A stretch of DNA of 59,859 nt from assembly GCA_028874195.1 (NCBI GenBank), contig JAPPLM010000013.1:1-59859 (forward strand). The letters are read 5' to 3'. A program made the translations under genes and the position numbers. The stretch is from Chloroflexota bacterium (GTDB taxonomy: Bacteria; Chloroflexota; UBA11872; VXOZ01). Shown here piece by piece: positions 1 through 59,859 of the stretch; positions within the stretch are counted from its first letter, which is position 1, and the number at the start of each line of letters is the position of its first letter. The notes below the pieces were generated by a model. It was not told the origin of the DNA. It was given only the letters and a program-made list of their open reading frames with translations, and did not search any database.

Positions 1-45
1 ACCTTAGCAAAGTGTTGCACTTCGTTTGTGAGTCTAGGGAATCCA
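1..45. repeat. Terminal inverted repeat, left copy
   Basis: These 45 bases are the exact reverse complement of 59806-59850. The right copy continues nine bases further and closes a short hairpin (GCAACAC at 59833-59839 against GTGTTGC), so the left copy is cut inside that hairpin. It most likely marks a dispersed repeat at which the assembly broke. Confidence 0.85.
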
Positions 46-133
46 TCTTCTCTTCATCGCAATTGCATGATCAACAGCATCGTGCCAACAACCAGATTCC
101 TTCCCCTGCAGCCAACAACAAGCTCGCCTTAGA

Positions 134-152
134 GCGGGGGACAAGCCCCCGC
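134..152. repeat. Palindromic repeat, GCGGGGG-ACAAG-CCCCCGC family
   Basis: A 7-bp stem with a five-base loop, followed by GCTA. Further copies lie at 33115-33133 (perfect) and 33309-33327 (one mismatch). It is intergenic and has no T-tract, so a terminator is unlikely. Confidence 0.7.
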
Positions 153-167
153 GCTACAAAGAAAGTG

Positions 168-235
168 CCTTCCATCCGTCATTCCCGCGCAGGCTCGCCC
201 TGTCACGGGGCGCAGAATCCATCTTCGCGCGTCCC
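168..235. repeat. Degenerate copy of the ATTCCCG...GAATGACGG repeat family
   Basis: Contains CCGTCATTCCCGCGCAGG and then GCAGAATCCATCTTCGCG. These match the two halves of the palindromic family clustered at 4475-4980, in reverse orientation. Confidence 0.5.
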
Positions 236-294
236 TGGGCTGTTCCTTGTGGCGGACAAGCTCTCCTGCCCCACCCTGACGTAGACCCAGCACT

Positions 295-1293
295 CTACGC
301 AAAAATCTCCGCTTCAATCTCAGCCGGAGCAACTGCCCGGTTTTCGGTGGTGGAGCGGTTGAAAGCAAGAGTGAGCGCCAGGGTCTTCAGGGCGTCGTCG
401 AGCGGCGTCTGTATCAATGCGGGGTCGTTGGCGTCCACTGCTTGCAGGAACGCCTGTGCCATGCGCACTTCAGATGATGGTTCTTCCGGATCGTGAAACT
501 CGGTGCCGTGGGGCGTGATCTGTTCCAAGCCCCTGCCGGTAAAGCGCAGCAGCATCTCTTCGCTTACAATGTCGAGACCCGAACTCTGCGGCAGGCCGAA
601 GAAGAGCGCGTAAGTCGTAGCTACGCTGCCGACGGCGCAGGTCTTATAGACAAAGACGCCGGAGTAAACGTCCCAATTCTGAAACGACTCGTCCTCTTTC
701 CAGGCGCTGCGGCCGAACTGGGCGTAGACCTCGTTCACCTCACCCCCAAAGAGCCGGCACAGGTCGAGCAGATGCGTAGCTTGCTCCACGATCTGGCCGC
801 CGCCTTGAGCCGAATCTAAGTTCCAGGGGACTTTCGGCACGCCCTGGTACCACCAAATGCGGGTCATCCCAAGCTCGCGCCCTGCCATGAGCTCTCGGGC
901 CCGGCTTGCCAAACTGCCGTACCGATGCTGGTAGCCCACGCAGCAGAGCACGCCGCCCTGCTCCACCGCCATGCGAATACGGCGCGCGTCGAGCACACTG
1001 AGCGCCACCGGCTTTTCCACGAAGATGGCGGCCTTCTGGGTGGCGGCGTATTCGACCTGCTCGGCGTGCAGATTGGGAGGCGTAATGACGTACACGGCGT
1101 CGGGTTGCTCGGTGTCGAGCATGTCGCGATAGTCACTGTAGGTCTCTGCGCCGAAAGGCGCGGCGGCTTCCTGGGCGCGCCCTTCATCTACGTCGCAGAT
1201 GGCCGCGACTTCTGCGCCCTCCACTTGGGCCAGAGCACGATAGTGCGCCTGCGCCCGCCGACCGGCGCCAATACCCGCAACTCGCAAATCCAT
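295..1293 (-). CDS. Gfo/Idh/MocA-family NAD(P)-dependent oxidoreductase
   Basis: A cytosolic dehydrogenase of the Gfo/Idh/MocA family, which oxidises or reduces sugars, inositols and related polyols with NAD(P). The 332 residues have the family's normal length. A glycine-rich dinucleotide loop (GIGAGRRA) lies at residues 7-14, the EKP motif at 93-95, and a QATHLLDL stretch carries the expected catalytic-region histidine. The ATG start has a GAGGTG ribosome site about 5 bases upstream. It stands alone, with miaB behind it in the same direction across a palindrome-filled gap. The substrate cannot be inferred. Confidence 0.88.
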   Translation of the reverse strand: MDLRVAGIGAGRRAQAHYRALAQVEGAEVAAICDVDEGRAQEAAAPFGAETYSDYRDMLDTEQPDAVYVITPPNLHAEQVEYAATQKAAIFVEKPVALSVLDARRIRMAVEQGGVLCCVGYQHRYGSLASRARELMAGRELGMTRIWWYQGVPKVPWNLDSAQGGGQIVEQATHLLDLCRLFGGEVNEVYAQFGRSAWKEDESFQNWDVYSGVFVYKTCAVGSVATTYALFFGLPQSSGLDIVSEEMLLRFTGRGLEQITPHGTEFHDPEEPSSEVRMAQAFLQAVDANDPALIQTPLDDALKTLALTLAFNRSTTENRAVAPAEIEAEIFA

Positions 1294-1373
1294 ACGTCAC
1301 CTCAGTCTTGACTCGGCTGAATCATTCCAGAAGCGTGTGCTAAGTTCGATGTTTACTTGCTCCACGTACAGGA

Positions 1374-1430
1374 GATACGTTGCTTCCGTTCGTGCTGAGC
1401 TTGTCGAAGTATGAGCGGAAGCAACGTATC
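1374..1430. repeat. Long hairpin with 15-bp perfect arms
   Basis: Arms GATACGTTGCTTCCG (1374-1388) and its exact complement (1416-1430) flank a loop that carries most of the unrelated CCGTTCGTGCTGAGC repeat, which recurs at 2942 and 24636. It looks like one palindrome carrying another in its centre. Confidence 0.75.
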
Positions 1431-1489
1431 GTCGCGTTTGGTCTCCGCCTATCTGCACTGAACACGCGCCTGTGACCCAGAGCATTGCC

Positions 1490-2785
1490 TCACGCCACCG
1501 CCGTACCGCGCAGCGAATACGCCGTGGTCTCGTCGATGCGTACCGGCAGGATTTCGCCCACCAGGTTTTCGCGGGGATCGGTGAAGAACGTGACGCGGTC
1601 GGTGCGAATGCGGCCCCACCACTTGCCGTTCTTTTGGCCTTCCACGAGAACGTCGAGCGTGCTGCCCTGCAGCCGGGAGTTCTTGGCGGCGACGATGCGT
1701 TCCTGCAGGGCTTCAACGGCCAGCAAGCGCCGATGCTTTTCCTCGCGCGGCACGTCGTCCGCCATTTCCTCACCGGCCTTGGTGCCCGGGCGCGGCGAGT
1801 ACATGGCCGTGTGCACCACGTCGAGTTCAAGCTGCTCCAGCATCGCCAGCGTATTCTGGAACTGTTCTTCAGATTCGCCGGGGAACCCCACAATGATGTC
1901 CGTGGCGATAGAAGCGTGGGGAATGATCTCACGTATGCGCGCTACCAAATCCACGTACCTGCGAGCGGGATACCCGCGCTTCATGCTGCGCAAGACCATG
2001 TCGTCGCCGCTCTGCACGGCGATGTTGAAGTGCTCGCACACGTTGGGCAGGCTGCCGACCGCTTCGATGATGCGGTCGCTCATGAAGAGCGGATGTGATG
2101 TGAGAAAACGAATGCGTTCCAACCCCGGCACGTCGCTGCAGGCCGTGAGCAGGTCGGCCAGATCGGGACGGCCCTCCAGGTCGCGGCCGTAGTCGTCTAC
2201 GGTTTGTCCAAGCAGCGTGACTTCCCGCGTGCCGTGCCGCACCAGCCAGCGCAGCTCACGCACCACTTCCGGGATCGGACGGCTGCGCTCCGGGCCCCGC
2301 CGGATCGGCACGATGCAGAAGGCGCACCGCATGTTGCAGCCGTAGATCACCGGCACCCAGCGGCACGGCCCGCCAAGCGCCAGCGGCGAACCCTCCAAGC
2401 AGCCCTCATCCAGCATGCCGCGGTTGCCGGCCTTCTGCTGGGCAAATTCCAAAATAGGCTCGTATTCAACCGGCTTCGTGAAGACATCCACCTGCGGCAG
2501 CCGCGCCTGCAAGCGCTCCAGGCTGTCGTCACCCACCATGCAGCCCATCATCGCGATAGAAAGATCGGGGTTCTTCTTCTTCATACCGGTAAGCCAGCCG
2601 AGCTGTCCCAACGCGCGGTCCTCGGCGCTCTGGCGCACGGCGCAGGTGTTCACCACCACCAGATCGGCCTGCATGGGCTCTTCCGCCCACGTGTACCCCA
2701 GCGCCTCCAATGAGCCGCCGAGCCGCTCGGAATCGGCCTTGTTCATCTGGCAACCGTAGGTGATGAGGTGATACCGCAAGTCCAT
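1490..2785 (-). CDS. miaB: tRNA-2-methylthio-N6-dimethylallyladenosine synthase MiaB
   Basis: A radical-SAM methylthiotransferase that converts i6A37 to ms2i6A37 in tRNAs reading UNN codons. The N-terminal UPF0004 domain shows its three cluster cysteines (ITYGCQMN, VVNTCAV, MMGCMVG). The radical-SAM CxxxCxxC site is CNMRCAFC at about residue 150, followed by the MiaB-like RGPERSRP stretch, and a TRAM domain closes the protein. I start at the ATG at 2785. An in-frame TTG at 2794 adds three residues but lies only about 3 bases from the GAAGG site. Length (431 residues) is normal. MiaA is not in the window. Confidence 0.95.
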   Translation of the reverse strand: MDLRYHLITYGCQMNKADSERLGGSLEALGYTWAEEPMQADLVVVNTCAVRQSAEDRALGQLGWLTGMKKKNPDLSIAMMGCMVGDDSLERLQARLPQVDVFTKPVEYEPILEFAQQKAGNRGMLDEGCLEGSPLALGGPCRWVPVIYGCNMRCAFCIVPIRRGPERSRPIPEVVRELRWLVRHGTREVTLLGQTVDDYGRDLEGRPDLADLLTACSDVPGLERIRFLTSHPLFMSDRIIEAVGSLPNVCEHFNIAVQSGDDMVLRSMKRGYPARRYVDLVARIREIIPHASIATDIIVGFPGESEEQFQNTLAMLEQLELDVVHTAMYSPRPGTKAGEEMADDVPREEKHRRLLAVEALQERIVAAKNSRLQGSTLDVLVEGQKNGKWWGRIRTDRVTFFTDPRENLVGEILPVRIDETTAYSLRGTAVA

Positions 2786-2902
2786 GTTTCTCAATTGCCT
2801 TCATTTGACTTGACGCCACTCAATGCTAGCCGCGAGATAAAGCGACCAAATAGCGCATGAACTAGAACTCAAATCACAAATGCATCGCTCTATGCAGACT
2901 TG

Positions 2903-2965
2903 CCCTTCGACAGGCTCAGGGCGAACGGAAAAGGCAAGAATCCGTTCGTGCTGAGCTTGTCGAAG
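2903..2965. repeat. Inverted pair of the TTCGACAGGCTCAG repeat
   Basis: CCCTTCGACAGGCTCAGGGC... at 2903-2928 faces CCGTTCGTGCTGAGCTTGTC... at 2942-2965, with 13 bases between, and would fold into a stem of about 24 bp. The family recurs at 24636, 41031 and 43641. The rest of the 2786-3217 gap holds only the candidate promoter noted separately. Confidence 0.75.
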
Positions 2966-3144
2966 CGCGACTTGGCGTCTTAATTTGGATTATTAGATGC
3001 CTTCCAGCAATTCTCTGCCATTCATGAGATTGAATCTAGTACGCAATGTGCTTGGATTGACCTAGAGCTATGCTCGTGAAATCATCCGCGTCTTCCCATT
3101 GTAGCAAGCCCCGCTTGAGCCGTGAAGAAAATGCGTTTTGGCGT

Positions 3145-3174
3145 TTGCCCGGCCTGCGCGGGTTTGCCTATACT
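3145..3174 (+). promoter_or_regulatory. Candidate sigma-70 promoter of the MEMO-family gene
   Basis: TTGCCC at 3145-3150 and TATACT at 3169-3174 are 18 bases apart, and the -10 ends 43 bases before the ATG at 3218. Four of six bases match the -35 consensus and five of six the -10. Confidence 0.45.
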
Positions 3175-3217
3175 AGGGCTTTGGCAAGGCTCATCTTAGT
3201 TTCGTGAGGCGCCATTC

Positions 3218-4444
3218 ATGTCCCCCCTGGCACAGCCCAAAGTGCGCCCGCTCATTTCAGAATGGGTGCAAGCTAACGGCGATTTACGCCTGGCGCTGCG
3301 CGATCCCGACGAGTTGATAGAAGGGACTGTATTCGTTTCTCCTGCCCTTGCCCCAGTACTCGAGCTCTGCGACGGCACGCATTCCCTCACCGCCATTCAG
3401 GCGGCATTGACGATTCGCTACGGCCTGTCTCTGCCAACGGACACGCTGGAATCCCTGATTCAGCAGCTTGATGACGCGTTGCTCCTGGAGAGCGAACGCG
3501 CGGAGACCGCGCGCCACGACGCCCGCGAGAGCTATAGAAGCGCGCCGTGCCGTCCTCTGGCGCTCGCGGGAGCCTCGTACCCCGCCGATCCGGACGAGCT
3601 CACGGCCATGCTCGCAGGCTTTGTCAACACTGTGGAGCCGCCCTCAAGCCCCAATCAATCTGCCGTGCGGGGAATTGTGAGTCCCCACATTGACTACGAT
3701 CGGGGCGGACCCGTCTACGCGCGCACCTGGCAGCACGCTCAAGCAGCCGCGCGGGAGGCAGAGGTCGTTGTCATCCTCGGCACCGATCACGCGGGCAGTC
3801 CGGGAATGCTGACGCCCACGCGCCAGGACTACGCTACACCCTGGGGCACGCTGCCCACCGACCACGACGCCCTTGATCGTTTCGACACGGCCTGGGGCGA
3901 TGAAACTCTCTACGACGAGGAGCTCCACCACCGCAGGGAGCACTCCATAGAGCTGGCGGCCGTATGGTTGCACTTCATGCGTGAAAGCGAGCCGGTGGCG
4001 CTGGTGCCGATACTTTGCGGATCCTTCCTGCCATTCACGGCAGGCGACGCCAGTCCTAAGGACAACGCCCGCTTCACTGAGAGCATTGCCGCTTTGAAAA
4101 AGGCGTTAGCGGGAAAGCGCGTGTTGGTCGTCGCCGCGGCCGACCTGGCACACATGGGGCCGGCGTTTGGCGATCCGCAGCCGCTGGACGGGGAGAACAA
4201 AGCGGAACTGGAGCAGTTCGACCGTGGGCTGCTCGCTGCCATGTGCCAAGGGGATGCTGAGAGCTTCCTGGGACTCTTGCAACAGAGCAGAGACAAGCAA
4301 AAGGTCTGCGGACTCCCACCCATCTACGCCGCCCTGCAAATGCTCGGGCCCGTTTCAGGTCAAGTATTGGACTACGCCCAATGCCCGGCGGACGGTATGG
4401 GAGGATCGGTGGTTTCCGTGGCTGGAGCGGTCTGGACGGACTAG
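3218..4444 (+). CDS. AmmeMemoRadiSam-type protein B (MEMO1 family) with N-terminal PqqD-like domain
   Basis: The 408-residue protein has two parts. Residues about 25-95 look like a PqqD-type winged helix (VLELCDGTHSLTAIQ), the fold that presents peptides to radical-SAM enzymes. Residues about 115-405 form a MEMO domain, related to extradiol dioxygenases, with SPHIDYDRGG (H157), GTDHAG (H191), EHSIELAA (H242) and VPILCG (C267) at the positions of the family's metal-binding or active-site residues. In other genomes MEMO pairs with an AMMECR1 protein and a radical-SAM partner in the uncharacterised AmmeMemoRadiSam system; neither is nearby here. The ATG has a GAGG site upstream. The biochemical function is unknown. 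Confidence 0.85.
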   Translation: MSPLAQPKVRPLISEWVQANGDLRLALRDPDELIEGTVFVSPALAPVLELCDGTHSLTAIQAALTIRYGLSLPTDTLESLIQQLDDALLLESERAETARHDARESYRSAPCRPLALAGASYPADPDELTAMLAGFVNTVEPPSSPNQSAVRGIVSPHIDYDRGGPVYARTWQHAQAAAREAEVVVILGTDHAGSPGMLTPTRQDYATPWGTLPTDHDALDRFDTAWGDETLYDEELHHRREHSIELAAVWLHFMRESEPVALVPILCGSFLPFTAGDASPKDNARFTESIAALKKALAGKRVLVVAAADLAHMGPAFGDPQPLDGENKAELEQFDRGLLAAMCQGDAESFLGLLQQSRDKQKVCGLPPIYAALQMLGPVSGQVLDYAQCPADGMGGSVVSVAGAVWTD

Positions 4445-4474
4445 GCGCTGAAGACACGGCTCTACCAGAGTCAT

Positions 4475-4980
4475 GCCGTCTTTCCTGTCATTCCGAGCGG
4501 AGCGAGGAATCTAGAGTACCGGAAGGGATTCTAATTCGACAAATTGTGCGGTAGCTGTGTCCATCGCATGGTGAACTGCCCACGCCGCAAAAGCCTCGAA
4601 GATGGATTCCCGTTTCCACGGGAATGACGGACGACGCGTCCCTCGCGTTACCCTCATACATTCCCCCATCTGCTCGCCTTTTTAAACATACAAATGACGG
4701 ACAGGGGTTGCATTCTCTAAACTGGCCTCCTGGATTCCGGCCTGCGCCGAAATGACGGACGTGACGGCCATTCACCTGGCTTCCCACTCCGTCACTCCGG
4801 CGGAAGCCGGAGTCCAGGGGTGGCGCGGGAGAAGTGCCTCGTAGACTTCTGTTCGGGTGCAAACTAGCGCCTAAGAGGAAGATGGATTCCCGTTTTCACG
4901 GGAATGACGGGCGAAATTACAATCCCTGTTTGGGGACCTGGATTCCGGCGCAGCCGGAATGACGGTTAAGTCCCATCCAT
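4475..4980. repeat. Cluster of palindromic ATTCCCG/GAATGACGG-type repeats
   Basis: This gap between the MEMO and SDR genes is almost entirely repeat. Units are seen at about 4482-4514 (CATTCCGAGCGGAGCGAGG), 4601-4630 and 4881-4910 (ATTCCCGTTTYCACGGGAAT then GACGG), 4729-4760, 4791-4820 (TCACTCCGGCGGAAGCCGG) and 4938-4965 (GATTCCGGCGCAGCCGGAAT then GACGG). All have the form palindrome plus GACGG or its complement. No gene is supported. Confidence 0.8.
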
Positions 4981-5017
4981 CGTCAAGAGATTTCACGTAG
5001 AAACCGCCGAAAGCACC

Positions 5018-5782
5018 CTATCGCGCCAGCCAGCCGCCGTCTATGGGCACGATGGAGCCGTGCATGAAAGCGGACTCTTCTGAGGCCAGATAGACCGCCA
5101 GCTTGCCGATTTCCTCGGCTGTTCCCCAACGGCCGGCGGGTGTGCGCAGGCGGATTTCCGGCGCGCGGACCGGATTCTGTTGCAGCGCTTCCGTCATGTC
5201 GGTGTCGATGTAACCGGGCGCGATGGCGTTCACATTGACACCGTGGGGGGCCCAATCCGTTGCCAAAGCGCGGGTGATACCGGCCACGCCGTGCTTGCTT
5301 GCCACATACGGCGCGATGTGCACTCCGCCCTGATACGACATGAGCGAGGCGATGTTGATGACTTTGCCCCGGCCTTGCGGCACAAAGTAGCGCCCCGCCG
5401 CCTGACACAGAAAAAAGACGGCATGGAGGTTTACTTGCATCACCGTATTCCAGTCTTCCTCGGTGAGCTCCAGCGCGGGACTGCGACAGGTAATGCCGGC
5501 GTTGTTCACCAGGATGTCGATGCGGCCAAAGTGTGCAGCCGTTCGGTCTACGAGCGCGTTCAAGTCGGCGACTGATGCCGTTGCCAAGTCGTTTTGCAGT
5601 CCCAAATACCGGCGACCCGCGGCCTCCACCAGGGCTTGCGTTTCGGTGGAAGCGGACCGCGACACGCCAGCCACGTCGGTGCCCGCCTCGGCAAGCGCCT
5701 TGGCAATGCCCCGCCCGATGCCCCGGCTCGCACCAGTGACCAAGGCGACGTTGTCCTTCAGGCAAAACGCTGGCGTTGTCAT
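5018..5782 (-). CDS. Short-chain dehydrogenase/reductase, KduD-like
   Basis: A classical 254-residue SDR. The cofactor loop TGASRGIG is at residues 16-23, NNAG follows strand 4, and the catalytic set is the Ser of NIASLMSYQGG plus YVASK. The SYQGG segment resembles 2-deoxy-D-gluconate 3-dehydrogenases (KduD), which act in uronate and pectin breakdown, but SDR substrates are hard to read from sequence. The start is the ATG at 5782, behind a clean GAGGGGA site. The frame stays open upstream through a palindrome and a tandem repeat, but that extension is not protein-like. It is flanked on both sides by repeats. Confidence 0.88.
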   Translation of the reverse strand: MTTPAFCLKDNVALVTGASRGIGRGIAKALAEAGTDVAGVSRSASTETQALVEAAGRRYLGLQNDLATASVADLNALVDRTAAHFGRIDILVNNAGITCRSPALELTEEDWNTVMQVNLHAVFFLCQAAGRYFVPQGRGKVINIASLMSYQGGVHIAPYVASKHGVAGITRALATDWAPHGVNVNAIAPGYIDTDMTEALQQNPVRAPEIRLRTPAGRWGTAEEIGKLAVYLASEESAFMHGSIVPIDGGWLAR

Positions 5783-5938
5783 AGAAATCGTTCCCCTCTT
5801 GTCCGCAATCTCATCGCAGTTGGCCGCGCCTTCTTCTCTCGTCACAACACTACAAGAATATACCCTAGTCGGCTTAAACATTCCCAAACGGCAATTTGCC
5901 TGCACGAAAGAGTGGAGCGAGACTTGCGCTTTGGCCCG

Positions 5939-5964
5939 TAGGGGCACGATATATCGTGCCCCTA
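5939..5964. repeat. Perfect 26-bp palindrome, copy 1
   Basis: TAGGGGCACGATA followed immediately by its reverse complement, with no loop. An identical 26-mer lies at 56226-56251, about 50 kb away. Both copies are intergenic, and their flanking sequences are otherwise unrelated. Confidence 0.85.
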
Positions 5965-6008
5965 TACCTTGCTTGCCTGTACACGCACCGGAGAGATGGA
6001 AAACCCGC

Positions 6009-6097
6009 GTTCGGACACACAGGTGACACCTGTTAGGGTAGAGAGGTAACAGCCGTTCGGGCACATGGGTTACACATGATCGGGAAGATTGGTCACA
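6009..6097 (-). repeat. Four tandem 23-bp units, IS-end-like
   Basis: Read leftwards, four 20-base units separated by three bases occupy 6097-6078, 6074-6055, 6051-6032 and 6028-6009. Their consensus is TGTNACCNNTNTNYCCNAWC. Such evenly spaced subterminal direct repeats occur as transposase-binding sites at ends of some insertion sequences, IS21 for example. No transposase or second end is visible. The rest of the 5783-6422 gap holds the palindrome at 5939 and nothing else I can name. Confidence 0.65.
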
Positions 6098-6422
6098 CGT
6101 TGCCCGGAAGGTCGTACGAACTCGCGCTAAATTGCACGCGGACAAAGACCGACGCGCCTCGCGCATCTCCAGACGCCGAAACACCCTTCAGCTTGACGTG
6201 CGGCGTCAGTCCGTGACAAAATGCCATGCGTAGAAATGCAGTTGCACGTCCAAGTGGCACAGTGCGGTTGCAGTCTCTTGGCATTATGCAGTCGCCTGCG
6301 TTACGCCTTTTCCAAAGTCAACACTACCCAAAGACAACTTCTAAACCGCAATTTGCTCTTAGCGTTGCAAGCAGCGTTGCGCGTTTGCGCAACAGGCAGC
6401 TATGCCAGCGAGGAGGCGCCAC

Positions 6423-9400
6423 TTGGCCGGGTTCAAGGAAGTCAGTAGAGACCTCGACTTTCCCAGCATGGAGCATCGAATCCTCAAGTTCTGGGAGGAT
6501 ACCGCTGCCTTCAACAAGCTTGTGGAAAAGAACAAGGACAATCCCCGCTGGTCTTTCATTGACGGCCCCATTACGGCCAATAACCCCATGGGCGTCCACC
6601 ATGCATGGGGGCGTACCTATAAGGACGTCTACCAGCGCTTCAAGGCCATGCAGGGCTACGCGCAGCGCTACCAAAACGGCTTCGATTGCCAGGGGCTGTG
6701 GTTGGAAGTCGAGGTTGAGAAAGACCTCGGTTTCGACTCCAAGCACGAGATCGAGGAATTCGGCCTCGACAACTTCTCACGCGAGTGCCGCAAGCGCGTC
6801 GAGCACTTCTCCACGGTGCAGACGAACCAGTCCATCCGGCTCGGCCAGTGGATGGATTGGGACAACTCGTACTACACCATGGACGATGCCAACATCGAGC
6901 ACATTTGGTATTTCCTCAAGCGCTGCCACGAGAAGGGCTGGCTCTACAAGGGCTGGCGCTCGATGCCGTGGTGCATTCGCTGCGGCACCAGCCTCTCGCA
7001 GCATGAGTTGGTCGGCACGGACACGTACCGCGAGGTCACGCACCCGAGCATCACCCTACGGCTGCCGGTGAAGGGCCGTGAAAACGAGTATTTCATGGTG
7101 TGGACGACTACGCCGTGGACGCTGGCTGCCAATACCGCACTGGCCGTGCATCCCGATCTGACCTACGTGGCTGCCGAATCCAATGGGGACACCTATTACC
7201 TCTCAAAGGGCACGCTGGAAAGCGTGGGACGCGGCAAGCTGAACGCCGTGCGCGAATTCGCGGGCGCTGAGCTCGTGGGTTTGGAATACGTCGGCCCCTG
7301 GCCTGATCTGCCCGCCCAGCAAGGCTTTGCAACCAAGGTCGTTGGGTGGGACATCGTCGGCGAGGAAGAAGGCACCGGCATCGTGCATATCGCGCCGGGC
7401 TGCGGCGCAGAGGACTACGAACTCTCACAGGAGCACGGGCTGCACGTAATCGTGCCTATCGACGGCGATGGCAACTACGTTGAGGGCTTTGGCTCTCTTT
7501 CGGGTCGGAATATCACCGAGACCAATGAGCCGATCTTCGACACTCTGGAAGAAGCCGGCATCGTCTACCGCATCGAAGACTACACCCACCGCTATCCGGT
7601 CTGCTGGCGCTGCGGCGAGGAAGTGGCCTTTCGGCTGGTGGAGGAGTGGTTCATTTCCGCTGAGGAGATCCGCAGCCAGATGCTGGCGGAGAATCAAACC
7701 GTCGACTGGGTGCCGGAATATGGCCGGAAGCGCATGGACGACTGGCTCATCAACATGGGCGACTGGTGCATCTCCCGCAAGCGTTTCTGGGGCTTGCCGC
7801 TGCCGTTCTATCACTGTGAAGACTGTGACCACGTCACCATTGTCGGCACTGTGGCTGAACTTGAAGAACGGGCCACGGACGCCGCCAAAGTGCGCGCGCT
7901 GCCGGAATTACACCGCCCGTGGATTGATGAGATCACGATCAATTGCGCAGATTGCGGCGCTGAAGCGTCGCGCATTCCCGAAGTCGGCGATTGCTGGCTG
8001 GATGCCGGCATCGTACCGTTCTCCACGCTTGGCTACCTGGAGGGCAGCGCCGAATGGGGCAAGTGGTACCCCGCCGACTGGGTGAGCGAGATGCGCGAGC
8101 AGATTCGCCTCTGGTTCTATGCGCTGGCCTTCATGAGCGTTACGTTGGAAGACGTCCGCCCCTACCGCAACGTGCTCATCTACGAAAAAGTCAACGATGA
8201 GCACGGCAGGCCCATGCATAAGAGCCACGGCAACGCCATCTGGTTCGACGATGCCGTGGAGCAGATGGGCGCCGACGTCATGCGCTGGCTGTATTGCGAA
8301 AGCAACACGCAGCAGAACCTCAACTTTGGCTACGGCGTCGCCGCGGATGTGAAACGGCGGCTCTTGCTCTTCTGGAACGTGTACAACTTTTTTGTTACCT
8401 ATGCCCGTCTGGAGGACTTCGACCCGACCAAGGTCTCGGTGCCGCTGGAAGTGCGGTCAATCCTGGACCGCTGGATCATCGCGCTGCTCCACAAGCTCGT
8501 GCGGGATGTGACCGACGATTTGGAGCGTTTTGACGCATATAGCGCCTCGCGGCGCGTGAACAACTTCATCGAGCAGTTGTCCACGTGGTACGTGCGGCGC
8601 GGCCGCCGCCGCTATTGGAAGTCCGGTCAGGACCGCGACACGCTATCCGCGTATGTGACTCTCTACGAGGTCCTGACTACCCTAACGCGTACAATAGCGC
8701 CCGTTATGCCGTTCCTGACGGAAGAGGTGTACCAAAACCTCGTCCGAGGGGTAGACACCGGCGCGCCTGAGAGCGTCCACCACACCGAATGGCCGCGCTA
8801 CAACGCCTCGCTCATTGACGAAGACCTGTTGGCACACATGGGACTTGCCCAGCAGGTCGTCAGTCTCGGACGGGCGGCGCGCAGCACGAGCAAGATCAAG
8901 GTGCGCCAGCCGCTGCCGGAAATGCTGGTGCACGTGAAAACCGCTGACGAGCAGGCGGGGCTCGAGCGGTTGCAGGAGCACATACTGAGCGAACTCAACG
9001 TCAAGTCAATTCGCTTCGTCGGGCCGGATGAGGAGCTTGTAACATATGAACTCAAGCCGCGGTTCAAGCTGCTTGGCCCCAAGTACGGACGGCAGGTCAA
9101 AGCCATCGCGGCGGCGTTGGGTCAGACGGATGCCCAGGCCGGGGCGCGATTGGTCGCGCAAGGTGAGCCAGTTTCAGTGGTGGTGGATGGAGAATCCATC
9201 GAGTTATTGCCTGAGGAAGTGGACGTGCAGGCGCGGGAACGCGCAGACTACAGTGTTGCCACGGAAGAAGGCTATCTCGTTGCGCTCCACACGGAGATTA
9301 CGCCGGAACTCGAACGGGAAGGCATGGCGCGGGAACTCATCCATCACATTCAGAACCTGCGTCGGGAGGCTGACTTTGCGCTCTCCGATCGCATTGTGAC

Positions 9401-9593
9401 GTATGTTGGCGTGACCGACGGAGAGGCAGATCAAGCCAACGTTGCGGCGATGCTGAGCGCGCATGGCGACGCGGTGGCCCAAGAGACGCTGTCCCTTCGT
9501 GTTGAGCCGTCTGTTGCGCCGGAGGACGCGCATCAGGAGGATGTTGACCTGAACGGCATCGCGGTGACGCTTGGCGTGGAACGGGCATCCTAA
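6423..9593 (+). CDS. ileS: Isoleucyl-tRNA synthetase
   Basis: Class I synthetase charging tRNA-Ile, 1056 residues. The HIGH box is an unusual HHAWG (residues 59-63, after ANNPMGV) and the KMSKS box is MHKSH (598-602). The CP1 editing domain keeps TTPWTLAANT and HIAPGCGAEDY. Zinc-type CxxC pairs (CWRCG, CEDCD, CADCG) are present. The C-terminus has the anticodon-binding domain plus the DUF5915 extension typical of the eukaryote-like, often mupirocin-insensitive, IleS class (family knowledge; resistance is inference). I choose the TTG at 6423 because AGGAGG at 6411-6416 sits six bases before it. An ATG at 6402 lies upstream of that site and would add seven basic residues. No T-box leader is evident. 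Confidence 0.95.
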   Translation: MAGFKEVSRDLDFPSMEHRILKFWEDTAAFNKLVEKNKDNPRWSFIDGPITANNPMGVHHAWGRTYKDVYQRFKAMQGYAQRYQNGFDCQGLWLEVEVEKDLGFDSKHEIEEFGLDNFSRECRKRVEHFSTVQTNQSIRLGQWMDWDNSYYTMDDANIEHIWYFLKRCHEKGWLYKGWRSMPWCIRCGTSLSQHELVGTDTYREVTHPSITLRLPVKGRENEYFMVWTTTPWTLAANTALAVHPDLTYVAAESNGDTYYLSKGTLESVGRGKLNAVREFAGAELVGLEYVGPWPDLPAQQGFATKVVGWDIVGEEEGTGIVHIAPGCGAEDYELSQEHGLHVIVPIDGDGNYVEGFGSLSGRNITETNEPIFDTLEEAGIVYRIEDYTHRYPVCWRCGEEVAFRLVEEWFISAEEIRSQMLAENQTVDWVPEYGRKRMDDWLINMGDWCISRKRFWGLPLPFYHCEDCDHVTIVGTVAELEERATDAAKVRALPELHRPWIDEITINCADCGAEASRIPEVGDCWLDAGIVPFSTLGYLEGSAEWGKWYPADWVSEMREQIRLWFYALAFMSVTLEDVRPYRNVLIYEKVNDEHGRPMHKSHGNAIWFDDAVEQMGADVMRWLYCESNTQQNLNFGYGVAADVKRRLLLFWNVYNFFVTYARLEDFDPTKVSVPLEVRSILDRWIIALLHKLVRDVTDDLERFDAYSASRRVNNFIEQLSTWYVRRGRRRYWKSGQDRDTLSAYVTLYEVLTTLTRTIAPVMPFLTEEVYQNLVRGVDTGAPESVHHTEWPRYNASLIDEDLLAHMGLAQQVVSLGRAARSTSKIKVRQPLPEMLVHVKTADEQAGLERLQEHILSELNVKSIRFVGPDEELVTYELKPRFKLLGPKYGRQVKAIAAALGQTDAQAGARLVAQGEPVSVVVDGESIELLPEEVDVQARERADYSVATEEGYLVALHTEITPELEREGMARELIHHIQNLRREADFALSDRIVTYVGVTDGEADQANVAAMLSAHGDAVAQETLSLRVEPSVAPEDAHQEDVDLNGIAVTLGVERAS

Positions 9594-9739
9594 GCGGTCC
9601 AGGTTTGCAGGGCGAATGAATAGGAGCGCTCCCAGACCAATCAGCGTCTGAATTGCTTGAATGCGAAGTAGCGTACGTTAACTTGAATTGAGTTCTAATC
9701 GTAGTCTGACTACATATCCACAACGAAAGGAAGATCGAA

Positions 9740-10201
9740 ATGGCTGAGAATGCGCAGACGTTGCCCCGTATTTTCAAGTGGTTCGCTGAAGGCAAGATCG
9801 CTGCCTCCGGTTTCCCAGAGACCGAAGAGGAACTTTGCGCGGTGGCGGCGCAGGGTATTTCACACATCGTCGCTGCCTCCCGCAAAGAGCCGGATACTGA
9901 AGCCATCGCACGCCTCGGCATGACGGTCGAGACTTTCAAAGGCGCGAGCAGCGACGTGGCGACCCTTGATGCTGCGGTGGAATCCCTGCACGCGGCGGCT
10001 TTACGCGACGAAAAAGCCCTCGTTCACTGAGGCTCCGGTTTCGGCGGGGCCGGTACGGTCCTGGCAGGGTACTTGGTGAAGTACGAAGGCTACGCGCCGG
10101 CAGATGCCGTGCAGGCGCTGCGCGATTTTCGTCCCGGCGACTTGAAGGGCGATGAGGTGGACGCGTTCATCGCCGACTACGCGGAGAGTCTGAGCTCTTA
10201 G
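9740..10201 (+). CDS. Dual-specificity-phosphatase-like protein with in-frame TGA at the catalytic Cys position
   Basis: The frame begins at an ATG with a GAAAGGAAG site. It reads like the small cysteine-phosphatase (PTP/DSP) family up to KALVH, meets TGA at 10028-10030 (codon 97), and continues in frame as GSGFGGAGTVLAGYLVKYEG to a TAG at 10201. In the family signature HCxxGxGRxGT the TGA replaces the catalytic Cys. The codon for the phosphate-binding Arg is GGG (Gly, 10046-10048), and no clear general-acid Asp is seen. A strong terminator starts 29 bases after the TAG, which supports a 153-codon gene. It may be a decayed gene, a pseudo-enzyme, a base error or a selenoprotein; loss of the Arg argues against an active enzyme. 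Strict translation stops at 10030. Confidence 0.65.
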
Positions 10202-10229
10202 TTGCTTACTGCACCAAGACTGAGAATCC

Positions 10230-10268
10230 AAAAAGCCCGCTACGATCAAAGTAGCGGGCTTCTCTTTT
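10230..10268 (+). terminator. Rho-independent terminator after the phosphatase-like gene
   Basis: AGCCCGCTAC (10234-10243), a seven-base loop, the exact complement (10251-10260), then TCTCTTTT. With AAAA on its left it can also work on the other strand, ending the leftward transcript from 10603. Confidence 0.9.
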
Positions 10269-10327
10269 GCAAGTCTTTTCAACTAAGCAACAGAACCTGT
10301 AACAAATTAGTGTAAGGAACTCGGTAC

Positions 10328-10603
10328 CTAGTTTGGAATGAGCTCCAATGCCGCCAATACACCCGCCAATGCTACAAACAACAAGACGAACTGAATCGTT
10401 AGCTGGTTGAAGCGCTTCTCCAATTGGCTAAAGCGCCTCTCCATCCGCAACTCCAAAGCTTGCAACCCCGTGCTGAGGTCTGTCTTCGTAGCGAGTTCGC
10501 CATGCACCGTGCTTACTAGGCCAACGAGTGCCTCAGCCTGTGACTCGTCGAAGCCTGATCCTGTGAGCATCTTTACTGCTTTGTGGGTGTCAAGCACTGC
10601 CAT
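10328..10603 (-). CDS. Small DUF1640/CCDC90-like membrane coiled-coil protein
   Basis: A 91-residue protein. An N-terminal helical segment (FDESQAEALVGLV, residues 18-30) resembles the DUF1640/CCDC90 family. A KTDLSTGLQALE stretch and a heptad coiled coil (about 50-68) follow, and a single C-terminal membrane helix (VLLFVALAGVLAALEL) ends the chain. The family usually forms membrane-anchored coiled-coil oligomers; in mitochondria, members regulate the calcium uniporter. The bacterial role is unknown. It starts at an ATG and lies 50 bases after another small membrane coiled-coil gene in the same direction, so the two may be cotranscribed. Confidence 0.7.
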   Translation of the reverse strand: MAVLDTHKAVKMLTGSGFDESQAEALVGLVSTVHGELATKTDLSTGLQALELRMERRFSQLEKRFNQLTIQFVLLFVALAGVLAALELIPN

Positions 10604-10653
10604 TCGTTGCTCTCTTCGGCGGCATTCACGGACCGAATTAACTCCGATCTGGG

Positions 10654-10869
10654 CTAACCATGCTTGTTGGGCGCGTTGGCATCCGATCCTTTGGCACTTG
10701 CGAAGTAGCCTTCCAGTAGTCCTTCAATACGAGCAAGCCTTTGCTCAATACCAGACACGCGGCTTTCAAGGCTGGACATGCGACCGTCAAGGCTGCGGAA
10801 TTGCAGCATGCTGAATCCACCAACTACAACGCCGGTGACAATAACAGTCGTATTAGATTCCCAGCCCAT
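10654..10869 (-). CDS. Small N-terminally anchored coiled-coil protein
   Basis: A 71-residue protein: a short N-terminus, one membrane helix (VIVTGVVVGGFSML, residues 9-22), then a heptad-like region (SLDGRMSSLESRVSGIEQRL) ending in EGLLEGYF and a hydrophilic tail. The layout mirrors the 61-residue protein at 22282-22467 (…LEGYLLRHVF), so the two look like distant members of one family. No enzymatic motif is present. It lies upstream of the DUF1640-like gene with inverse topology (anchor at the N- rather than C-terminus), so the products could pair at the membrane (inference). Confidence 0.55.
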   Translation of the reverse strand: MGWESNTTVIVTGVVVGGFSMLQFRSLDGRMSSLESRVSGIEQRLARIEGLLEGYFASAKGSDANAPNKHG

Positions 10870-11059
10870 GCACTTCTCCTCAAGCCATCTAGTTCAATAT
10901 ACCAAGTAGTTCACTACTTTGCAACAGTATCCTTTGCCGAACAAACACTGTTGCTTGCAGCTTGCTCAACTGCACTTCGCCAAAACACCTGCCTTAGCGG
11001 ACCACGGGCATTTATTCCAGGAAACGGTCCGAAAGCCCACACGATCTTTCAGCGCCAAT

Positions 11060-12397
11060 TCAGACTTTCGGTACTTGAGGATTCGGCTCCGGCCGGATGT
11101 GCTGCGCCAGGAACGCCACGAGTTCCCCAATCGGCACACGTTCCTGCTCCATGCTGTCGCGATGGCGCACGGTCACCGTGTTGTCGTCTTTGGTCTCAAA
11201 GTCCACGGTAATGCCGAACGGCGTGCCGACCTCGTCCTGCCGGCGGTAGCGGCGGCCGATGCTGCCACTTTCGTCGTAGAAGACATCCCAGTGCAACTGC
11301 AAGTCCGCCACGATCTCCTTGGCGATGTCCGGCAAGCCGCCCTTCTTCACCAGCGGCAAGACCGCCGCCTTGATGGGGGCGAGAAACGGATGGAAGCGCA
11401 ACACGACCCGCGAATCACCCTTGGCGTCAATGTCCTGGTCGTAGGCGTCGAGCAGGAATGTAAGAAGCGCGCGGTCAGCCCCGGCGGCGGGCTCGATGAC
11501 GTAGGGTGAGACGTGTTCCTTGTTCTGCTCGTCGTAGAACGTGAGGTCTTGGCCGGTAGCCTCACTGTGACTGCGCAGGTCGTAGTCGGTGCGGTTTGAA
11601 ATGCCTTCCAACTCACCCCAGCCGAACGGAAACTGATACTCGATGTCCCAACAGTACTTGGCATAGAAGGCCAGTTCGTCATCGCCGTGCTGGCGCAAGC
11701 GCAGGTTCTCCTCCTTTACGCCGTAAGCGACGTACCATTGGCGCCGCGCTTCCAGCCAATAGGCGTGCCAGTGGTCGTCGGTGCCCGGCTCGCAGAAGAA
11801 CTCCAACTCCATCTGCTCGAACTCGCGCTGGCGGAAGATGAAGTTTCCGGTCGTAATCTCGTTGCGGTATGACTTGCCGATCTGCGCAATGCCGAACGGC
11901 AGCCGTTGCCGCGACGAATTGAGCACGTTCTTGAAGTTCACGAACATACCCTGCGCGGTCTCCGGGCGCATGAAGGCAACGGCGGAATCATCTTCCACGG
12001 GTCCGACGTGCGTCTTGAACATGGTGAGGAAACGGCGTGGATCGGTGAACTCGCCGTCGCAATTGGGGCACGACTCGCCTTCGAGATGGTCGACGCGAAA
12101 GCGCTGGTGGCAACTCGTGCACTCCACGAGCGTATCGGCAAAGTGGGAAGCGTGACCGGTGGTCTGCCACACGCTGGGGTTCATGATGACGCCGGTCTCC
12201 ACGCCGACGACGTTATCACGCGTGCGCACCGTATTGTGCCACCACGCTTCGCGCACGTTGCGTTTCAGCGCGATGCCCAGCGGCCCGTAGTCCCAAAAAC
12301 TCTCAAAACCACCGTAGATTTCGCTGGAGGGATAGACGAATCCCCGCCGTTTGCACAGGCTTACGATCTCTTCCATGGTGTCGGATTTTGCTGCCAA
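11060..12397 (-). CDS. glyS: Glycyl-tRNA synthetase, dimeric class II type
   Basis: Charges tRNA-Gly; this is the single-chain eukaryote/archaea/Gram-positive form, not the two-subunit GlyQ/GlyS. RRGFVYPSSEIYGG and FWDYGPLG mark motif 1 and the glycine pocket. CTSCHQRF plus CPNCD form a zinc site, and FRPE-type class II residues (FMRPETAQGMF) and a C-terminal anticodon-binding domain follow. The open frame begins with a GTG at 12412 that overlaps the recO stop, but AAGGGAG sits inside it, five bases before a TTG at 12397. That TTG gives the typical MAAKSDTMEEIV beginning (445 residues), so I use it. It forms an operon with recO. Confidence 0.94.
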   Translation of the reverse strand: MAAKSDTMEEIVSLCKRRGFVYPSSEIYGGFESFWDYGPLGIALKRNVREAWWHNTVRTRDNVVGVETGVIMNPSVWQTTGHASHFADTLVECTSCHQRFRVDHLEGESCPNCDGEFTDPRRFLTMFKTHVGPVEDDSAVAFMRPETAQGMFVNFKNVLNSSRQRLPFGIAQIGKSYRNEITTGNFIFRQREFEQMELEFFCEPGTDDHWHAYWLEARRQWYVAYGVKEENLRLRQHGDDELAFYAKYCWDIEYQFPFGWGELEGISNRTDYDLRSHSEATGQDLTFYDEQNKEHVSPYVIEPAAGADRALLTFLLDAYDQDIDAKGDSRVVLRFHPFLAPIKAAVLPLVKKGGLPDIAKEIVADLQLHWDVFYDESGSIGRRYRRQDEVGTPFGITVDFETKDDNTVTVRHRDSMEQERVPIGELVAFLAQHIRPEPNPQVPKV

Positions 12398-12408
12398 CGT
12401 GACTCCCT

Positions 12409-13173
12409 TCACGACTGTGTCTTCAACGCGCGCATACGCTCCAGAAAAGGTGTAGTCTTTAGGTCCTGCTCGGCGACGTAACGCACAAACGTATCTGCGG
12501 TCTCTTCAAGCTGGGTGGTTGTGGCGGGGTCCACTTGCAGACGTTCCACGGTCTGCAGCGGCTCTTGTGCCAACCAGCGGAGGCACTTGATCGCGCGCAC
12601 CGCAATTGGCGATCCTGTAACTCCCCCGCACGGTGCGCACACCACGCCGCCGCTATCCGGTCGCGCCCGGTTGCCATCTTCGGAGAGCGCATTGCCGCAC
12701 CGGGCACACTCTTGTAGCTGGGCCTGGTACCCGAGGGTCGCCAATAGCTGTAGTTTATAGGCTACCAACACCAGCGGCAAGGCAGTCGTAACCGCCAGCG
12801 CGCTCAGCGCCTTGACGAGCAAGATGAATTCGGCGTGCGCTTCCACCTCTTCTTCGACCAGAATGTGCGCGGTCTCCACGGCTTGATAGGCGTAGGGCAA
12901 ACGGTTGAGATCGGTGCGTAGCTCCGGGAACGTCTGCACGGTCTCCGCCTGCACGACCAGGTCCAAGCTCCGCCGGCGCACTACGAAGACCTTGGCCAGC
13001 GTGAAGAGTTCCAAGTGTCCCGCCATGCGGCTCGCGGGCCGGCGCACGCCCTTGGCAATGACATTCAGCCGTCCCCGGTCGGGCGTAAGCAGAGTGAGCC
13101 GTCTATCGGCCTCCTGAAAGTCCGACCGCCGCAGGACGATTGCTTCCGCGATGTAGGTGCGTTCTCTTGCCAT
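12409..13173 (-). CDS. recO: DNA repair protein RecO
   Basis: A recombination mediator that, with RecR, loads RecA onto SSB-coated single strands and anneals complementary strands. The 254 residues are normal. The N-terminal OB-fold begins TYIAEAIVLRRSDFQEADRRL, the middle is helical, and a zinc-type site is formed by CARCG and CAPCG. The ATG start opens an apparent two-gene unit whose stop touches the reading frame of glycyl-tRNA synthetase. RecO is often placed next to glyS or era in bacteria, which supports the call. Confidence 0.92.
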   Translation of the reverse strand: MARERTYIAEAIVLRRSDFQEADRRLTLLTPDRGRLNVIAKGVRRPASRMAGHLELFTLAKVFVVRRRSLDLVVQAETVQTFPELRTDLNRLPYAYQAVETAHILVEEEVEAHAEFILLVKALSALAVTTALPLVLVAYKLQLLATLGYQAQLQECARCGNALSEDGNRARPDSGGVVCAPCGGVTGSPIAVRAIKCLRWLAQEPLQTVERLQVDPATTTQLEETADTFVRYVAEQDLKTTPFLERMRALKTQS

Positions 13174-13605
13174 GCCCGCTCAATGATCGCCACGATCAAA
13201 GGAGACTCTTGCGCCACTCCGACAAGCACACGTGATTTAGCTGAAACGGTGAGGATTCCCCCACCCTGGCTCTGTTCTCAGGGAGAGGGATTTCCCTCGC
13301 TCACTGTAGCGGCTATTGCAAAGGGCCCTAGAGTGCCAGCCAAGACCCACCCGCTGCCGTGAACCTCATGGGAGGAAAGATACTGATCCTCAGTTTGGCG
13401 CACCCCGCCGGCTATTTTCTGCTGGAATTGCGGAAGGCTGCGAACTCACGAATTCACAGCCTCGTTCTTGAATCGGGACGAGAAGCAGATTGCCGTCTAC
13501 GCAAGCACGGCGAAACACGTCCGACCCCAAAGGAGGAGTCCGCCACTTTCTGCACTGCGTTAGCCTTAGGCTGGCGCGAGCGGCGGGAGCCCCCATCGCA
13601 AGGGG
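13174..13605. other. Intergenic region with one palindromic repeat
   Basis: No gene is supported over 432 bases. At 13256-13290 a CACCCTGGCTCTGTTCTCAGGGAGAGGG hairpin-type repeat is a copy of the one at 40957-40988. An open frame crossing 13359-13691 runs into the oppositely oriented CNNM gene and has no recognisable protein features. Confidence 0.5.
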
Positions 13606-14937
13606 CTAGCCTTCCCTGCTTCCTTCATCCGTTTCAGCCCCATTCTCGACAGTCTCGGTGTGGGGTTCCTTGCGTACGAGGACTTTCTTAATGCGCCTGC
13701 CTTCTACGGCCAGCACTGAAACCGTAATGCCGTCGAGTTGCAGTTCATCGCCTTCGTCGGCCATGCGGCCAAGGTGTGCAAAGATGATGCCGCCCAGGGT
13801 ATCGACCTCTTCGTTCTCCAGGCTGATTCCCAGCGAGTCGTTGAGGTCGTGCATGCTTATCGCCGGGTCGACCACCGCCTCCAATTCGTTCACCATTTCC
13901 ACCTGCGGCTCTTCGACGTCGTGCTCGTCCTGGATTTCGCCGACGATCTCTTCCAGCACGTCTTCAATCGTCACGAGGCCGGCAACGCCGCCGAATTCGT
14001 CCACGCAGATGGCCGCGTGGACGCGCTTCTGCCGCATTTCTTGCAGAAAATCGCTAACCTTCTTTGATTCAGGTATGAAATACGGTTCGCGCATAACATC
14101 GCGCACCAGCGTATCGAGCTTGTCAGACTCTACGTACGGCAGAATGTCTTTCACATAGACAACGCCCTTGATGTTGTCAATCGTCTCTTCATAGACCGGA
14201 ATGCGCGAATAGCCGTGTTCGGAGGACGTGTGGATAGCGTCAGCCAGAGTACTGTCGCTTTCCAAAGTGATAATGTCAACGCGGGGAGACATGATGTCAC
14301 CGACGGTCAATTCACCCAGCTCGAACACGCCGTAGATCATCTCGCGCTCGCCCTCTTCGATCGCCCCTTCCTTGCCGCCGGTATCGACCATGAGCTTGAT
14401 CTCTTCTTCGGTGACCGTCGGCACCGTGGTGAGCGCCTCTTTGCCGAAGCGATGCGTGATGAGGTTGCTCGAGCGGGAGATCAGCCACACGAGGGGATGG
14501 AAGACCGTTTGGATGACCAGGATTGCCCGTGCCGAAAACAGGGCGAACCGCTCAGCATGGGTGATGGCCATGGTCTTGGGCACGATTTCGCCCAGGGCAA
14601 TGCTGAAAAAGGCGATCCCCAGCGTGATCAGGATCACGGCGATCACATGGTTGCCGATGACATCACCAAGATCGTCGGAGAAACTCACCGCGCCAATGGC
14701 GGACGCGAGGAAGCCGACCGTTGTGATCGCGATCTGGATAGTCGTCAGGAATCGCTCGATATTCTGGTGAAAGCCTCGCACAATGCGCGCGTTGGCCACG
14801 CCCTCTTCAGCCAGTTGTTGTATGCGCACACGGCTTACGGAAATTACCGAGGTTTCTGTCGCTGCAAAGAACCCGTTGAAAATCGTCAGGATGAGAATTC
14901 CAAGAATCTGACCCCAACTTGACGGATCCAAAATCAA
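13606..14937 (-). CDS. CNNM/CorC-family membrane protein (DUF21, tandem CBS, CorC_HlyC)
   Basis: Members of this family export or sense divalent cations (Mg/Co) and are often mis-named hemolysins. Residues 1-190 form the DUF21 membrane domain with three or four helices and the conserved NGFFAATE near the N-terminus plus GEIVPKTMA. Residues about 205-330 hold a CBS pair (MSPRVDIITLE; SKKVSDFLQEM; DEFGGVAGLVTIEDVLEEIVGEI). Residues about 345-425 form the CorC_HlyC domain, and an acidic tail ends the chain. The start is TTG. AAGGAG lies three bases before the TTG at 14937 and nine before a second TTG at 14931, so the true start may be two codons later. Confidence 0.92.
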   Translation of the reverse strand: MILDPSSWGQILGILILTIFNGFFAATETSVISVSRVRIQQLAEEGVANARIVRGFHQNIERFLTTIQIAITTVGFLASAIGAVSFSDDLGDVIGNHVIAVILITLGIAFFSIALGEIVPKTMAITHAERFALFSARAILVIQTVFHPLVWLISRSSNLITHRFGKEALTTVPTVTEEEIKLMVDTGGKEGAIEEGEREMIYGVFELGELTVGDIMSPRVDIITLESDSTLADAIHTSSEHGYSRIPVYEETIDNIKGVVYVKDILPYVESDKLDTLVRDVMREPYFIPESKKVSDFLQEMRQKRVHAAICVDEFGGVAGLVTIEDVLEEIVGEIQDEHDVEEPQVEMVNELEAVVDPAISMHDLNDSLGISLENEEVDTLGGIIFAHLGRMADEGDELQLDGITVSVLAVEGRRIKKVLVRKEPHTETVENGAETDEGSREG

Positions 14938-15031
14938 TCACTCCTTGCTAAAGCACGCCCTTCCTGCCACTCCACCACGCTTGATCATGAAATCCCGAAA
15001 CTAAAGACTACATCATCTTGCTTTTACCTGA

Positions 15032-16429
15032 TTATGCACCCTTCTTCTCGCCGGTGCTGTCTTGCTCCGCATCTGCAGGCAGGGCGCGCACCCCGCGCAC
15101 ACGCGCGGGCACGCCGTAGGCCTTCGCCTGCGGAGGTACATCCCGCGTCACCACCGAGCCGGCGCCGGTCATTGCCTTGCTGCCGACGCACACCGGCGCG
15201 ACCAGCAACGTGCCGCTGCCGATAAAGGCGCCCTCACCAATTTCCGTCACATGCTTGTCGGCGCCATCATAGTTGCACGTGATCGTGCCCGCGCCGACGT
15301 TCACGTCGTTTCCGACTACTGTATCACCTAAGTAGCCCACGTGGTGTATTTTGGCGCCGGGACTAACCCGTGTATTCTTGAGTTCGGCATAGTTGCCGAT
15401 CTCGACGTCGTGTGCGATGACGGTGCTAGGCCGCAAATGGGCGAACGGCCCGATGCGCACGTTCTCACCGACCTCCGCGCCCTCCAGCACCGATTCCATG
15501 ACCGTCACATTGGCGGCAAGGCGCGTGTCCTGCAGCCGCGCACTGGGTCCAATGATGCAGTTATCGCCAATTGCCGTATCACCGTAAAAATGGCAATTCG
15601 GCAGGATGGTTACGTCCCGTCCGAACGTCACCGTGTCATCGATCCAGACCGAGGCCGGATCGACCAAAGTGACACCGCCCCGCATTGCCCGCGTGCGAAT
15701 GCGTGCGCGCAGTGTGGTTTCCGCCAGCGCCAGGTCTGCCCGGTCCGCTACGAGAGTCAACTCGACGTCAGCGCCTGTGTGTTGCACCGTTTCAATTCTG
15801 GCGTCTTCCGCATGCGCAAGCGCGGCGAGCGAAGCGAGACAACCTTCGTCTTGGATCTGGACAGCGTCACGGTGCTCATAAAGCCACGCGCGCGAAGCGC
15901 ATATGACGCCGGTGCTGAAGAATTCCGCTCCTGGGTCTTGGCTTCCGTCAGCATCGGTCAGGATGCGTTCGATACGCCCTGCGGCATCGCGTACAAGGCC
16001 GCCACTGCTCTGTGGCGTGGCTGCAAGGGGAGCAGTCAGCACAACCAAGTCGCTCGCCGTTTCTTGTTGGCGCTGCACGAGCCGCGCCAATGTCTCTTCT
16101 GAGAGGAGAGGCATAGCGCCGGAGATGAGCAAAACCGAACCGACCGAGTCCGGAATTGCCGCGAACGCCGTTGCCAGCGAGTTGCCATCACTCCAGAACA
16201 CACAGTCGGGGGCAAAGCAATCCTGCAAGTGGGAGGTAGCAGTCTGATCACCGGCCACTACCGGGGAACAGCCCAGGTCGAGTGCGGCTTGGATGGAATA
16301 GGCGGCCATGGGGCGGCCGGCAAGCGCATGCAAGGACGTGGCGCGCCGCGACTGCATCCGCTCTGTCGGTCCGGTGGCCACAATGATGGCGGCAGTAGCT
16401 TGGTGAGGGTCTGGGTCGCTCTCTGTCAT
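15032..16429 (-). CDS. glmU: GlmU-like protein: intact acetyltransferase half, degenerate uridylyltransferase half
   Basis: Standard GlmU makes UDP-GlcNAc: the C-terminal left-handed beta helix acetylates GlcN-1-P and the N-terminal domain adds UMP. Here the C-terminal half (about 240-465) is canonical, with RIGPFAHLRP, HHVGYLGD (catalytic-type His) and NVGAGTITCNYDG. The N-terminal domain keeps the fold outline but not the chemistry: LAAGKGTRM is VATGPTERM (18-25), the PKVLH lysine is Thr31, GDxPL is GAMPL (metal Asp to Ala, residue 105), EINTG is EFFSTG (170-174), and VNNR is VADR. It probably acts only as a GlcN-1-P acetyltransferase, needing another uridylyltransferase (inference). The ATG start and length (465) are normal. 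Confidence 0.85.
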   Translation of the reverse strand: MTESDPDPHQATAAIIVATGPTERMQSRRATSLHALAGRPMAAYSIQAALDLGCSPVVAGDQTATSHLQDCFAPDCVFWSDGNSLATAFAAIPDSVGSVLLISGAMPLLSEETLARLVQRQQETASDLVVLTAPLAATPQSSGGLVRDAAGRIERILTDADGSQDPGAEFFSTGVICASRAWLYEHRDAVQIQDEGCLASLAALAHAEDARIETVQHTGADVELTLVADRADLALAETTLRARIRTRAMRGGVTLVDPASVWIDDTVTFGRDVTILPNCHFYGDTAIGDNCIIGPSARLQDTRLAANVTVMESVLEGAEVGENVRIGPFAHLRPSTVIAHDVEIGNYAELKNTRVSPGAKIHHVGYLGDTVVGNDVNVGAGTITCNYDGADKHVTEIGEGAFIGSGTLLVAPVCVGSKAMTGAGSVVTRDVPPQAKAYGVPARVRGVRALPADAEQDSTGEKKGA

Positions 16430-16580
16430 GGGCTATAAGGCAGCGCGGATCACGCACCGGCATCACGTGCCGGCTGCATGTCGCTTTGCAATGCAGTCAT
16501 CCATTGGACGCAATCGGTCGTCCTCCGGACGCAGTCTGCCTACACCCTTCCTCCTTGTGCGCCGCTCATATACCCGCGGC

Positions 16581-16651
16581 TGGGGCGGTAGGATTCGAAC
16601 CTACGTATGCGGGCTCCAAAGGCCCGTGCCTTACCGCTTGGCGACGCCCCA
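16581..16651 (-). tRNA. tRNA-Gln (anticodon TTG)
   Basis: Read on the minus strand, the acceptor arms TGGGGCG and CGCCCCA pair. The anticodon stem CGGGC/GCCCG carries the loop CTTTGGA with anticodon TTG, and the T arm shows GGTTCGAATCC. No CCA is encoded. It is 71 bases long. Confidence 0.93.
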
Positions 16652-16883
16652 CCTGATTCATCATATCCATGCCCTATGGGAGCGTCAAGTACATCAACAA
16701 AGGCGATATTTGTGCCGATTGTCTTGGTCTAGGGCTCATTAACTGCTGTGATGCTGCCGAGCTAACCGCAAAGTGGACACGGAACGAAACGACATCGCAT
16801 AGAGTCCTATCGTACCAACTGTGTCAACTCTTTGAATATGACTCGCCTCCCTGTAGCGAATAGGGCAAAGAGCCTCACCGCTA

Positions 16884-18710
16884 TCACGCCTTTGCCAGCG
16901 CTTTCGCCTCCTGCACCATGTCGTGGATGATGTCCAAGCCGCCGCGCCAGAAGGCGGGGTCGGCGGTATCGATGCCGGCGCGCTGCATGAGTTGGGCGGG
17001 CGCTTCGCTGCCGCCGGCCGCCAGCATGCCGCGGTACTGATCTACAAAGGTCGTGCCCTGCTGCTGATAGGCGTGGTAGAGCGAGAGGGAGAGCAGTTCG
17101 CCAAAGGGATAGGCGTAAACGTAGAACGGCACGTGGATGAAGTGCGGAATATACGCCCACCAGTGGCGGTAATTGTCCGTCATCACCACCGAATCGCCGA
17201 ACATGGCAGACTGCTGTTCAATCCAGATTTCGCCGATAGTCTCTGCCGTGAGTTCACCTTCGCTGCGGCGGCGCGTGTGCAGGGCGTACTCGAACTGGTG
17301 CATGGCCGCCTGGCGGAATACCGTGGCAAACGCGTCCTCGATCTTCTGCGCCAGCAGGGCTAACCGGACCTGCGGGTCGGTGGTGCGCTCCATGAGCAGA
17401 TGGAACGTCAGCATCTCGCCAAACGTGCTGGCGAGCTCCGCCACCACCAGCGAGGTGTTGAACTCCAGATACGACTGCCCTCGAGCGAGCCGGGCGTGGA
17501 TGCCGTGGCCGAGTTCGTGGGCGAGCGTCATCACGTCGCGCTGGTTGCCGGTATAGCTGAGAAAGACGTAAGGGTGCAGATTAGGCAAGCAGGGCTGGCA
17601 GAAGGCGCCGCCGCGTTTGCTGGGCAAGACCGCGGCATCGACCCATTCTTTCTCAAAGAATTCCCCTGCCAATTGGCCCACCTCGGGCGAAAAGGCATGA
17701 TAGGCGTCCAGCACCAGCGCCTTGGCCTCGGCGAAGTTTACGCCGCCCTCCGGCGGCGGAAACACCGGCGCGTAGCGGTCGTAGTCGTAGAGCTTCCGGT
17801 AGCCAAGCAGGCGGCGCTTGAGGGTGTAATAGTCCGCGACGATGTCGTAGCGCTGGGTCACGGCATCCAGCATGGCATGGGCGGTGGCATCGTCAACCTC
17901 GTTGGCCAGATTGCGCGACGACATGGGATCGGGAAAGTCCCGCAGCCGGTCCTCGATGGCTTTCTCCTGTGCCGCCACATTGAAGATGTAGGTCAGAATG
18001 TGGGAATCGTCTTGGAGCGCTTTGGTCATGGCAACCTGCGCGCGCCGCCGCACGCCGCGGTCGCCGTGGTAGAGCAGCGCCAGGAGCTCGGTCTCGTTCA
18101 TCTCCTTGCGCTCTCCGTCCAGCGTAATGGTCTGCCGCAGCCTGCTGGTGCGCTCATCGAAGAGCCGCTGGAAGGCGCCGATGCCGGTGAGGCGCTTTTC
18201 GGCGTCCAGTTTCTCTTCGGCCTCCGTAAGCGTGTGGGGCGCAAAGATCCGCTCGTGGGCCAGTGAGTGCGCATAACGTGCCAGCGGTGGATGCGCCAGG
18301 ATGCGCTGGGCATAGGCGTCGTCGGCCTGACGCCACTCCACGTCGAAGAAGAGCAACGCGTTCTGCACCTGCGTCGACTGCTCGTGCGTGCGTTGCAACA
18401 GCGCACCGTGGGCCGGGTCGGCGGTATCCACCGAAAAGACGAGGTCGGCGTACATGGCGGCCTTGTGCGCGGCAATGTAGATTTGCTCGATCTCCTCAAC
18501 CGCCGTCAGAAACTCCTCCGGCGAGATCTCGCCTGCGGCAATGCGGCCACGGTACTTCTCTTGAAAGGTCTGCGCCTGCTCGAGCACTGCCTTGAAGTCC
18601 GACTCCATGGCCGGATCGTCCGGCCCGGCGTAAAGGTCCGCCAGATCCCACCGCACGTTCTCCGCGCCGGTAGTCTGTTTCATGTCCGCCGCTGCCTGTT
18701 TTTCGGTCAC
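16884..18710 (-). CDS. pepF: Oligoendopeptidase F (M3B metallopeptidase)
   Basis: A cytosolic zinc endopeptidase that trims short oligopeptides, 608 residues as usual for PepF. The zinc site LAHELGHGIH is followed about 25 residues later by VVAELASTFGE, which supplies the third ligand. The N-terminal helical M3 domain, with VRWDLADLYAGPDDPA near the start, is complete. The start is GTG at 18710: GAGGAGG sits eight bases upstream, whereas the first internal ATG (18683) has no such site. It is monocistronic, with tRNA-Gln and a 230-base gap without visible features downstream. Confidence 0.94.
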   Translation of the reverse strand: MTEKQAAADMKQTTGAENVRWDLADLYAGPDDPAMESDFKAVLEQAQTFQEKYRGRIAAGEISPEEFLTAVEEIEQIYIAAHKAAMYADLVFSVDTADPAHGALLQRTHEQSTQVQNALLFFDVEWRQADDAYAQRILAHPPLARYAHSLAHERIFAPHTLTEAEEKLDAEKRLTGIGAFQRLFDERTSRLRQTITLDGERKEMNETELLALLYHGDRGVRRRAQVAMTKALQDDSHILTYIFNVAAQEKAIEDRLRDFPDPMSSRNLANEVDDATAHAMLDAVTQRYDIVADYYTLKRRLLGYRKLYDYDRYAPVFPPPEGGVNFAEAKALVLDAYHAFSPEVGQLAGEFFEKEWVDAAVLPSKRGGAFCQPCLPNLHPYVFLSYTGNQRDVMTLAHELGHGIHARLARGQSYLEFNTSLVVAELASTFGEMLTFHLLMERTTDPQVRLALLAQKIEDAFATVFRQAAMHQFEYALHTRRRSEGELTAETIGEIWIEQQSAMFGDSVVMTDNYRHWWAYIPHFIHVPFYVYAYPFGELLSLSLYHAYQQQGTTFVDQYRGMLAAGGSEAPAQLMQRAGIDTADPAFWRGGLDIIHDMVQEAKALAKA

Positions 18711-18911
18711 TTAGTATTCCTCCTCATTCGTGGGGTTCATGCTCTCATCAGCGAATATGCCTTTTGCCCCGTTAGTTGAGCTGACTCAAACAATCCGTTA
18801 TTTCGGTGAAAGCCGGAATCCAGCACCAACGCCGGATTCTCACTTGTTCTAACCTTCATAGTGACACATTCGGCGAGCCACGCGTCCATTGCGCTGAGAT
18901 TCTCTTGTATT

Positions 18912-18940
18912 TTGACTTTGACATAGAGTTTCAGTATACT
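18912..18940 (+). promoter_or_regulatory. Sigma-70-type promoter of the first secreted protein
   Basis: TTGACT (18912-18917) and TATACT (18935-18940) are 17 bases apart, each matching consensus at five of six positions. It gives a leader of about 140 bases before the ATG at 19088. Confidence 0.6.
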
Positions 18941-19087
18941 CCCAGTGCAATAATTCGCTTACGTGTTAGCCCTATTGAGGGGTACGCTGAGAAGTGCGTA
19001 ACACGCGCGACCCTTTGCGACTCTCGAGGTATAACATATAGCTTTTGCAAGTCACACGTGTTCATAGTCTGCAAGAGGGTTATCACC

Positions 19088-20164
19088 ATGAAGCATCTCA
19101 GCGCTATCCTACTCGCTCTATTCCTGTTGCTCTTCGCGCCCAGCGTGGTTTCGGCGTCCGCCGATTGCGAGTTCAGGCTCGGCTTCAAGACTCTGCGCGA
19201 CCTCATCGGTCACGACATCGTCGGTGAGTGCCTGGAGAATGAGCACTACAACGCCCTTGGCGACAGCAACCAACGCACTACCGGCGGACTTATGGCCTGG
19301 CGCAAGGCCGACAACTGGACGGCCTTCACCGACGGCTTCCGCACGTGGATTAATGGGCCCAACGGCCTAGTGATGCGGCTCAATACCGAGCGGTTCGAGT
19401 GGGAGGCGGACTACGCGCCGGGCGGCGGTGTTGCCACGCCGATCCCTGTGCCCACGCCCTCTCCCACACCCGCTCCTGAGCCGACGGCTACGCCGGAGCC
19501 GGCTCCTACACCCACGATAGCACCAGAACCAATCGCCACACCCGCGACTAGGCCCGCAGGGAATGCGATTCAATTAATAGGGAAGATATCTTGTTCGTTG
19601 AGCGGTGGGCTTATCCAGACTGGAACAGTAAGGGGTACCCTTCGCGCGACCAGATCCGTAAAGGCGGTGAGAGTTACAGGATATATTGGTGGGCAGCTTG
19701 TTAATCCTTTTGATGGAGGCGTGGACTCTCTTCGTGGATGGCGTGCGGGTAAGCTTATAGGTGCTATGGCGGCGGGTGAAACAAAGAGCTTCTCAGTTAG
19801 TGGCAGGGTATCTCTCAGCGCAGGATCACATTCGTGCAGAGCTAATGTAATCTGGCTGGAGGAAATCCATCGTCCTGTCGCCACGCCCGTGCCCCAGCCC
19901 ACGGCGCAGCCTACCGCTGCGCCCGAGCCAGATACATCCGACGGTGTGTGCCGTGTCGGGTTGGTCTTGCGACCGGGAGAGAGTTGCGCCTACCCAGGCA
20001 CATCTGTAGAATTCTCCATTGATTCGTCAGGGCGTGGACGCTTCCTGTTCTTCCAAGCAGGGACTGGCATTAACGTGCGCAATTCTACGATCAACGGCGT
20101 GCGGTACAATTTTGCTGCAAGCAAGCAAAGCGACGGGAACTGGATCATTGAGGCAGCGGGATAA
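19088..20164 (+). CDS. Secreted modular protein A (WRKADNW domain, Pro/Thr linkers)
   Basis: 358 residues. A Sec signal peptide (MKHLSAILLALFLLLFAPSV…SASA) is followed by an exported domain of about 85 residues (DCEFRLGFKTLRDLI through WRKADNWTAFTDG and NGPNGL), a PTPSPTPAPEPTATPEPAPT linker, a second beta-rich domain (about 160-255, a possible Ig-like fold), a second Pro/Ala/Thr linker, and a C-terminal domain with paired Cys (GVCRVGLVLRPGESCAYPG). The frame is open upstream, but the ATG at 19088 with AGAGGG eight bases before it gives the signal peptide. Residues 17-134 match the downstream metallopeptidase base for base. No enzymatic motif; probably surface or extracellular binding. Confidence 0.8.
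   Translation: MKHLSAILLALFLLLFAPSVVSASADCEFRLGFKTLRDLIGHDIVGECLENEHYNALGDSNQRTTGGLMAWRKADNWTAFTDGFRTWINGPNGLVMRLNTERFEWEADYAPGGGVATPIPVPTPSPTPAPEPTATPEPAPTPTIAPEPIATPATRPAGNAIQLIGKISCSLSGGLIQTGTVRGTLRATRSVKAVRVTGYIGGQLVNPFDGGVDSLRGWRAGKLIGAMAAGETKSFSVSGRVSLSAGSHSCRANVIWLEEIHRPVATPVPQPTAQPTAAPEPDTSDGVCRVGLVLRPGESCAYPGTSVEFSIDSSGRGRFLFFQAGTGINVRNSTINGVRYNFAASKQSDGNWIIEAAG
19136..19489 (+). repeat. 354-bp identical block, copy 1
   Basis: Identical base for base to 20775-21128, with sharp boundaries on both sides. It covers the end of the signal peptide, the WRKADNW domain and the start of the Pro/Thr linker. Confidence 0.95.
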
Positions 20165-20327
20165 TGTGATGGGCAGACGCGACGCGACTTACGAGCGTGT
20201 ATCGTCAAAGGGAAGCTTTGTTGGCGCACCGGAAACCAGTCCTTGGATTACTTAAGGATGCGCCTTGTGCCGGACCGATACAGTATTGGAGGAATCATCG
20301 GCATAGAGCAGTAAGAAGTGACTCTCA

Positions 20328-20561
20328 ATGCGTTTGCGGTTACGTCTTTCTTTGGCACCCGTTGTTATTCTGCTTGCAATGATATTGACTATGGCTTGTG
20401 GTGGAGGCGCTGACGTTGAATCTACGTTGTCACCGCCCGTGACCGCCAGTACGGATTTTGCCCGCCTCACCAACAACGAAGTTAGGGAAGGCTTGTCCGC
20501 CTGGTTGACTGTTGGACAACGGCCAAGTCACAGAGTCCAAGTCCCATGCGGCATACGCTAA
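20328..20561 (+). CDS. Short lipoprotein-like ORF, possibly a gene remnant
   Basis: 77 residues from an ATG: a basic, hydrophobic leader (RLRLRLSLAPVVILLAMILT) ending in a lipobox-like MAC (C24), then GGG and a Thr/Ser/Pro stretch and a short segment (FARLTNNEVREGLSAWL) before the stop. The layout is that of a lipoprotein N-terminus with little mature protein. It lies between the two genes that share the duplicated module, so it may be what is left of a third gene disrupted by recombination. I recognise no family. Confidence 0.4.
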   Translation: MRLRLRLSLAPVVILLAMILTMACGGGADVESTLSPPVTASTDFARLTNNEVREGLSAWLTVGQRPSHRVQVPCGIR

Positions 20562-20702
20562 ACATAGCCGCAGGCTCGAGCACGAGTGCAATTGAGAGCG
20601 CGTGTGCCGGTTAGGCTCACATCCGGGCGGAGGGGGCATGGCCGGGAGAACATAGAGTTCGCAAGCACGCTAGCCTTGAACTGTATCGAGACACGTTTAA
20701 TC

Positions 20703-22196
20703 ATGTGCCGCAAGGAGGCTATTGTAGCAAGAGTGCTCAGCGCATTTATCTTTGTTCACTTCTTGGCGCTCCTTGCGCCCAGCGTGGTTTCGGCGTCCGC
20801 CGATTGCGAGTTCAGGCTCGGCTTCAAGACTCTGCGCGACCTCATCGGTCACGACATCGTCGGTGAGTGCCTGGAGAATGAGCACTACAACGCCCTTGGC
20901 GACAGCAACCAACGCACTACCGGCGGACTTATGGCCTGGCGCAAGGCCGACAACTGGACGGCCTTCACCGACGGCTTCCGCACGTGGATTAATGGGCCCA
21001 ACGGCCTAGTGATGCGGCTCAATACCGAGCGGTTCGAGTGGGAGGCGGACTACGCGCCGGGCGGCGGTGTTGCCACGCCGATCCCTGTGCCCACGCCCTC
21101 TCCCACACCCGCTCCTGAGCCGACGGCTGCACCAACGCCATTGCCGCCGCCACCGGCAGCCTTGGGCCTGGATCACTACTATAGGAAGTACTTGGACGCC
21201 GATGGACTGCCTATTGTCGCCTCTGCGGAGGTGCCCGACGCGGCTCTATACAGGGCGCGTGAAATCATAGACGATATGCTGGCCCATCGAGCGGACCTCC
21301 GCGCTACGATCGCCGGCCAGGGAGTTCGGGTAGCGGTGATGCCGGAATCGTCAGTGCTAACCGATCTTCCGGAGTTTAGCGACCTTACCGAATTCTCTCC
21401 TGGATTAAGCTGGGACGATAGGACGCGGGGCGGTGGCGTTGGGCCATCCGACCTCCGACCGGTTATGGTGATTGCCGAGCAGAACCTTCTCTGTTATCGA
21501 AACGACGTGTTTCCGAATGAAGACATTTTTGTCCATGAATTTGCCCACGTCATCTACAACTTTGGTGTAGAGCGACAATGGAACGGTAGAGGATTTCGCA
21601 GGCGGCTTGAGAAGATTTACAAGGATGCATTGGCAGCCGGACTGTGGACGCATACCTACGCCGGCACTAATGCTGATGAGTATTGGGCGGAAGGGGTACA
21701 GTCCTGGTTCGGACTGAACGATCCACCAGGATATGTTCACAACGAAATAAACACCCGGGCTGAACTGGTATCATACGACCCCGCATTGGCCAAGCTAATT
21801 CGGGAAGTATTCGGAGAGGTAGAGATTTCGACCTCTTGCCACGAAACCGTAGACATTAATCACTTCATTAAGGGGAGAGTGGTTGGCCCTGACGGAAGGC
21901 CGCGCGGCGGTATTTGGTTGGAGGCCTGGCAAGGTATGGTGAGCAACATCGGTTTCGGCAGGACAAGACCGGACGGCACCTTCACCTTCCACATTTGGAT
22001 GCCAACAGGCTCATTCAGGCTCAGGCTGGAATTATATGCCGGGGATGGCTGTGTCGGTTGGTACGACGGCAGCGGAAGTATCACCACCATCAGAAACGAG
22101 GCCGCTCGCGTGGCAGTGGCCGATGCAAGTGTCGAAGGAATAGAAATTAGACTACCGAAAGACCCCGCCAATCTACCACAAATTCCGTGCTACTAG
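20703..22196 (+). CDS. Secreted modular protein B with HExxH metallopeptidase domain
   Basis: 497 residues: signal peptide (VLSAFIFVHFLALLAPSVVSASA), the same exported WRKADNW domain and Pro/Thr linker as protein A (residues 25-142 identical in DNA), then an unrelated gluzincin-like peptidase domain. VHEFAHVIYNFG supplies HExxH (H278, E279, H282), and DEYWAEGVQSWF about 48 residues later supplies the probable third ligand (E330). Residues about 390-490 look like a carboxypeptidase-regulatory-like beta sandwich (IKGRVVGPDGRPRGG; TRPDGTFTFHI). The start is uncertain: ATG at 20703 or GTG at 20733, neither ideally placed behind AAGGAGG at 20712. Likely an extracellular or envelope protease. Confidence 0.8.
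   Translation: MCRKEAIVARVLSAFIFVHFLALLAPSVVSASADCEFRLGFKTLRDLIGHDIVGECLENEHYNALGDSNQRTTGGLMAWRKADNWTAFTDGFRTWINGPNGLVMRLNTERFEWEADYAPGGGVATPIPVPTPSPTPAPEPTAAPTPLPPPPAALGLDHYYRKYLDADGLPIVASAEVPDAALYRAREIIDDMLAHRADLRATIAGQGVRVAVMPESSVLTDLPEFSDLTEFSPGLSWDDRTRGGGVGPSDLRPVMVIAEQNLLCYRNDVFPNEDIFVHEFAHVIYNFGVERQWNGRGFRRRLEKIYKDALAAGLWTHTYAGTNADEYWAEGVQSWFGLNDPPGYVHNEINTRAELVSYDPALAKLIREVFGEVEISTSCHETVDINHFIKGRVVGPDGRPRGGIWLEAWQGMVSNIGFGRTRPDGTFTFHIWMPTGSFRLRLELYAGDGCVGWYDGSGSITTIRNEAARVAVADASVEGIEIRLPKDPANLPQIPCY
20775..21128 (+). repeat. 354-bp identical block, copy 2
   Basis: The second copy of 19136-19489. Upstream and downstream sequence differs completely, so the event moved or converted only this module. 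Confidence 0.95.
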
Positions 22197-22281
22197 GCTT
22201 GACTCGCCTGCGAGAGCCGACAGCCAGTCCAAGAGTCCTGAGAGTGGCTGAGAACATCGAGTTCATCAGACCCTAGCGACG

Positions 22282-22467
22282 ATGATCATCGCTGCCGTTG
22301 CGGCGAGCGGGCTTGCGCTGTGCAGCATCGATAGAATAGACCGCCGCATCGATTCGCTCGACTCGCGTATGTCCCGACTTGAAAGGGTCATGGACCGGCG
22401 CGTCTCCACGCTGGAAGGCTATTTGCTGCGGCACGTCTTCAGCGGAACACCGCCGCCGCAGGATTAG
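22282..22467 (+). CDS. Small membrane-anchored coiled-coil protein
   Basis: 61 residues: a hydrophobic N-terminus (MIIAAVAASGLALCSI) and then a highly regular heptad region (DRIDRRIDSLDSRMSRLERV) ending in STLEGYLLRHVF and a short Pro-rich tail. Architecture and the closing LEGYL match the 71-residue protein at 10654-10869. No clear ribosome site precedes the ATG, so expression is less certain. A palindromic repeat follows at 22481. Confidence 0.45.
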   Translation: MIIAAVAASGLALCSIDRIDRRIDSLDSRMSRLERVMDRRVSTLEGYLLRHVFSGTPPPQD

Positions 22468-22480
22468 CCCTTTCTGGGCG

Positions 22481-22510
22481 GGCGCAGGTTGCAGACCTGC
22501 GCTACCGGAG
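22481..22510. repeat. Palindromic repeat, GCGCAGGTTGC...CTGCGCTACCGGAG family
   Basis: CGCAGGTTGCAGACCTGCG stem-loop followed by CTACCGGAG. Other copies: 30601-30630, 33152-33175 (inverted), 34288-34317, and a split copy at 41006-41085. Confidence 0.8.
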
Positions 22511-22583
22511 CAAGTCCGTCTAGAATACTCACAAGCAAGGCCCTTCCTCAAGGCCACTACAGCGGCCTGTGCTAGCAGTTGTC

Positions 22584-24374
22584 TCACACTTTTAGCAGCG
22601 CCAGGAACGCCTCTTGCGGTATCTCCACTTGGCCCACCCGCTTCATGCGCTTCTTGCCTTCTTTTTGCCGCTCCAGCAGCTTGCGCTTGCGGGTGACGTC
22701 GCCGCCATAGCACTTGGCGAGCACGTTCTTGCGCAGGGCGGGAATGGTCTCCCGGCTGATGATGCGGCCGCTGATGGCAGCCTGCAGCGGCACCTCGAAC
22801 AACTGGCGCGGGATCTGCTTGCGCAGTTCCATGACCAATGCCCGTCCCACCTGCTGTGAGCGCTCGCGGGGGATGATGCTTGAGAGGGCGTCCACCGGCT
22901 GGCCGTTGACGAGTATTTCCAGCTTCACCAGGTCGCCGGGGCGCATGCCGGTCACGGTGTAGTCCATGCTGGCGTAGCCCTGGGTGCGGGTCTTGAGTTG
23001 GTCGTAGAAGTCGGTGAGGATTTCTGCGAACGGTACTTCGTACTTGATAATCGTGCGCCGTTCGTCGAGGTATTCGAGCTCCTTAAACGCGCCCCGCCGG
23101 TTCTCGCACAGCTCCATGATGGCGCCGATGTAGCCGGACGGCGTGATGAGGTTGAGGTCAACCCACGGCTCCTCGATGCGGTCGAGTTCCGATGGATGCG
23201 GCAGTTGCGCCGGGGTATCCACGTCCACGCTCTTGCCGGCAGTCGTGACCGCCCTATATTCCGTGTTGGGCAACGTGGTGAGGATTTCCAGACCGTATTC
23301 CCGCTCCAGCCGTTGCTGCACGATGTCCAAGTGGAGCAGTCCCAGGCAGCCGCAGCGGAAGCCAAAGCCGAGCGCCGGGCTCGTCTCGGGCACGTACGTC
23401 AGCGCCGCGTCGTTGAGCTTTAGCTTGTCCAGGGCGTCCCGCAGCGGTTCGTAGTCCTCGCTCTCCACCGGATAGAAACCGGCGAACACCATGGGCTTGG
23501 CGGGTTGATAGCCGGGCAGCGGCTGCGTTGCCGCCGCGGACGCCGCCGTGATGGTATCCCCAACCTGGCACTCGCGCAGCGTCTTCAATCCGCTCGCCAC
23601 ATAGCCCACTTCGCCCGTAGCCAGGCGCGTCTCTTTGACGAGATGGGGGCGAAATGTGCCGATTTCCATGGCCTCGGAGCGCGCGCCGGACTGCATCAGC
23701 AGGATTTCCCCACCGGCTTCCACGGCGCCTTCCACCACGCGCACGTAGGCCACGACCCCCTTGTGTTGATCGTAGTGCGAATCAAAAATCAACGCCCGCG
23801 TTTCCGTCTCTTCTTTGCCCGACGGTGGCGCGATGCGCTCCACGATGGCTGCCAGCACCTCGTCGGTGCCGATGCCGGTCTTCGCCGACGTGTAGATCAC
23901 TTCATCGGGATCGAACCCGAGGTTCTCCAGTTCGGCCGCGACCATATCGGGCTGCGCGCTGGGAAGATCGATCTTATTGATCACGGGAATGATGGCAAGG
24001 TCGTGGTTGAGGGCCTGGTAGAGGTTTGTCAGTGTCTGCGCCTCTATGCCCTGTGAGGCATCAACGACGAGCAGCGCGCCTTCGCACGCCACCAGCGCCC
24101 GCGACACCTCGTAGGCAAAGTCCACGTGCCCCGGCGTGTCGATGAGGTTCAGTTCATACGCAGGGCCGCTATCTGCCGCGTAAAGCATACGCACGGCTTT
24201 CGCCTTGATGGTAATGCCGCGCTCGCGCTCAAGCTCCATGGAGTCGAGCGCCTGCTCCACCACCTTGCGGGCATCGAGCGCACCCGTCTTTTCCAAGAGC
24301 CGGTCCGCCAGCGTGGACTTGCCATGATCGATGTGGGCAATGATGCAGAAATTGCGAATGTGTTCTTGATTCAC
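22584..24374 (-). CDS. lepA: Elongation factor 4 (LepA) GTPase
   Basis: A ribosome-associated translational GTPase related to EF-G that helps under ionic stress and in 30S maturation. The G motifs are intact: AHIDHGKST at residues 13-21, ERERGITIK in switch I, DTPGH, and NKIDLPSA. Domains II, III and V and the LepA-specific C-terminal domain (KRKLLERQKEGKKRMK) follow. I start at the GTG at 24374, giving MNQEHIRNFCIIAHIDHGKS and 596 residues, as in other LepA proteins. The frame extends 17 codons further to another GTG, but that stretch is not conserved-looking. Neither start has a clear ribosome site. Confidence 0.94.
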   Translation of the reverse strand: MNQEHIRNFCIIAHIDHGKSTLADRLLEKTGALDARKVVEQALDSMELERERGITIKAKAVRMLYAADSGPAYELNLIDTPGHVDFAYEVSRALVACEGALLVVDASQGIEAQTLTNLYQALNHDLAIIPVINKIDLPSAQPDMVAAELENLGFDPDEVIYTSAKTGIGTDEVLAAIVERIAPPSGKEETETRALIFDSHYDQHKGVVAYVRVVEGAVEAGGEILLMQSGARSEAMEIGTFRPHLVKETRLATGEVGYVASGLKTLRECQVGDTITAASAAATQPLPGYQPAKPMVFAGFYPVESEDYEPLRDALDKLKLNDAALTYVPETSPALGFGFRCGCLGLLHLDIVQQRLEREYGLEILTTLPNTEYRAVTTAGKSVDVDTPAQLPHPSELDRIEEPWVDLNLITPSGYIGAIMELCENRRGAFKELEYLDERRTIIKYEVPFAEILTDFYDQLKTRTQGYASMDYTVTGMRPGDLVKLEILVNGQPVDALSSIIPRERSQQVGRALVMELRKQIPRQLFEVPLQAAISGRIISRETIPALRKNVLAKCYGGDVTRKRKLLERQKEGKKRMKRVGQVEIPQEAFLALLKV

Positions 24375-24879
24375 GAAATGTGTACTCGCAGCGACGCCAT
24401 AGGCGGTAGGAATTCCGCAATACACGGGAGCCTGAGAACACAGTCTCGTCCGATCGCAAAGACGCTAGAACGGGCGAGACCTCTCAGACGCCAACGTTCA
24501 TTGTATCAAATGACGAATTGGGGCTAGAAACCATCACGAATCTCAGATCGGCTTGCCAACTCGTGTATCGACAAGGGCTTCCGTAAACACCAGGCTTCGC
24601 GAAGCCTGGTCAGCACGAACGGATTGTTCGCATTTCCGTTCGCCCTGAGCCTGTCGAAGGGCGGATCTGCACAGAGCAATGTATCCATGAGACGAGTTCT
24701 TGCATGCCATCCTGGCACGGTGGCTGCCCGCCTGGAATGCGGCCGTTCCAGCCGCGATGTGCGATGTGTGACTCTCTGCTAAGGGCGCAAGAGTGGTAAC
24801 GGCCTGCGTAGGAAGTGCCCACTCAAGAGAGTATCGGGCGGTCATGTGCCCACCGGGAGGCTACAGGGAAACAGCGGCG
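24375..24879. other. Intergenic region with palindromes
   Basis: 505 bases without a supportable gene. A perfect 20-bp palindrome (CCAGGCTTCG plus complement, 24590-24609) abuts CAGCACGAACGG (24611-24622), which faces CCGTTCGCCCTGAGCCTGTC... at 24636-24660: an inverted pair of the same repeat as at 2903-2965, with its outer left half replaced. It lies downstream of asd and upstream of lepA, so it may carry the lepA promoter, which I could not place. Confidence 0.6.
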
Positions 24880-25947
24880 CTATCCCGCGCTCTTGCTTGC
24901 CGCCGGTACGGCCGCGCCGTGGAGGAGGTCCCGCTCGATGAGCAGTTCGGCGGTGCGCACCGCGTTGGTAGCCGCGCCGCAGCGCAGGTTGTCGGCTACT
25001 ATCCACATCGCCACGCCGTTCTCGTGGGAGACGTCGTTGCGGATGCGGCCGATGAGCACGTCGTCAGTGCCGGCCGCGTCGGTGGCAACGGGGTAGAGGC
25101 CCTGACTGGGATCATCCACCACCCGCACGTCCGGCGTGCCTGCCAGCACTTCGCGGACCCCATCGGCGGTCATGGGCTGTGAGAGCTCCAGATGCACCGC
25201 TTCGGAGTGGCTCACAGCCACCGGTACCCGCACCGCAGTGCACGTGATCCGCATATCCGGCGCATGCATGATCCGGCGAGTCTCGTGCATGACCTTCCAC
25301 TCTTCCTTGGTGTAGCCGTCGTCGAGGAATGAATCGACTTCCGGCAGCACGTTTTCCAGGATGTCGTGCCGGAAGATTTCCCGCGGCAAGGCGTCACCAT
25401 TGCCGGCGGCCTTGGCCTTGATCTGATCATCTAACTCCACTACGGCGTCGCGCCCCCAACCGGAGACCGCTTGGTAAGTATCAACCACCATGCGCCGGAT
25501 GGGGTTCACGCGATGGATAGGGTTGATGGCGATGACGAGTTGCATCGTGGTGCAATTGGGCCCCGCGATGATGCCGTTGTGCCAGTCCAGGTCGTCGTCG
25601 TTCACCCCCGCGATCACCAAAGGCACGTCGGGGTCCATGCGGAACGCGGAGGAATCATCAACCACTGTCACACCCGCACGGGCGGCGATGGGCGAAAAGT
25701 GACGGTTGGCGCCGGTGGCGGCAGAGGCAAAGAGAATGTCCAGGCCGTCGAATGAGTCCTCGGTGGTCTCCACAACGTCGTATTCCTTGCCGGCGAACGA
25801 TACGGTCTTGCCTAGTGAATTCGCCGACGCTAAAGGGCGCAATTCCTTCACAGGAAAGTCCCGTTCCGCAAGAATTTCGAGAAGGAGACGCCCCACCACT
25901 CCGGTGGCGCCGAGAACACCTACGTTGTAGCCGTCGCTATTTGCCAT
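24880..25947 (-). CDS. asd: Aspartate-semialdehyde dehydrogenase
   Basis: Reduces aspartyl phosphate to aspartate semialdehyde, the branch point to lysine/diaminopimelate, threonine and methionine. The 355 residues show the NADP loop GATGVVG at 13-19, the catalytic cysteine in GPNCTT (C132), and SHENGVAMWIVADNLRCGAA near the C-terminus, in the archaeal/Gram-positive style. The ATG has an AGGA site eight bases upstream. Its product feeds DapA (36937-37863) and then DapB (27002-27814), both in this window but in separate units. Confidence 0.95.
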   Translation of the reverse strand: MANSDGYNVGVLGATGVVGRLLLEILAERDFPVKELRPLASANSLGKTVSFAGKEYDVVETTEDSFDGLDILFASAATGANRHFSPIAARAGVTVVDDSSAFRMDPDVPLVIAGVNDDDLDWHNGIIAGPNCTTMQLVIAINPIHRVNPIRRMVVDTYQAVSGWGRDAVVELDDQIKAKAAGNGDALPREIFRHDILENVLPEVDSFLDDGYTKEEWKVMHETRRIMHAPDMRITCTAVRVPVAVSHSEAVHLELSQPMTADGVREVLAGTPDVRVVDDPSQGLYPVATDAAGTDDVLIGRIRNDVSHENGVAMWIVADNLRCGAATNAVRTAELLIERDLLHGAAVPAASKSAG

Positions 25948-26186
25948 GCTGTATTCCTACACCTGGATCTTTATGAATCGTCGAAGCCGACTATCAGAGT
26001 GCACATACTATCATACCAAGAGCAGTGGCAGAACTGACAATTCAGCACAAAATTGAGAGGCGCTGAGGCAGTTTACAAGAACACATGCCTGCATTGGCGC
26101 TCATTGGAGGCCAGTGAGAGACGGCTGGGCAATGTCGATGCAGAAGGATGCCAAACCAAGCACACTAGATGATGGGACAGGGGTGG

Positions 26187-26798
26187 CTATTCGCTCCTTG
26201 GAGGGAGCACTTCTTCAACTGGAATAACCCAATCAGGAAAATTCGCAGGATGTACACGGTCTTGAGCGCTGAAGCGCAAGTGCTGGTGATAGTAAGGCGC
26301 GCCCTTGGCTGGAATGGTCGGTTCTTGATACACTTCAATCTGGTCTTCCACGAGATTGACGATCCAATACTCCGCGATTCCGGCAGCCGCGTACACCGGC
26401 ACTTTGAGTTGCCGGTCCTCTAGCAAGCTGGATGCGGCAACCTCGACCACCAAGATTATATCTGTCGCAACAGGATGCGCTGATCCATAGAAGTCTTCCC
26501 GCCTCTTGGCAAGCACAAGATCCGGTTCCGGTTCAGAATTATTCTCAGGCAGCAAGATAGGGTGTTGAACGCGTACTAGAGCACGATCGCCAACCCTGTT
26601 GAAAAAAAGATGCAGCAGCCGATCTATCGCTGCGACATGGCGGGGTCCTTCTGGACTCATCTGGTGAAGCAATCCTCCGATTAGTTCGACGCGTTCATTG
26701 TCTTGGAAGAACCCGTGTTCAATGAGCCAGTGATACTCGTCTAGACTGAAGCGCCGGAAAGAATCCTGGCTGACGGTTGGCTCTACAAGCGTCGCCAT
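26187..26798 (-). CDS. Uma2-family (DUF820) putative endonuclease
   Basis: A 203-residue PD-(D/E)XK-fold protein of the Uma2 family, which is abundant in cyanobacteria and Chloroflexota and poorly characterised. The signature parts are FSLDEYHWLIEHG and NERVELIGG near the N-terminus (first acidic residue), SEPEPDLVL (Asp of the PD motif), and LVVEVAASSLLEDRQLKVPVY (ExV plus the downstream Lys), then AGIAEYWIVNL. It lies between dapB and asd in the same direction, with about 200 bases on either side. Proposed roles include mobile-element or defence nuclease; nothing local decides between them. Confidence 0.85.
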   Translation of the reverse strand: MATLVEPTVSQDSFRRFSLDEYHWLIEHGFFQDNERVELIGGLLHQMSPEGPRHVAAIDRLLHLFFNRVGDRALVRVQHPILLPENNSEPEPDLVLAKRREDFYGSAHPVATDIILVVEVAASSLLEDRQLKVPVYAAAGIAEYWIVNLVEDQIEVYQEPTIPAKGAPYYHQHLRFSAQDRVHPANFPDWVIPVEEVLPPRSE

Positions 26799-26949
26799 GT
26801 TAGCACCCCTCTACAATCTTTACTCTTTGCCGGTCACCTGCCAACGGGAAACCACCATCAGCGGGTCATAAGTCGGCGTCGGCACGTGCACCACAGTAAG
26901 AAGCTCGGCTGAATGCAATCCTATACCCAGCGGCGCAGTGTCAATGCAA

Positions 26950-26980
26950 CAGTAGCACAGGATTGCATCCTGTGCTACTG
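26950..26980. repeat. Perfect 14-bp hairpin, variant of the GTAGCGCAGG repeat
   Basis: CAGTAGCACAGGAT, loop TGC, exact complement. It follows the dapB stop on the minus strand but lacks a T-tract. Its core (GTAGCACAGG) resembles the CTACCGGAG-flanked repeat family, so I treat it as a repeat rather than a terminator. Confidence 0.65.
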
Positions 26981-27001
26981 GAAATCCTACTTCAGAATAC
27001 T

Positions 27002-27814
27002 CTACGCCAATCCGAGCAGCGCGTCCAGGCCGTGGGTCAGACCCTTGAGTTTCTGCACTGCACGCACAGCCAGCAGCACGCCCGGCACAAAGGATTCGGC
27101 GCTGGTGGAATCCTGGCGGATGGTGAGCGTTTGCCCCAAGCCGCCGAAGATGATTTGCTGATGGGCCACCATGCCCGGTAGCCGCGCCGCGTGGACGTTT
27201 ATGCCGCCATGTACGCCGCCCCGGGTGCCGGCAAGCGTCTCCTTCTCCGTGGGTACGGAGATGAAGTCGCTGCCCCGCGCCTCGCGAATATCGATGGCGC
27301 TTTGCAGGGCAGTGCCGGACGGGGCATCGATTTTGCGCTCGTGATGGTACTCAACAATGTCGCAGTAGTCCATGTGTTTACCGATGAGCTTGCTAACGTG
27401 CATCATGAGCACGGCAGTGAGTGCAAAGTTGGGGGCCACCACCAAACCAAGGTCGTTGGCAGCAGCAAGCTCCCCCAACTCCTCGACTTCGGAAAACTCC
27501 ATGCCGGTGGTGCCGACCACGGCGTGCACACCGTGCTCCAAGGCTATGCGGATGTTCACCCGCGCCGCGTCGGCACGGGTGAAATCGATGATAACATCCG
27601 TATTGGTGTGCGCCAGGAGCGTGGACAAGTCCGTCTCAGTGGCAATGGTCTGGCCGGTGGCGGCGGTAAAGCCGTCGTCTGAGGCAATGATGTCAACGCC
27701 GCCAACCAGCGCGAGGTCGTCCTCTCGCGCCACTGCATTTGCCACGGTGGTACCCACGCGGCCGAATATGCCGCAAACGACGACTTGCATGGGTCCCTTC
27801 TGTGTAGCAGCCAT
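27002..27814 (-). CDS. dapB: 4-hydroxy-tetrahydrodipicolinate reductase
   Basis: NAD(P)H-dependent reductase after DapA in diaminopimelate/lysine synthesis. The 270 residues contain the cofactor loop CGIFGRVGTTV, VVGTTGMEF, the family signature EYHHERKIDAPSGTAL (substrate-binding and catalytic His/Lys) and a C-terminal region with RGGVHGGINVHAARLPGMVAHQ. The ATG at 27814 lies nine bases after the pnp stop with GGGA in between, so it is probably cotranscribed with pnp. A second ATG at 27790 is close behind another GA-rich site but would remove eight residues. Confidence 0.95.
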   Translation of the reverse strand: MAATQKGPMQVVVCGIFGRVGTTVANAVAREDDLALVGGVDIIASDDGFTAATGQTIATETDLSTLLAHTNTDVIIDFTRADAARVNIRIALEHGVHAVVGTTGMEFSEVEELGELAAANDLGLVVAPNFALTAVLMMHVSKLIGKHMDYCDIVEYHHERKIDAPSGTALQSAIDIREARGSDFISVPTEKETLAGTRGGVHGGINVHAARLPGMVAHQQIIFGGLGQTLTIRQDSTSAESFVPGVLLAVRAVQKLKGLTHGLDALLGLA

Positions 27815-27823
27815 TGGGTGTCC

Positions 27824-30157
27824 CTACCACTTTCTCCCGGAACCACCTGAGCTTTCGCCGTCGCCATCGGACTGTGATGCTTCGCGATCCCCGGCTTGGT
27901 CGCTGCCGCGGTCGCGGCCACGTTCTCTCTCTGCTCCCGCAGGCGCACGCTCGCGGTCGTAGCGTCGGGGGCCCCGTCCGCCACGCGGCGGCCCGCGCCG
28001 GTCGGAGGGGCCGCGTCCGCGGTCGCCGCCACGATCGCCGCCGCGGTCACCGCGGCTTGACTGTGGACGCTCAGAAGGATGTGTGCCCTCGAGCACTGCG
28101 CGACGAGAGAGATTAACACGGCCCTGGTAGTCGATCTCGATCACCATCACCATGACTTCGTCGCCAATGTCGGCAATATCCTCGGCACGTTCGACGTAAT
28201 CTTCCGCCAGTTCGCTCATGCGCACCAGGCCTTCTCGCCGTCCATCCGGCAGGTTCACGAAGACTCCGGCATTCATGATGCGCGATACGGTGCCAGTAAA
28301 GATGGCGCCGACCTCGAGTTCGGTGGTCATATTGCGGATAGTCTCCACCGCTTTGTCGACGCCTTCTTTAGAATCGCCGGTCACGACAATCGTACCGTCA
28401 TCATCAATGTCAATCTTGGACTCGGTCTCTTCCTGAATCTTGCGAATAATCTTGCCGCCGGGGCCGATCACGTCGCCGATCTTCTCCGGATTGATCTTGA
28501 GGGAAACGAGCTTCGGCGCGTAATCGGAAAGCTCCGTGCGCGGCTCCGCGATCGCCTCGGCCATTACATTGAGCACTTCCAGGCGGGCGTCGCGCGCCTG
28601 CGCCAAGGCCTGCTCCATGATGGCGAACGTGATACCCGAGACCTTGATGTCCATCTGCAGGGCGGTCACACCCTTCGTGGTGCCGGCCACCTTGAAGTCC
28701 ATGTCGCCCAGGGCGTCCTCAATGCCCTGGATATCGGTGAGAATGGCGTATTCGCCCTCATCACCCATCACCAGACCCATGGCAATGCCGCCCACCGGGG
28801 CCGCAATCGGCACACCGGCGTCCATGAGCGCCAGGGAACTGCCGCACGTCGAGGCCATACTGGTGGAGCCGTTGGAGGATAGCACCTCGGAGACCACGCG
28901 AATGGTGTAGGGAAACTCCTCCTGCGAGGGGAGCACTTGCGCCACTGCCCGCTCGGCGAGGCGGCCGTGGCCGATCTCGCGCCTACGGGGCGACCCGAGC
29001 CGCCCAACTTCACCGGTGCTGAACGGCGGGAAGTTGTAGTGGTGAATGAACGGCTTGGAATCGGCGATCTCAAGGCCATAGAGCGGCTGCGCGTCGCCAA
29101 TCGAACCGAGTGTTGTAATGCTGAGCGCCTGGGTCTGACCGCGTTGGAAGAGGCCGGTGCCGTGAGTGCGCGGCAGCACACCAACCTCGGCGGACAGCGG
29201 GCGGATTTCCCCCGGACCGCGTCCATCGGGCCGCTTGCCCTCATGCAGAATCTCGTTGCGCACGTGCTTCTTGACGGCGGACTGCACCGCGTCGGCCACG
29301 TGCCCTTGGCCGTGCTCCTCGCCCAGGGCTGCCACGGTGTCGGACGTAATTGCGGCAAGCTGCTCCTCGCGTTCCGCCTTGTCCGGTCGCCCAAACGCCG
29401 CTGCCACTTGGTCGGCAACGCGTTCCTGCACCTGCGCGACGAGATCGTCGGGCGGGCCGTGGGGGACGTACTCGTGCTTCTCTTTGCTCACCTGGCTGAT
29501 GAGCTCTTCCTGCATGGCAATGGTCTCTTGCAAGGCTTCCTGACCGCGCTCCAGGGCCGCGAGCATCTCCGTTTCCGGCAATTGCCCCGCCTCGGCTTCC
29601 ACCATCATCACGGCGTCTTTCGTGCCGGCGATGACGAGATCGAGGTCGCTTTCTTCAAACTGCGACAACAGCGGATTGATGACGAACTCGCCGTTAATGC
29701 GGCCGACGCGCACCGCGCCCACCGGCCCGCCAAATGGGATATCCGAGATGCAGAGCGCCGCCGACGCGCCGACAATGCCCATCACGTCGGTGGCATTCTC
29801 TTGATCGGAACTGAGGATGGTGATAATCACCTGGACTTCGTTGCGGTAGTCCTTGGGGAATAGGGGCCGCAACGGGCGGTCGCACAGCCGCGCCGCCAGC
29901 ACACAATCGTCGCTGGGCCGGCCTTCACGCCGCAAATACCCGCCGGGAATCCGGCCGACGGCGTAGTATTTTTCTTCCACGTCGACGGAAAGCGGAAAGA
30001 AATCGATGCCCTCGCGGGGCTTGGCGCCCGTGACCGTAACCAGGAGGATCGTGTCGCCGCAACGCATGGTTACGCTGCCGCTCGCCTGCTCGGCAAACCG
30101 CCCGGTCTCGATGCTGAGCGCGCGACCGGCATGGTCCGCCTCTACCTTGTGAATCAT
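27824..30157 (-). CDS. pnp: Polyribonucleotide nucleotidyltransferase (PNPase) with RG-rich tail
   Basis: Phosphorolytic 3'-to-5' exoribonuclease of RNA turnover, 777 residues. Two RNase PH domains with a helical linker are complete: PGGYLRREGRPSD in the first, GKRPDGRGPGEIRPLS and YNFPPFSTGE in the second, with active-site acids in EDALGDMDFKVAGTTKG. A KH domain (VIGPGGKIIRKIQEET) and an S1 domain (GAIFTGTVSRIMNAGVFVNL) follow. Residues 692-777 are an unusual low-complexity tail of RGD/RGG and RGR repeats turning acidic/Ser-Gly at the end. The usual neighbour rpsO is absent; dapB follows nine bases downstream. Confidence 0.96.
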   Translation of the reverse strand: MIHKVEADHAGRALSIETGRFAEQASGSVTMRCGDTILLVTVTGAKPREGIDFFPLSVDVEEKYYAVGRIPGGYLRREGRPSDDCVLAARLCDRPLRPLFPKDYRNEVQVIITILSSDQENATDVMGIVGASAALCISDIPFGGPVGAVRVGRINGEFVINPLLSQFEESDLDLVIAGTKDAVMMVEAEAGQLPETEMLAALERGQEALQETIAMQEELISQVSKEKHEYVPHGPPDDLVAQVQERVADQVAAAFGRPDKAEREEQLAAITSDTVAALGEEHGQGHVADAVQSAVKKHVRNEILHEGKRPDGRGPGEIRPLSAEVGVLPRTHGTGLFQRGQTQALSITTLGSIGDAQPLYGLEIADSKPFIHHYNFPPFSTGEVGRLGSPRRREIGHGRLAERAVAQVLPSQEEFPYTIRVVSEVLSSNGSTSMASTCGSSLALMDAGVPIAAPVGGIAMGLVMGDEGEYAILTDIQGIEDALGDMDFKVAGTTKGVTALQMDIKVSGITFAIMEQALAQARDARLEVLNVMAEAIAEPRTELSDYAPKLVSLKINPEKIGDVIGPGGKIIRKIQEETESKIDIDDDGTIVVTGDSKEGVDKAVETIRNMTTELEVGAIFTGTVSRIMNAGVFVNLPDGRREGLVRMSELAEDYVERAEDIADIGDEVMVMVIEIDYQGRVNLSRRAVLEGTHPSERPQSSRGDRGGDRGGDRGRGPSDRRGPPRGGRGPRRYDRERAPAGAERERGRDRGSDQAGDREASQSDGDGESSGGSGRKW

Positions 30158-30201
30158 ATGATGGAATCACCCTTCCCGTGCCCCACCTCAGCCCCGGGTG
30201 T

Positions 30202-30383
30202 GGTTAGTGACTAGCAGATGCTGCTTCGCAAAAACGAACTCTTTGTTTCACGAATGCGTTGACATTCAGAGATTTCGTTCCGCGATATTGCTGCTTTGCT
30301 CAGATCCGGTTTCTGAAAGCCGTCGTTGCACGGAGATAACCGCTTCAGCGAAACAGCATGTGCTAGTCACCAATCACTAACCC
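30202..30383. mobile_element. MITE-like element with imperfect terminal inverted repeats
   Basis: The left end GGTTAGTGACTAGCAGATGC...TTCGC (30202-30229) is answered by an inverted right end (30383-30349) that matches apart from seven extra bases and two mismatches. The 120-base core has no ORF of note. I see no clear target-site duplication. It lies upstream of pnp. Confidence 0.5.
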
Positions 30384-30857
30384 TGTCCGACACGTGTCTT
30401 TCGGACAAGCCGGTGGCCGAAGTTCGGCACGCAATTGAAAGAAAGTATTTAAGAAGATCACGTATTCTTCCATTCTCCACTATAGCCGAGCGGATGATGC
30501 GATTTCAAGAATGCAGTGGGTGAGAACCGTTGTTAAAGAGTTAGCGCGAGCGGCAGGCAGTCTTTTGTTCTTGCCTGCTGTCGCCCCTAGCCGTGGGTTG
30601 GGCGCAGGTTTCAAACCTGCGCTACCGGAGAGAAGGAGACGATCGCTCGTTAGTCGCGAAAGACAAGATGGGATATCTTTCGTCCAGGTGATACGAGAAG
30701 CTTGTTCGTCCGCGCTGAGCTTGCGAAGGGTCGAAGCGTGAACGGATTGCTGTGTAAGAACGTATACTTGATCATGTAGTTCATCTTATGAGCTAGCGGC
30801 TTGAAGCCCGGACATCCGACCCTGTCCCATCATCTTGAAGGAGAACGCCCACCCACC
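30384..30857. other. Intergenic region with two repeats
   Basis: Between pnp and the rightward DUF3604 gene. It holds a copy of the GCGCAGGTTTC...CTGCGCTACCGGAG palindrome at 30601-30630 and a broken CGTCCGCGCTGAGCTTGCGAAG unit near 30709-30730, related to the 2942 family. No gene is supported. Confidence 0.5.
30601..30630. repeat. Palindromic repeat, GCGCAGG...CTACCGGAG family
   Basis: CGCAGGTTTCAAACCTGCG followed by CTACCGGAG. It differs from the 22481 and 34288 copies only in the loop region. Confidence 0.8.
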
Positions 30858-33059
30858 ATGCCACCGGAATATGATGCAGCGACCTTGCGGGAGTACAGCG
30901 GCACAGTAGCGCTGGAGCCGACTGCCGACGTGGTGGCCGGGTCGTGGGGCACGTGGACGTTCACCTTCACGGTGGGCACGTACGGCATGGACGACCGCTC
31001 CAACCTGCGCCTCGTGATGCGGGGCGTCTGCGATTGGGGCAAGCCGGACTTCGACGACCCCACCGCGCCGAACTACTGCCGCATCTATACCGACGGCGAC
31101 GCCAAGCTGCGCGTGCACTTCGACCCCGAAAACCACGTGCGGCCCTGGCGGCGCACCATCCATATCCATGTGCACGACGGCACGCTGGCGGCGGGGAAGA
31201 AAATCTGGATCGTGCTCGGCGACCGCTCCGGGGGGAGTCCCGGCAGCCAGGCGCAGACGTTTGTGGAAAGCACCTTCGAGTTCAAGTTCTTTGCCGATAA
31301 CTTCGGCACGCTGCAGTTCCGCGAGCTGCCGGACGCGCCGGTTGTGCGGGTGGTAGCGGGCCCGGCGGCGCATTTGGTGGCACAAGCGCCGAGCATGGTG
31401 GCCGTAGACGAGGAATTCGACGTGCTCGTGCGTGCCGACGACTCTTGGGGCAATACTGCCACTGGCTTTAGCGGCGATGTCGGCCTCTACCTGCCGCACC
31501 AAGCCGCGCCCCTGGCGAGCCACACCTTTGGCGAGGAAGACGGGGGGCTATTCCGCTTCACCGGCCTGAAGCTGAGCGAGACCGGTATCATCCGCCTCGA
31601 AGCGCGCAGTACAGACCCGGCGTTTTCGGTTCCCAGCAATCCTATTCACGTGCAGGTAGACGAGCCCGCACTGCGCCTCTATTGGGGCGACATGCATGCC
31701 CAGACGGAAGAGACCGTCGGCACGGGCAGTCCGGATGAATACTTCACCTACGCCCGCGACCACGCGGGGGTGGACTTCCTCGGCATCCAGGGCAACGACT
31801 TTCAGGTCACGGCTGAGTTCTGGTACGAGCTGCAGGAGATCGTAAAGCGTTACAACGACCCCGGCCGCTTCCTGACGCTGCTTGGCTACGAATGGTCGGG
31901 GAACCATCCTGCGGGCGGCGACCACAACGTGCACTTTCTTGGTGACGAGGGTCCGCTGCACCGCTCGTCCCACTGGCAGGCGTCGGGCGACCCGGGGCCG
32001 TGGGAGGACATGTGTCCGGTTTCAAAGCTCGTTGACCGCTACCGGGGCCTGGATGACGTCTTCATGATCCCCCACATCGGCGGGCGGCGCGCCAACCTCG
32101 ACTACTTTGACTCCGAGGTCATGCCCCTTATCGAGATCGCCTCAGCCCACGGCTGGTTCGAATGGGTCTGGCAGGAGGCGCTGGAACGCGGCTACATTAC
32201 CGGATTCGCCGCCGGCAGCGACGATCACACGGGCCGTCCCGGCACCAGCCGCCCCACGAATGGCGGTATGTTCGGCGTCCGCGGGGGCCTGCTCGGCACG
32301 TACGCGCCGGAACTCCAGCGGCGCTCCATTTGGGACGCTATCCGCGGCCGCCATACGTTCGCCTCCACCGGCGCGCGCATGATCGTACATATGACTGCGG
32401 ACGGACACCTGATGGGCGAAGTTTTTTCTTCCACCCATCCGCCAGAGTTGGATGTCAAGGTAGCTGGCACCGCTCCACTGGAGAAAGTGGAGGTGCTGCG
32501 CGGCACGGAGGTGGTCTATTCTCATCCGCTTGTGGAGCCCGCAAGCGGATTGCCTCGCAAGATTCGGATCGGCTGGCGCGGCGCGCGCGTGAAGGACCGC
32601 ACCCGCCGCCTACGCTGGGACGGCAACCTGCACGTGGAGAACGGCCGCATAGTCGCGGCCACGGGCTGGGCCTTCGACGAACCGACGGAGGGCATCGTGG
32701 AGCAGAGTGAAGAAGGCGTGCGCTGGGTCTCGCAGACCTCTGGCGACTGGGACGGCGTGGCGCTGGAACTCGTGGGCGATGCGGAGACTACGCTCCATTT
32801 CACGTCTGCGCCCGCCATATTCTCACTGTGCCTAGATGAACTAGCAGAGGGAAATGAGATCGTGCGCCCCGGCGCCACCGGCGTCAGCAGCGAAGTGCGC
32901 ATCAGCCGTGACCATGAAGACCGCGCTCCCCTCGACACGGCTTTCACCTTTCAAGACTCGGAACCGCTGCGGCAAGACCTCACGCCCTATTTCGTCCGTG
33001 TCACCCAATACGACGGTGAGATGGCCTGGTGCAGTCCGGTGTTCGTGAAGAAGGCGTAA
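30858..33059 (+). CDS. DUF3604 (PHP-fold) family protein
   Basis: A large (733-residue) protein of the DUF3604 family, whose catalytic part has the PHP metal-dependent hydrolase fold. The N-terminal half (to about 270) is beta-rich, resembling a binding or Ig-like region. The PHP part starts at LYWGDMHAQTEE and carries LGIQGNDFQ, LGYEWSG, DHNVHFLGD, IPHIGGRRANLD and the FAAGSDDHTGRPG signature. No signal peptide is visible, so it is probably cytosolic. I use the ATG at 30858; AAGGAG is about 15 bases away, which is far. No substrate is established for the family. It seems monocistronic. Confidence 0.82.
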   Translation: MPPEYDAATLREYSGTVALEPTADVVAGSWGTWTFTFTVGTYGMDDRSNLRLVMRGVCDWGKPDFDDPTAPNYCRIYTDGDAKLRVHFDPENHVRPWRRTIHIHVHDGTLAAGKKIWIVLGDRSGGSPGSQAQTFVESTFEFKFFADNFGTLQFRELPDAPVVRVVAGPAAHLVAQAPSMVAVDEEFDVLVRADDSWGNTATGFSGDVGLYLPHQAAPLASHTFGEEDGGLFRFTGLKLSETGIIRLEARSTDPAFSVPSNPIHVQVDEPALRLYWGDMHAQTEETVGTGSPDEYFTYARDHAGVDFLGIQGNDFQVTAEFWYELQEIVKRYNDPGRFLTLLGYEWSGNHPAGGDHNVHFLGDEGPLHRSSHWQASGDPGPWEDMCPVSKLVDRYRGLDDVFMIPHIGGRRANLDYFDSEVMPLIEIASAHGWFEWVWQEALERGYITGFAAGSDDHTGRPGTSRPTNGGMFGVRGGLLGTYAPELQRRSIWDAIRGRHTFASTGARMIVHMTADGHLMGEVFSSTHPPELDVKVAGTAPLEKVEVLRGTEVVYSHPLVEPASGLPRKIRIGWRGARVKDRTRRLRWDGNLHVENGRIVAATGWAFDEPTEGIVEQSEEGVRWVSQTSGDWDGVALELVGDAETTLHFTSAPAIFSLCLDELAEGNEIVRPGATGVSSEVRISRDHEDRAPLDTAFTFQDSEPLRQDLTPYFVRVTQYDGEMAWCSPVFVKKA

Positions 33060-33364
33060 TTTACCGCGCATGTTTGTCGGTTCGTGTGACTCTTCGCCAT
33101 GCCTGCCCAGAGGAGCGGGGGACAAGCCCCCGCGCTATTTCGAACCTCTTTGGTAGCGCAGGTTTGTAACCTGCGTCCTGTAGGGCCAATTCGTCGAGAC
33201 TGTGAGATGCCCGTGGAATCCGAGGCTTTGAGGGTACCGCAATGCCTCGTGGCATCGGCCCTCCTCATGCGAGATCGCCCAAGGAAGTTCACAAAGCTGT
33301 GTGTCCAAGCGGGGGACAAGCCCCTGCGCTACGAGCGGAGCAATTCGAAAGATAGTTGATCCAC
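33060..33364. other. Intergenic region made largely of palindromic repeats
   Basis: Holds a GCGGGGGACAAGCCCCCGC unit at 33115-33133, a near-copy at 33309-33327, and an inverted GGTAGCGCAGG... unit at 33152-33175, spaced between DUF3604 and the phosphorylase gene. Otherwise I see nothing. Confidence 0.7.
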
Positions 33365-34144
33365 ATGCCGTACCCTAACTTCCCCAAAAAGCACCGCGAA
33401 AAGGCGCTGTTCACACCGGAAGCCGCCGTTGCACACTTTGTTAAGGAGCCCCCGCCCTTGCCATTTCCAGATGCCGTAATCTTCTGCTATCAGTCTTCGT
33501 TGTTGGCGCACATTCTGGAGCGACATGAGTCCACCGGCGTTGAGCGGGGAACCTACCGGCATCTCCACTGGCTGCAAGAAGCGGACAACCGGATTGCCGT
33601 TGCCGGAGGTTTCGGGGTTGGCGCCCCCGCTGTGGTTCTGGTACTGGAGGCGCTGATCGTACAAGGAGTCCGGCGGTTTCTCTCCATCGGTACTGCGGGC
33701 AGCTTGCAGCGCCATGTCAACATTGGTGACATTGTCGTCTGTGACCGCGCAATCCGGGATGAAGGCACCTCCCATCACTATCTGCCGCCCGACACCTATG
33801 CCCATGCCTCACCTGCCATGACCGGCCGGCTTAAAGACGCGCTCACGTCCACCGGCACGCCGTATAGCGTCGGCACGAGTTGGACCATTGACGCGCCCTA
33901 CCGCGAGACCGTTGCGGAAGTGCAGCACTACCAGGCGGAGGGCGTGCTCACCGTAGAGATGGAAGCCGCGGCGCTCTTTGCTGTGGCGGCATATCGCGGC
34001 GTGGAAATGGGGTCTCTCTTGACGATCAGCGATTCGCTCGCCGACCTGACGTGGGACCCGCAGTTTCGCTCCGACACCACACAGGTCGGCCTGGAGACGC
34101 TCTACCGCGTGGCGCTCCAAGCGCTGGAGGCTGACACGGCATAG
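33365..34144 (+). CDS. Nucleoside phosphorylase (PNP/UDP family 1)
   Basis: A 259-residue cytosolic enzyme of the uridine/purine nucleoside phosphorylase family, which splits nucleosides with phosphate into base and ribose-1-phosphate. Family features visible are the phosphate/ribose loop SIGTAGSLQ, GDIVVCDRAIRDEGTSHHYLPP, and the ribose-binding VEMEAAALFAVA (Met-Glu pair), followed by LLTISDSLAD. The sequence is closer to uridine phosphorylases than to trimeric PNPs, but specificity is not certain. I use the ATG at 33365; a TTG three codons earlier is possible. Neither has a strong ribosome site, and repeats immediately precede it. Confidence 0.87.
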   Translation: MPYPNFPKKHREKALFTPEAAVAHFVKEPPPLPFPDAVIFCYQSSLLAHILERHESTGVERGTYRHLHWLQEADNRIAVAGGFGVGAPAVVLVLEALIVQGVRRFLSIGTAGSLQRHVNIGDIVVCDRAIRDEGTSHHYLPPDTYAHASPAMTGRLKDALTSTGTPYSVGTSWTIDAPYRETVAEVQHYQAEGVLTVEMEAAALFAVAAYRGVEMGSLLTISDSLADLTWDPQFRSDTTQVGLETLYRVALQALEADTA

Positions 34145-34180
34145 TGGGAAACCCCTGGCGAAGTCCGTGCATGACTTTTA

Positions 34181-34249
34181 TCACTCCGGCGGAAGCCGGA
34201 GTCCAGGGCGTGCGGCGCAGATGAATTCCGGCTTCCGCCGGAGTGACGG
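34181..34249. repeat. Inverted pair of the CACTCCGGCGGAAGCCGG repeat
   Basis: TCACTCCGGCGGAAGCCGGA... at 34181-34207 faces its complement at 34223-34249 across 15 bases. It belongs to the same family as the unit at 4791-4820. It lies between the phosphorylase and the converging glpK. Confidence 0.75.
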
Positions 34250-34287
34250 AGCGGGCGCGGGCTATTGTCATGGTAGTGACGGTGCTG

Positions 34288-34317
34288 GGCGCAGGTTGCA
34301 AACCTGCGCTACCGGAG
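34288..34317. repeat. Palindromic repeat, GCGCAGG...CTACCGGAG family
   Basis: CGCAGGTTGCAAACCTGCG followed by CTACCGGAG. This is the most symmetrical copy in the window and a good reference for the split copy at 41006. Confidence 0.8.
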
Positions 34318-34384
34318 CAAAGCCGAGCAGGTTCGGGGCAATCATCCGACGCGATGCGCGTACCACGCCAAACCCGAGCATCGT

Positions 34385-35875
34385 TCACGTCGCGGCCCAC
34401 CCGCGAGCACGGGCAACGGCGCGTTGCCATGTGGCGTAATGGGAGTCTCGTTCGTCTTTGCTGATTTGGGGTTCGTAGCGCGCGGCGACGCGCCACTGCG
34501 CCGCTATGGCTTCCGCATCCGGCCAGAAGCCCACGCCGAGACCCGCCAAGTACGCCGCGCCCAGCGCCGTGGTCTCCGTCACCGTGGGCACGACGACGGG
34601 GATGCCGAGCAGGTCGGCTTGGGTCTGAATGAGAAGCGCGTTCGCCACCGCGCCGCCATCCGCCCGCAGTTCCTGCAGCGCCACGCCCGATTCTTGCTGC
34701 ATCGTTGCCACCACGTCACGTGTCTGAAATGCGATGGCTTCCAGGGTGGCGCGGACCACGTGCGCCCTCGTGGCTCCCAAGGTCAGACCGAGGATGGTGC
34801 CGCGAGCGTCGGGGTCCCAATACGGCGTGCCCAAACCCGTGAACGCTGGCACCACGACCACGCCGCCGGAGTCCGGCACCTCACGCGCCATCGTCTCGCT
34901 CTCCGCCGCCGTGGCAATGACGCCCAGCTTGTCGCGCAGCCACTGGATTGCGGCGCCGGCCACGAAGATCGACCCTTCCAGCGCATAGGCGGGGGCGTCC
35001 GCGGAAGCCGCCACCGTCGTGAGTAGACCGGATTCCGCAGGCGTGGCTTGCCCGCCGGTGTGCGAGAGCAGGAAGCAGCCCGTTCCATAGGTATTCTTCG
35101 CGTGTCCCGGCTGCCAGCAGGTCTGCCCGAAGAGCGCTGCCTGCTGATCGCCGGCAATGCCAGCGATCGGTATGGCCGCGCCAAAGACCGCTGGATCAGT
35201 AGTTCCCATTACCCCTGATGAGGGCACTACCTGGGGCAGAGCCTCGCGTGGGATGCCAAACAGCCCAAGCAACCCGGCATCCCAATCATGCGTGTGGATG
35301 TCGTAGAGCATGGTGCGGGAGGCGTTGGTCGGGTCGGTGACGTGCTGCCTGTGACCTGTAAGTTGCGCTATCAGCCACGCGTCCACGGTGCCCAGGCAGA
35401 GATCGTTCTGCGCCGCAAGTTCTCTGGCGCGCGGCACGTTTTGCAGAATCCATTCGAACTTAGGCCCCGAGAAGTACGCGTCCAGCACCAGGCCGGTTTT
35501 TTGGCGCATAGTCTCCGTAAAACCTTGCGCTGCCAGCTCTTGGCAGCGTGCCGCCGTGCGCCGGCATTGCCAGACGATGGCGTTGCCCAGCGGTTCACCC
35601 GTGGACCGTTGCCAGGCGAGGCTGGTCTCCCGCTGGTTGGTGATGCCGATGGCCGCGATCCGCTCCGGCGCGACCGCCGCCTTCTGGAGCACGGCCTGGA
35701 TCGAGTCACGCTGCGTTTGCCAGATGGCGTTGGGATCGTGCTCCACCCAGCCGGCTTGCGGGTAGATTTGCGGCAATTCTTGACCGGCGCTGGCAACGAT
35801 CTGCCCGGCAGCATCGAAGAGAATGGCCCGTGAGGAAGTAGTGCCCTGGTCGAGGGAAAGAACGTATGTGCTCAT
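34385..35875 (-). CDS. glpK: Glycerol kinase
   Basis: FGGY-family kinase phosphorylating glycerol to sn-glycerol-3-phosphate, 496 residues. The N-terminal phosphate loop LDQGTTSSRAI (8-18), ITNQRETSLAW, WQCRRTAA, KFEWILQNVP, the FGGY signature region around TYGTGCFLLSHTGG, and the C-terminal LRADGGAVANALLIQTQADLLGIPVV are all present. The start is the ATG at 35875, giving MSTYVLSLDQ; the open frame extends 14 codons upstream without support. No glpF or glpD is nearby. It converges with the nucleoside phosphorylase. Confidence 0.94.
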   Translation of the reverse strand: MSTYVLSLDQGTTSSRAILFDAAGQIVASAGQELPQIYPQAGWVEHDPNAIWQTQRDSIQAVLQKAAVAPERIAAIGITNQRETSLAWQRSTGEPLGNAIVWQCRRTAARCQELAAQGFTETMRQKTGLVLDAYFSGPKFEWILQNVPRARELAAQNDLCLGTVDAWLIAQLTGHRQHVTDPTNASRTMLYDIHTHDWDAGLLGLFGIPREALPQVVPSSGVMGTTDPAVFGAAIPIAGIAGDQQAALFGQTCWQPGHAKNTYGTGCFLLSHTGGQATPAESGLLTTVAASADAPAYALEGSIFVAGAAIQWLRDKLGVIATAAESETMAREVPDSGGVVVVPAFTGLGTPYWDPDARGTILGLTLGATRAHVVRATLEAIAFQTRDVVATMQQESGVALQELRADGGAVANALLIQTQADLLGIPVVVPTVTETTALGAAYLAGLGVGFWPDAEAIAAQWRVAARYEPQISKDERDSHYATWQRAVARARGWAAT

Positions 35876-36070
35876 GGCATTGTCACGGACCCGTCCAAGG
35901 AGGCCTGTGCATAGCATTCTCCTGGCTGCTTGGGGTTGTTTTACCCTATTGTCACCCTACATTGGCAGCTACGCAAAGGTCTCTCAGAGAACGAGGGTAC
36001 CGTCAAATGGCTCTACACCATTGCAAAATTGACGAGCCGGATTCAGGAGTGGCGGGTGGTCGCATGATTT

Positions 36071-36754
36071 CTAGAAAAGACTGAGTTGATCCGAGGCGGG
36101 TTCGTCGGCGGCAGCGGCTTCGTCGGAGACGGCGGCCTCGGCAGTCTCCGCCTGCTTCTGCTCGAAATACCCCTGTTCGTGCAACTCTTTGAGTTGTTTG
36201 GCGATTTCGGGCAATTTCTGAATATCCTCGAAGAGCATTTGCTTGATGGCCGGGGTGCGCAGGCCGGCCGCGGGATGGTAGAAGGGCACATAGGCGCGGC
36301 CGTCGGCGAATTTCGGCTCGCCGTGCACGGCGGAAATCTTCGCCCCGGGAAAGAAACGCGCCAGCGAGTAGCGGCCGAGCGTCACGACGATGCGCGGCGC
36401 GATGGCGGTAAGCTGTCGTTCCAGAAACGCGTTGCAGGCGGCGATTTCGTCCGGCTGGGGATCGCGGTTGCCCGGCGGACGGCACTTGACGACGTTGGTG
36501 ATGAAGACCTGCTCGCGCCGCAAGCCCACCGCGGCCAGCATCTCCTCCAGCAGCTTGCCCGCCTGCCCGACGAAAGGCCGCCCCTGCTGGTCTTCATGAA
36601 ATCCCGGCCCCTCGCCAATGAACATGATGCCGCTCTTGATGGCGCCCTCGCCCGGCACCGCCTTGGTGCGCTTTTCATGCAGACGGCACGCCGTGCACGC
36701 CCGCACCTCCGCGCCGATTGTATCCAACACTTGCTCAGGGGATTGATCCGCCAC
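36071..36754 (-). CDS. Type-4 uracil-DNA glycosylase (Fe-S)
   Basis: Removes uracil from DNA. The family 4 (UDGa) marks are two Cys near the N-terminus (ACTACRLHEKR, C20 and C23) and two more in VKCRPPGNRDP...EIAAC that bind a 4Fe-4S cluster. GEGPGFHEDQQGRPFVG is the catalytic-water motif, and YHPAAGLR carries the active-site His. A Glu/Ala-rich tail ends in DQLSLF, a good beta-clamp-binding peptide (QLSLF). The frame opens TTG-CTG-GTG; GGAG lies seven bases before the GTG at 36754, so I start there (227 residues). The clamp peptide suggests coupling to replication. Confidence 0.92.
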   Translation of the reverse strand: MADQSPEQVLDTIGAEVRACTACRLHEKRTKAVPGEGAIKSGIMFIGEGPGFHEDQQGRPFVGQAGKLLEEMLAAVGLRREQVFITNVVKCRPPGNRDPQPDEIAACNAFLERQLTAIAPRIVVTLGRYSLARFFPGAKISAVHGEPKFADGRAYVPFYHPAAGLRTPAIKQMLFEDIQKLPEIAKQLKELHEQGYFEQKQAETAEAAVSDEAAAADEPASDQLSLF

Positions 36755-36863
36755 CAGCAAACTCCACCGCGATCACACGCAGTCATGAGAGAAATCCTGC
36801 ATCTACACTACAGAATCTGCCCAACGGTGGGCAAGGTGGTCACCTCCAATGGAATCACACAAT

Positions 36864-36897
36864 GAAAACGCTCGTGCAGCACAACGCCGCACGAGCG
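36864..36897 (-). terminator. Rho-independent terminator of dapA
   Basis: On the minus strand, CGCTCGTGC, an 11-base loop and its exact complement are followed by TTTT. It lies 40 bases after the dapA stop. Confidence 0.8.
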
Positions 36898-36936
36898 CTC
36901 TGGTTTTCTCTGACTAACTAACCAGTCCTGCCTTAC

Positions 36937-37863
36937 CTATGCTGTTGCCAACACCGACAGATTCGGGTCCAACTCGTAGGTACCCAGCAGTTCGCGCAAG
37001 GTGTGGGCGAACTCGTCGGGGACGGGGATCAGGGGCAGGCGGTGGCCGCCGGCGTTGAAGCCGGAGAGGTTGAGGCAGGCCTTGATGGCCGCCGGGCTGG
37101 CGACCGGTGAGATGGGCGGGAAGATGGACGTAAAGAGCGGCATCAGGTGCTGGTGCAGCGCGCCTGCCGTGGGAATGTCCGAAGCCAGGGTGGCCGAGAT
37201 CATCTTCTTGATCTGCAGGCCGATGACGTGGCTGGCGACGCTGATGATGCCGTAGCCGCCCATGCACATCATGTGGTACGTGTCGGAGTCGTTGCCGCTC
37301 CAGACGCGGAAGTCGTCGGGCGCGAGACGCAGCATGTCGGAGATCTGGCCCAGGTCGCCGGAGGCCTCTTTCACGCCGATAATGTTGTCCACCTCGGCCA
37401 GACGCGCCGTGGTCGCGGCTTCCATGTTGCGCACTGTGCGGGTGGGCACGTTGTAGACGATACACGGCAGCGAGGTGCTCTCCGCGATGGTGCGGAAGTG
37501 CCGGTACAGGCCCTCTTGCGGCGGATTGTTGTAATAGGGCACCACGAGCAGCAGGCCGTCCACGCCGAGGGCTTCGGCCTCTTGCGAGAACGCCACGCTC
37601 TCGCCCGTGCTGTAATTGCCGGTGCCTGCGATCACGGGAACGCGCCCATCTGACGCCGCCATGACGGTGCGATAGCATTCCAGTTTTTCCTCGTGGGAAA
37701 GCGTCGGCGATTCGCCGGTGGTGCCGGTGACGAGCAGCGCGTCCGAGCCGCCTGCGATGAGTTGCCGCGCCAGGTTGCCGAGTTGGTCGTAGTTCACTGA
37801 GCCGTCGTCGGCAAAGGGCGTGACCATCGCCGTAATGAGTCTGCCGAGTTCTGTACGTGCCAT
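36937..37863 (-). CDS. dapA: 4-hydroxy-tetrahydrodipicolinate synthase
   Basis: Condenses pyruvate with aspartate semialdehyde, the first committed step to diaminopimelate and lysine. A 308-residue TIM barrel with TGTTGESPTL (46-55), the Tyr of VYNVPTRT (Y137) and the Schiff-base Lys in GVKEASGD (K165). The related family (NAL, KdgD) cannot be fully excluded, but asd and dapB in the window fit DapA. The start is the ATG at 37863: AAGGAG sits nine bases upstream, inside a slightly longer open frame. A terminator follows. Confidence 0.92.
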   Translation of the reverse strand: MARTELGRLITAMVTPFADDGSVNYDQLGNLARQLIAGGSDALLVTGTTGESPTLSHEEKLECYRTVMAASDGRVPVIAGTGNYSTGESVAFSQEAEALGVDGLLLVVPYYNNPPQEGLYRHFRTIAESTSLPCIVYNVPTRTVRNMEAATTARLAEVDNIIGVKEASGDLGQISDMLRLAPDDFRVWSGNDSDTYHMMCMGGYGIISVASHVIGLQIKKMISATLASDIPTAGALHQHLMPLFTSIFPPISPVASPAAIKACLNLSGFNAGGHRLPLIPVPDEFAHTLRELLGTYELDPNLSVLATA

Positions 37864-38058
37864 CGCTGCCTGCTCCTTCATCGCGTACGGTCGTTTGAGT
37901 CAGTGTACATTACGCCATAGGCAATGTCACTCGTTTCTGCGACTAATGGAGAGCCCATTTGCGGAGGACGGGATTAGGTGTAGAAGACCGTTCCAGGTTT
38001 GCGGTACCCCATGCTGTAGGCTGCGGAGCCGGTTGCTCTGAGCAACTTGCTCACGCGC

Positions 38059-39123
38059 TTATTCGGCAGTGCCCGCAAACGTGCCTGCGACTGGGGCTTC
38101 AGCCTCTCCTGCGGACTCTTCGAGGCGTGCGCCCGCGACGGGACGCGGGAAGAGGATGCGGGAGGCGCCCGCTTGCCTGAGTTGGTTGCCGAGGTGTTGC
38201 GGCTCCGGATGCAGCGCGATGATCGTGCCGCCGTCACCGGCGCCGGCCAACTTCGCGCCCAATGCGCCATGGCGCAGCGCTGCCGCTATCAAGCGCTCGT
38301 TTTCTTTGCCAGAGCCACCAAGATCGCGTTGAATGGCGTGGTTTTCGTTCATCAGCCGGCCTAGCAGCCCCCAATCCGCTTCCAGCAGGGCTTTCTTGCC
38401 CTCGCGCGCCAGGCGGCCGATCTCCGCATAGGCCTGCACCACGTGGCGCTCGCCTTCCAACCACCGTTCCCGGATGGGTCTATGCACCACGTCGGCGCGA
38501 TGCTCGACGCCGGTGTGCGCCAACACGAAAGGCAGCTCAGACACCAATGATGTCAGGGATTCGACGGCAGCATACGGCTCGCTGTGCACTTCCCGGTAGA
38601 ACTCTTTGTCACGAAACTCCATGTAATTGAGCCCGCCGAAGGTGGGCATATAGAAGTCCTGGTACCCGCAAATCACGCCCATGTCGTTGAGTTCGATGCC
38701 GCGGGCGGTCTCCGCGAAGAAGTACTTGCTCAGCGCCCGGCCTTGGTACGAAATGAGGGCGTAGAGGGCCGCAACCACGAGCGACGATGAACTGGACAGT
38801 CCTGAGCCAATCGGCACGTCGCTCCAGCACGTGAAGCGGGCCTTCATGCCGAGGCACTGCTGCTGGGAAATCACCGCGCGCAGCACGTCGAAGTGATCGC
38901 CGTGCTGCCGCAGGTCGTCACGCGTGCGGATGGTGATCACGCCTTGATCGGATTCGAGTGTAAGACGGTCGGCGGGACGAATGGAGACGTAGCCCCGCTC
39001 AGGAATCGTGCAGGAAAGCACGCTGCCGCCGTACATGTCGGTGGGGTTGCCGATGATGCCGCAGCGTCCGGGAGCGGAAGCGACTACGGCAGCTTCCGGC
39101 GTGTCTTGGCTAGCGGAAGGCAT
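38059..39123 (-). CDS. GHMP-family sugar kinase, glucuronokinase-like
   Basis: An ATP-dependent small-molecule kinase of 354 residues. APGRCGIIGNPTDMYGG at the N-terminus is more like glucuronokinases (APARVGLIGNPSDxYGG type) than galactokinase or mevalonate kinase. PIGSGLSSSSSLVVAAL is the phosphate loop, and KLAGAGDGGTIIAL is motif 3. The ATG overlaps the stop of the preceding uridylyltransferase by one base (TAATG), so translation is coupled. Together the pair could turn a sugar or uronic acid into its 1-phosphate and then UDP form (inference). Residues beyond about 330 are a variable Ala/Glu tail. Confidence 0.8.
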   Translation of the reverse strand: MPSASQDTPEAAVVASAPGRCGIIGNPTDMYGGSVLSCTIPERGYVSIRPADRLTLESDQGVITIRTRDDLRQHGDHFDVLRAVISQQQCLGMKARFTCWSDVPIGSGLSSSSSLVVAALYALISYQGRALSKYFFAETARGIELNDMGVICGYQDFYMPTFGGLNYMEFRDKEFYREVHSEPYAAVESLTSLVSELPFVLAHTGVEHRADVVHRPIRERWLEGERHVVQAYAEIGRLAREGKKALLEADWGLLGRLMNENHAIQRDLGGSGKENERLIAAALRHGALGAKLAGAGDGGTIIALHPEPQHLGNQLRQAGASRILFPRPVAGARLEESAGEAEAPVAGTFAGTAE

Positions 39124-40010
39124 TAGAGCGACGCCGTCTTGCGCAGCAGGTGCTGCCGCACGAGGTAGCCGTATTTCTCATCAGTAAGCGCAAAGTCGAT
39201 GAAGGCCTTGAAGTACGTCTCAAAGTTGCCGATGTCGTACCGCACTTCTTCCGACGCAAGTTGAACGCAACGCACCAGTTGCTGCTGCTTGATGAGCACT
39301 TCGATAGAGTCCGCCAGCCAGAGTTCGTTGCCTTTGCCGGGCAGCGTGAGTCGCGTCGCCTCAAAAATCTCTTTGTTCATGATGTACCGGGGCACCACGG
39401 CGTAGTTGCTCGGCTCGGCGCCACGCGGCGGTTTCTCCACGATGCCTTCGATTGAAAAATCAGGCCCCGCATCGCCGGTAGGCTTCACCACGCCATAGCG
39501 ATGGGCATCCTGCGGTGCGACGCGCTCAACAGCCATGGTGCACACGGCGCCGCTCGCCGCATGGCTCTCTACCATGCGGCGCAACAGGTTGCCGCCCTTG
39601 ATGATGGTGTCGCCAAAGGCGACAACAAACGGCTCGTCGCCAACGAATTCCTGGGCGAGCCGCACGGCGTCGGCTTGACCGGTCTGCACGCTCTGGCGCG
39701 TGTAGAAGACATGGAGCAAGGTATCGAAGTTTGGCAGCCGCTCCGCCAACTCCAGGTCATCGTTGCCGAGCCGCTCTTCCAATTCTGGATCGCGGTCGAA
39801 GTGGTCTTCGATTGACCACTTTTTGCGGCCGGTCACAAAGAGAATCTGATTGATGCCGGCCTGCTCCATCTCCTCCACCACGTACTGCACCACCGGCTTG
39901 CGGCCGACGGGCAGCATTTCCTTGGGCTGTGACTTGGTGGCAGGGAGCAGCCGCGTGCCTAAACCGGCAACGAGGATAACGGCCTTGGAGACGTGGGATT
40001 GCTGCGCCAT
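39123..40010 (-). CDS. galU: UTP--glucose-1-phosphate uridylyltransferase (GalU family)
   Basis: Makes UDP-glucose, or another UDP-sugar, from UTP and sugar-1-phosphate. 295 residues with AVILVAGLGTRLLPATKSQP and KEMLPVGRKPVVQYVVEEM at the N-terminus, FVVAFGDTII, GIVEKPPRG (catalytic-type Lys) and a C-terminal DIGNFETYFKAFIDFAL. The ATG at 40010 has GGAG ten bases upstream; another ATG at 40019 is only one base from it. It is translationally coupled to the GHMP kinase, which makes a broad-specificity sugar-1-phosphate role plausible. Confidence 0.9.
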   Translation of the reverse strand: MAQQSHVSKAVILVAGLGTRLLPATKSQPKEMLPVGRKPVVQYVVEEMEQAGINQILFVTGRKKWSIEDHFDRDPELEERLGNDDLELAERLPNFDTLLHVFYTRQSVQTGQADAVRLAQEFVGDEPFVVAFGDTIIKGGNLLRRMVESHAASGAVCTMAVERVAPQDAHRYGVVKPTGDAGPDFSIEGIVEKPPRGAEPSNYAVVPRYIMNKEIFEATRLTLPGKGNELWLADSIEVLIKQQQLVRCVQLASEEVRYDIGNFETYFKAFIDFALTDEKYGYLVRQHLLRKTASL

Positions 40011-40112
40011 GGGAGGCATGCTCCATTGGAACGGCCTAGAGTACCTGATTCACGGTAGCGCGGAAATTACTGGATTGTCAACGTTTATGGCCAACGTGCC
40101 AGATTATGGAGT

Positions 40113-40889
40113 TCACTCCTGCTCGTGTTCGCTGCGCATATCGTCTAGCTTGGCAATGGTCTCTATGATGTAGTCGGCTTGGCTTTCCACCCCGCGTTGG
40201 GTGCGCTCTTCGCCAGCGTCGCGGTCTGCTTTGGTGGGAAAGCCCCAGACGCCGCTGGGCGTGTAGTACTCCGTGGGGATCATGTCCACGTACTCTGAGC
40301 CCAGGTCGGGCGAAGAATCCACGACCTTCTCGGTGCGCATCAACTCAGGGTAGGCGTACATGAGCCGCGAGGTCTCGCTCTCGCCGGAGTGGCGGTCCTT
40401 GCCGGGGCCGGAGCCGCCCGCGCCCACAGGCGCGCCCCACATCACGAGGAAGTCCGGGTCCCACATGTTGAGCTCGCGGATGGTTGGCTTGAGGATCCAG
40501 TTGCCGCCGTGCGAACTGGTGACGATCATGCGCTTGAAGCCCTGGCGTTTGAGGCAGGCGGCGGTGTCCTCGAGTATGGCGGCCACAGTGGCGGGCTTGA
40601 AGCTCAAAGTGCCTTTGTAATTGAGGAATTCGCTTGACGTGCCGATGGGTATCGGCGGCAAGAGATAGACGATCAGGCCGCGCTTTGCCAGTTCCCGTGC
40701 CAGCAGGCGGCTGCCGGCAAGGCCGAGCAGCCAATCGGTGCCCAGCGGCATGTGGTACGAGTGCTGCTCGATGGCGCCAATGCAGAAGAGCGCCGTGTCA
40801 CAGCCGCTCTCTTGCACCTCCTCGAAGGTAGAAGCCCAACTCAGGAAATCCTCGTCTTGCAAGTCGTCGAACCAATGGTGCTCACTCAT
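40113..40889 (-). CDS. Creatininase-family amidohydrolase
   Basis: A metal-dependent hydrolase of 258 residues. GAIEQHSYHMPLGTD supplies the Glu, His and Asp ligands, VTSSHGGN is the central signature, and DRHSGESETSRLM carries a further His/Glu pair. Members include creatininase, MftE (mycofactocin maturation) and FAPy-type deformylases; no mycofactocin gene is near. The ATG at 40889 has a weak AGAG site; a TTG lies one codon upstream. It could be part of a loose hydrolase group with the amidohydrolase at 42237 (inference). Confidence 0.88.
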   Translation of the reverse strand: MSEHHWFDDLQDEDFLSWASTFEEVQESGCDTALFCIGAIEQHSYHMPLGTDWLLGLAGSRLLARELAKRGLIVYLLPPIPIGTSSEFLNYKGTLSFKPATVAAILEDTAACLKRQGFKRMIVTSSHGGNWILKPTIRELNMWDPDFLVMWGAPVGAGGSGPGKDRHSGESETSRLMYAYPELMRTEKVVDSSPDLGSEYVDMIPTEYYTPSGVWGFPTKADRDAGEERTQRGVESQADYIIETIAKLDDMRSEHEQE

Positions 40890-40956
40890 CAATTTCTCTT
40901 TCTGCTGCGAAATCGTCCAACTCTATCCAGGTAGGCAGTGTGGGCAGAGTCATTCA

Positions 40957-40988
40957 TCCCTCACCGTTTCTCTCTCAGGGAGAGGGTG
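40957..40988. repeat. CCCTCACCG...TCAGGGAGAGGG repeat, copy 2
   Basis: An imperfect hairpin also present at 13256-13290. It precedes the nested repeat at 41006. Confidence 0.55.
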
Positions 40989-41005
40989 GTCTTGTGTTGT
41001 CTGCC

Positions 41006-41085
41006 GGCGCAGGTTGCAAACGTGTTTTGAGCACTTCGGCAGGCTCAGCACAGGCTCTGTCGAAGTGCCTGCGCTACCGCCGGAG
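41006..41085. repeat. Nested palindromes: one repeat inserted in the centre of another
   Basis: GGCGCAGGTTGCAAAC (41006-41021) and CCTGCGCTACCGCCGGAG (41068-41085) are the two halves of the repeat found intact at 34288-34317. Between them are 46 bases containing CACTTCG...CGAAGTG arms around CAGGCTCAGCACAGG, a member of the 2903-2965 family. Confidence 0.8.
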
Positions 41086-41155
41086 CGGCGAGTACTGTGC
41101 GCGTAGTCCTCACGCACCTCGCGTAGTTCTATTTGTTCTGACCAACTACCGTCGG

Positions 41156-41410
41156 TTACGAACCGCCGAACTGCACTGGAATTGCCAAGCCCTTGAACGA
41201 TCCGTCCTGCGCGTCGAAGTCACCGACGAGCAGGCTGCCCGTGCCCGTGCGGTTTGGGACAATAATTGTGGTGGAGAAGGCTCCCCACGTCTTGAGATAG
41301 TCCGTGGACGTGGTGACGGCGCGCGCTAACTCGTTGCCCGCGCTATCCTGCAGGACAATGACGTTATTCGCCTCGAAATTCCGCGAGTACCCGCTCACTG
41401 TCAGCGTGCC
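41156..41410 (-). pseudogene. C-terminal Gmad2 domain cut off by an in-frame stop
   Basis: Directly after the TAA at 41411-41413 the same frame continues as GTLTVSGYSRNFEANNVIVL to a normal stop at 41156. It is a good Gmad2 (spore-germination-associated Ig-like) domain of about 84 residues, with the usual end LAIPVQFGGS. The flanks read PRPGATI-stop-GTLTVSG, where functional homologues have Ser (TCA or similar), so one base change could explain it. Without readthrough this part is not attached to the lipoprotein, though an internal GTG (V of TVSG) could theoretically start it. A sequencing error is the main alternative. Confidence 0.7.
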
Positions 41411-42157
41411 TTAGATGGTTGCGCCGGGTCGTGGTGTGATGAGCACTGTGTGCTTGGCGCTGGCGGGAAGTGTGTACGGTTCTTTGCCGCCGGGCGCGAT
41501 GTCAATTACCAGCCGCAGCGGGTCGCGCAACTCCTGCACGCGGGCCTGGTATTCAGTCGGTATGAACACGTCCACGAACAGGCTGCCGTCCGGCGCCCGA
41601 ACGACATACACATGTGTAAACCAGTCGAGCTTGTCTGCCAGTAGAGCCTCGGTAAATGCGGTCTCCGTCACAGTGGGAAGATAAATCCGCAGCACGCCCT
41701 CCCCTGGCGCCTTCTCAATGCGCCAGTGCGGCACCGCGTCAGCAGCGCCTTGGACGGCAGCGAAGTCGATCACCAAGCGGTCGAAGTGGGGATGCTGTCC
41801 AAAGCGGATGTCCGTAATGCGCGCGGCCGGCGCTGCTTCCTCTTCCATCATCGCCGGCGTTGCCGCCGCAGACGCAGGAGTTTCCTTTTCATCCGGCTCA
41901 TCCGGCGCGGCTTGTGCTGTCGGGGTTGCCTCCGCAGTGGCGTCCACTGTCTCGGACCCCAACGTCTCAGTTCCCTCCTGAGCGGCGCATGCGCTCAGCA
42001 GAAGCGCAAGCGTAAGCGCCGCGAGCCCGGCCATCCAACGGAGATGAAAGCATGTATTGGCAAGCACTCTTTGTACTTTCGCTAAAGGTATTTCGACATC
42101 GTTACAGCGGAACCCAGTCCGACCTCTCCTCGGATCGAAGCAGGAATTCATCTTCAT
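41411..42157 (-). CDS. Lipoprotein with AMIN-like domain, truncated before its Gmad2 domain
   Basis: The signal LAALTLALLLSACAA has a lipobox (LSAC), so the mature protein would be lipid-anchored. An Ala/Thr/Glu/Pro-rich linker (about 70 residues) follows, and then an AMIN-like beta domain (ITDIRFGQHPHFDRLVIDF … RDPLRLVIDIAPGG). Translation ends at the TAA at 41411. The start is uncertain: GGGAGG stands four bases before the ATG at 42157 (ten before 42151), but this gives a long, polar N-region of about 45 residues built partly from a repeat. A GTG at 42067 or the ATG at 42034 gives a more usual lipoprotein signal. AMIN plus Gmad2 lipoproteins are thought to act at the cell wall. Confidence 0.7.
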   Translation of the reverse strand: MKMNSCFDPRRGRTGFRCNDVEIPLAKVQRVLANTCFHLRWMAGLAALTLALLLSACAAQEGTETLGSETVDATAEATPTAQAAPDEPDEKETPASAAATPAMMEEEAAPAARITDIRFGQHPHFDRLVIDFAAVQGAADAVPHWRIEKAPGEGVLRIYLPTVTETAFTEALLADKLDWFTHVYVVRAPDGSLFVDVFIPTEYQARVQELRDPLRLVIDIAPGGKEPYTLPASAKHTVLITPRPGATI

Positions 42158-42236
42158 GTATCCTCCCGGATTCCGGCCCGCGCCAGCGTGGCGAAGAAGC
42201 GCAAGAGAATCTCTATCCAGTAACCCAGAGCCCATG

Positions 42237-43418
42237 CTATCCCTCCTGAGGACGCGGCCCGTACCAGCGGCGCACGGGCCGTCCCGTCTGGTTGTACACC
42301 TCGCCGGCGCGAATCGTGTAGGTTGCCTCCAGGTGTTGTTCGCCGGTGCGCGTACTGCCCTCGGCATCCAGCATGGGATAGGGCCCCGATTCGACGCGCA
42401 GCGCCGCGATGTCGGCAACGCCGCCGACCCGCAAGTGCCCCAGGGAGTCCGACATGTCGATGGCGGCCGCCGCGTTCCGTGTCGCGCGCGCTACCACGTC
42501 GGGAACGTCCCGCCCCAGGTAGAGGAACTTCGACATAACGTCCGGCAGGCTGAGCGCGGTGGCGTGGGCCGAGTAATTGTGGAGATCGGTACTAATGGTA
42601 TCGGGCAGGAAACCGTCGGCCAGCGCATCCCGCGCCACCGCAAAGGAAAAACTGCCTTGCCCGTGACCCACGTCGAAGGCGATGCCGTTCTGCTGGGCGG
42701 CGCGCACCTCCGGCAGCACGGTGCGGCGCTGTTGGTCCAGGATTAGCCGCCCGCGCCCGGTGAAACAGTGCGTAATGATGTCGCCGGGTTTCAGGATCGG
42801 TAGGATCTCCGACATATACTGCTCGCTATCGGAAATGTGCACCATCATGCGGGTGCCGGTGGCATCGCGCACCGCCGCCGCGCGGCGCAAGGGTTCCAAG
42901 CCGTTGGGCCCGCAAATCGGTTTGGCGACGCGCACCTTCACCCCTATCGCCACATCCCGGTTGGCTTCGATGGTCTTGATGGCGTCTTCCACGCCGCAGT
43001 ATTGCAGGTTGAGGTTTTCGCCCACGCGCATGTCGGTGATGCCAATGCTCGAAATATTGACGAAGGCAAACGCCCGCGTGCGGGCCTGGCCGATGATGAA
43101 GTGACGGAAGCCGGTGAAATTCGCCCACCCCGCGCTGCCGGCATCCGCCGCCGTGGTTACACCGGCGGTCAGACACATCGGATCGGGCAGCACGCCGAGA
43201 TCGGTACCGCCCCAGTAGAGGTGCGCGTGGAGGTCTATGAGACCGGGCGTTACGAAGTGGTCGGCCACGTCGAGCACGAGCCACGCATCATCGGTAGGCA
43301 GGTCTGCTTCCAAGGCAGTGATGCGGCCGTGCTTGGCGCCGATGTCTAGCGTGGCATCGATGCCTTGCGCGGGGTCGAGGACGCGCCCTCCCTTGAGCAA
43401 TACGTCAAAGGTTGCCAT
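42237..43418 (-). CDS. Amidohydrolase/deacetylase family metallohydrolase
   Basis: A 393-residue amidohydrolase-superfamily TIM barrel of the dihydroorotase/EF_0837-like group. LKGGRVLDPAQG marks the N-terminal beta sandwich, GLIDLHAHLYWGG the HxH metal site, and IGVKVRVAKP probably the bridging Lys. VHISD and ITHCFTG supply further His ligands, and STDLHNYS the catalytic Asp. Related enzymes deacylate N-acyl amino acids or hydrolyse cyclic imides/ureides; the substrate here is open. The ATG has AAGGAAG eight bases upstream. It runs leftwards towards the interrupted lipoprotein and is divergent from the enolase-superfamily gene. Confidence 0.85.
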   Translation of the reverse strand: MATFDVLLKGGRVLDPAQGIDATLDIGAKHGRITALEADLPTDDAWLVLDVADHFVTPGLIDLHAHLYWGGTDLGVLPDPMCLTAGVTTAADAGSAGWANFTGFRHFIIGQARTRAFAFVNISSIGITDMRVGENLNLQYCGVEDAIKTIEANRDVAIGVKVRVAKPICGPNGLEPLRRAAAVRDATGTRMMVHISDSEQYMSEILPILKPGDIITHCFTGRGRLILDQQRRTVLPEVRAAQQNGIAFDVGHGQGSFSFAVARDALADGFLPDTISTDLHNYSAHATALSLPDVMSKFLYLGRDVPDVVARATRNAAAAIDMSDSLGHLRVGGVADIAALRVESGPYPMLDAEGSTRTGEQHLEATYTIRAGEVYNQTGRPVRRWYGPRPQEG

Positions 43419-43551
43419 GCGGGTTGCTTCCTTCTGTATATGGCTAAGCTGTGGGGGACTACAAGCTGGCGGGAATCATGATAGGCTGTGCGGGGGTATA
43501 TACCATTATATGACGGAAGCACTAAGAAGCGAAACTTATCGGACAAACCGG

Positions 43552-43727
43552 TGCTTCGACAGGGACTTGGCGTAGGCCCCTCAGCACGAACGGAAGTGTT
43601 GCTTCTCGGACGATTTGCGATCAACAGCCCTGGTTGGATGCCGTTCGCCCCCGTATCGGCACGATACGCCGTATCGCGTTCGATACGCTGTATCGAGTAC
43701 GGGGCAGGCTCTGAGCTTGTCGAAGGG
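43552..43727. repeat. Nested palindromes with GTATCG/CGATAC array
   Basis: CCGTTCGCCC (43641-43650) and TGAGCTTGTCGAAGGG (43712-43727) are the halves of the repeat intact at 24636-24660. Between them sits an imperfect palindrome (about 43647-43705) with GTATCG/CGATAC hexamers in alternating orientation. A further inverted half, GTGCTTCGACAGGG...CTCAGCACGAACGG (43552-43592), carries its own short insertion. Confidence 0.7.
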
Positions 43728-43808
43728 TGGAAGGGCAAGTTCGTGAAGCCCTGTCTATTTTGGAATTAGGTTCTTGCCCAATAGCCCAAAGTCACAGAAT
43801 CGCACACC

Positions 43809-44969
43809 ATGAAGATTACCGACGTCAGGACCACCGCCGTGCGCGTGCCCCTGAGCGAACCCGTCAAGTGGTCGGGCGGCACCCGAGGCACGGCGCCGGC
43901 GCTCATCGTAGAGATTGAAACAGATTCGGGTATCGTCGGCCTCGGCGAGTGCGCCGGACCGCATATCCCCGTGATTCGCACGGCAGTCGACGCGGAGCTG
44001 CGGCCGCTGCTCATCGGCCAGGACCCGTTGCGTACTGAATTCCTGCTCCACCGCATGGACGAGCACGTCATTCATTGGTTTCGCACGGGCAATCACGCCA
44101 TCGCGGGTCTGGAGATCGCGCTGCTCGACATAAAGGCCAAGTATTTTAGCGCCAGTGTCTGCGATCTGCTCGGCGGCAAGTACCGTGACGCCGTGGATTA
44201 TATGGGCTACCTCTTCATCGATACACCGGAACGCAACGCGGCCAAAGCCAAGGCGTATGTTGACCGGGGCTTTCGCAGCCTGAAGGTAAAGGTCGGGCGC
44301 AGCATCGAGCAGGACGCCGCCAGTATCGCCGCCATACGGGACGCCGTGGGCCCGAACGTCCGGATTCGCATCGACGCCAACCAGGGCTGGAGCGTGCCCA
44401 CGGCCATCAAAGCCATCCGCGCGATGGAGCCGTACGGCTTGGAGTACGTGGAACAGCCGGTGACCGACCGGGACTTCGACGGCATGGCGCAGGTCGCGCG
44501 CGCCGTGGAAACGCCGGTTGCCGCCGACGAAAGCTGCAAGACGGTCCTGGACGCGCTCCAACTCGCCCAGAAGCAGGCGTGCGGCGTATTTGTCATTTAC
44601 GTCTCGGAAGCGGGCGGATTGCTCAAGTCACGGCAAATCGCCGATATTGCCTATCAATCCGGCATAACGTGTGTGCTGGGCACGTGGGCGGAGCTCGGCA
44701 TCGGCACGCTGGCGGGGGCGCACCTCATTGCCAGCCATCGCAGCTTTACCCTGGCCAACGACACGCACTATCCGATCCAGGAAGATGACGTGATCACACC
44801 CTTGCTGCGCATTGAAGAGGGAACGCTGCGCTTACCCGAGCAGCCCGGTCTGGGCGCGACGCTCGATCAAGAGAAACTTGCGCACTTTGCTAACTATCCG
44901 GCGCGCGAAACCGTCCACGGCGACCCGGAGAGTCCGGACATCATACTGCGCCGCGGGCAAGTACTCTGA
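43809..44969 (+). CDS. Mandelate racemase/muconate-lactonizing enzyme family protein
   Basis: An enolase-superfamily enzyme of 386 residues, which would abstract the alpha-proton of a carboxylate substrate over Mg2+. The capping domain spans about 1-125. The barrel shows SLKVKVG (K159, K161), RIDANQGW (first metal Asp), EYVEQPV (Glu) and VAADES (third acid). The MLE-subgroup Lys on strand 6 appears to be Tyr (Y264 in VIYVSEAGG), and no MR-type His/Asp dyad is obvious, so the acid/base set is non-standard. The ATG lies 387 bases from the divergent amidohydrolase start, with repeats between. The substrate is unknown; such enzymes are strikingly abundant in SAR202 Chloroflexota (family knowledge). 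Confidence 0.88.
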   Translation: MKITDVRTTAVRVPLSEPVKWSGGTRGTAPALIVEIETDSGIVGLGECAGPHIPVIRTAVDAELRPLLIGQDPLRTEFLLHRMDEHVIHWFRTGNHAIAGLEIALLDIKAKYFSASVCDLLGGKYRDAVDYMGYLFIDTPERNAAKAKAYVDRGFRSLKVKVGRSIEQDAASIAAIRDAVGPNVRIRIDANQGWSVPTAIKAIRAMEPYGLEYVEQPVTDRDFDGMAQVARAVETPVAADESCKTVLDALQLAQKQACGVFVIYVSEAGGLLKSRQIADIAYQSGITCVLGTWAELGIGTLAGAHLIASHRSFTLANDTHYPIQEDDVITPLLRIEEGTLRLPEQPGLGATLDQEKLAHFANYPARETVHGDPESPDIILRRGQVL

Positions 44970-45032
44970 TTAGGGCTTTTGCCGTGAAGGCGTAGCAGCA
45001 GGACACGTCAGAAAGAAGTCTTTTGCAGAAGC

Positions 45033-45980
45033 TCAGCCTTCCGCAGGTTCAGGTTCTTCCCGATTAAGCTGGTCTGGGCCCGCGCCGTACCAGTTGAGTT
45101 TGTGCGCCACGCTCCACCATGTGTCCCAGGCTTCGACGCGGATACGGCGCAACGCGTATGGAACCGCAGCCGATTGGTGCACACCCGGGCCGATTGCAAC
45201 CGCGGCTTCGTATCCGGCAGCCTGCACTACCTGCCGGATCTGCTCATTCTGGTAACCACGCGGGTAGTCGAAGTAGCGCACTGTCCTGCCAAGCCGCTCC
45301 TCTAAAAGTTGCTTGGAGATGACAACCTCCGCCAGCACCGCGCCCCAGTCCGTCTTTGCGAGCCGGGGCAAATCAGCGTGATTGAGCGTGTGTGATTCCA
45401 CCTCCATGCCAAAGTCCGCAATAGCAGCGAGTTGGTCCCAATCCATGTATCCCTCTTGGTGCTCGTGGAATCCCGGCATCACGAAGAAGGTAGCGGGGAC
45501 TTTGTACTGCTTGAGCACGGGAAACACCGCGTCGTACTGTATTCTCCAGCCGTCGTCGAACGTAAGCACGATCGGCATAGCGGGAAGCTCTTCTTCCCCA
45601 AAGAGGCCTTTCAGCGCGCTGTGCAAAGAGAGCGGCCGGTACCCGGCAGCGAGCATGCCCGCCAATTGCGCCTCGAACACCCGCGCCACCGTAGCCCGGT
45701 GGTACATGAGGATCGGCAAGGGGACGGCATTCTCGGGTAGCGCCGCTTCAGGGCGATACGGCGGCTGCCAGGAGAAGGACTCGACTGCGGGAGGGGCCTT
45801 AACCCGCGCTACGGGCGCCTTTTGCTGCCCCCGGGCCAAGCGAAGGGTGAGGTCGGCAGCGCCGGTTTCAGCTTGCGCCGGCGCCGGCAGCAGCCGCGTC
45901 AGCGGCACTGCCGCCGCCGCTCCGACGAGTTGCTGGAGTACTTCCCGACGCGTCTTTTCAATTCTCTTGCGGTTGCCCAT
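45033..45980 (-). CDS. Exported polysaccharide deacetylase (NodB homology) with Tat-like signal
   Basis: 315 residues. The N-terminus (EKTRREVLQQLVGAAAAVPL) has a twin-arginine pattern and ends in APAQA, so export is likely. After a linker, PILMYHRA begins a CE4/NodB domain with LTFDDGWR (catalytic Asp and metal Asp), ESHTLNHADL (HxxxH metal ligands) and YFDYPRGYQN. The family removes N-acetyl groups from peptidoglycan or exopolysaccharide. The frame opens with a TTG at 46019, but the ATG at 45980 gives the more sensible signal. It is divergent from the class A PBP, with which it may share a control region. Confidence 0.87.
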   Translation of the reverse strand: MGNRKRIEKTRREVLQQLVGAAAAVPLTRLLPAPAQAETGAADLTLRLARGQQKAPVARVKAPPAVESFSWQPPYRPEAALPENAVPLPILMYHRATVARVFEAQLAGMLAAGYRPLSLHSALKGLFGEEELPAMPIVLTFDDGWRIQYDAVFPVLKQYKVPATFFVMPGFHEHQEGYMDWDQLAAIADFGMEVESHTLNHADLPRLAKTDWGAVLAEVVISKQLLEERLGRTVRYFDYPRGYQNEQIRQVVQAAGYEAAVAIGPGVHQSAAVPYALRRIRVEAWDTWWSVAHKLNWYGAGPDQLNREEPEPAEG

Positions 45981-46322
45981 CACGGCCCGCCCTACTGCCG
46001 CGTACGCTGCCGCCAACAATAGTTCACCGCCTTGCTGCCTCTATCCTTCACCATACTCCTCTCTCATGCAACATGCACCCCTCTTCCCATCCCTTTCTCC
46101 CTTACCCAATGGCGCACTCTCGATACGCGCCTTCGCCGTAAAGCCGATGAAATAGCGTGTACGCTACCCAGCACTAGGGGTAGGTGTGCGCGGTTATGCA
46201 GGATTCATTGAGTCATTCAGCCTTTTCTCATGTATGATTGACACAATGAGGCTCAAGCCAGCGGTATGCCGATGTGGGGATATCGGGTACCGTATTCTTG
46301 CTCGATGGGTGGAAGCGCATTC
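45981..46322. other. Divergent control region between deacetylase and PBP genes
   Basis: 342 bases that must hold the start signals of both cell-wall genes. The left end could be coding if the TTG at 46019 is used. I see no repeat, no clear -35/-10 pair and no RNA structure. Confidence 0.4.
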
Positions 46323-49229
46323 ATGCTCGGGACCATGCGACAATTCGCCTCGTCACGGCGCGTCTCTCTGGGCCGGCGGCGTGTCGTACTCTGGCTTGCC
46401 CTACTCGCGGGCATCCTGGCGGCCGCCTGTGGGCCGCAAGTAGCGCCCGGCAACAACGTGGTGACTGACGCGGACTACGCTGCGTGTCTCGACCAGATCC
46501 GGAGTCAGGCGCTGCCGGCGGCAACGCACATCTACGACCGCCACGGCGCCTTGCTCGCCACCGTCACCGATCCGGACGCTGGCCTGCGCATCATCCTCGC
46601 CTCCGATGACATCCCGCTCCTCGTCAAGCAGGCCACCGTCGCCGCCGAGGACCGTTTCTTCTACCAGCACCCCGGCTACGACATGCGGGCTATCACCCGC
46701 GCGTGGGTACAGAATCAACAAGCCGGTGAGGTCGTCTCCGGCGGCAGCACGATCACGCAGCAACTCGTCAAGAACATCTGTCTTACCCCTGAGCAGACGT
46801 ATGACCGCAAGCTGAAAGAGATCAATCTCGCCGCGCGGCTGACGGCGCAATTCAGCAGAGACTCCATCCTCACGTTCTACCTCAACAAGGTCTACTACGG
46901 CAGCCAGGCCTATGGCATCGAGGCCGCGGCCAATGTGTTCTTTGGCAAGAGCGCGCAGGACCTTACGCTGGCGGAGGCCGCCATGCTTGCCGGACTGACC
47001 CAGTCGCCTTCGCGCGATAATCCGTATGCCAACGTTGAGAGAGCGAAGGCCCGGCAGCGGTACGTGCTCGCACAGATGGTGGTAGCCGGCTATATCTCGC
47101 AAGCCGAGTTGGAGGAGGTTTTCGCCCAACCGCTGGAGTACAAGCGCTTGCAGCCAGAAGCGGTCGTGTCCGATGAGGAAGCCAAGACCGCTGCAGAAGA
47201 CGAACCGGAGACGACGGTCTTAGCGCCGCATTTCGTGCAGTTCGTGCGCGACCAACTGGCGGAACACTATGGGGCGGAGCGCGTACGCCAGGGCGGGCTG
47301 CACGTATACACGACGCTTGATCTGAATCTGCAAAACATCGCGGAAGAAGCCGCGCGGGCGCACATTGCTTCTCTTGAGGGTTTCAACGTTTCAAACGCCG
47401 CCGTCGTGGCAATTAGACCCAAGAGCGGCGAAATTCTCACCATGGTCGGGAGCCTGGACTTTCACGATGAAGACATCGACGGTCAGGTGAACGTGGCGCT
47501 GGCGCCGCGTCAGCCGGGCTCGGCCCTCAAGCCGCTCTTCTACGCGGCGGCATTCGAGAAAGGCTGGACCCCGGCCACCACGATCTGGGACGTTCCGACG
47601 ACACTCAAGATCCAGGGCGAACCCGACTACACGCCGCGTAACTTCAGCGACCGGTTCGTCGGGCCGGTCACCGTGCGCCACGCCCTTGCCAACTCGCTCA
47701 ATGTCGCCGCGGTGCGCATGGGTCTCTTCCTCGGTTTGGATACGGCCATCGATACGATGCAACGCTTGGGCATGACCACCTTCGAAAACCGCAGCCGCTT
47801 TGGGCCCAGCATCGTGCTCGGCGGCGGCGAGGTGAAGCTGCTCGAACTGACAAATGCCTACTCGGTGCTGGCGCGTGGTGGCAGCTACATACCCGTTACG
47901 GCAATTCGGCGCGTGGTCGATACCCGCGGCAACGTGCTGGAGCGTTATGAGTATCCGGAAGTACAGGACGTGTTCGATCCGCGTATTGCCTACCAGATCA
48001 CCAGCATCCTCTCCGACAGCGAGGCCCGGGCGGCGGAGTTTGGGCGGTATACACCGCTCGATCTCTCTCGTCCCGCCGCGGCGAAAACGGGCACCACCGA
48101 TGATAATCGCGACGGCTGGACGATTGGGTTCACGCCGCAACTCGTTACCGGCGTATGGGTGGGCAATTCCGATGGTACGCCGACGTGGAATCTGACCGGC
48201 ATGCGCGGCGCGACGCCCATCTGGCACGCCTTCATGGAGGCTGCGCTCGCGGACACACGGGCGCTTGAATTCGAAAGGCCGCGCGGCATAGTTGAAGTAG
48301 AAGTCTGCACGCAGACCGGCTTGCTGCCGACACCGTACTGCGGGCCAACGCACGAGGAGATATTCCTCGAAGATAACGTCCCTCGGCTCGTAGACAACAT
48401 CTTCGTGCCGTTCCGCGTGCATAAGGAATCCGGCATGCGCGCCGGCCCCAACGTGCCGGTTGCGCAGACGGAGGTGCGAGTCTTCATGATCGTGCCGGAA
48501 GAAGCGGAAGAGTGGGCGAAAGCAGAAGCGGTGGCGATCGCGCCCACGGAAGAGCACTACGTCCCACCGAACGACCCGGTAATCATCACCTATCCGCGTG
48601 ATGGCGATACCGTGCGCAGCATCTTGGAAATTCGCGGCAATGCCTTCTTCCCAGGATTCCAATCCTACGAGGTCTCCTACGCCGGACGGGAGAATCCGGA
48701 CAAGTGGGTGCGTATTACCCATTCAACGGAACCAAAGGCCAATGCCGTGCTTGCGGGCTGGGACACGATCCAGAACCCCGACGGTGTCTATATGCTACGT
48801 CTGACGGCGCAGGACACTGCAGGACAGAAGCACGTACGGACGGTAACGTTCGCTATTCAGAATACCGCGGTGTCCGAGCCCCTGCCTGACGATGCTGTTG
48901 CTATCACCTATCCTCGTGATGGCGATACCGTACGAAGCCTTTTGAGGATTCGCGGCAATGCCTTCTTTCCCGGCTTCCAGTCTTACGAGGTCTCCTATGC
49001 CGGGATAGAAAACCAAGACAAGTGGGTGCGCATTACCCATTCAACGGAACCAAAGGTCAGTGCCGTGCTTGCGGGCTGGGACACGATCCAGAACCCCGAC
49101 GGTGTCTATATGCTACGTCTGAAGGCGCTGGACTCCGCGGGACAGAAGCACGTGCGGACGGTAACGTTCGCGATTAAGAATGCCGAATCTGCGCAAGAGA
49201 GCGGTGCCGCGACCGAGAGTTCTCAGTAG
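46323..49229 (+). CDS. Class A penicillin-binding protein (PBP1A type)
   Basis: A bifunctional peptidoglycan synthase of 968 residues. After a basic N-terminus and one membrane segment (VVLWLALLAGILAAAC, whose LAAAC also resembles a lipobox) comes a GT51 glycosyltransferase domain: AAEDRFFYQHPGYD (Glu109), GGSTITQQLVKN, YLNKVYYGSQAYGIEAAA. The transpeptidase has SALK (Ser400), SLN and KTGTTDDNRDGW. Residues about 751-847 and 857-953 are two near-identical Ig-like domains beginning VIITYPRDGDTVRS and VAITYPRDGDTVRS. The start is chosen at the ATG with GGAAG seven bases upstream; earlier ATGs at 46266 and 46305 are open. It ends with a short Ser/Glu tail. Confidence 0.93.
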   Translation: MLGTMRQFASSRRVSLGRRRVVLWLALLAGILAAACGPQVAPGNNVVTDADYAACLDQIRSQALPAATHIYDRHGALLATVTDPDAGLRIILASDDIPLLVKQATVAAEDRFFYQHPGYDMRAITRAWVQNQQAGEVVSGGSTITQQLVKNICLTPEQTYDRKLKEINLAARLTAQFSRDSILTFYLNKVYYGSQAYGIEAAANVFFGKSAQDLTLAEAAMLAGLTQSPSRDNPYANVERAKARQRYVLAQMVVAGYISQAELEEVFAQPLEYKRLQPEAVVSDEEAKTAAEDEPETTVLAPHFVQFVRDQLAEHYGAERVRQGGLHVYTTLDLNLQNIAEEAARAHIASLEGFNVSNAAVVAIRPKSGEILTMVGSLDFHDEDIDGQVNVALAPRQPGSALKPLFYAAAFEKGWTPATTIWDVPTTLKIQGEPDYTPRNFSDRFVGPVTVRHALANSLNVAAVRMGLFLGLDTAIDTMQRLGMTTFENRSRFGPSIVLGGGEVKLLELTNAYSVLARGGSYIPVTAIRRVVDTRGNVLERYEYPEVQDVFDPRIAYQITSILSDSEARAAEFGRYTPLDLSRPAAAKTGTTDDNRDGWTIGFTPQLVTGVWVGNSDGTPTWNLTGMRGATPIWHAFMEAALADTRALEFERPRGIVEVEVCTQTGLLPTPYCGPTHEEIFLEDNVPRLVDNIFVPFRVHKESGMRAGPNVPVAQTEVRVFMIVPEEAEEWAKAEAVAIAPTEEHYVPPNDPVIITYPRDGDTVRSILEIRGNAFFPGFQSYEVSYAGRENPDKWVRITHSTEPKANAVLAGWDTIQNPDGVYMLRLTAQDTAGQKHVRTVTFAIQNTAVSEPLPDDAVAITYPRDGDTVRSLLRIRGNAFFPGFQSYEVSYAGIENQDKWVRITHSTEPKVSAVLAGWDTIQNPDGVYMLRLKALDSAGQKHVRTVTFAIKNAESAQESGAATESSQ
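48573..49181 (+). repeat. Tandem duplication inside the PBP gene
   Basis: Two units of about 290 bases (48573-48863 and 48891-49181, offset 318) encode the paired C-terminal domains. Long stretches are identical in DNA, including third positions, so the duplication is recent or kept alike by conversion. Confidence 0.85.
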
Positions 49230-49251
49230 GCGGAAGTTTCCCCTCCAGCTT

Positions 49252-49457
49252 GCTATACTAAGGAAGGCGATCCGATAGATCTGATTGCCTGGATCATATT
49301 CTTGTAATGCCTAAATACGAAAAAGTGGGAGTCTCCGTCCCGGCCGGGCACGTGTGGGTTTCGACCCGCAGGCGATAGTGCCCCGGCTGCCGGAATGGAG
49401 TGCGCTCGCGGGCGGCGGTGACGCCACCCGGTAAAGTGAAGGGAGAGCGGCCTTAAT
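49252..49457 (+). promoter_or_regulatory. Promoter and long structured 5' leader of citrate synthase
   Basis: TGC-TATACT (extended -10, 49252-49259; no good -35) predicts a leader of about 190 bases. Inside it I see GGGA/TCCC (49327-49341), a long stem CCGGGCAC...GTGCCCCGG around GGGTTTCGACCC (49344-49388), and CGCTC...GAGCG enclosing GGGcGGCG-GTGA-CGCCaCCC with a GNRA-type loop (49412-49450). The last stem overlaps AAGGGAGAG, the gltA ribosome site. It matches no riboswitch consensus I know. Confidence 0.4.
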
Positions 49458-50606
49458 ATGGCAACAAAAGTAATTCCCGGCCTCGAAGGTGTTGCTGCCG
49501 CGGAGACACGGCTGAGCTATGTTGACGGGCTCGCCGGCGAACTCTTCATCGGTGGACATCCGCTCATGGAGCTTGCTCCCCACGCGACGTTTGAAGAGGC
49601 CGCGTTTCTCTTGTGGCACGATCGGCTCCCAAATGAAGATGAACTCTCGGCTCTAAAGTCCCGCTTCCGGGGCGGCCAGGAACTGCCGCGCACCACCAAG
49701 CACGTGCTCGAAGCCGCCGCGGCGCGGAAAGCTCCCGTAATCGACGCGCTGCGTATGGCCTGCGCGACCCTCTCGCTTGGCGATCCTAATCCCGATGACA
49801 TCACTCCTGAAGGGCAGTTGCGCCGCGCGGAAAGAATCTGTGCGGCGTTTCCCGTAATCGTAGCCAGCTACGTCCGGATTCGGGAGGGCAAAGATGTCGT
49901 GCCGCCACGTGACGACTACAGTCATGCCGCCAATTACATGTACATGCTGTCCGGGGAGGAGCCCCACGCCGATTTTGTCCGCGCCATGGATACCTACCTC
50001 GTCACGGCCATGGACCACGGTATGAACGCCTCTACCTTCACCGGCAGAGTCATCGTCTCTACGGAATCCGACCTCTACTCCGCCATTACGGGCGCAATTG
50101 GCGCTTTGAAGGGGCCCGCCCACGGCGGCGCGCCCGGCCCGGCGCTCGACATGGTGTTCGAGATTGGCACGGCCGACCGCGCCGATGCGAACATTCGCGA
50201 GCGTCTGGAGCGCGGCGAGCGCCTGATGGGCTTCGGCCACCGCGTCTATAAGGTGCGCGATCCGCGCGCCGACGTGCTCTCGCAGGCGTCGGAACGGCTC
50301 TACGAGCAGGCCGGCGACCGCACCCTCTACGACCTCGCCCGCTCAGTCGAGGAAACGGCGCTGCGTCTCCTGGAGGAATACAAGCCGGGCCGCAATCTGC
50401 AAACGAACCTGGAATACTACACGGCGCTGGTGCTGCACGGCGTCGGTCTTTCCTCAGAACTCTTCACGCCCACGTTTGCGGTGGGCCGTGTGGGCGGCTG
50501 GTCGGCCCACTGCCTGGAGCAACTCTCGCACAACCGGCTGATACGTCCCTCCTCGGTCTACACGGGTCCCAAAGACCGCCGCTGGGTGCCGCTGGAACAG
50601 CGGTAG
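49458..50606 (+). CDS. gltA: Citrate synthase
   Basis: Joins acetyl-CoA and oxaloacetate to citrate in the TCA cycle (2-methylcitrate synthase activity is possible in this short-form group). 382 residues, as for Gram-positive/archaeal-type dimeric enzymes. LSYVDGLAGELFIGG at the N-terminus, the catalytic-region His in AMDHGMNASTFTGR, GPAHGGAPGPALDMV, MGFGHRVYKVRDPRA (second His and Arg) and NLEYYTALVLHGVGL are intact. The ATG follows AAGGGAGAG by ten bases, part of a predicted stem, so translation may be controlled by the leader (inference). It lies downstream of the PBP gene and is probably separately transcribed. Confidence 0.95.
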   Translation: MATKVIPGLEGVAAAETRLSYVDGLAGELFIGGHPLMELAPHATFEEAAFLLWHDRLPNEDELSALKSRFRGGQELPRTTKHVLEAAAARKAPVIDALRMACATLSLGDPNPDDITPEGQLRRAERICAAFPVIVASYVRIREGKDVVPPRDDYSHAANYMYMLSGEEPHADFVRAMDTYLVTAMDHGMNASTFTGRVIVSTESDLYSAITGAIGALKGPAHGGAPGPALDMVFEIGTADRADANIRERLERGERLMGFGHRVYKVRDPRADVLSQASERLYEQAGDRTLYDLARSVEETALRLLEEYKPGRNLQTNLEYYTALVLHGVGLSSELFTPTFAVGRVGGWSAHCLEQLSHNRLIRPSSVYTGPKDRRWVPLEQR

Positions 50607-50834
50607 CCCGATCAAACTCAATCCGTGACTGTCTTACTGCCGTGCGGCAGCTTGGACAGTTCACGCTCCGAAAGACCTTTCTCTCCTGTCTGCTGTCCCT
50701 TGACACCCGCCGTACTTCACTGCAACCTATAAGGCAACATTGGCGCGAGGTGCGCATTCAGCGCGTGGGGGACTTTGAGAATCCAGACAAGCAGTGCGTA
50801 TCTCAAATAGAAAGCATGTAGAGGAGCAATTCTC

Positions 50835-52208
50835 ATGTTGAAAAAGCGACTTTCGCGGCGCGCATTTCTAGGTTCTTCCACTGCGGTAGGCGGCGCGGCG
50901 ATTCTGGCGGCTTGCGGCGGCGCCCAGACCGGCGCCATGCCGGCCGAAGAGATGCCGGCCAAGCAGGAAGAAGAGGCCAAAGCCGAGATGGCTCCGAAAG
51001 AGGAGCCGGTGCAGCTCATCTATCTCTCACGAGACTCCGCCTCAACCACTGAGAAGGTGCGCGCCTACTTCGACACCTACGAGGCCGAAACCCCAAATGT
51101 CACGATCGAGCTGCAGAACCTCGCCAGTGTAGGCGAGGCGGAGACGAAGCTCAAGGTCGCGGCGGCGGCGGGCGTGCCCATCGACTTTCTCCGCTGCAGT
51201 TGGGGTTCCTATCTCGACCTGGCGGAAGCAGAAGTGCTCTCGCCGTTGGATGATTTCTTTAAGCGCGACGGCTTGGTTCCCACCGAGATTTTCACACCCG
51301 CCACGCTGACCCAGTGGCTGGACAAGGGCACCTTGTGGGGCATGCCCGGATCCGGCAACTGCGACGCCCTGCTTATGAACAAGCAATTGCTTGACACCGC
51401 CGGTCTGGACGCGCCCTCCGCCGACCCGGCGGACGCATCCTGGACGATGGACAAGTTCCTGGAATACGGCAAGGCAATGACCCAGGGTGATCAGCAGTTC
51501 GGTCACACCGGCGGGGTCTCGGCCTTCAACGTGTCCGGCATTGCCACAGGCACTTACTTCGGTGAGTTCTGCTGGAATGTGGAAGAAGAGCGCGGGAACA
51601 TGGACCATCCCGTCTTCATCGAGGCGCTGCAGTATTGGCGTGATCTGCGCGATAAGCACCAGGTAGTGCCTAATGCGGACCAATCCGCCGCCCTCAGAGG
51701 CGAACAGCACATCTGGCAGACCGGCAAAGTCGGCTTCCACATAACTAACGGCTACAAGCCGGCGGTGGAATTCGAGGTGATCGGCGCTGCGCTGCCATAC
51801 ACGGGCGAAGCGCCGAACAAGTCCGGCCGCGCCTGGTACCCGGCCATCTTGATGGGCGTCGGCGAGAAAGTGGACCACGCCTGGAATGTGTTGAAGTGGA
51901 TGATGTCCGGCGAGAATAGCGTGGGTTACACGCTGGCGGTAAACCACACCATCAGCCCCGTCGCCGCAGTTTCCACGCTGCCCGCGGAGCGGCTGAAGGC
52001 GGAAACGGGCTACGATTCGGTCGCCCACGCAAACCAGTCGGCGTACAGCGGCCCGGCCGGTTGGGGCCTGCTGCGCTACACCACGTGGGGTGAATGGCGC
52101 ACCGAAATCAAGCCGGTATACGATGAGTTCAACGCGGGCAACATGACCGCTGAGGAATACGGCCGCGCTGCCACCGATCTGCTGAACGCGATCATCATTC
52201 AAGAGTAA
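50835..52208 (+). CDS. ABC transporter solute-binding lipoprotein (family 1), Tat-exported
   Basis: 457 residues. A twin-arginine signal (KKRLSRRAFLGSS) runs into a lipobox LAAC at C27, so the protein is Tat-exported and lipid-anchored. An acidic Ala/Glu/Met-rich tether (about 30 residues) follows, then a type-1 extracellular solute-binding fold: VTIELQNLASVGEAETKLKVAAAAGVPIDF, DLAEAEVLSPLDDFF, and Trp-rich ligand-side residues. Relatives bind sugars or oligosaccharides, but specificity is open. The ATG has GAGGAG nine bases upstream. No permease or ATPase gene is adjacent; a strong terminator follows. Confidence 0.9.
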   Translation: MLKKRLSRRAFLGSSTAVGGAAILAACGGAQTGAMPAEEMPAKQEEEAKAEMAPKEEPVQLIYLSRDSASTTEKVRAYFDTYEAETPNVTIELQNLASVGEAETKLKVAAAAGVPIDFLRCSWGSYLDLAEAEVLSPLDDFFKRDGLVPTEIFTPATLTQWLDKGTLWGMPGSGNCDALLMNKQLLDTAGLDAPSADPADASWTMDKFLEYGKAMTQGDQQFGHTGGVSAFNVSGIATGTYFGEFCWNVEEERGNMDHPVFIEALQYWRDLRDKHQVVPNADQSAALRGEQHIWQTGKVGFHITNGYKPAVEFEVIGAALPYTGEAPNKSGRAWYPAILMGVGEKVDHAWNVLKWMMSGENSVGYTLAVNHTISPVAAVSTLPAERLKAETGYDSVAHANQSAYSGPAGWGLLRYTTWGEWRTEIKPVYDEFNAGNMTAEEYGRAATDLLNAIIIQE

Positions 52209-52273
52209 CGGCGGCAGGACTGTTTGTTCCCAACGCAGGTGAATGAGCAGTCGCTCTGAATGTGGCAGGTAAA

Positions 52274-52307
52274 GAGGCGGGAGGTCAAGCCTCCCGCCTC
52301 TCTGTTT
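52274..52307 (+). terminator. Rho-independent terminator after the solute-binding protein
   Basis: GAGGCGGGAGG (52274-52284), loop TCAAG, exact complement (52290-52300), then TCTGTTT. The 11-bp stem is very strong. Confidence 0.88.
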
Positions 52308-52356
52308 GACTCATCGCGCAACTGCTGAGCCAGCAGCGCGCGCCGATTGTTTGACG

Positions 52357-53727
52357 TCAGGCAATGGGCTTCGTTTCATCTCCACCCACCGACTGAGCCT
52401 TTGCGCTCCGGTACTCCTCCAAGCAATTGAGGACAATTCTGTTAATCTCAGGGAACTGGCATTTGGCGAAATCATCGAGTCTACATGAAATGGTCTGGCG
52501 AATCCTCTCCTCGTCCCACCAGTGCTTGTAGTCCGAACTCTCAAGTAGGCTCACCCCAAAGGGCAGCGAAATGTATTTGTCTTCGGAATATCTCGGCAGA
52601 TGACCTTTGAACATCCCGTGGTCTGTCGTGACACGATCGAATACCATCCTCTTCAGGTCCCTAGGGCCTCTCGTGGCAAAGAGCAGGGACAAGTCCGCCC
52701 CCTGGTCAGTGAGGTGAATCTCAAAGTGCAGTAGGCTCTTGGGGAAACCATTAAATCTTAGCACCTGGTACTGGTCCCAATCAGCGGAGAGAAATCGGTA
52801 ATATGGTAATTTACACGTGCCTTTCTCCCATTCTTCGTGTGCGCTGACCGCCTCGTCCACCATGTGGTATCCCTCGCTCACGTAGTTGGGCTCATACCGG
52901 TCCCGGTGGTCGCATATGAGATCGATGGCCTTCTTATGCTTCCGGTAGATCCTACGGGCCAGTTCGTGAACGTCGTCACTGACTTCAGGCACGATATTTC
53001 TCCTCAATGTGATCGCGTATTGACGCAGCGCGGCGGCAACGTCCTGGTGAACAGTGGCGCCCTTTGCCTCGATCGTCCGGTCGAGGATTTGCCGGATGCG
53101 TGAGTAGTCAAGTGTAGTCCAGTGGTCCCATTCCGTTGCGTTTTCGGGCATATCCCCTCTCGGCGTGAGAAACACTAGGTGCATCGTATAGTCCGAGTAA
53201 AGCGTTTTGAGCGCCTTCCGATAGAAGGCGAGTTGATCCCCACTTTCCGGTGACCACACTTTGTTTTCCACCGCGCACAGGAATCCCGCCTGCTCGTTAC
53301 GGATGCAGATGTCCAACCGACCACTATCTCCGTCTAGTTCGAGTTGTTGCTCCCGGCGTACCGTTGTGCTCATCCTGGTACCGGCGCGAACTGCGCGAGC
53401 GGTGCCGATTTCGGTAAGGAACTCCCTGAGGAAACAATCGCCCAGGCCGTGACTTTCTTCAGGGCGCAGCAGCCAAGCGAGAAAATTGGAATGAAAACTC
53501 TCGGCACCATCCAATTCCAAAGTCCTGAAGATATCCACCTCCTCTTGCCACTTTGGAATCATGTCCGCCAACCGCTCCAGATTCTCTCCGTCCTCATCCA
53601 AGTGCCGCAAGGACTGGCGAGCGGCTTCATCCTGGAGGATGAGGAGTCGCTCGAGGTCTCCCAAGTCGTCCTGCAGTTCTGCCAAGGCCACAGTCAGCCC
53701 TGGGCTGCGAGTGTCGTCAGTCGTCAT
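52357..53727 (-). CDS. PD-(D/E)XK nuclease superfamily protein (PDDEXK_4-like)
   Basis: 456 residues. ESFHSNFLAWLLRPEESHGLG and later GRLDICIRNEQAGFLCAVENKVWS form the nuclease core (Asp, then Glu-x-Lys), followed by QLAFYRKALKTLY. This is the arrangement of the PDDEXK_4 group, many of which are solitary, possibly defence-related nucleases. The C-terminal half (about 260-456) has no recognisable motif. The ATG at 53727 follows AAAGGA; the open frame extends 65 codons upstream without protein character. It is flanked by a terminator and a 260-base gap with nothing visible. No methylase or partner is present. Confidence 0.8.
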   Translation of the reverse strand: MTTDDTRSPGLTVALAELQDDLGDLERLLILQDEAARQSLRHLDEDGENLERLADMIPKWQEEVDIFRTLELDGAESFHSNFLAWLLRPEESHGLGDCFLREFLTEIGTARAVRAGTRMSTTVRREQQLELDGDSGRLDICIRNEQAGFLCAVENKVWSPESGDQLAFYRKALKTLYSDYTMHLVFLTPRGDMPENATEWDHWTTLDYSRIRQILDRTIEAKGATVHQDVAAALRQYAITLRRNIVPEVSDDVHELARRIYRKHKKAIDLICDHRDRYEPNYVSEGYHMVDEAVSAHEEWEKGTCKLPYYRFLSADWDQYQVLRFNGFPKSLLHFEIHLTDQGADLSLLFATRGPRDLKRMVFDRVTTDHGMFKGHLPRYSEDKYISLPFGVSLLESSDYKHWWDEERIRQTISCRLDDFAKCQFPEINRIVLNCLEEYRSAKAQSVGGDETKPIA

Positions 53728-53987
53728 AGCGTCCTTTGAGCCTACTTGAAGAGTACCTGCGTGGCAGGATGAGGATGATTCACCAAACCCACCTATCAGG
53801 CTGATGGATACCATAGTCGCACAGTGAGCGGAGTTACACCTGTGACCTGAAGGGACAGCAGTGGGAAGTAGTGTGCCCGCTATTGGTCTCGCAGTGAAGG
53901 GTTCCTGGACGTCCGCTGGCATTGGACATGCGAGCGGTGCTCAACCTGAATTGGTTAGCTCCCATTGCCTGACTTTCAAATGGGCTC

Positions 53988-54827
53988 TTAGGTATCGATC
54001 TGCCTGAGCCATTCCACAAACGACTCCGAACACCAGCGGGGCGGGTCGGCCTCGGCGAGAGCCAGCCAGTTGTCGACCATGACGCGCGCACGCGTACAGC
54101 GGATGGTTGCCGCGCCGATTGTGCCGTAGCGGAGGAGGCCCTTCTCGTAAAGGAACTGCTCAATGGCCTCACGTGGTTTACGCCCGATGCTCGGCCACAC
54201 GCCGGGCTTTTGCCAGTCCTCGATCTGCGCCGCGAGTTGCTCGCGCCGTTCGGGCGCGGCTCTTGCCAAGGCACGTTCCACCAACCGGCTCTCCACGAAA
54301 TGCACCATCGTGTTGTAAAGGAAATTCACCCCCAAGAAGCAGTACGCTACATTCCAATCATAAAACTTCTGCCAGGGACTTTCCCACGCGAATGCGCGCG
54401 GATCCCAGGGTCCGAGACGCAGGCCCGCCGTGCCGTGATTCGCCGTGAGTTCTCTTGCCCGCGGTCCGATTGCCGACACCGAGTGCGTGCCATGGTCGCT
54501 GCGAATGGCATCCGGCCTGTGGCGCAAGACCTCCGTAATACGGCCGACACAAGAGACCGACGTCTCAATGTTCCAGCGGTCGAACGTCAGGTGCCGCTCC
54601 CCATCCGGCATGCGGCAGAGGGTGGGCACGGCAACGGTGCCCTCGGGACCGACCGCATCCAGGAATCCATCGATCACCGTATCCGCGCCGCCAACCACCC
54701 AGCCCAGGCTGCTCAGCGAACTGTGGAACATGACCGTGTCGCCGCATTGCACGCCTACTTCTCGTAGAGCGTTGGTGATCTCCTCACGATAGACGTGGTT
54801 CGCGGCATCGGTGGCGCCAGACGCCAT
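53988..54827 (-). CDS. AAC(3)-family N-acetyltransferase
   Basis: 279 residues of the antibiotic N-acetyltransferase family, which acetylates the 3-amino group of aminoglycosides or, in many environmental members, unknown amines. GDTVMFHSSLSSLGWVVGGA begins the fold, with VAVPTLC, AIRSDHGTHSVSAIG (RSxHxxHS-type signature) and FLGVNFLYNTMVHFVE later. The ATG has AAAGGAAG seven bases upstream. It is divergent from the catabolic-looking run beginning at 54968. I would not call it a resistance gene without testing. Confidence 0.88.
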   Translation of the reverse strand: MASGATDAANHVYREEITNALREVGVQCGDTVMFHSSLSSLGWVVGGADTVIDGFLDAVGPEGTVAVPTLCRMPDGERHLTFDRWNIETSVSCVGRITEVLRHRPDAIRSDHGTHSVSAIGPRARELTANHGTAGLRLGPWDPRAFAWESPWQKFYDWNVAYCFLGVNFLYNTMVHFVESRLVERALARAAPERREQLAAQIEDWQKPGVWPSIGRKPREAIEQFLYEKGLLRYGTIGAATIRCTRARVMVDNWLALAEADPPRWCSESFVEWLRQIDT

Positions 54828-54967
54828 GTGGGGCTTCCTTTCGCGATTCGTGTGCTATACGGCCTATTCTACAAGGAGCACGGCGATGCTAGTATAGTGA
54901 TAGTCAGCAGGGGCGAGCAGTTCTTTCCCGATCAAGCAGAACTCTGCTGGAAAGGGCCGGTGCGGAC

Positions 54968-56170
54968 ATGTACGGCGTCATCTGGACGTATCCCTGGGAC
55001 GTGCTCGACGCGGGTATAGACGCGGCTTTGGGGCAGATCGCCAACGAAGGCGGCATGCAGGCAATTTCCCTCAGCCACAGCTATCACAACGTCCAGCATC
55101 TGCGGCCCCACAACCCCGGTCGCAGGCTCTTCATCGCCAATTCGTCGGCCATCTACTTTCAACCCGACCTCAAACGTTACGGCACCGTCAAGCCTATCGT
55201 GTCCCCGCTCGTGCGAGAAGACGACGGCATGCGCCGCATCCGCGACGCCGTAGAAAGACACGGCCTCGCGTATCACGCGTGGACGGTCACGCTCCACAAC
55301 AGCGCGCTTGGCACGATCTATCCCGATATCAACACGCTCAACGCGCTGGGCGACCGCATTCCCCACTACTTGTGCCCGAGCAATTCCGATGTGCGCACGT
55401 ACATTACCGCGCTGGTCAGCGACATTGCCGACAACCTCGCGCCCGCGCAGGTCGAACTGGAGTTTCTCCATTTCGGCACATTCGAGCACGACGTCCACCA
55501 CGGCATACCGAGTGTGGATTTGGACGCCTTCACCGAGTACCTGTTGGGTCTCTGCTTCTGTCCGCACTGCCTGGACCGCGCGCAAACGGCAGGCGTGGAC
55601 GGAGACGCCGTGCAACACTGGGCGCGGGACCTCGTCCTCGACTACCTGGAAGGCGACCAATTGCCGGCCCTCGGCGGTTTGGGCGATAACGTCGTCGGTC
55701 ACGCTTTGACGTTTCCCGCACTCGACGGCTACCTGCGCATGCGCATCGATAGCGTCATGTCACTGTGGGCGGAGTGTAAGGAGGCGCTGGGCGGGAAGTC
55801 GGACTTTGTCCCCATCGTCAACATGGGCGTTGGCATGCCGGACCAGGCGTCGGTCATTCAGGCGCTGGACGGCGTCGACATCGGCCGCGCTCTTGACGAA
55901 AGCATTCCCAACGAACTGCTCGACTGCGCGGCGTATTCGCTTGACGGCCTCATCCTGGCGCGCGCCGTCCACGACCTGCAACGGCTTGTTGACGGACGCG
56001 TGCCCATCCGCGAGGGACTGCGGCTCATTCCGCCGCAGGTAATCACGTCGGCGGACGTGGCGGGGCAAATAGATAAAGTGCGCGCGCTCGGCATCGACCG
56101 TGTCAACGTTTACAATTACGGCTTGATGCGGCTGGCGAACCTGCGCGCCGCGAAACAGGCGTTGGCGTAA
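54968..56170 (+). CDS. Unrecognised protein, TIM-barrel-like, with CxCxxC motif
   Basis: 400 residues that I cannot place in a named family. The pattern of alternating strands and helices and phrases such as VELEFLHFGTFEH, FVPIVNMGVGMPD and DSLILARAV-type helices suggests a (beta/alpha)8 barrel, perhaps glycosidase-related (inference). A GLCFCPHCLDRAQ segment at about residue 198 might bind metal. There is no signal peptide. The ATG start is behind a GGAAAGGG stretch. It opens a rightward run with a deacetylase, an M20 peptidase and an aspartoacylase-like protein, so it may take part in degrading an N-acylated or amino-sugar compound. Confidence 0.6.
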   Translation: MYGVIWTYPWDVLDAGIDAALGQIANEGGMQAISLSHSYHNVQHLRPHNPGRRLFIANSSAIYFQPDLKRYGTVKPIVSPLVREDDGMRRIRDAVERHGLAYHAWTVTLHNSALGTIYPDINTLNALGDRIPHYLCPSNSDVRTYITALVSDIADNLAPAQVELEFLHFGTFEHDVHHGIPSVDLDAFTEYLLGLCFCPHCLDRAQTAGVDGDAVQHWARDLVLDYLEGDQLPALGGLGDNVVGHALTFPALDGYLRMRIDSVMSLWAECKEALGGKSDFVPIVNMGVGMPDQASVIQALDGVDIGRALDESIPNELLDCAAYSLDGLILARAVHDLQRLVDGRVPIREGLRLIPPQVITSADVAGQIDKVRALGIDRVNVYNYGLMRLANLRAAKQALA

Positions 56171-56225
56171 GCGGCTATCGCGCTGCTCTCCATCCCAACG
56201 CATATTGCAAAATGGCGGGGCGGCG

Positions 56226-56251
56226 TAGGGGCACGATATATCGTGCCCCTA
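56226..56251. repeat. Perfect 26-bp palindrome, copy 2
   Basis: Identical to 5939-5964. Here it separates the unknown TIM-barrel-like gene from the deacetylase gene. Confidence 0.85.
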
Positions 56252-56318
56252 CTATAGGTGGCTCGGCGGAGGAACGCCGTAGAGTGTATCGGCTAAGCAG
56301 ACTGGGAAAGACACACGC

Positions 56319-57335
56319 ATGGTAGAAATCACACGCTGGAAATACGGCAAACGCTGGGTCTACTCCACCACTTATGACGAGGTGGTGACCTCGACCCTAG
56401 AGAACGGTTTGCCGATCCATGAGCAATTCGGCTCACCGGGGCACATAACCGTCGTTGTAGGACAGATGGGTGAACCCCGGGACGTGCAGGGCAGCGGCTA
56501 CGATGCCACCTATCGGCACGTCTCCGTGGCGGAGTGCAAGCTGGCGCAGCGCTACGGCTGGACGGTTTCCAACCATTCCATGACGCACAACAGGCTGCCG
56601 GGCGATATGTCCGTGCCGGCAAATGCCCGCATTGAGGTGGTGGACGCCACGCGCTTGCTGGAAGAGCGGCTGGGTACTCCGGTGACGACGTTCATTGCGC
56701 CGGGGAGCGATCACTGCCTGCCCTATGCCTGGCCGCTGGCGGAGGAGGCTGGGTGCCTGAGCATGTTTGGTGTGCGCGACCAGCTCAACTACCCGGATAC
56801 CGACCTCATGCAGCTCTGCCGGCCGGTGGTCTACCACAAGCTCGACGAATACAACCGGCGCTATGATCCCTACCGGCTCGTCTACCGCGCTCGTGAAACC
56901 GGCGGCTGGATCGTGGACTACACCCACGCGGTGCAGGACGAGCTCGTCATTCCCAACCGCGAACTGACGCCCACCGAACTTGGCAATCGTTTGGAAGCCG
57001 TCACCCGCGTCGGCGGGGATGAGGTCTGGCTGGCAGTGCCCGAAGAGGTGGTGGACTACCTCATCATGGCGCGCGAGACCACAGTTGTTGACGAGCAGAA
57101 GTCACCGACCGCCATTACCTACCGGCTGGAAGCGCCCGCAATACCGGACCGCATCCAATGGCACACGTTGACGTTCACCTGCACGATTCCGCGAGAATGG
57201 TCTGGGGTGGACGTGCAGGTCTCCGCTGGAGGCGAGCGTGAACCAGTGGTTGTTGAACGCATTGATGACACGTCGATTTGTTACAGCCATCGTGCCTGCG
57301 ACGGCCAACAGGTCACGATAGCGGCCGCGTTTTGA
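56319..57335 (+). CDS. NodB-like polysaccharide deacetylase-fold protein
   Basis: 338 residues. YSTTYDEVVTSTL stands where CE4 enzymes have TFDDG, and WTVSNHSMTHNRLPGD gives the SHxxxxH-type metal pair. TTFIAPGSDHC and the DYTHAVQD segment look like later strands of the barrel. The canonical first Asp-Asp is thus Tyr-Asp, so activity or substrate may differ from ordinary chitin/peptidoglycan deacetylases. The C-terminal ~80 residues form a beta-rich add-on. It has no signal peptide, so it is intracellular, which fits a catabolic rather than a cell-wall role. ATG start with GGGAAAG upstream. Confidence 0.75.
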   Translation: MVEITRWKYGKRWVYSTTYDEVVTSTLENGLPIHEQFGSPGHITVVVGQMGEPRDVQGSGYDATYRHVSVAECKLAQRYGWTVSNHSMTHNRLPGDMSVPANARIEVVDATRLLEERLGTPVTTFIAPGSDHCLPYAWPLAEEAGCLSMFGVRDQLNYPDTDLMQLCRPVVYHKLDEYNRRYDPYRLVYRARETGGWIVDYTHAVQDELVIPNRELTPTELGNRLEAVTRVGGDEVWLAVPEEVVDYLIMARETTVVDEQKSPTAITYRLEAPAIPDRIQWHTLTFTCTIPREWSGVDVQVSAGGEREPVVVERIDDTSICYSHRACDGQQVTIAAAF

Positions 57336-57394
57336 TTCAATGTATCGAAACTGAATCCCCGTGAGCAGTTGGTAGCGCGGTAGGAGCGCCGTCC

Positions 57395-58726
57395 ATGCCA
57401 CCAGCAGACATTCCGGCTACGGCCTTAGCGGCAATCGCGCGGCGCGCAAGCGACGTCCAGGAAGAAGCGACTGACCTTCTGCGGCAGCTCGTCGCCTGCG
57501 AGACCGCCGTGCGGAGCCCCGTAACCCCGGAATTCGTTGCCGAGACGCGCAAGTGCCGCGGTCTGGTCGCGGACTTTCTGAGAGATCTTGGCTGTGAAGT
57601 GCACGAGTGGGAGACGCGGAACGGATACCCCACCCTCGCCGCGCGGTTGCCCGGCAGCGGTGAGGGCAGATCACTGACGTTCAACGGTCACATTGACGTG
57701 GTGCCGGTGGGAGATACATCGGCCTGGTCCCGCGACCCGTGGGCGGGGGGGATTGAAGACGGCAAGATGTATGGCCGCGGCACCGCCGACATGAAGGCCG
57801 GTCTCGTGAGCATGCTCTTCGCCGCCAAGTGCGTGCTGGCTGCGGGTTACCGCCCGGCGGGCGACGTGTGGTTCCACGTGGTGAGCGACGAGGAACTGGT
57901 GGGTAACGGCACGCGGGACTGCATCGCGAAGTTTCCCGCGACCGACGCCGTGCTCGATGCCGAGCCCACCGACCTGACCATCATTCCAACCGAGGGCGGG
58001 CTCGAGCACCTGCGGATCGAGATCGAGGGACGCGAGGCCCATGCCGGCAGCCGCTGGCGCAACCTCGCGCCCGGCGAGAACGGTCCCGGCGTTAATGCCG
58101 TGGAGAAAGGCGTGAAGCTCGTCACCGCCATCCAGGACTTGGAACGCCAGTGGGTGAACCGCAAGTCGCACCCGCTCTTCCCGCCCGGCTATAACTCGAT
58201 ACTGCCCGCCATCTTCATCGGTGGCCCCGGCGGCGGGCAGGACGGCCAGCTCAACGTGGTCAATAATCCCGGCACCATGGCGAATTACTGCGCGATTGAG
58301 TACAACATCTGGTACTACCCCGACGAACCGTGCGAACAGGTGAAGGCGGAGTTCGAGGCGTTCGTGCATGCTTTTTGCCAGACCGACGCGTGGCTGAAGG
58401 AGCACCCGCCGAAGCTCACCTGGGGCTTGCGCGACGTAACGTTTCCGGCCTTCGAGACTGCGCCCGATCATCCCTTCATAGAATTGCTATCGCAAAACGT
58501 CCGGCAGGCCGGTCTGCAGTCGGACATCGAGGGGTTTTCCGCCGCCAGCGACCTGGCCTGGTACGCCCAGGCTGACATGCCCGGCTGTCTCTTCGGTCCC
58601 GGCGGCATCGCCCAAGCGCACAGTCCGGATGAATACGTGTTGCTGGCTGACTTCTATCGCGGGATTGAAATCTGCGCCTTGCAGCTTGCCACTTGGTGCG
58701 GCGTGCAAAAAGCGTCGAGCGGATGA
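57395..58726 (+). CDS. M20-family metallohydrolase (ArgE/DapE/ACY1-like)
   Basis: A di-zinc deacylase/peptidase of 443 residues. FNGHIDVVPVG, YGRGTADMKAG (bridging Asp), VVSDEELVGNGT (catalytic Glu pair), VLDAEPTD and the late AQAHSPDEYVLL His give a complete metal site, with a lid domain at about 215-330. Members remove acyl groups from N-acyl amino acids or hydrolyse dipeptides and succinyl-diaminopimelate; since DapE-type activity can matter for lysine, both are open. The ATG has AGGAG nine bases upstream. The next gene overlaps its stop by four bases (ATGA), so the two are translationally coupled. Confidence 0.92.
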   Translation: MPPADIPATALAAIARRASDVQEEATDLLRQLVACETAVRSPVTPEFVAETRKCRGLVADFLRDLGCEVHEWETRNGYPTLAARLPGSGEGRSLTFNGHIDVVPVGDTSAWSRDPWAGGIEDGKMYGRGTADMKAGLVSMLFAAKCVLAAGYRPAGDVWFHVVSDEELVGNGTRDCIAKFPATDAVLDAEPTDLTIIPTEGGLEHLRIEIEGREAHAGSRWRNLAPGENGPGVNAVEKGVKLVTAIQDLERQWVNRKSHPLFPPGYNSILPAIFIGGPGGGQDGQLNVVNNPGTMANYCAIEYNIWYYPDEPCEQVKAEFEAFVHAFCQTDAWLKEHPPKLTWGLRDVTFPAFETAPDHPFIELLSQNVRQAGLQSDIEGFSAASDLAWYAQADMPGCLFGPGGIAQAHSPDEYVLLADFYRGIEICALQLATWCGVQKASSG

Positions 58727-59709
58727 ATAGGGCTTTTGGCGACACAGAGAGGTTCGAGCGAGAGACCGTACAGCACGCGACGGCGGGTTTTCCGCTGCCA
58801 AATGGTACAAGAGTGGGAATCCCCCTTGTCCGCATCTTCGGGCAATGCCCCCAGCCGAGAGTCGTCATCGTCGCTGGTGTGCATGGCGACGAGTTGGTTG
58901 GACCGCGCGCTCTCGTCGAGTTAGCGCAAGAGCTTGCGCCCCGTGACTTGCACGGTACCGTCGTGCTGGTGCCGAGCGCCAATCCGCTCGCCTTCGCTGC
59001 CGGTCAGCGCAGGGCGCCGGAAGATGACATCGACCTGAACCGCATCTTCCCGGGCAAGGGTGGCGGCTCAACGACCGAGCGCATTGCCCACAGCCTCGTC
59101 ACGTCCGCCGTGGGTAGTGCCGACATGATAATAGACCTGCACAGCGCCGGCCGCGAAGGCGATCTGGTGCCGCTGAGCGGCTTCCGGGAGGCCCGCACCG
59201 ACTGCGCCCACCGCTCCGCCCTGGCGGCCGCGGCGTTCGGTCTGGAGCACTATTGGATGATGCGCTGGGCGCCGGGGACGCTCTCAACCTGGGCAAATCA
59301 GCAGGGCATTCCCGCGGTGGGTTGCGAGGTGGGAGGACGCGGCACGGCCACGCGAGAGCAGATTGACCTCTACATGGCGGGTGTTGTGCGTTGCTTGCGC
59401 CATCTCGGCGTGCTCGATCCGCCGCTGGAAGTCACGCTGCCGCCCAAGGTGTGGACGCAGGAATACTTGACCGCCCCGTGCGACGGCCTGCTGGAAGTCT
59501 TGGTGGAGCTCGGTCAAGACGTCGCAAGCGGGGAAACGCTTGCCTGTGTACGCGATCTCTGGGGCAATGTGTGCGGCGAGATCACCGCGCCTCAGGACTG
59601 TAAGATCATGTACACGCGGACACACCAGTCCGTGCAAACCGGCGAAAACGTCTTCTGGCTGGGGCGCGAGGAGGACAATCCGTGCTATTCGTCCCCGAGC
59701 AATACCTGA
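58723..59709 (+). CDS. Succinylglutamate desuccinylase/aspartoacylase family protein
   Basis: A zinc carboxypeptidase-fold deacylase of 328 residues. VVIVAGVHGDELVGPRAL gives the HxxE zinc pair, LVPSANPLAF and DIDLNRIFPGKGGG the substrate-binding Arg/Asn, and MIIDLHSAG the third His. The C-terminal region (about 240-320) is the beta domain of the group. The frame is open 30 bases further upstream, but the ATG overlapping the M20 stop (ATGA) is the natural start. Pairing with an M20 enzyme suggests stepwise removal of acyl groups from an N-acylated amino acid or similar (inference). Confidence 0.9.
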   Translation: MNRAFGDTERFERETVQHATAGFPLPNGTRVGIPLVRIFGQCPQPRVVIVAGVHGDELVGPRALVELAQELAPRDLHGTVVLVPSANPLAFAAGQRRAPEDDIDLNRIFPGKGGGSTTERIAHSLVTSAVGSADMIIDLHSAGREGDLVPLSGFREARTDCAHRSALAAAAFGLEHYWMMRWAPGTLSTWANQQGIPAVGCEVGGRGTATREQIDLYMAGVVRCLRHLGVLDPPLEVTLPPKVWTQEYLTAPCDGLLEVLVELGQDVASGETLACVRDLWGNVCGEITAPQDCKIMYTRTHQSVQTGENVFWLGREEDNPCYSSPSNT

Positions 59710-59805
59710 TCGGCACTCATTTCGCGAATTATTCAACCTTGACGGGGTAGGTCGGTGTAGAAATGAATAACCGACTCAATTTGAGATCTTATATCCCCCT
59801 GCCCC

Positions 59806-59850
59806 TGGATTCCCTAGACTCACAAACGAAGTGCAACACTTTGCTAAGGT
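59806..59850. repeat. Terminal inverted repeat, right copy
   Basis: The reverse complement of 1-45. With the next bases it forms GCAACAC...GTGTTGC, which suggests the full repeat is itself palindromic and continues outside the window. Confidence 0.85.
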
Positions 59851-59859
59851 GTTGCCATG

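Follow-up and report, generated by a model that had tools for sequence, protein, structure and literature searches.

In a Chloroflexota contig we found a gene with the fold of a dual-specificity phosphatase (DSP) in which an in-frame UGA stands where the catalytic cysteine codon would be, and comparison with its homologues indicates that this UGA (10028-10030) almost certainly encodes selenocysteine (Sec). This conclusion draws on the conservation of the TGA, on selection acting past it, on the presence of the Sec machinery, on a hairpin that fits the bacterial SECIS (bSECIS) model and on invariant fourfold sites. We consider the whole account likely, namely that Sec is inserted into a PTP scaffold that carries out selenol redox or sulfur chemistry instead of acting as a phosphatase. 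Positions are those of the window, the whole stretch of DNA analysed (59,859 nucleotides). The Sec family was sampled in eight genomes from two genera, the window's own genus and a genus, here called g8, from another family of the same class; all are draft assemblies, and the named ones are metagenome assembled. Some of the named Chloroflexota metagenome-assembled relatives presumably derive from sponge microbiomes.

The ATG at 9740 opens a 96-codon open reading frame (9740-10027) that runs up to the TGA, and beyond it the frame holds no further stop until the TAG at 10199-10201. Standard annotation would truncate such a gene at the TGA. The features of the locus are as follows.

6402..9593, + strand: ileS, upstream neighbour conserved in the genus (context only, outside the system)
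9727..9733, + strand: probable Shine-Dalgarno sequence AAGGAAG, from sequence inspection, 6 bases from the ATG
9740..10201, + strand: predicted Sec-DSP gene of 153 codons with a TAG stop and an in-frame TGA for Sec (U97); PTP-SAK and DSPc matches across the TGA, which orthologues in 7 other genomes share
10028..10030, + strand: UGA predicted to encode Sec, in line with the PTP nucleophile (HUGSGFGGAGT), from alignments of orthologues and Cys homologues
10045..10063, + strand: SECIS-like bacterial hairpin CGGGGCCG[GUA]CGGUCCUG, from fold, spacing and invariant fourfold sites
10046..10048, + strand: Gly103 codon GGG, where Cx5R has its phosphate-binding Arg, from alignment with Cys homologues that keep the Arg
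10233..10261, + strand: intrinsic-terminator-like hairpin 3' of the TAG
11060..12412, - strand: glycyl-tRNA synthetase gene, downstream neighbour conserved in the genus (context only, outside the system)

Every genome of the genus has the gene between ileS and glyS, followed by recO where the contig extends that far. In the second family its neighbours are different, so its position gives no functional hint and its conservation is independent of hitch-hiking with one neighbourhood; no informative operon partner was seen. Two small open reading frames, 10328-10603 (-) and 10654-10869 (-), with a coiled-coil-like stretch and a hydrophobic segment, lie between the Sec gene and glyS. Each is matched in only some loci of the genus (the first in L013, L050 and L052, the second in L012 and L051), and the window carries both.

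The identity of the domain is clear from the protein obtained by reading through the TGA (153 residues), which in Pfam matches PTP-SAK (1e-16 over residues 9-124) and DSPc (9.6e-9 over residues 32-133). Both matches cross the TGA, so that the sequence past it supplies the latter half of a PTP/DSP domain, and the TGA aligns with the nucleophile of the HCx5R signature. This agrees with a reading made from the sequence alone, which had placed the TGA at the catalytic cysteine of a PTP/DSP and had noted the terminator close behind the TAG. Apart from these two families, only Tc-R-P appeared in the Pfam scans, with no rhodanese or DUF442 match, and no model of NCBIfam 20.0 exceeded its curated cut-off (best NF009025, 16 bits versus 505). 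An AlphaFold2 model built from 19 aligned sequences (mean pLDDT, 90.2; pTM, 0.86) resembles VHZ/DUSP23 best (Z 21.9, rmsd 1.6 over 144 residues, 28% identity). By sequence, the nearest proteins of solved structure are the dual-specificity phosphatase-family protein 25xa and human DUSP23/VHZ.

The genome to which the window belongs (G000; 3.5 Mb, 98% complete) holds selA, selB, selD and tRNA-Sec, the set that the sequence-only reading had proposed to look for. The tRNA, called SeC(tca), has the anticodon TCA and scores 67 bits versus a cut-off of 47; SelB scores 377 bits versus a cut-off of 242, and SelA (571 bits) and SelD (381 bits) are over their curated cut-offs. SelB is also over its cut-off in all genomes with the Sec gene except one (G005), which is only 69% complete. 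The lineage of the window looks rich in selenoproteins. The SelD gene itself (G000:C63:53216-54145, L047) carries an in-frame TGA near the N-terminus (SCAGU-AGKLG), as it does in two further genomes (G001 and G016), and an in-frame TGA stands at the redox site of at least four AhpC/TSA-like genes in this genome. The motifs of the latter are WASWURC, FWTYTUPVC (twice, in an opposed pair) and FWTYGUINC, at L069 683 (G000:C25), L067 622 and 944(-) (G000:C5:15516-16662) and L068 712 (G000:C30); the opposed pair adjoins a gene for a CcdA-like membrane protein (L035 14317-15069). Searches of this genome gave no match to the DsbG-like family PF13462 and five matches to rhodanese (PF00581), none with an internal stop.

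Downstream of the UGA, 15 bases on, all eight genes read GGGGCCGGTACGG(T/C)CCT. In the window this forms the hairpin at 10045-10063, with 8 bp and a GUA loop closed by G-C, and the apical loop begins 22 nt past the UGA, inside the range applied for the loop start (16-37 nt after the UGA). Its energy is -11 to -15 kcal/mol and it falls within the bSECIS constraints, for which we used a published model (PMC13188914). The 24-mer 10043-10066 has an MFE of -15.1 kcal/mol (z -3.06), equalled by 1 of 200 shuffles. Among synonymous recodings, 16% yield a SECIS-compliant hairpin and 3% one as stable; the hairpin is therefore supporting and insufficient alone. The fourfold sites are a stronger sign of a SECIS than stem covariation. 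Within the genus those of codons 103-109 are 100% identical, compared to 56% upstream of the TGA and 61% downstream of codon 112, and the identity over codons 98-112 is 0.87 versus 0.62 for the whole gene (permutation p 0.001). Codons 103-106 are identical even across families, where the test over codons 98-112 reaches only p 0.11, and stem changes between the genera are one-sided (G-U to G-C), so that formal covariation is weak. The sequence-only reading had instead pointed to a 6-bp stem directly behind the UGA (GGCTCC/GGGGCC, 10031-10051), which was abandoned: its 5' arm varies (GGCTCG in G001, GGCGGC in G003, GGGTCG in g8) and its loop would start about 6 nt after the UGA, outside the permitted range. 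Its suggestion that a bacterial SECIS fold be sought is answered by the hairpin at 10045-10063. Elsewhere in the same genome, one Prx-like selenoprotein gene has GUUGCCA[GGU]UGGCAGC at +21, nearly the same spacing, and in SelD a hairpin with apical GGUGC can form further down, at +33; three other TGA-containing Prx-like genes gave no clean hairpin under the same simple model.

Sec is not the only departure from the phosphatase pattern. Where the eight Sec genes have their TGA, at position 97, every aligned Cys homologue has its Cys. Six residues further on, the phosphate-binding Arg has become Gly103 in all eight Sec proteins (HUGxGxGGAGT), whereas it is retained in the 13 Cys homologues listed (HCxxGxGR[TA]G) among the homologues of the phylum that were examined. 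A gap of three residues, again in 8/8 by alignment, spans the Asp of the general-acid loop, a loop that most Cys homologues examined keep with its Asp. The sequence-only reading had already seen the loss of the Arg codon (GGG) and no evident general acid, and both observations prove to be fixed throughout the clade. The fold, His96, the P-loop glycines, W14 and R131 are retained. No second, resolving Cys is conserved in the Sec proteins. At E 1e-15, the hits in 400 sampled Chloroflexota genomes included no Cys form with Gly in place of Arg. Both g8 genomes (G016 and G020) have, elsewhere and beside the Sec form, a separate PTP-SAK gene with Cys and Arg (L023, L024), which means that in g8 the Sec protein is not simply that enzyme with its Cys exchanged for Sec; no such separate gene was detected in the window's genus. 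Taken together, Sec, the Arg-to-Gly change and the loss of the acid loop suggest a change of chemistry. Phosphatase function has very likely been lost, as judged from the alignments, and the selenocysteine phosphatase envisaged earlier is, as an activity, probably wrong. We find it slightly easier to believe than to doubt that, in a phosphatase lineage with the PTP fold, Sec took the place of Cys and both the phosphate-binding Arg and the general acid were dropped, so that a new selenoenzyme class arose, working by redox chemistry or chalcogen transfer; a Cys-bearing member of this clade is not known.

How such a protein might be made and work can be outlined. At the UGA (10028-10030) SelB, which presumably binds the hairpin at 10045-10063, would deliver Sec-tRNA(UCA) to the ribosome; Sec97 would be inserted and translation would proceed to the UAG at 10199. 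The usual means of binding phosphate and protonating the leaving group would be gone, and the P-loop amides and helix dipole could still stabilise an anionic nucleophile. Most probably the P-loop serves as a cradle for a highly nucleophilic selenolate engaged in redox or sulfane-transfer chemistry, for example the reduction of a peroxide or persulfide by way of Se-OH, selenenyl-amide or Se-S intermediates. External thiols would be the reductant that recycles Sec97, as the Sec proteins share no resolving Cys. In PTPs the cysteine is known to form sulfenic acids and sulfenyl amides, and our Foldseek list includes a structure with a C93-cyclic sulfenamide (ShufPTP, 9e9m). A redox function is assumed for most selenoproteins (PMC9312934, PMC13188914). 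By analogy, and given Sec, redox-type chemistry has about an even chance or somewhat better; we prefer it to a role as a sulfane or selenium carrier, which seems less likely.

A carrier role would make the protein specifically a selenium- or sulfur-transfer protein, rhodanese-like, with Se-S or Se-Se held on Sec97, and not an enzyme of the peroxidase or thiol-oxidoreductase type. The single Sec without a resolving Cys would suit this role, rhodanese-like selenoproteins are known (PMC13188914), and the PTP-fold domain DUF442 is a proven sulfur transferase (PMC5823870), so the PTP fold can leave phosphate chemistry. Against it, the gene has no operon link to sulfur or selenium genes and the protein has no rhodanese Pfam match, and we give this role perhaps one chance in a few.

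It is distinctly less probable that the protein receives Sec yet remains a hydrolase of phosphoesters or other oxyanions, with other groups replacing the Arg and the acid. The conserved fold and P-loop glycines, with VHZ as the closest structure, would fit a hydrolase; an invariant D72 lies near the shortened acid loop and might replace the general acid, and R131 is kept in all homologues. What weighs against it is that the Cx5R Arg kept by Cys homologues and the acid loop are absent from every Sec protein, and such losses cripple PTP activity in known enzymes.

Readings in which the UGA is not Sec fare worse still. The same in-frame TGA is present in 6/6 genomes of the genus examined, where the five other proteins are 82-86% identical to that of the window, and in 2/2 g8 genomes examined (47% identity); among the 400 Chloroflexota genomes searched only these eight carry it. 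Within the genus, dN/dS averages 0.097/1.12 upstream of the TGA and 0.074/0.55 downstream, or 0.085/0.86 when the codons of the SECIS hairpin are left out. The tail is thus under purifying selection equal to that on the head (dN/dS about 0.09 on both sides), and the TGA is unchanged even though synonymous sites in the genus are near saturation. Over about 50 codons the tail has no internal indels, and it is 85-93% identical within the genus and about 50% identical across families. The 32-base H-UGA motif did not occur in shuffles of the window, and an exact-motif search for viral copies found none. If the TGA were a true stop, the product would be a 96-residue protein and the tail decaying or untranslated, as in a pseudogene. 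TGA is a normal bacterial stop and the Arg is lost, as such a reading would expect, yet the low dN/dS of the tail (about 0.1), its preserved length and identity, the TGA in 8/8 orthologues and the complete Sec machinery make this highly improbable, and a decaying gene is ruled out in practice by the eight orthologues and the tail dN/dS. The sequence-only reading had called Sec conceivable and had held decay, or a pseudo-phosphatase, to be at least as likely; the first part is now strongly supported by the machinery, the shared TGA, the selection downstream and the hairpin, and decay is in practice refuted. The answer to its question whether close homologues have TGC, TGA or neither also settles its worry about a base error: a miscalled or misassembled TGC or TGT, only one base away in a draft assembly, has a practically negligible chance when eight separate assemblies show the identical TGA.

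Within the open-access literature this is a new selenoprotein family of modest spread, and we found no case there of a natural Sec-containing DSP or PTP. Most characterised selenoproteins have a thioredoxin-like fold, and this one, if confirmed, would extend the selenium biochemistry of nature to a further fold. It would also illustrate how a hydrolase can become a selenoenzyme, by retaining its nucleophile in a more reactive form and losing the groups that bind phosphate, and it makes directly testable the question whether Sec together with loss of the Arg turns a phosphatase P-loop into a redox catalyst. Inventories of prokaryotic selenoproteins with 87 families (PMC9312934) and, in 2026, 119 families (PMC13188914) list rhodanese and arsenate reductase but neither a PTP nor a DSP, and the 2026 review (PMC13188914) nowhere uses the word phosphatase.

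The closest known systems are VHZ/DUSP23 and the small bacterial and archaeal DSPs (PF22784, PF00782; SsoPTP, Tk-PTP), which share the fold, the position of the P-loop, the His before the nucleophile, the glycine pattern and the R131 region; the window protein differs in having Sec for Cys, Gly for Arg and an acid loop three residues shorter. DSP-fold pseudophosphatases such as human STYX (2r0b) likewise lack the full catalytic set. STYX lost its nucleophile, whereas in the window protein the nucleophile becomes Sec and the Arg and acid are lost. The sulfur transferase domain of Blh, DUF442, has the PTP fold and transfers sulfur rather than hydrolysing phosphate (PMC5823870), but it uses Cys and is a separate family by Pfam scans. 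In the predicted Sec-containing rhodanese and arsenate reductase a nucleophilic Sec similarly replaces the catalytic Cys of a fold that handles anions or sulfur; these belong to other domain families with no sequence relation in Pfam scans, whereas the window protein has the DSP fold.
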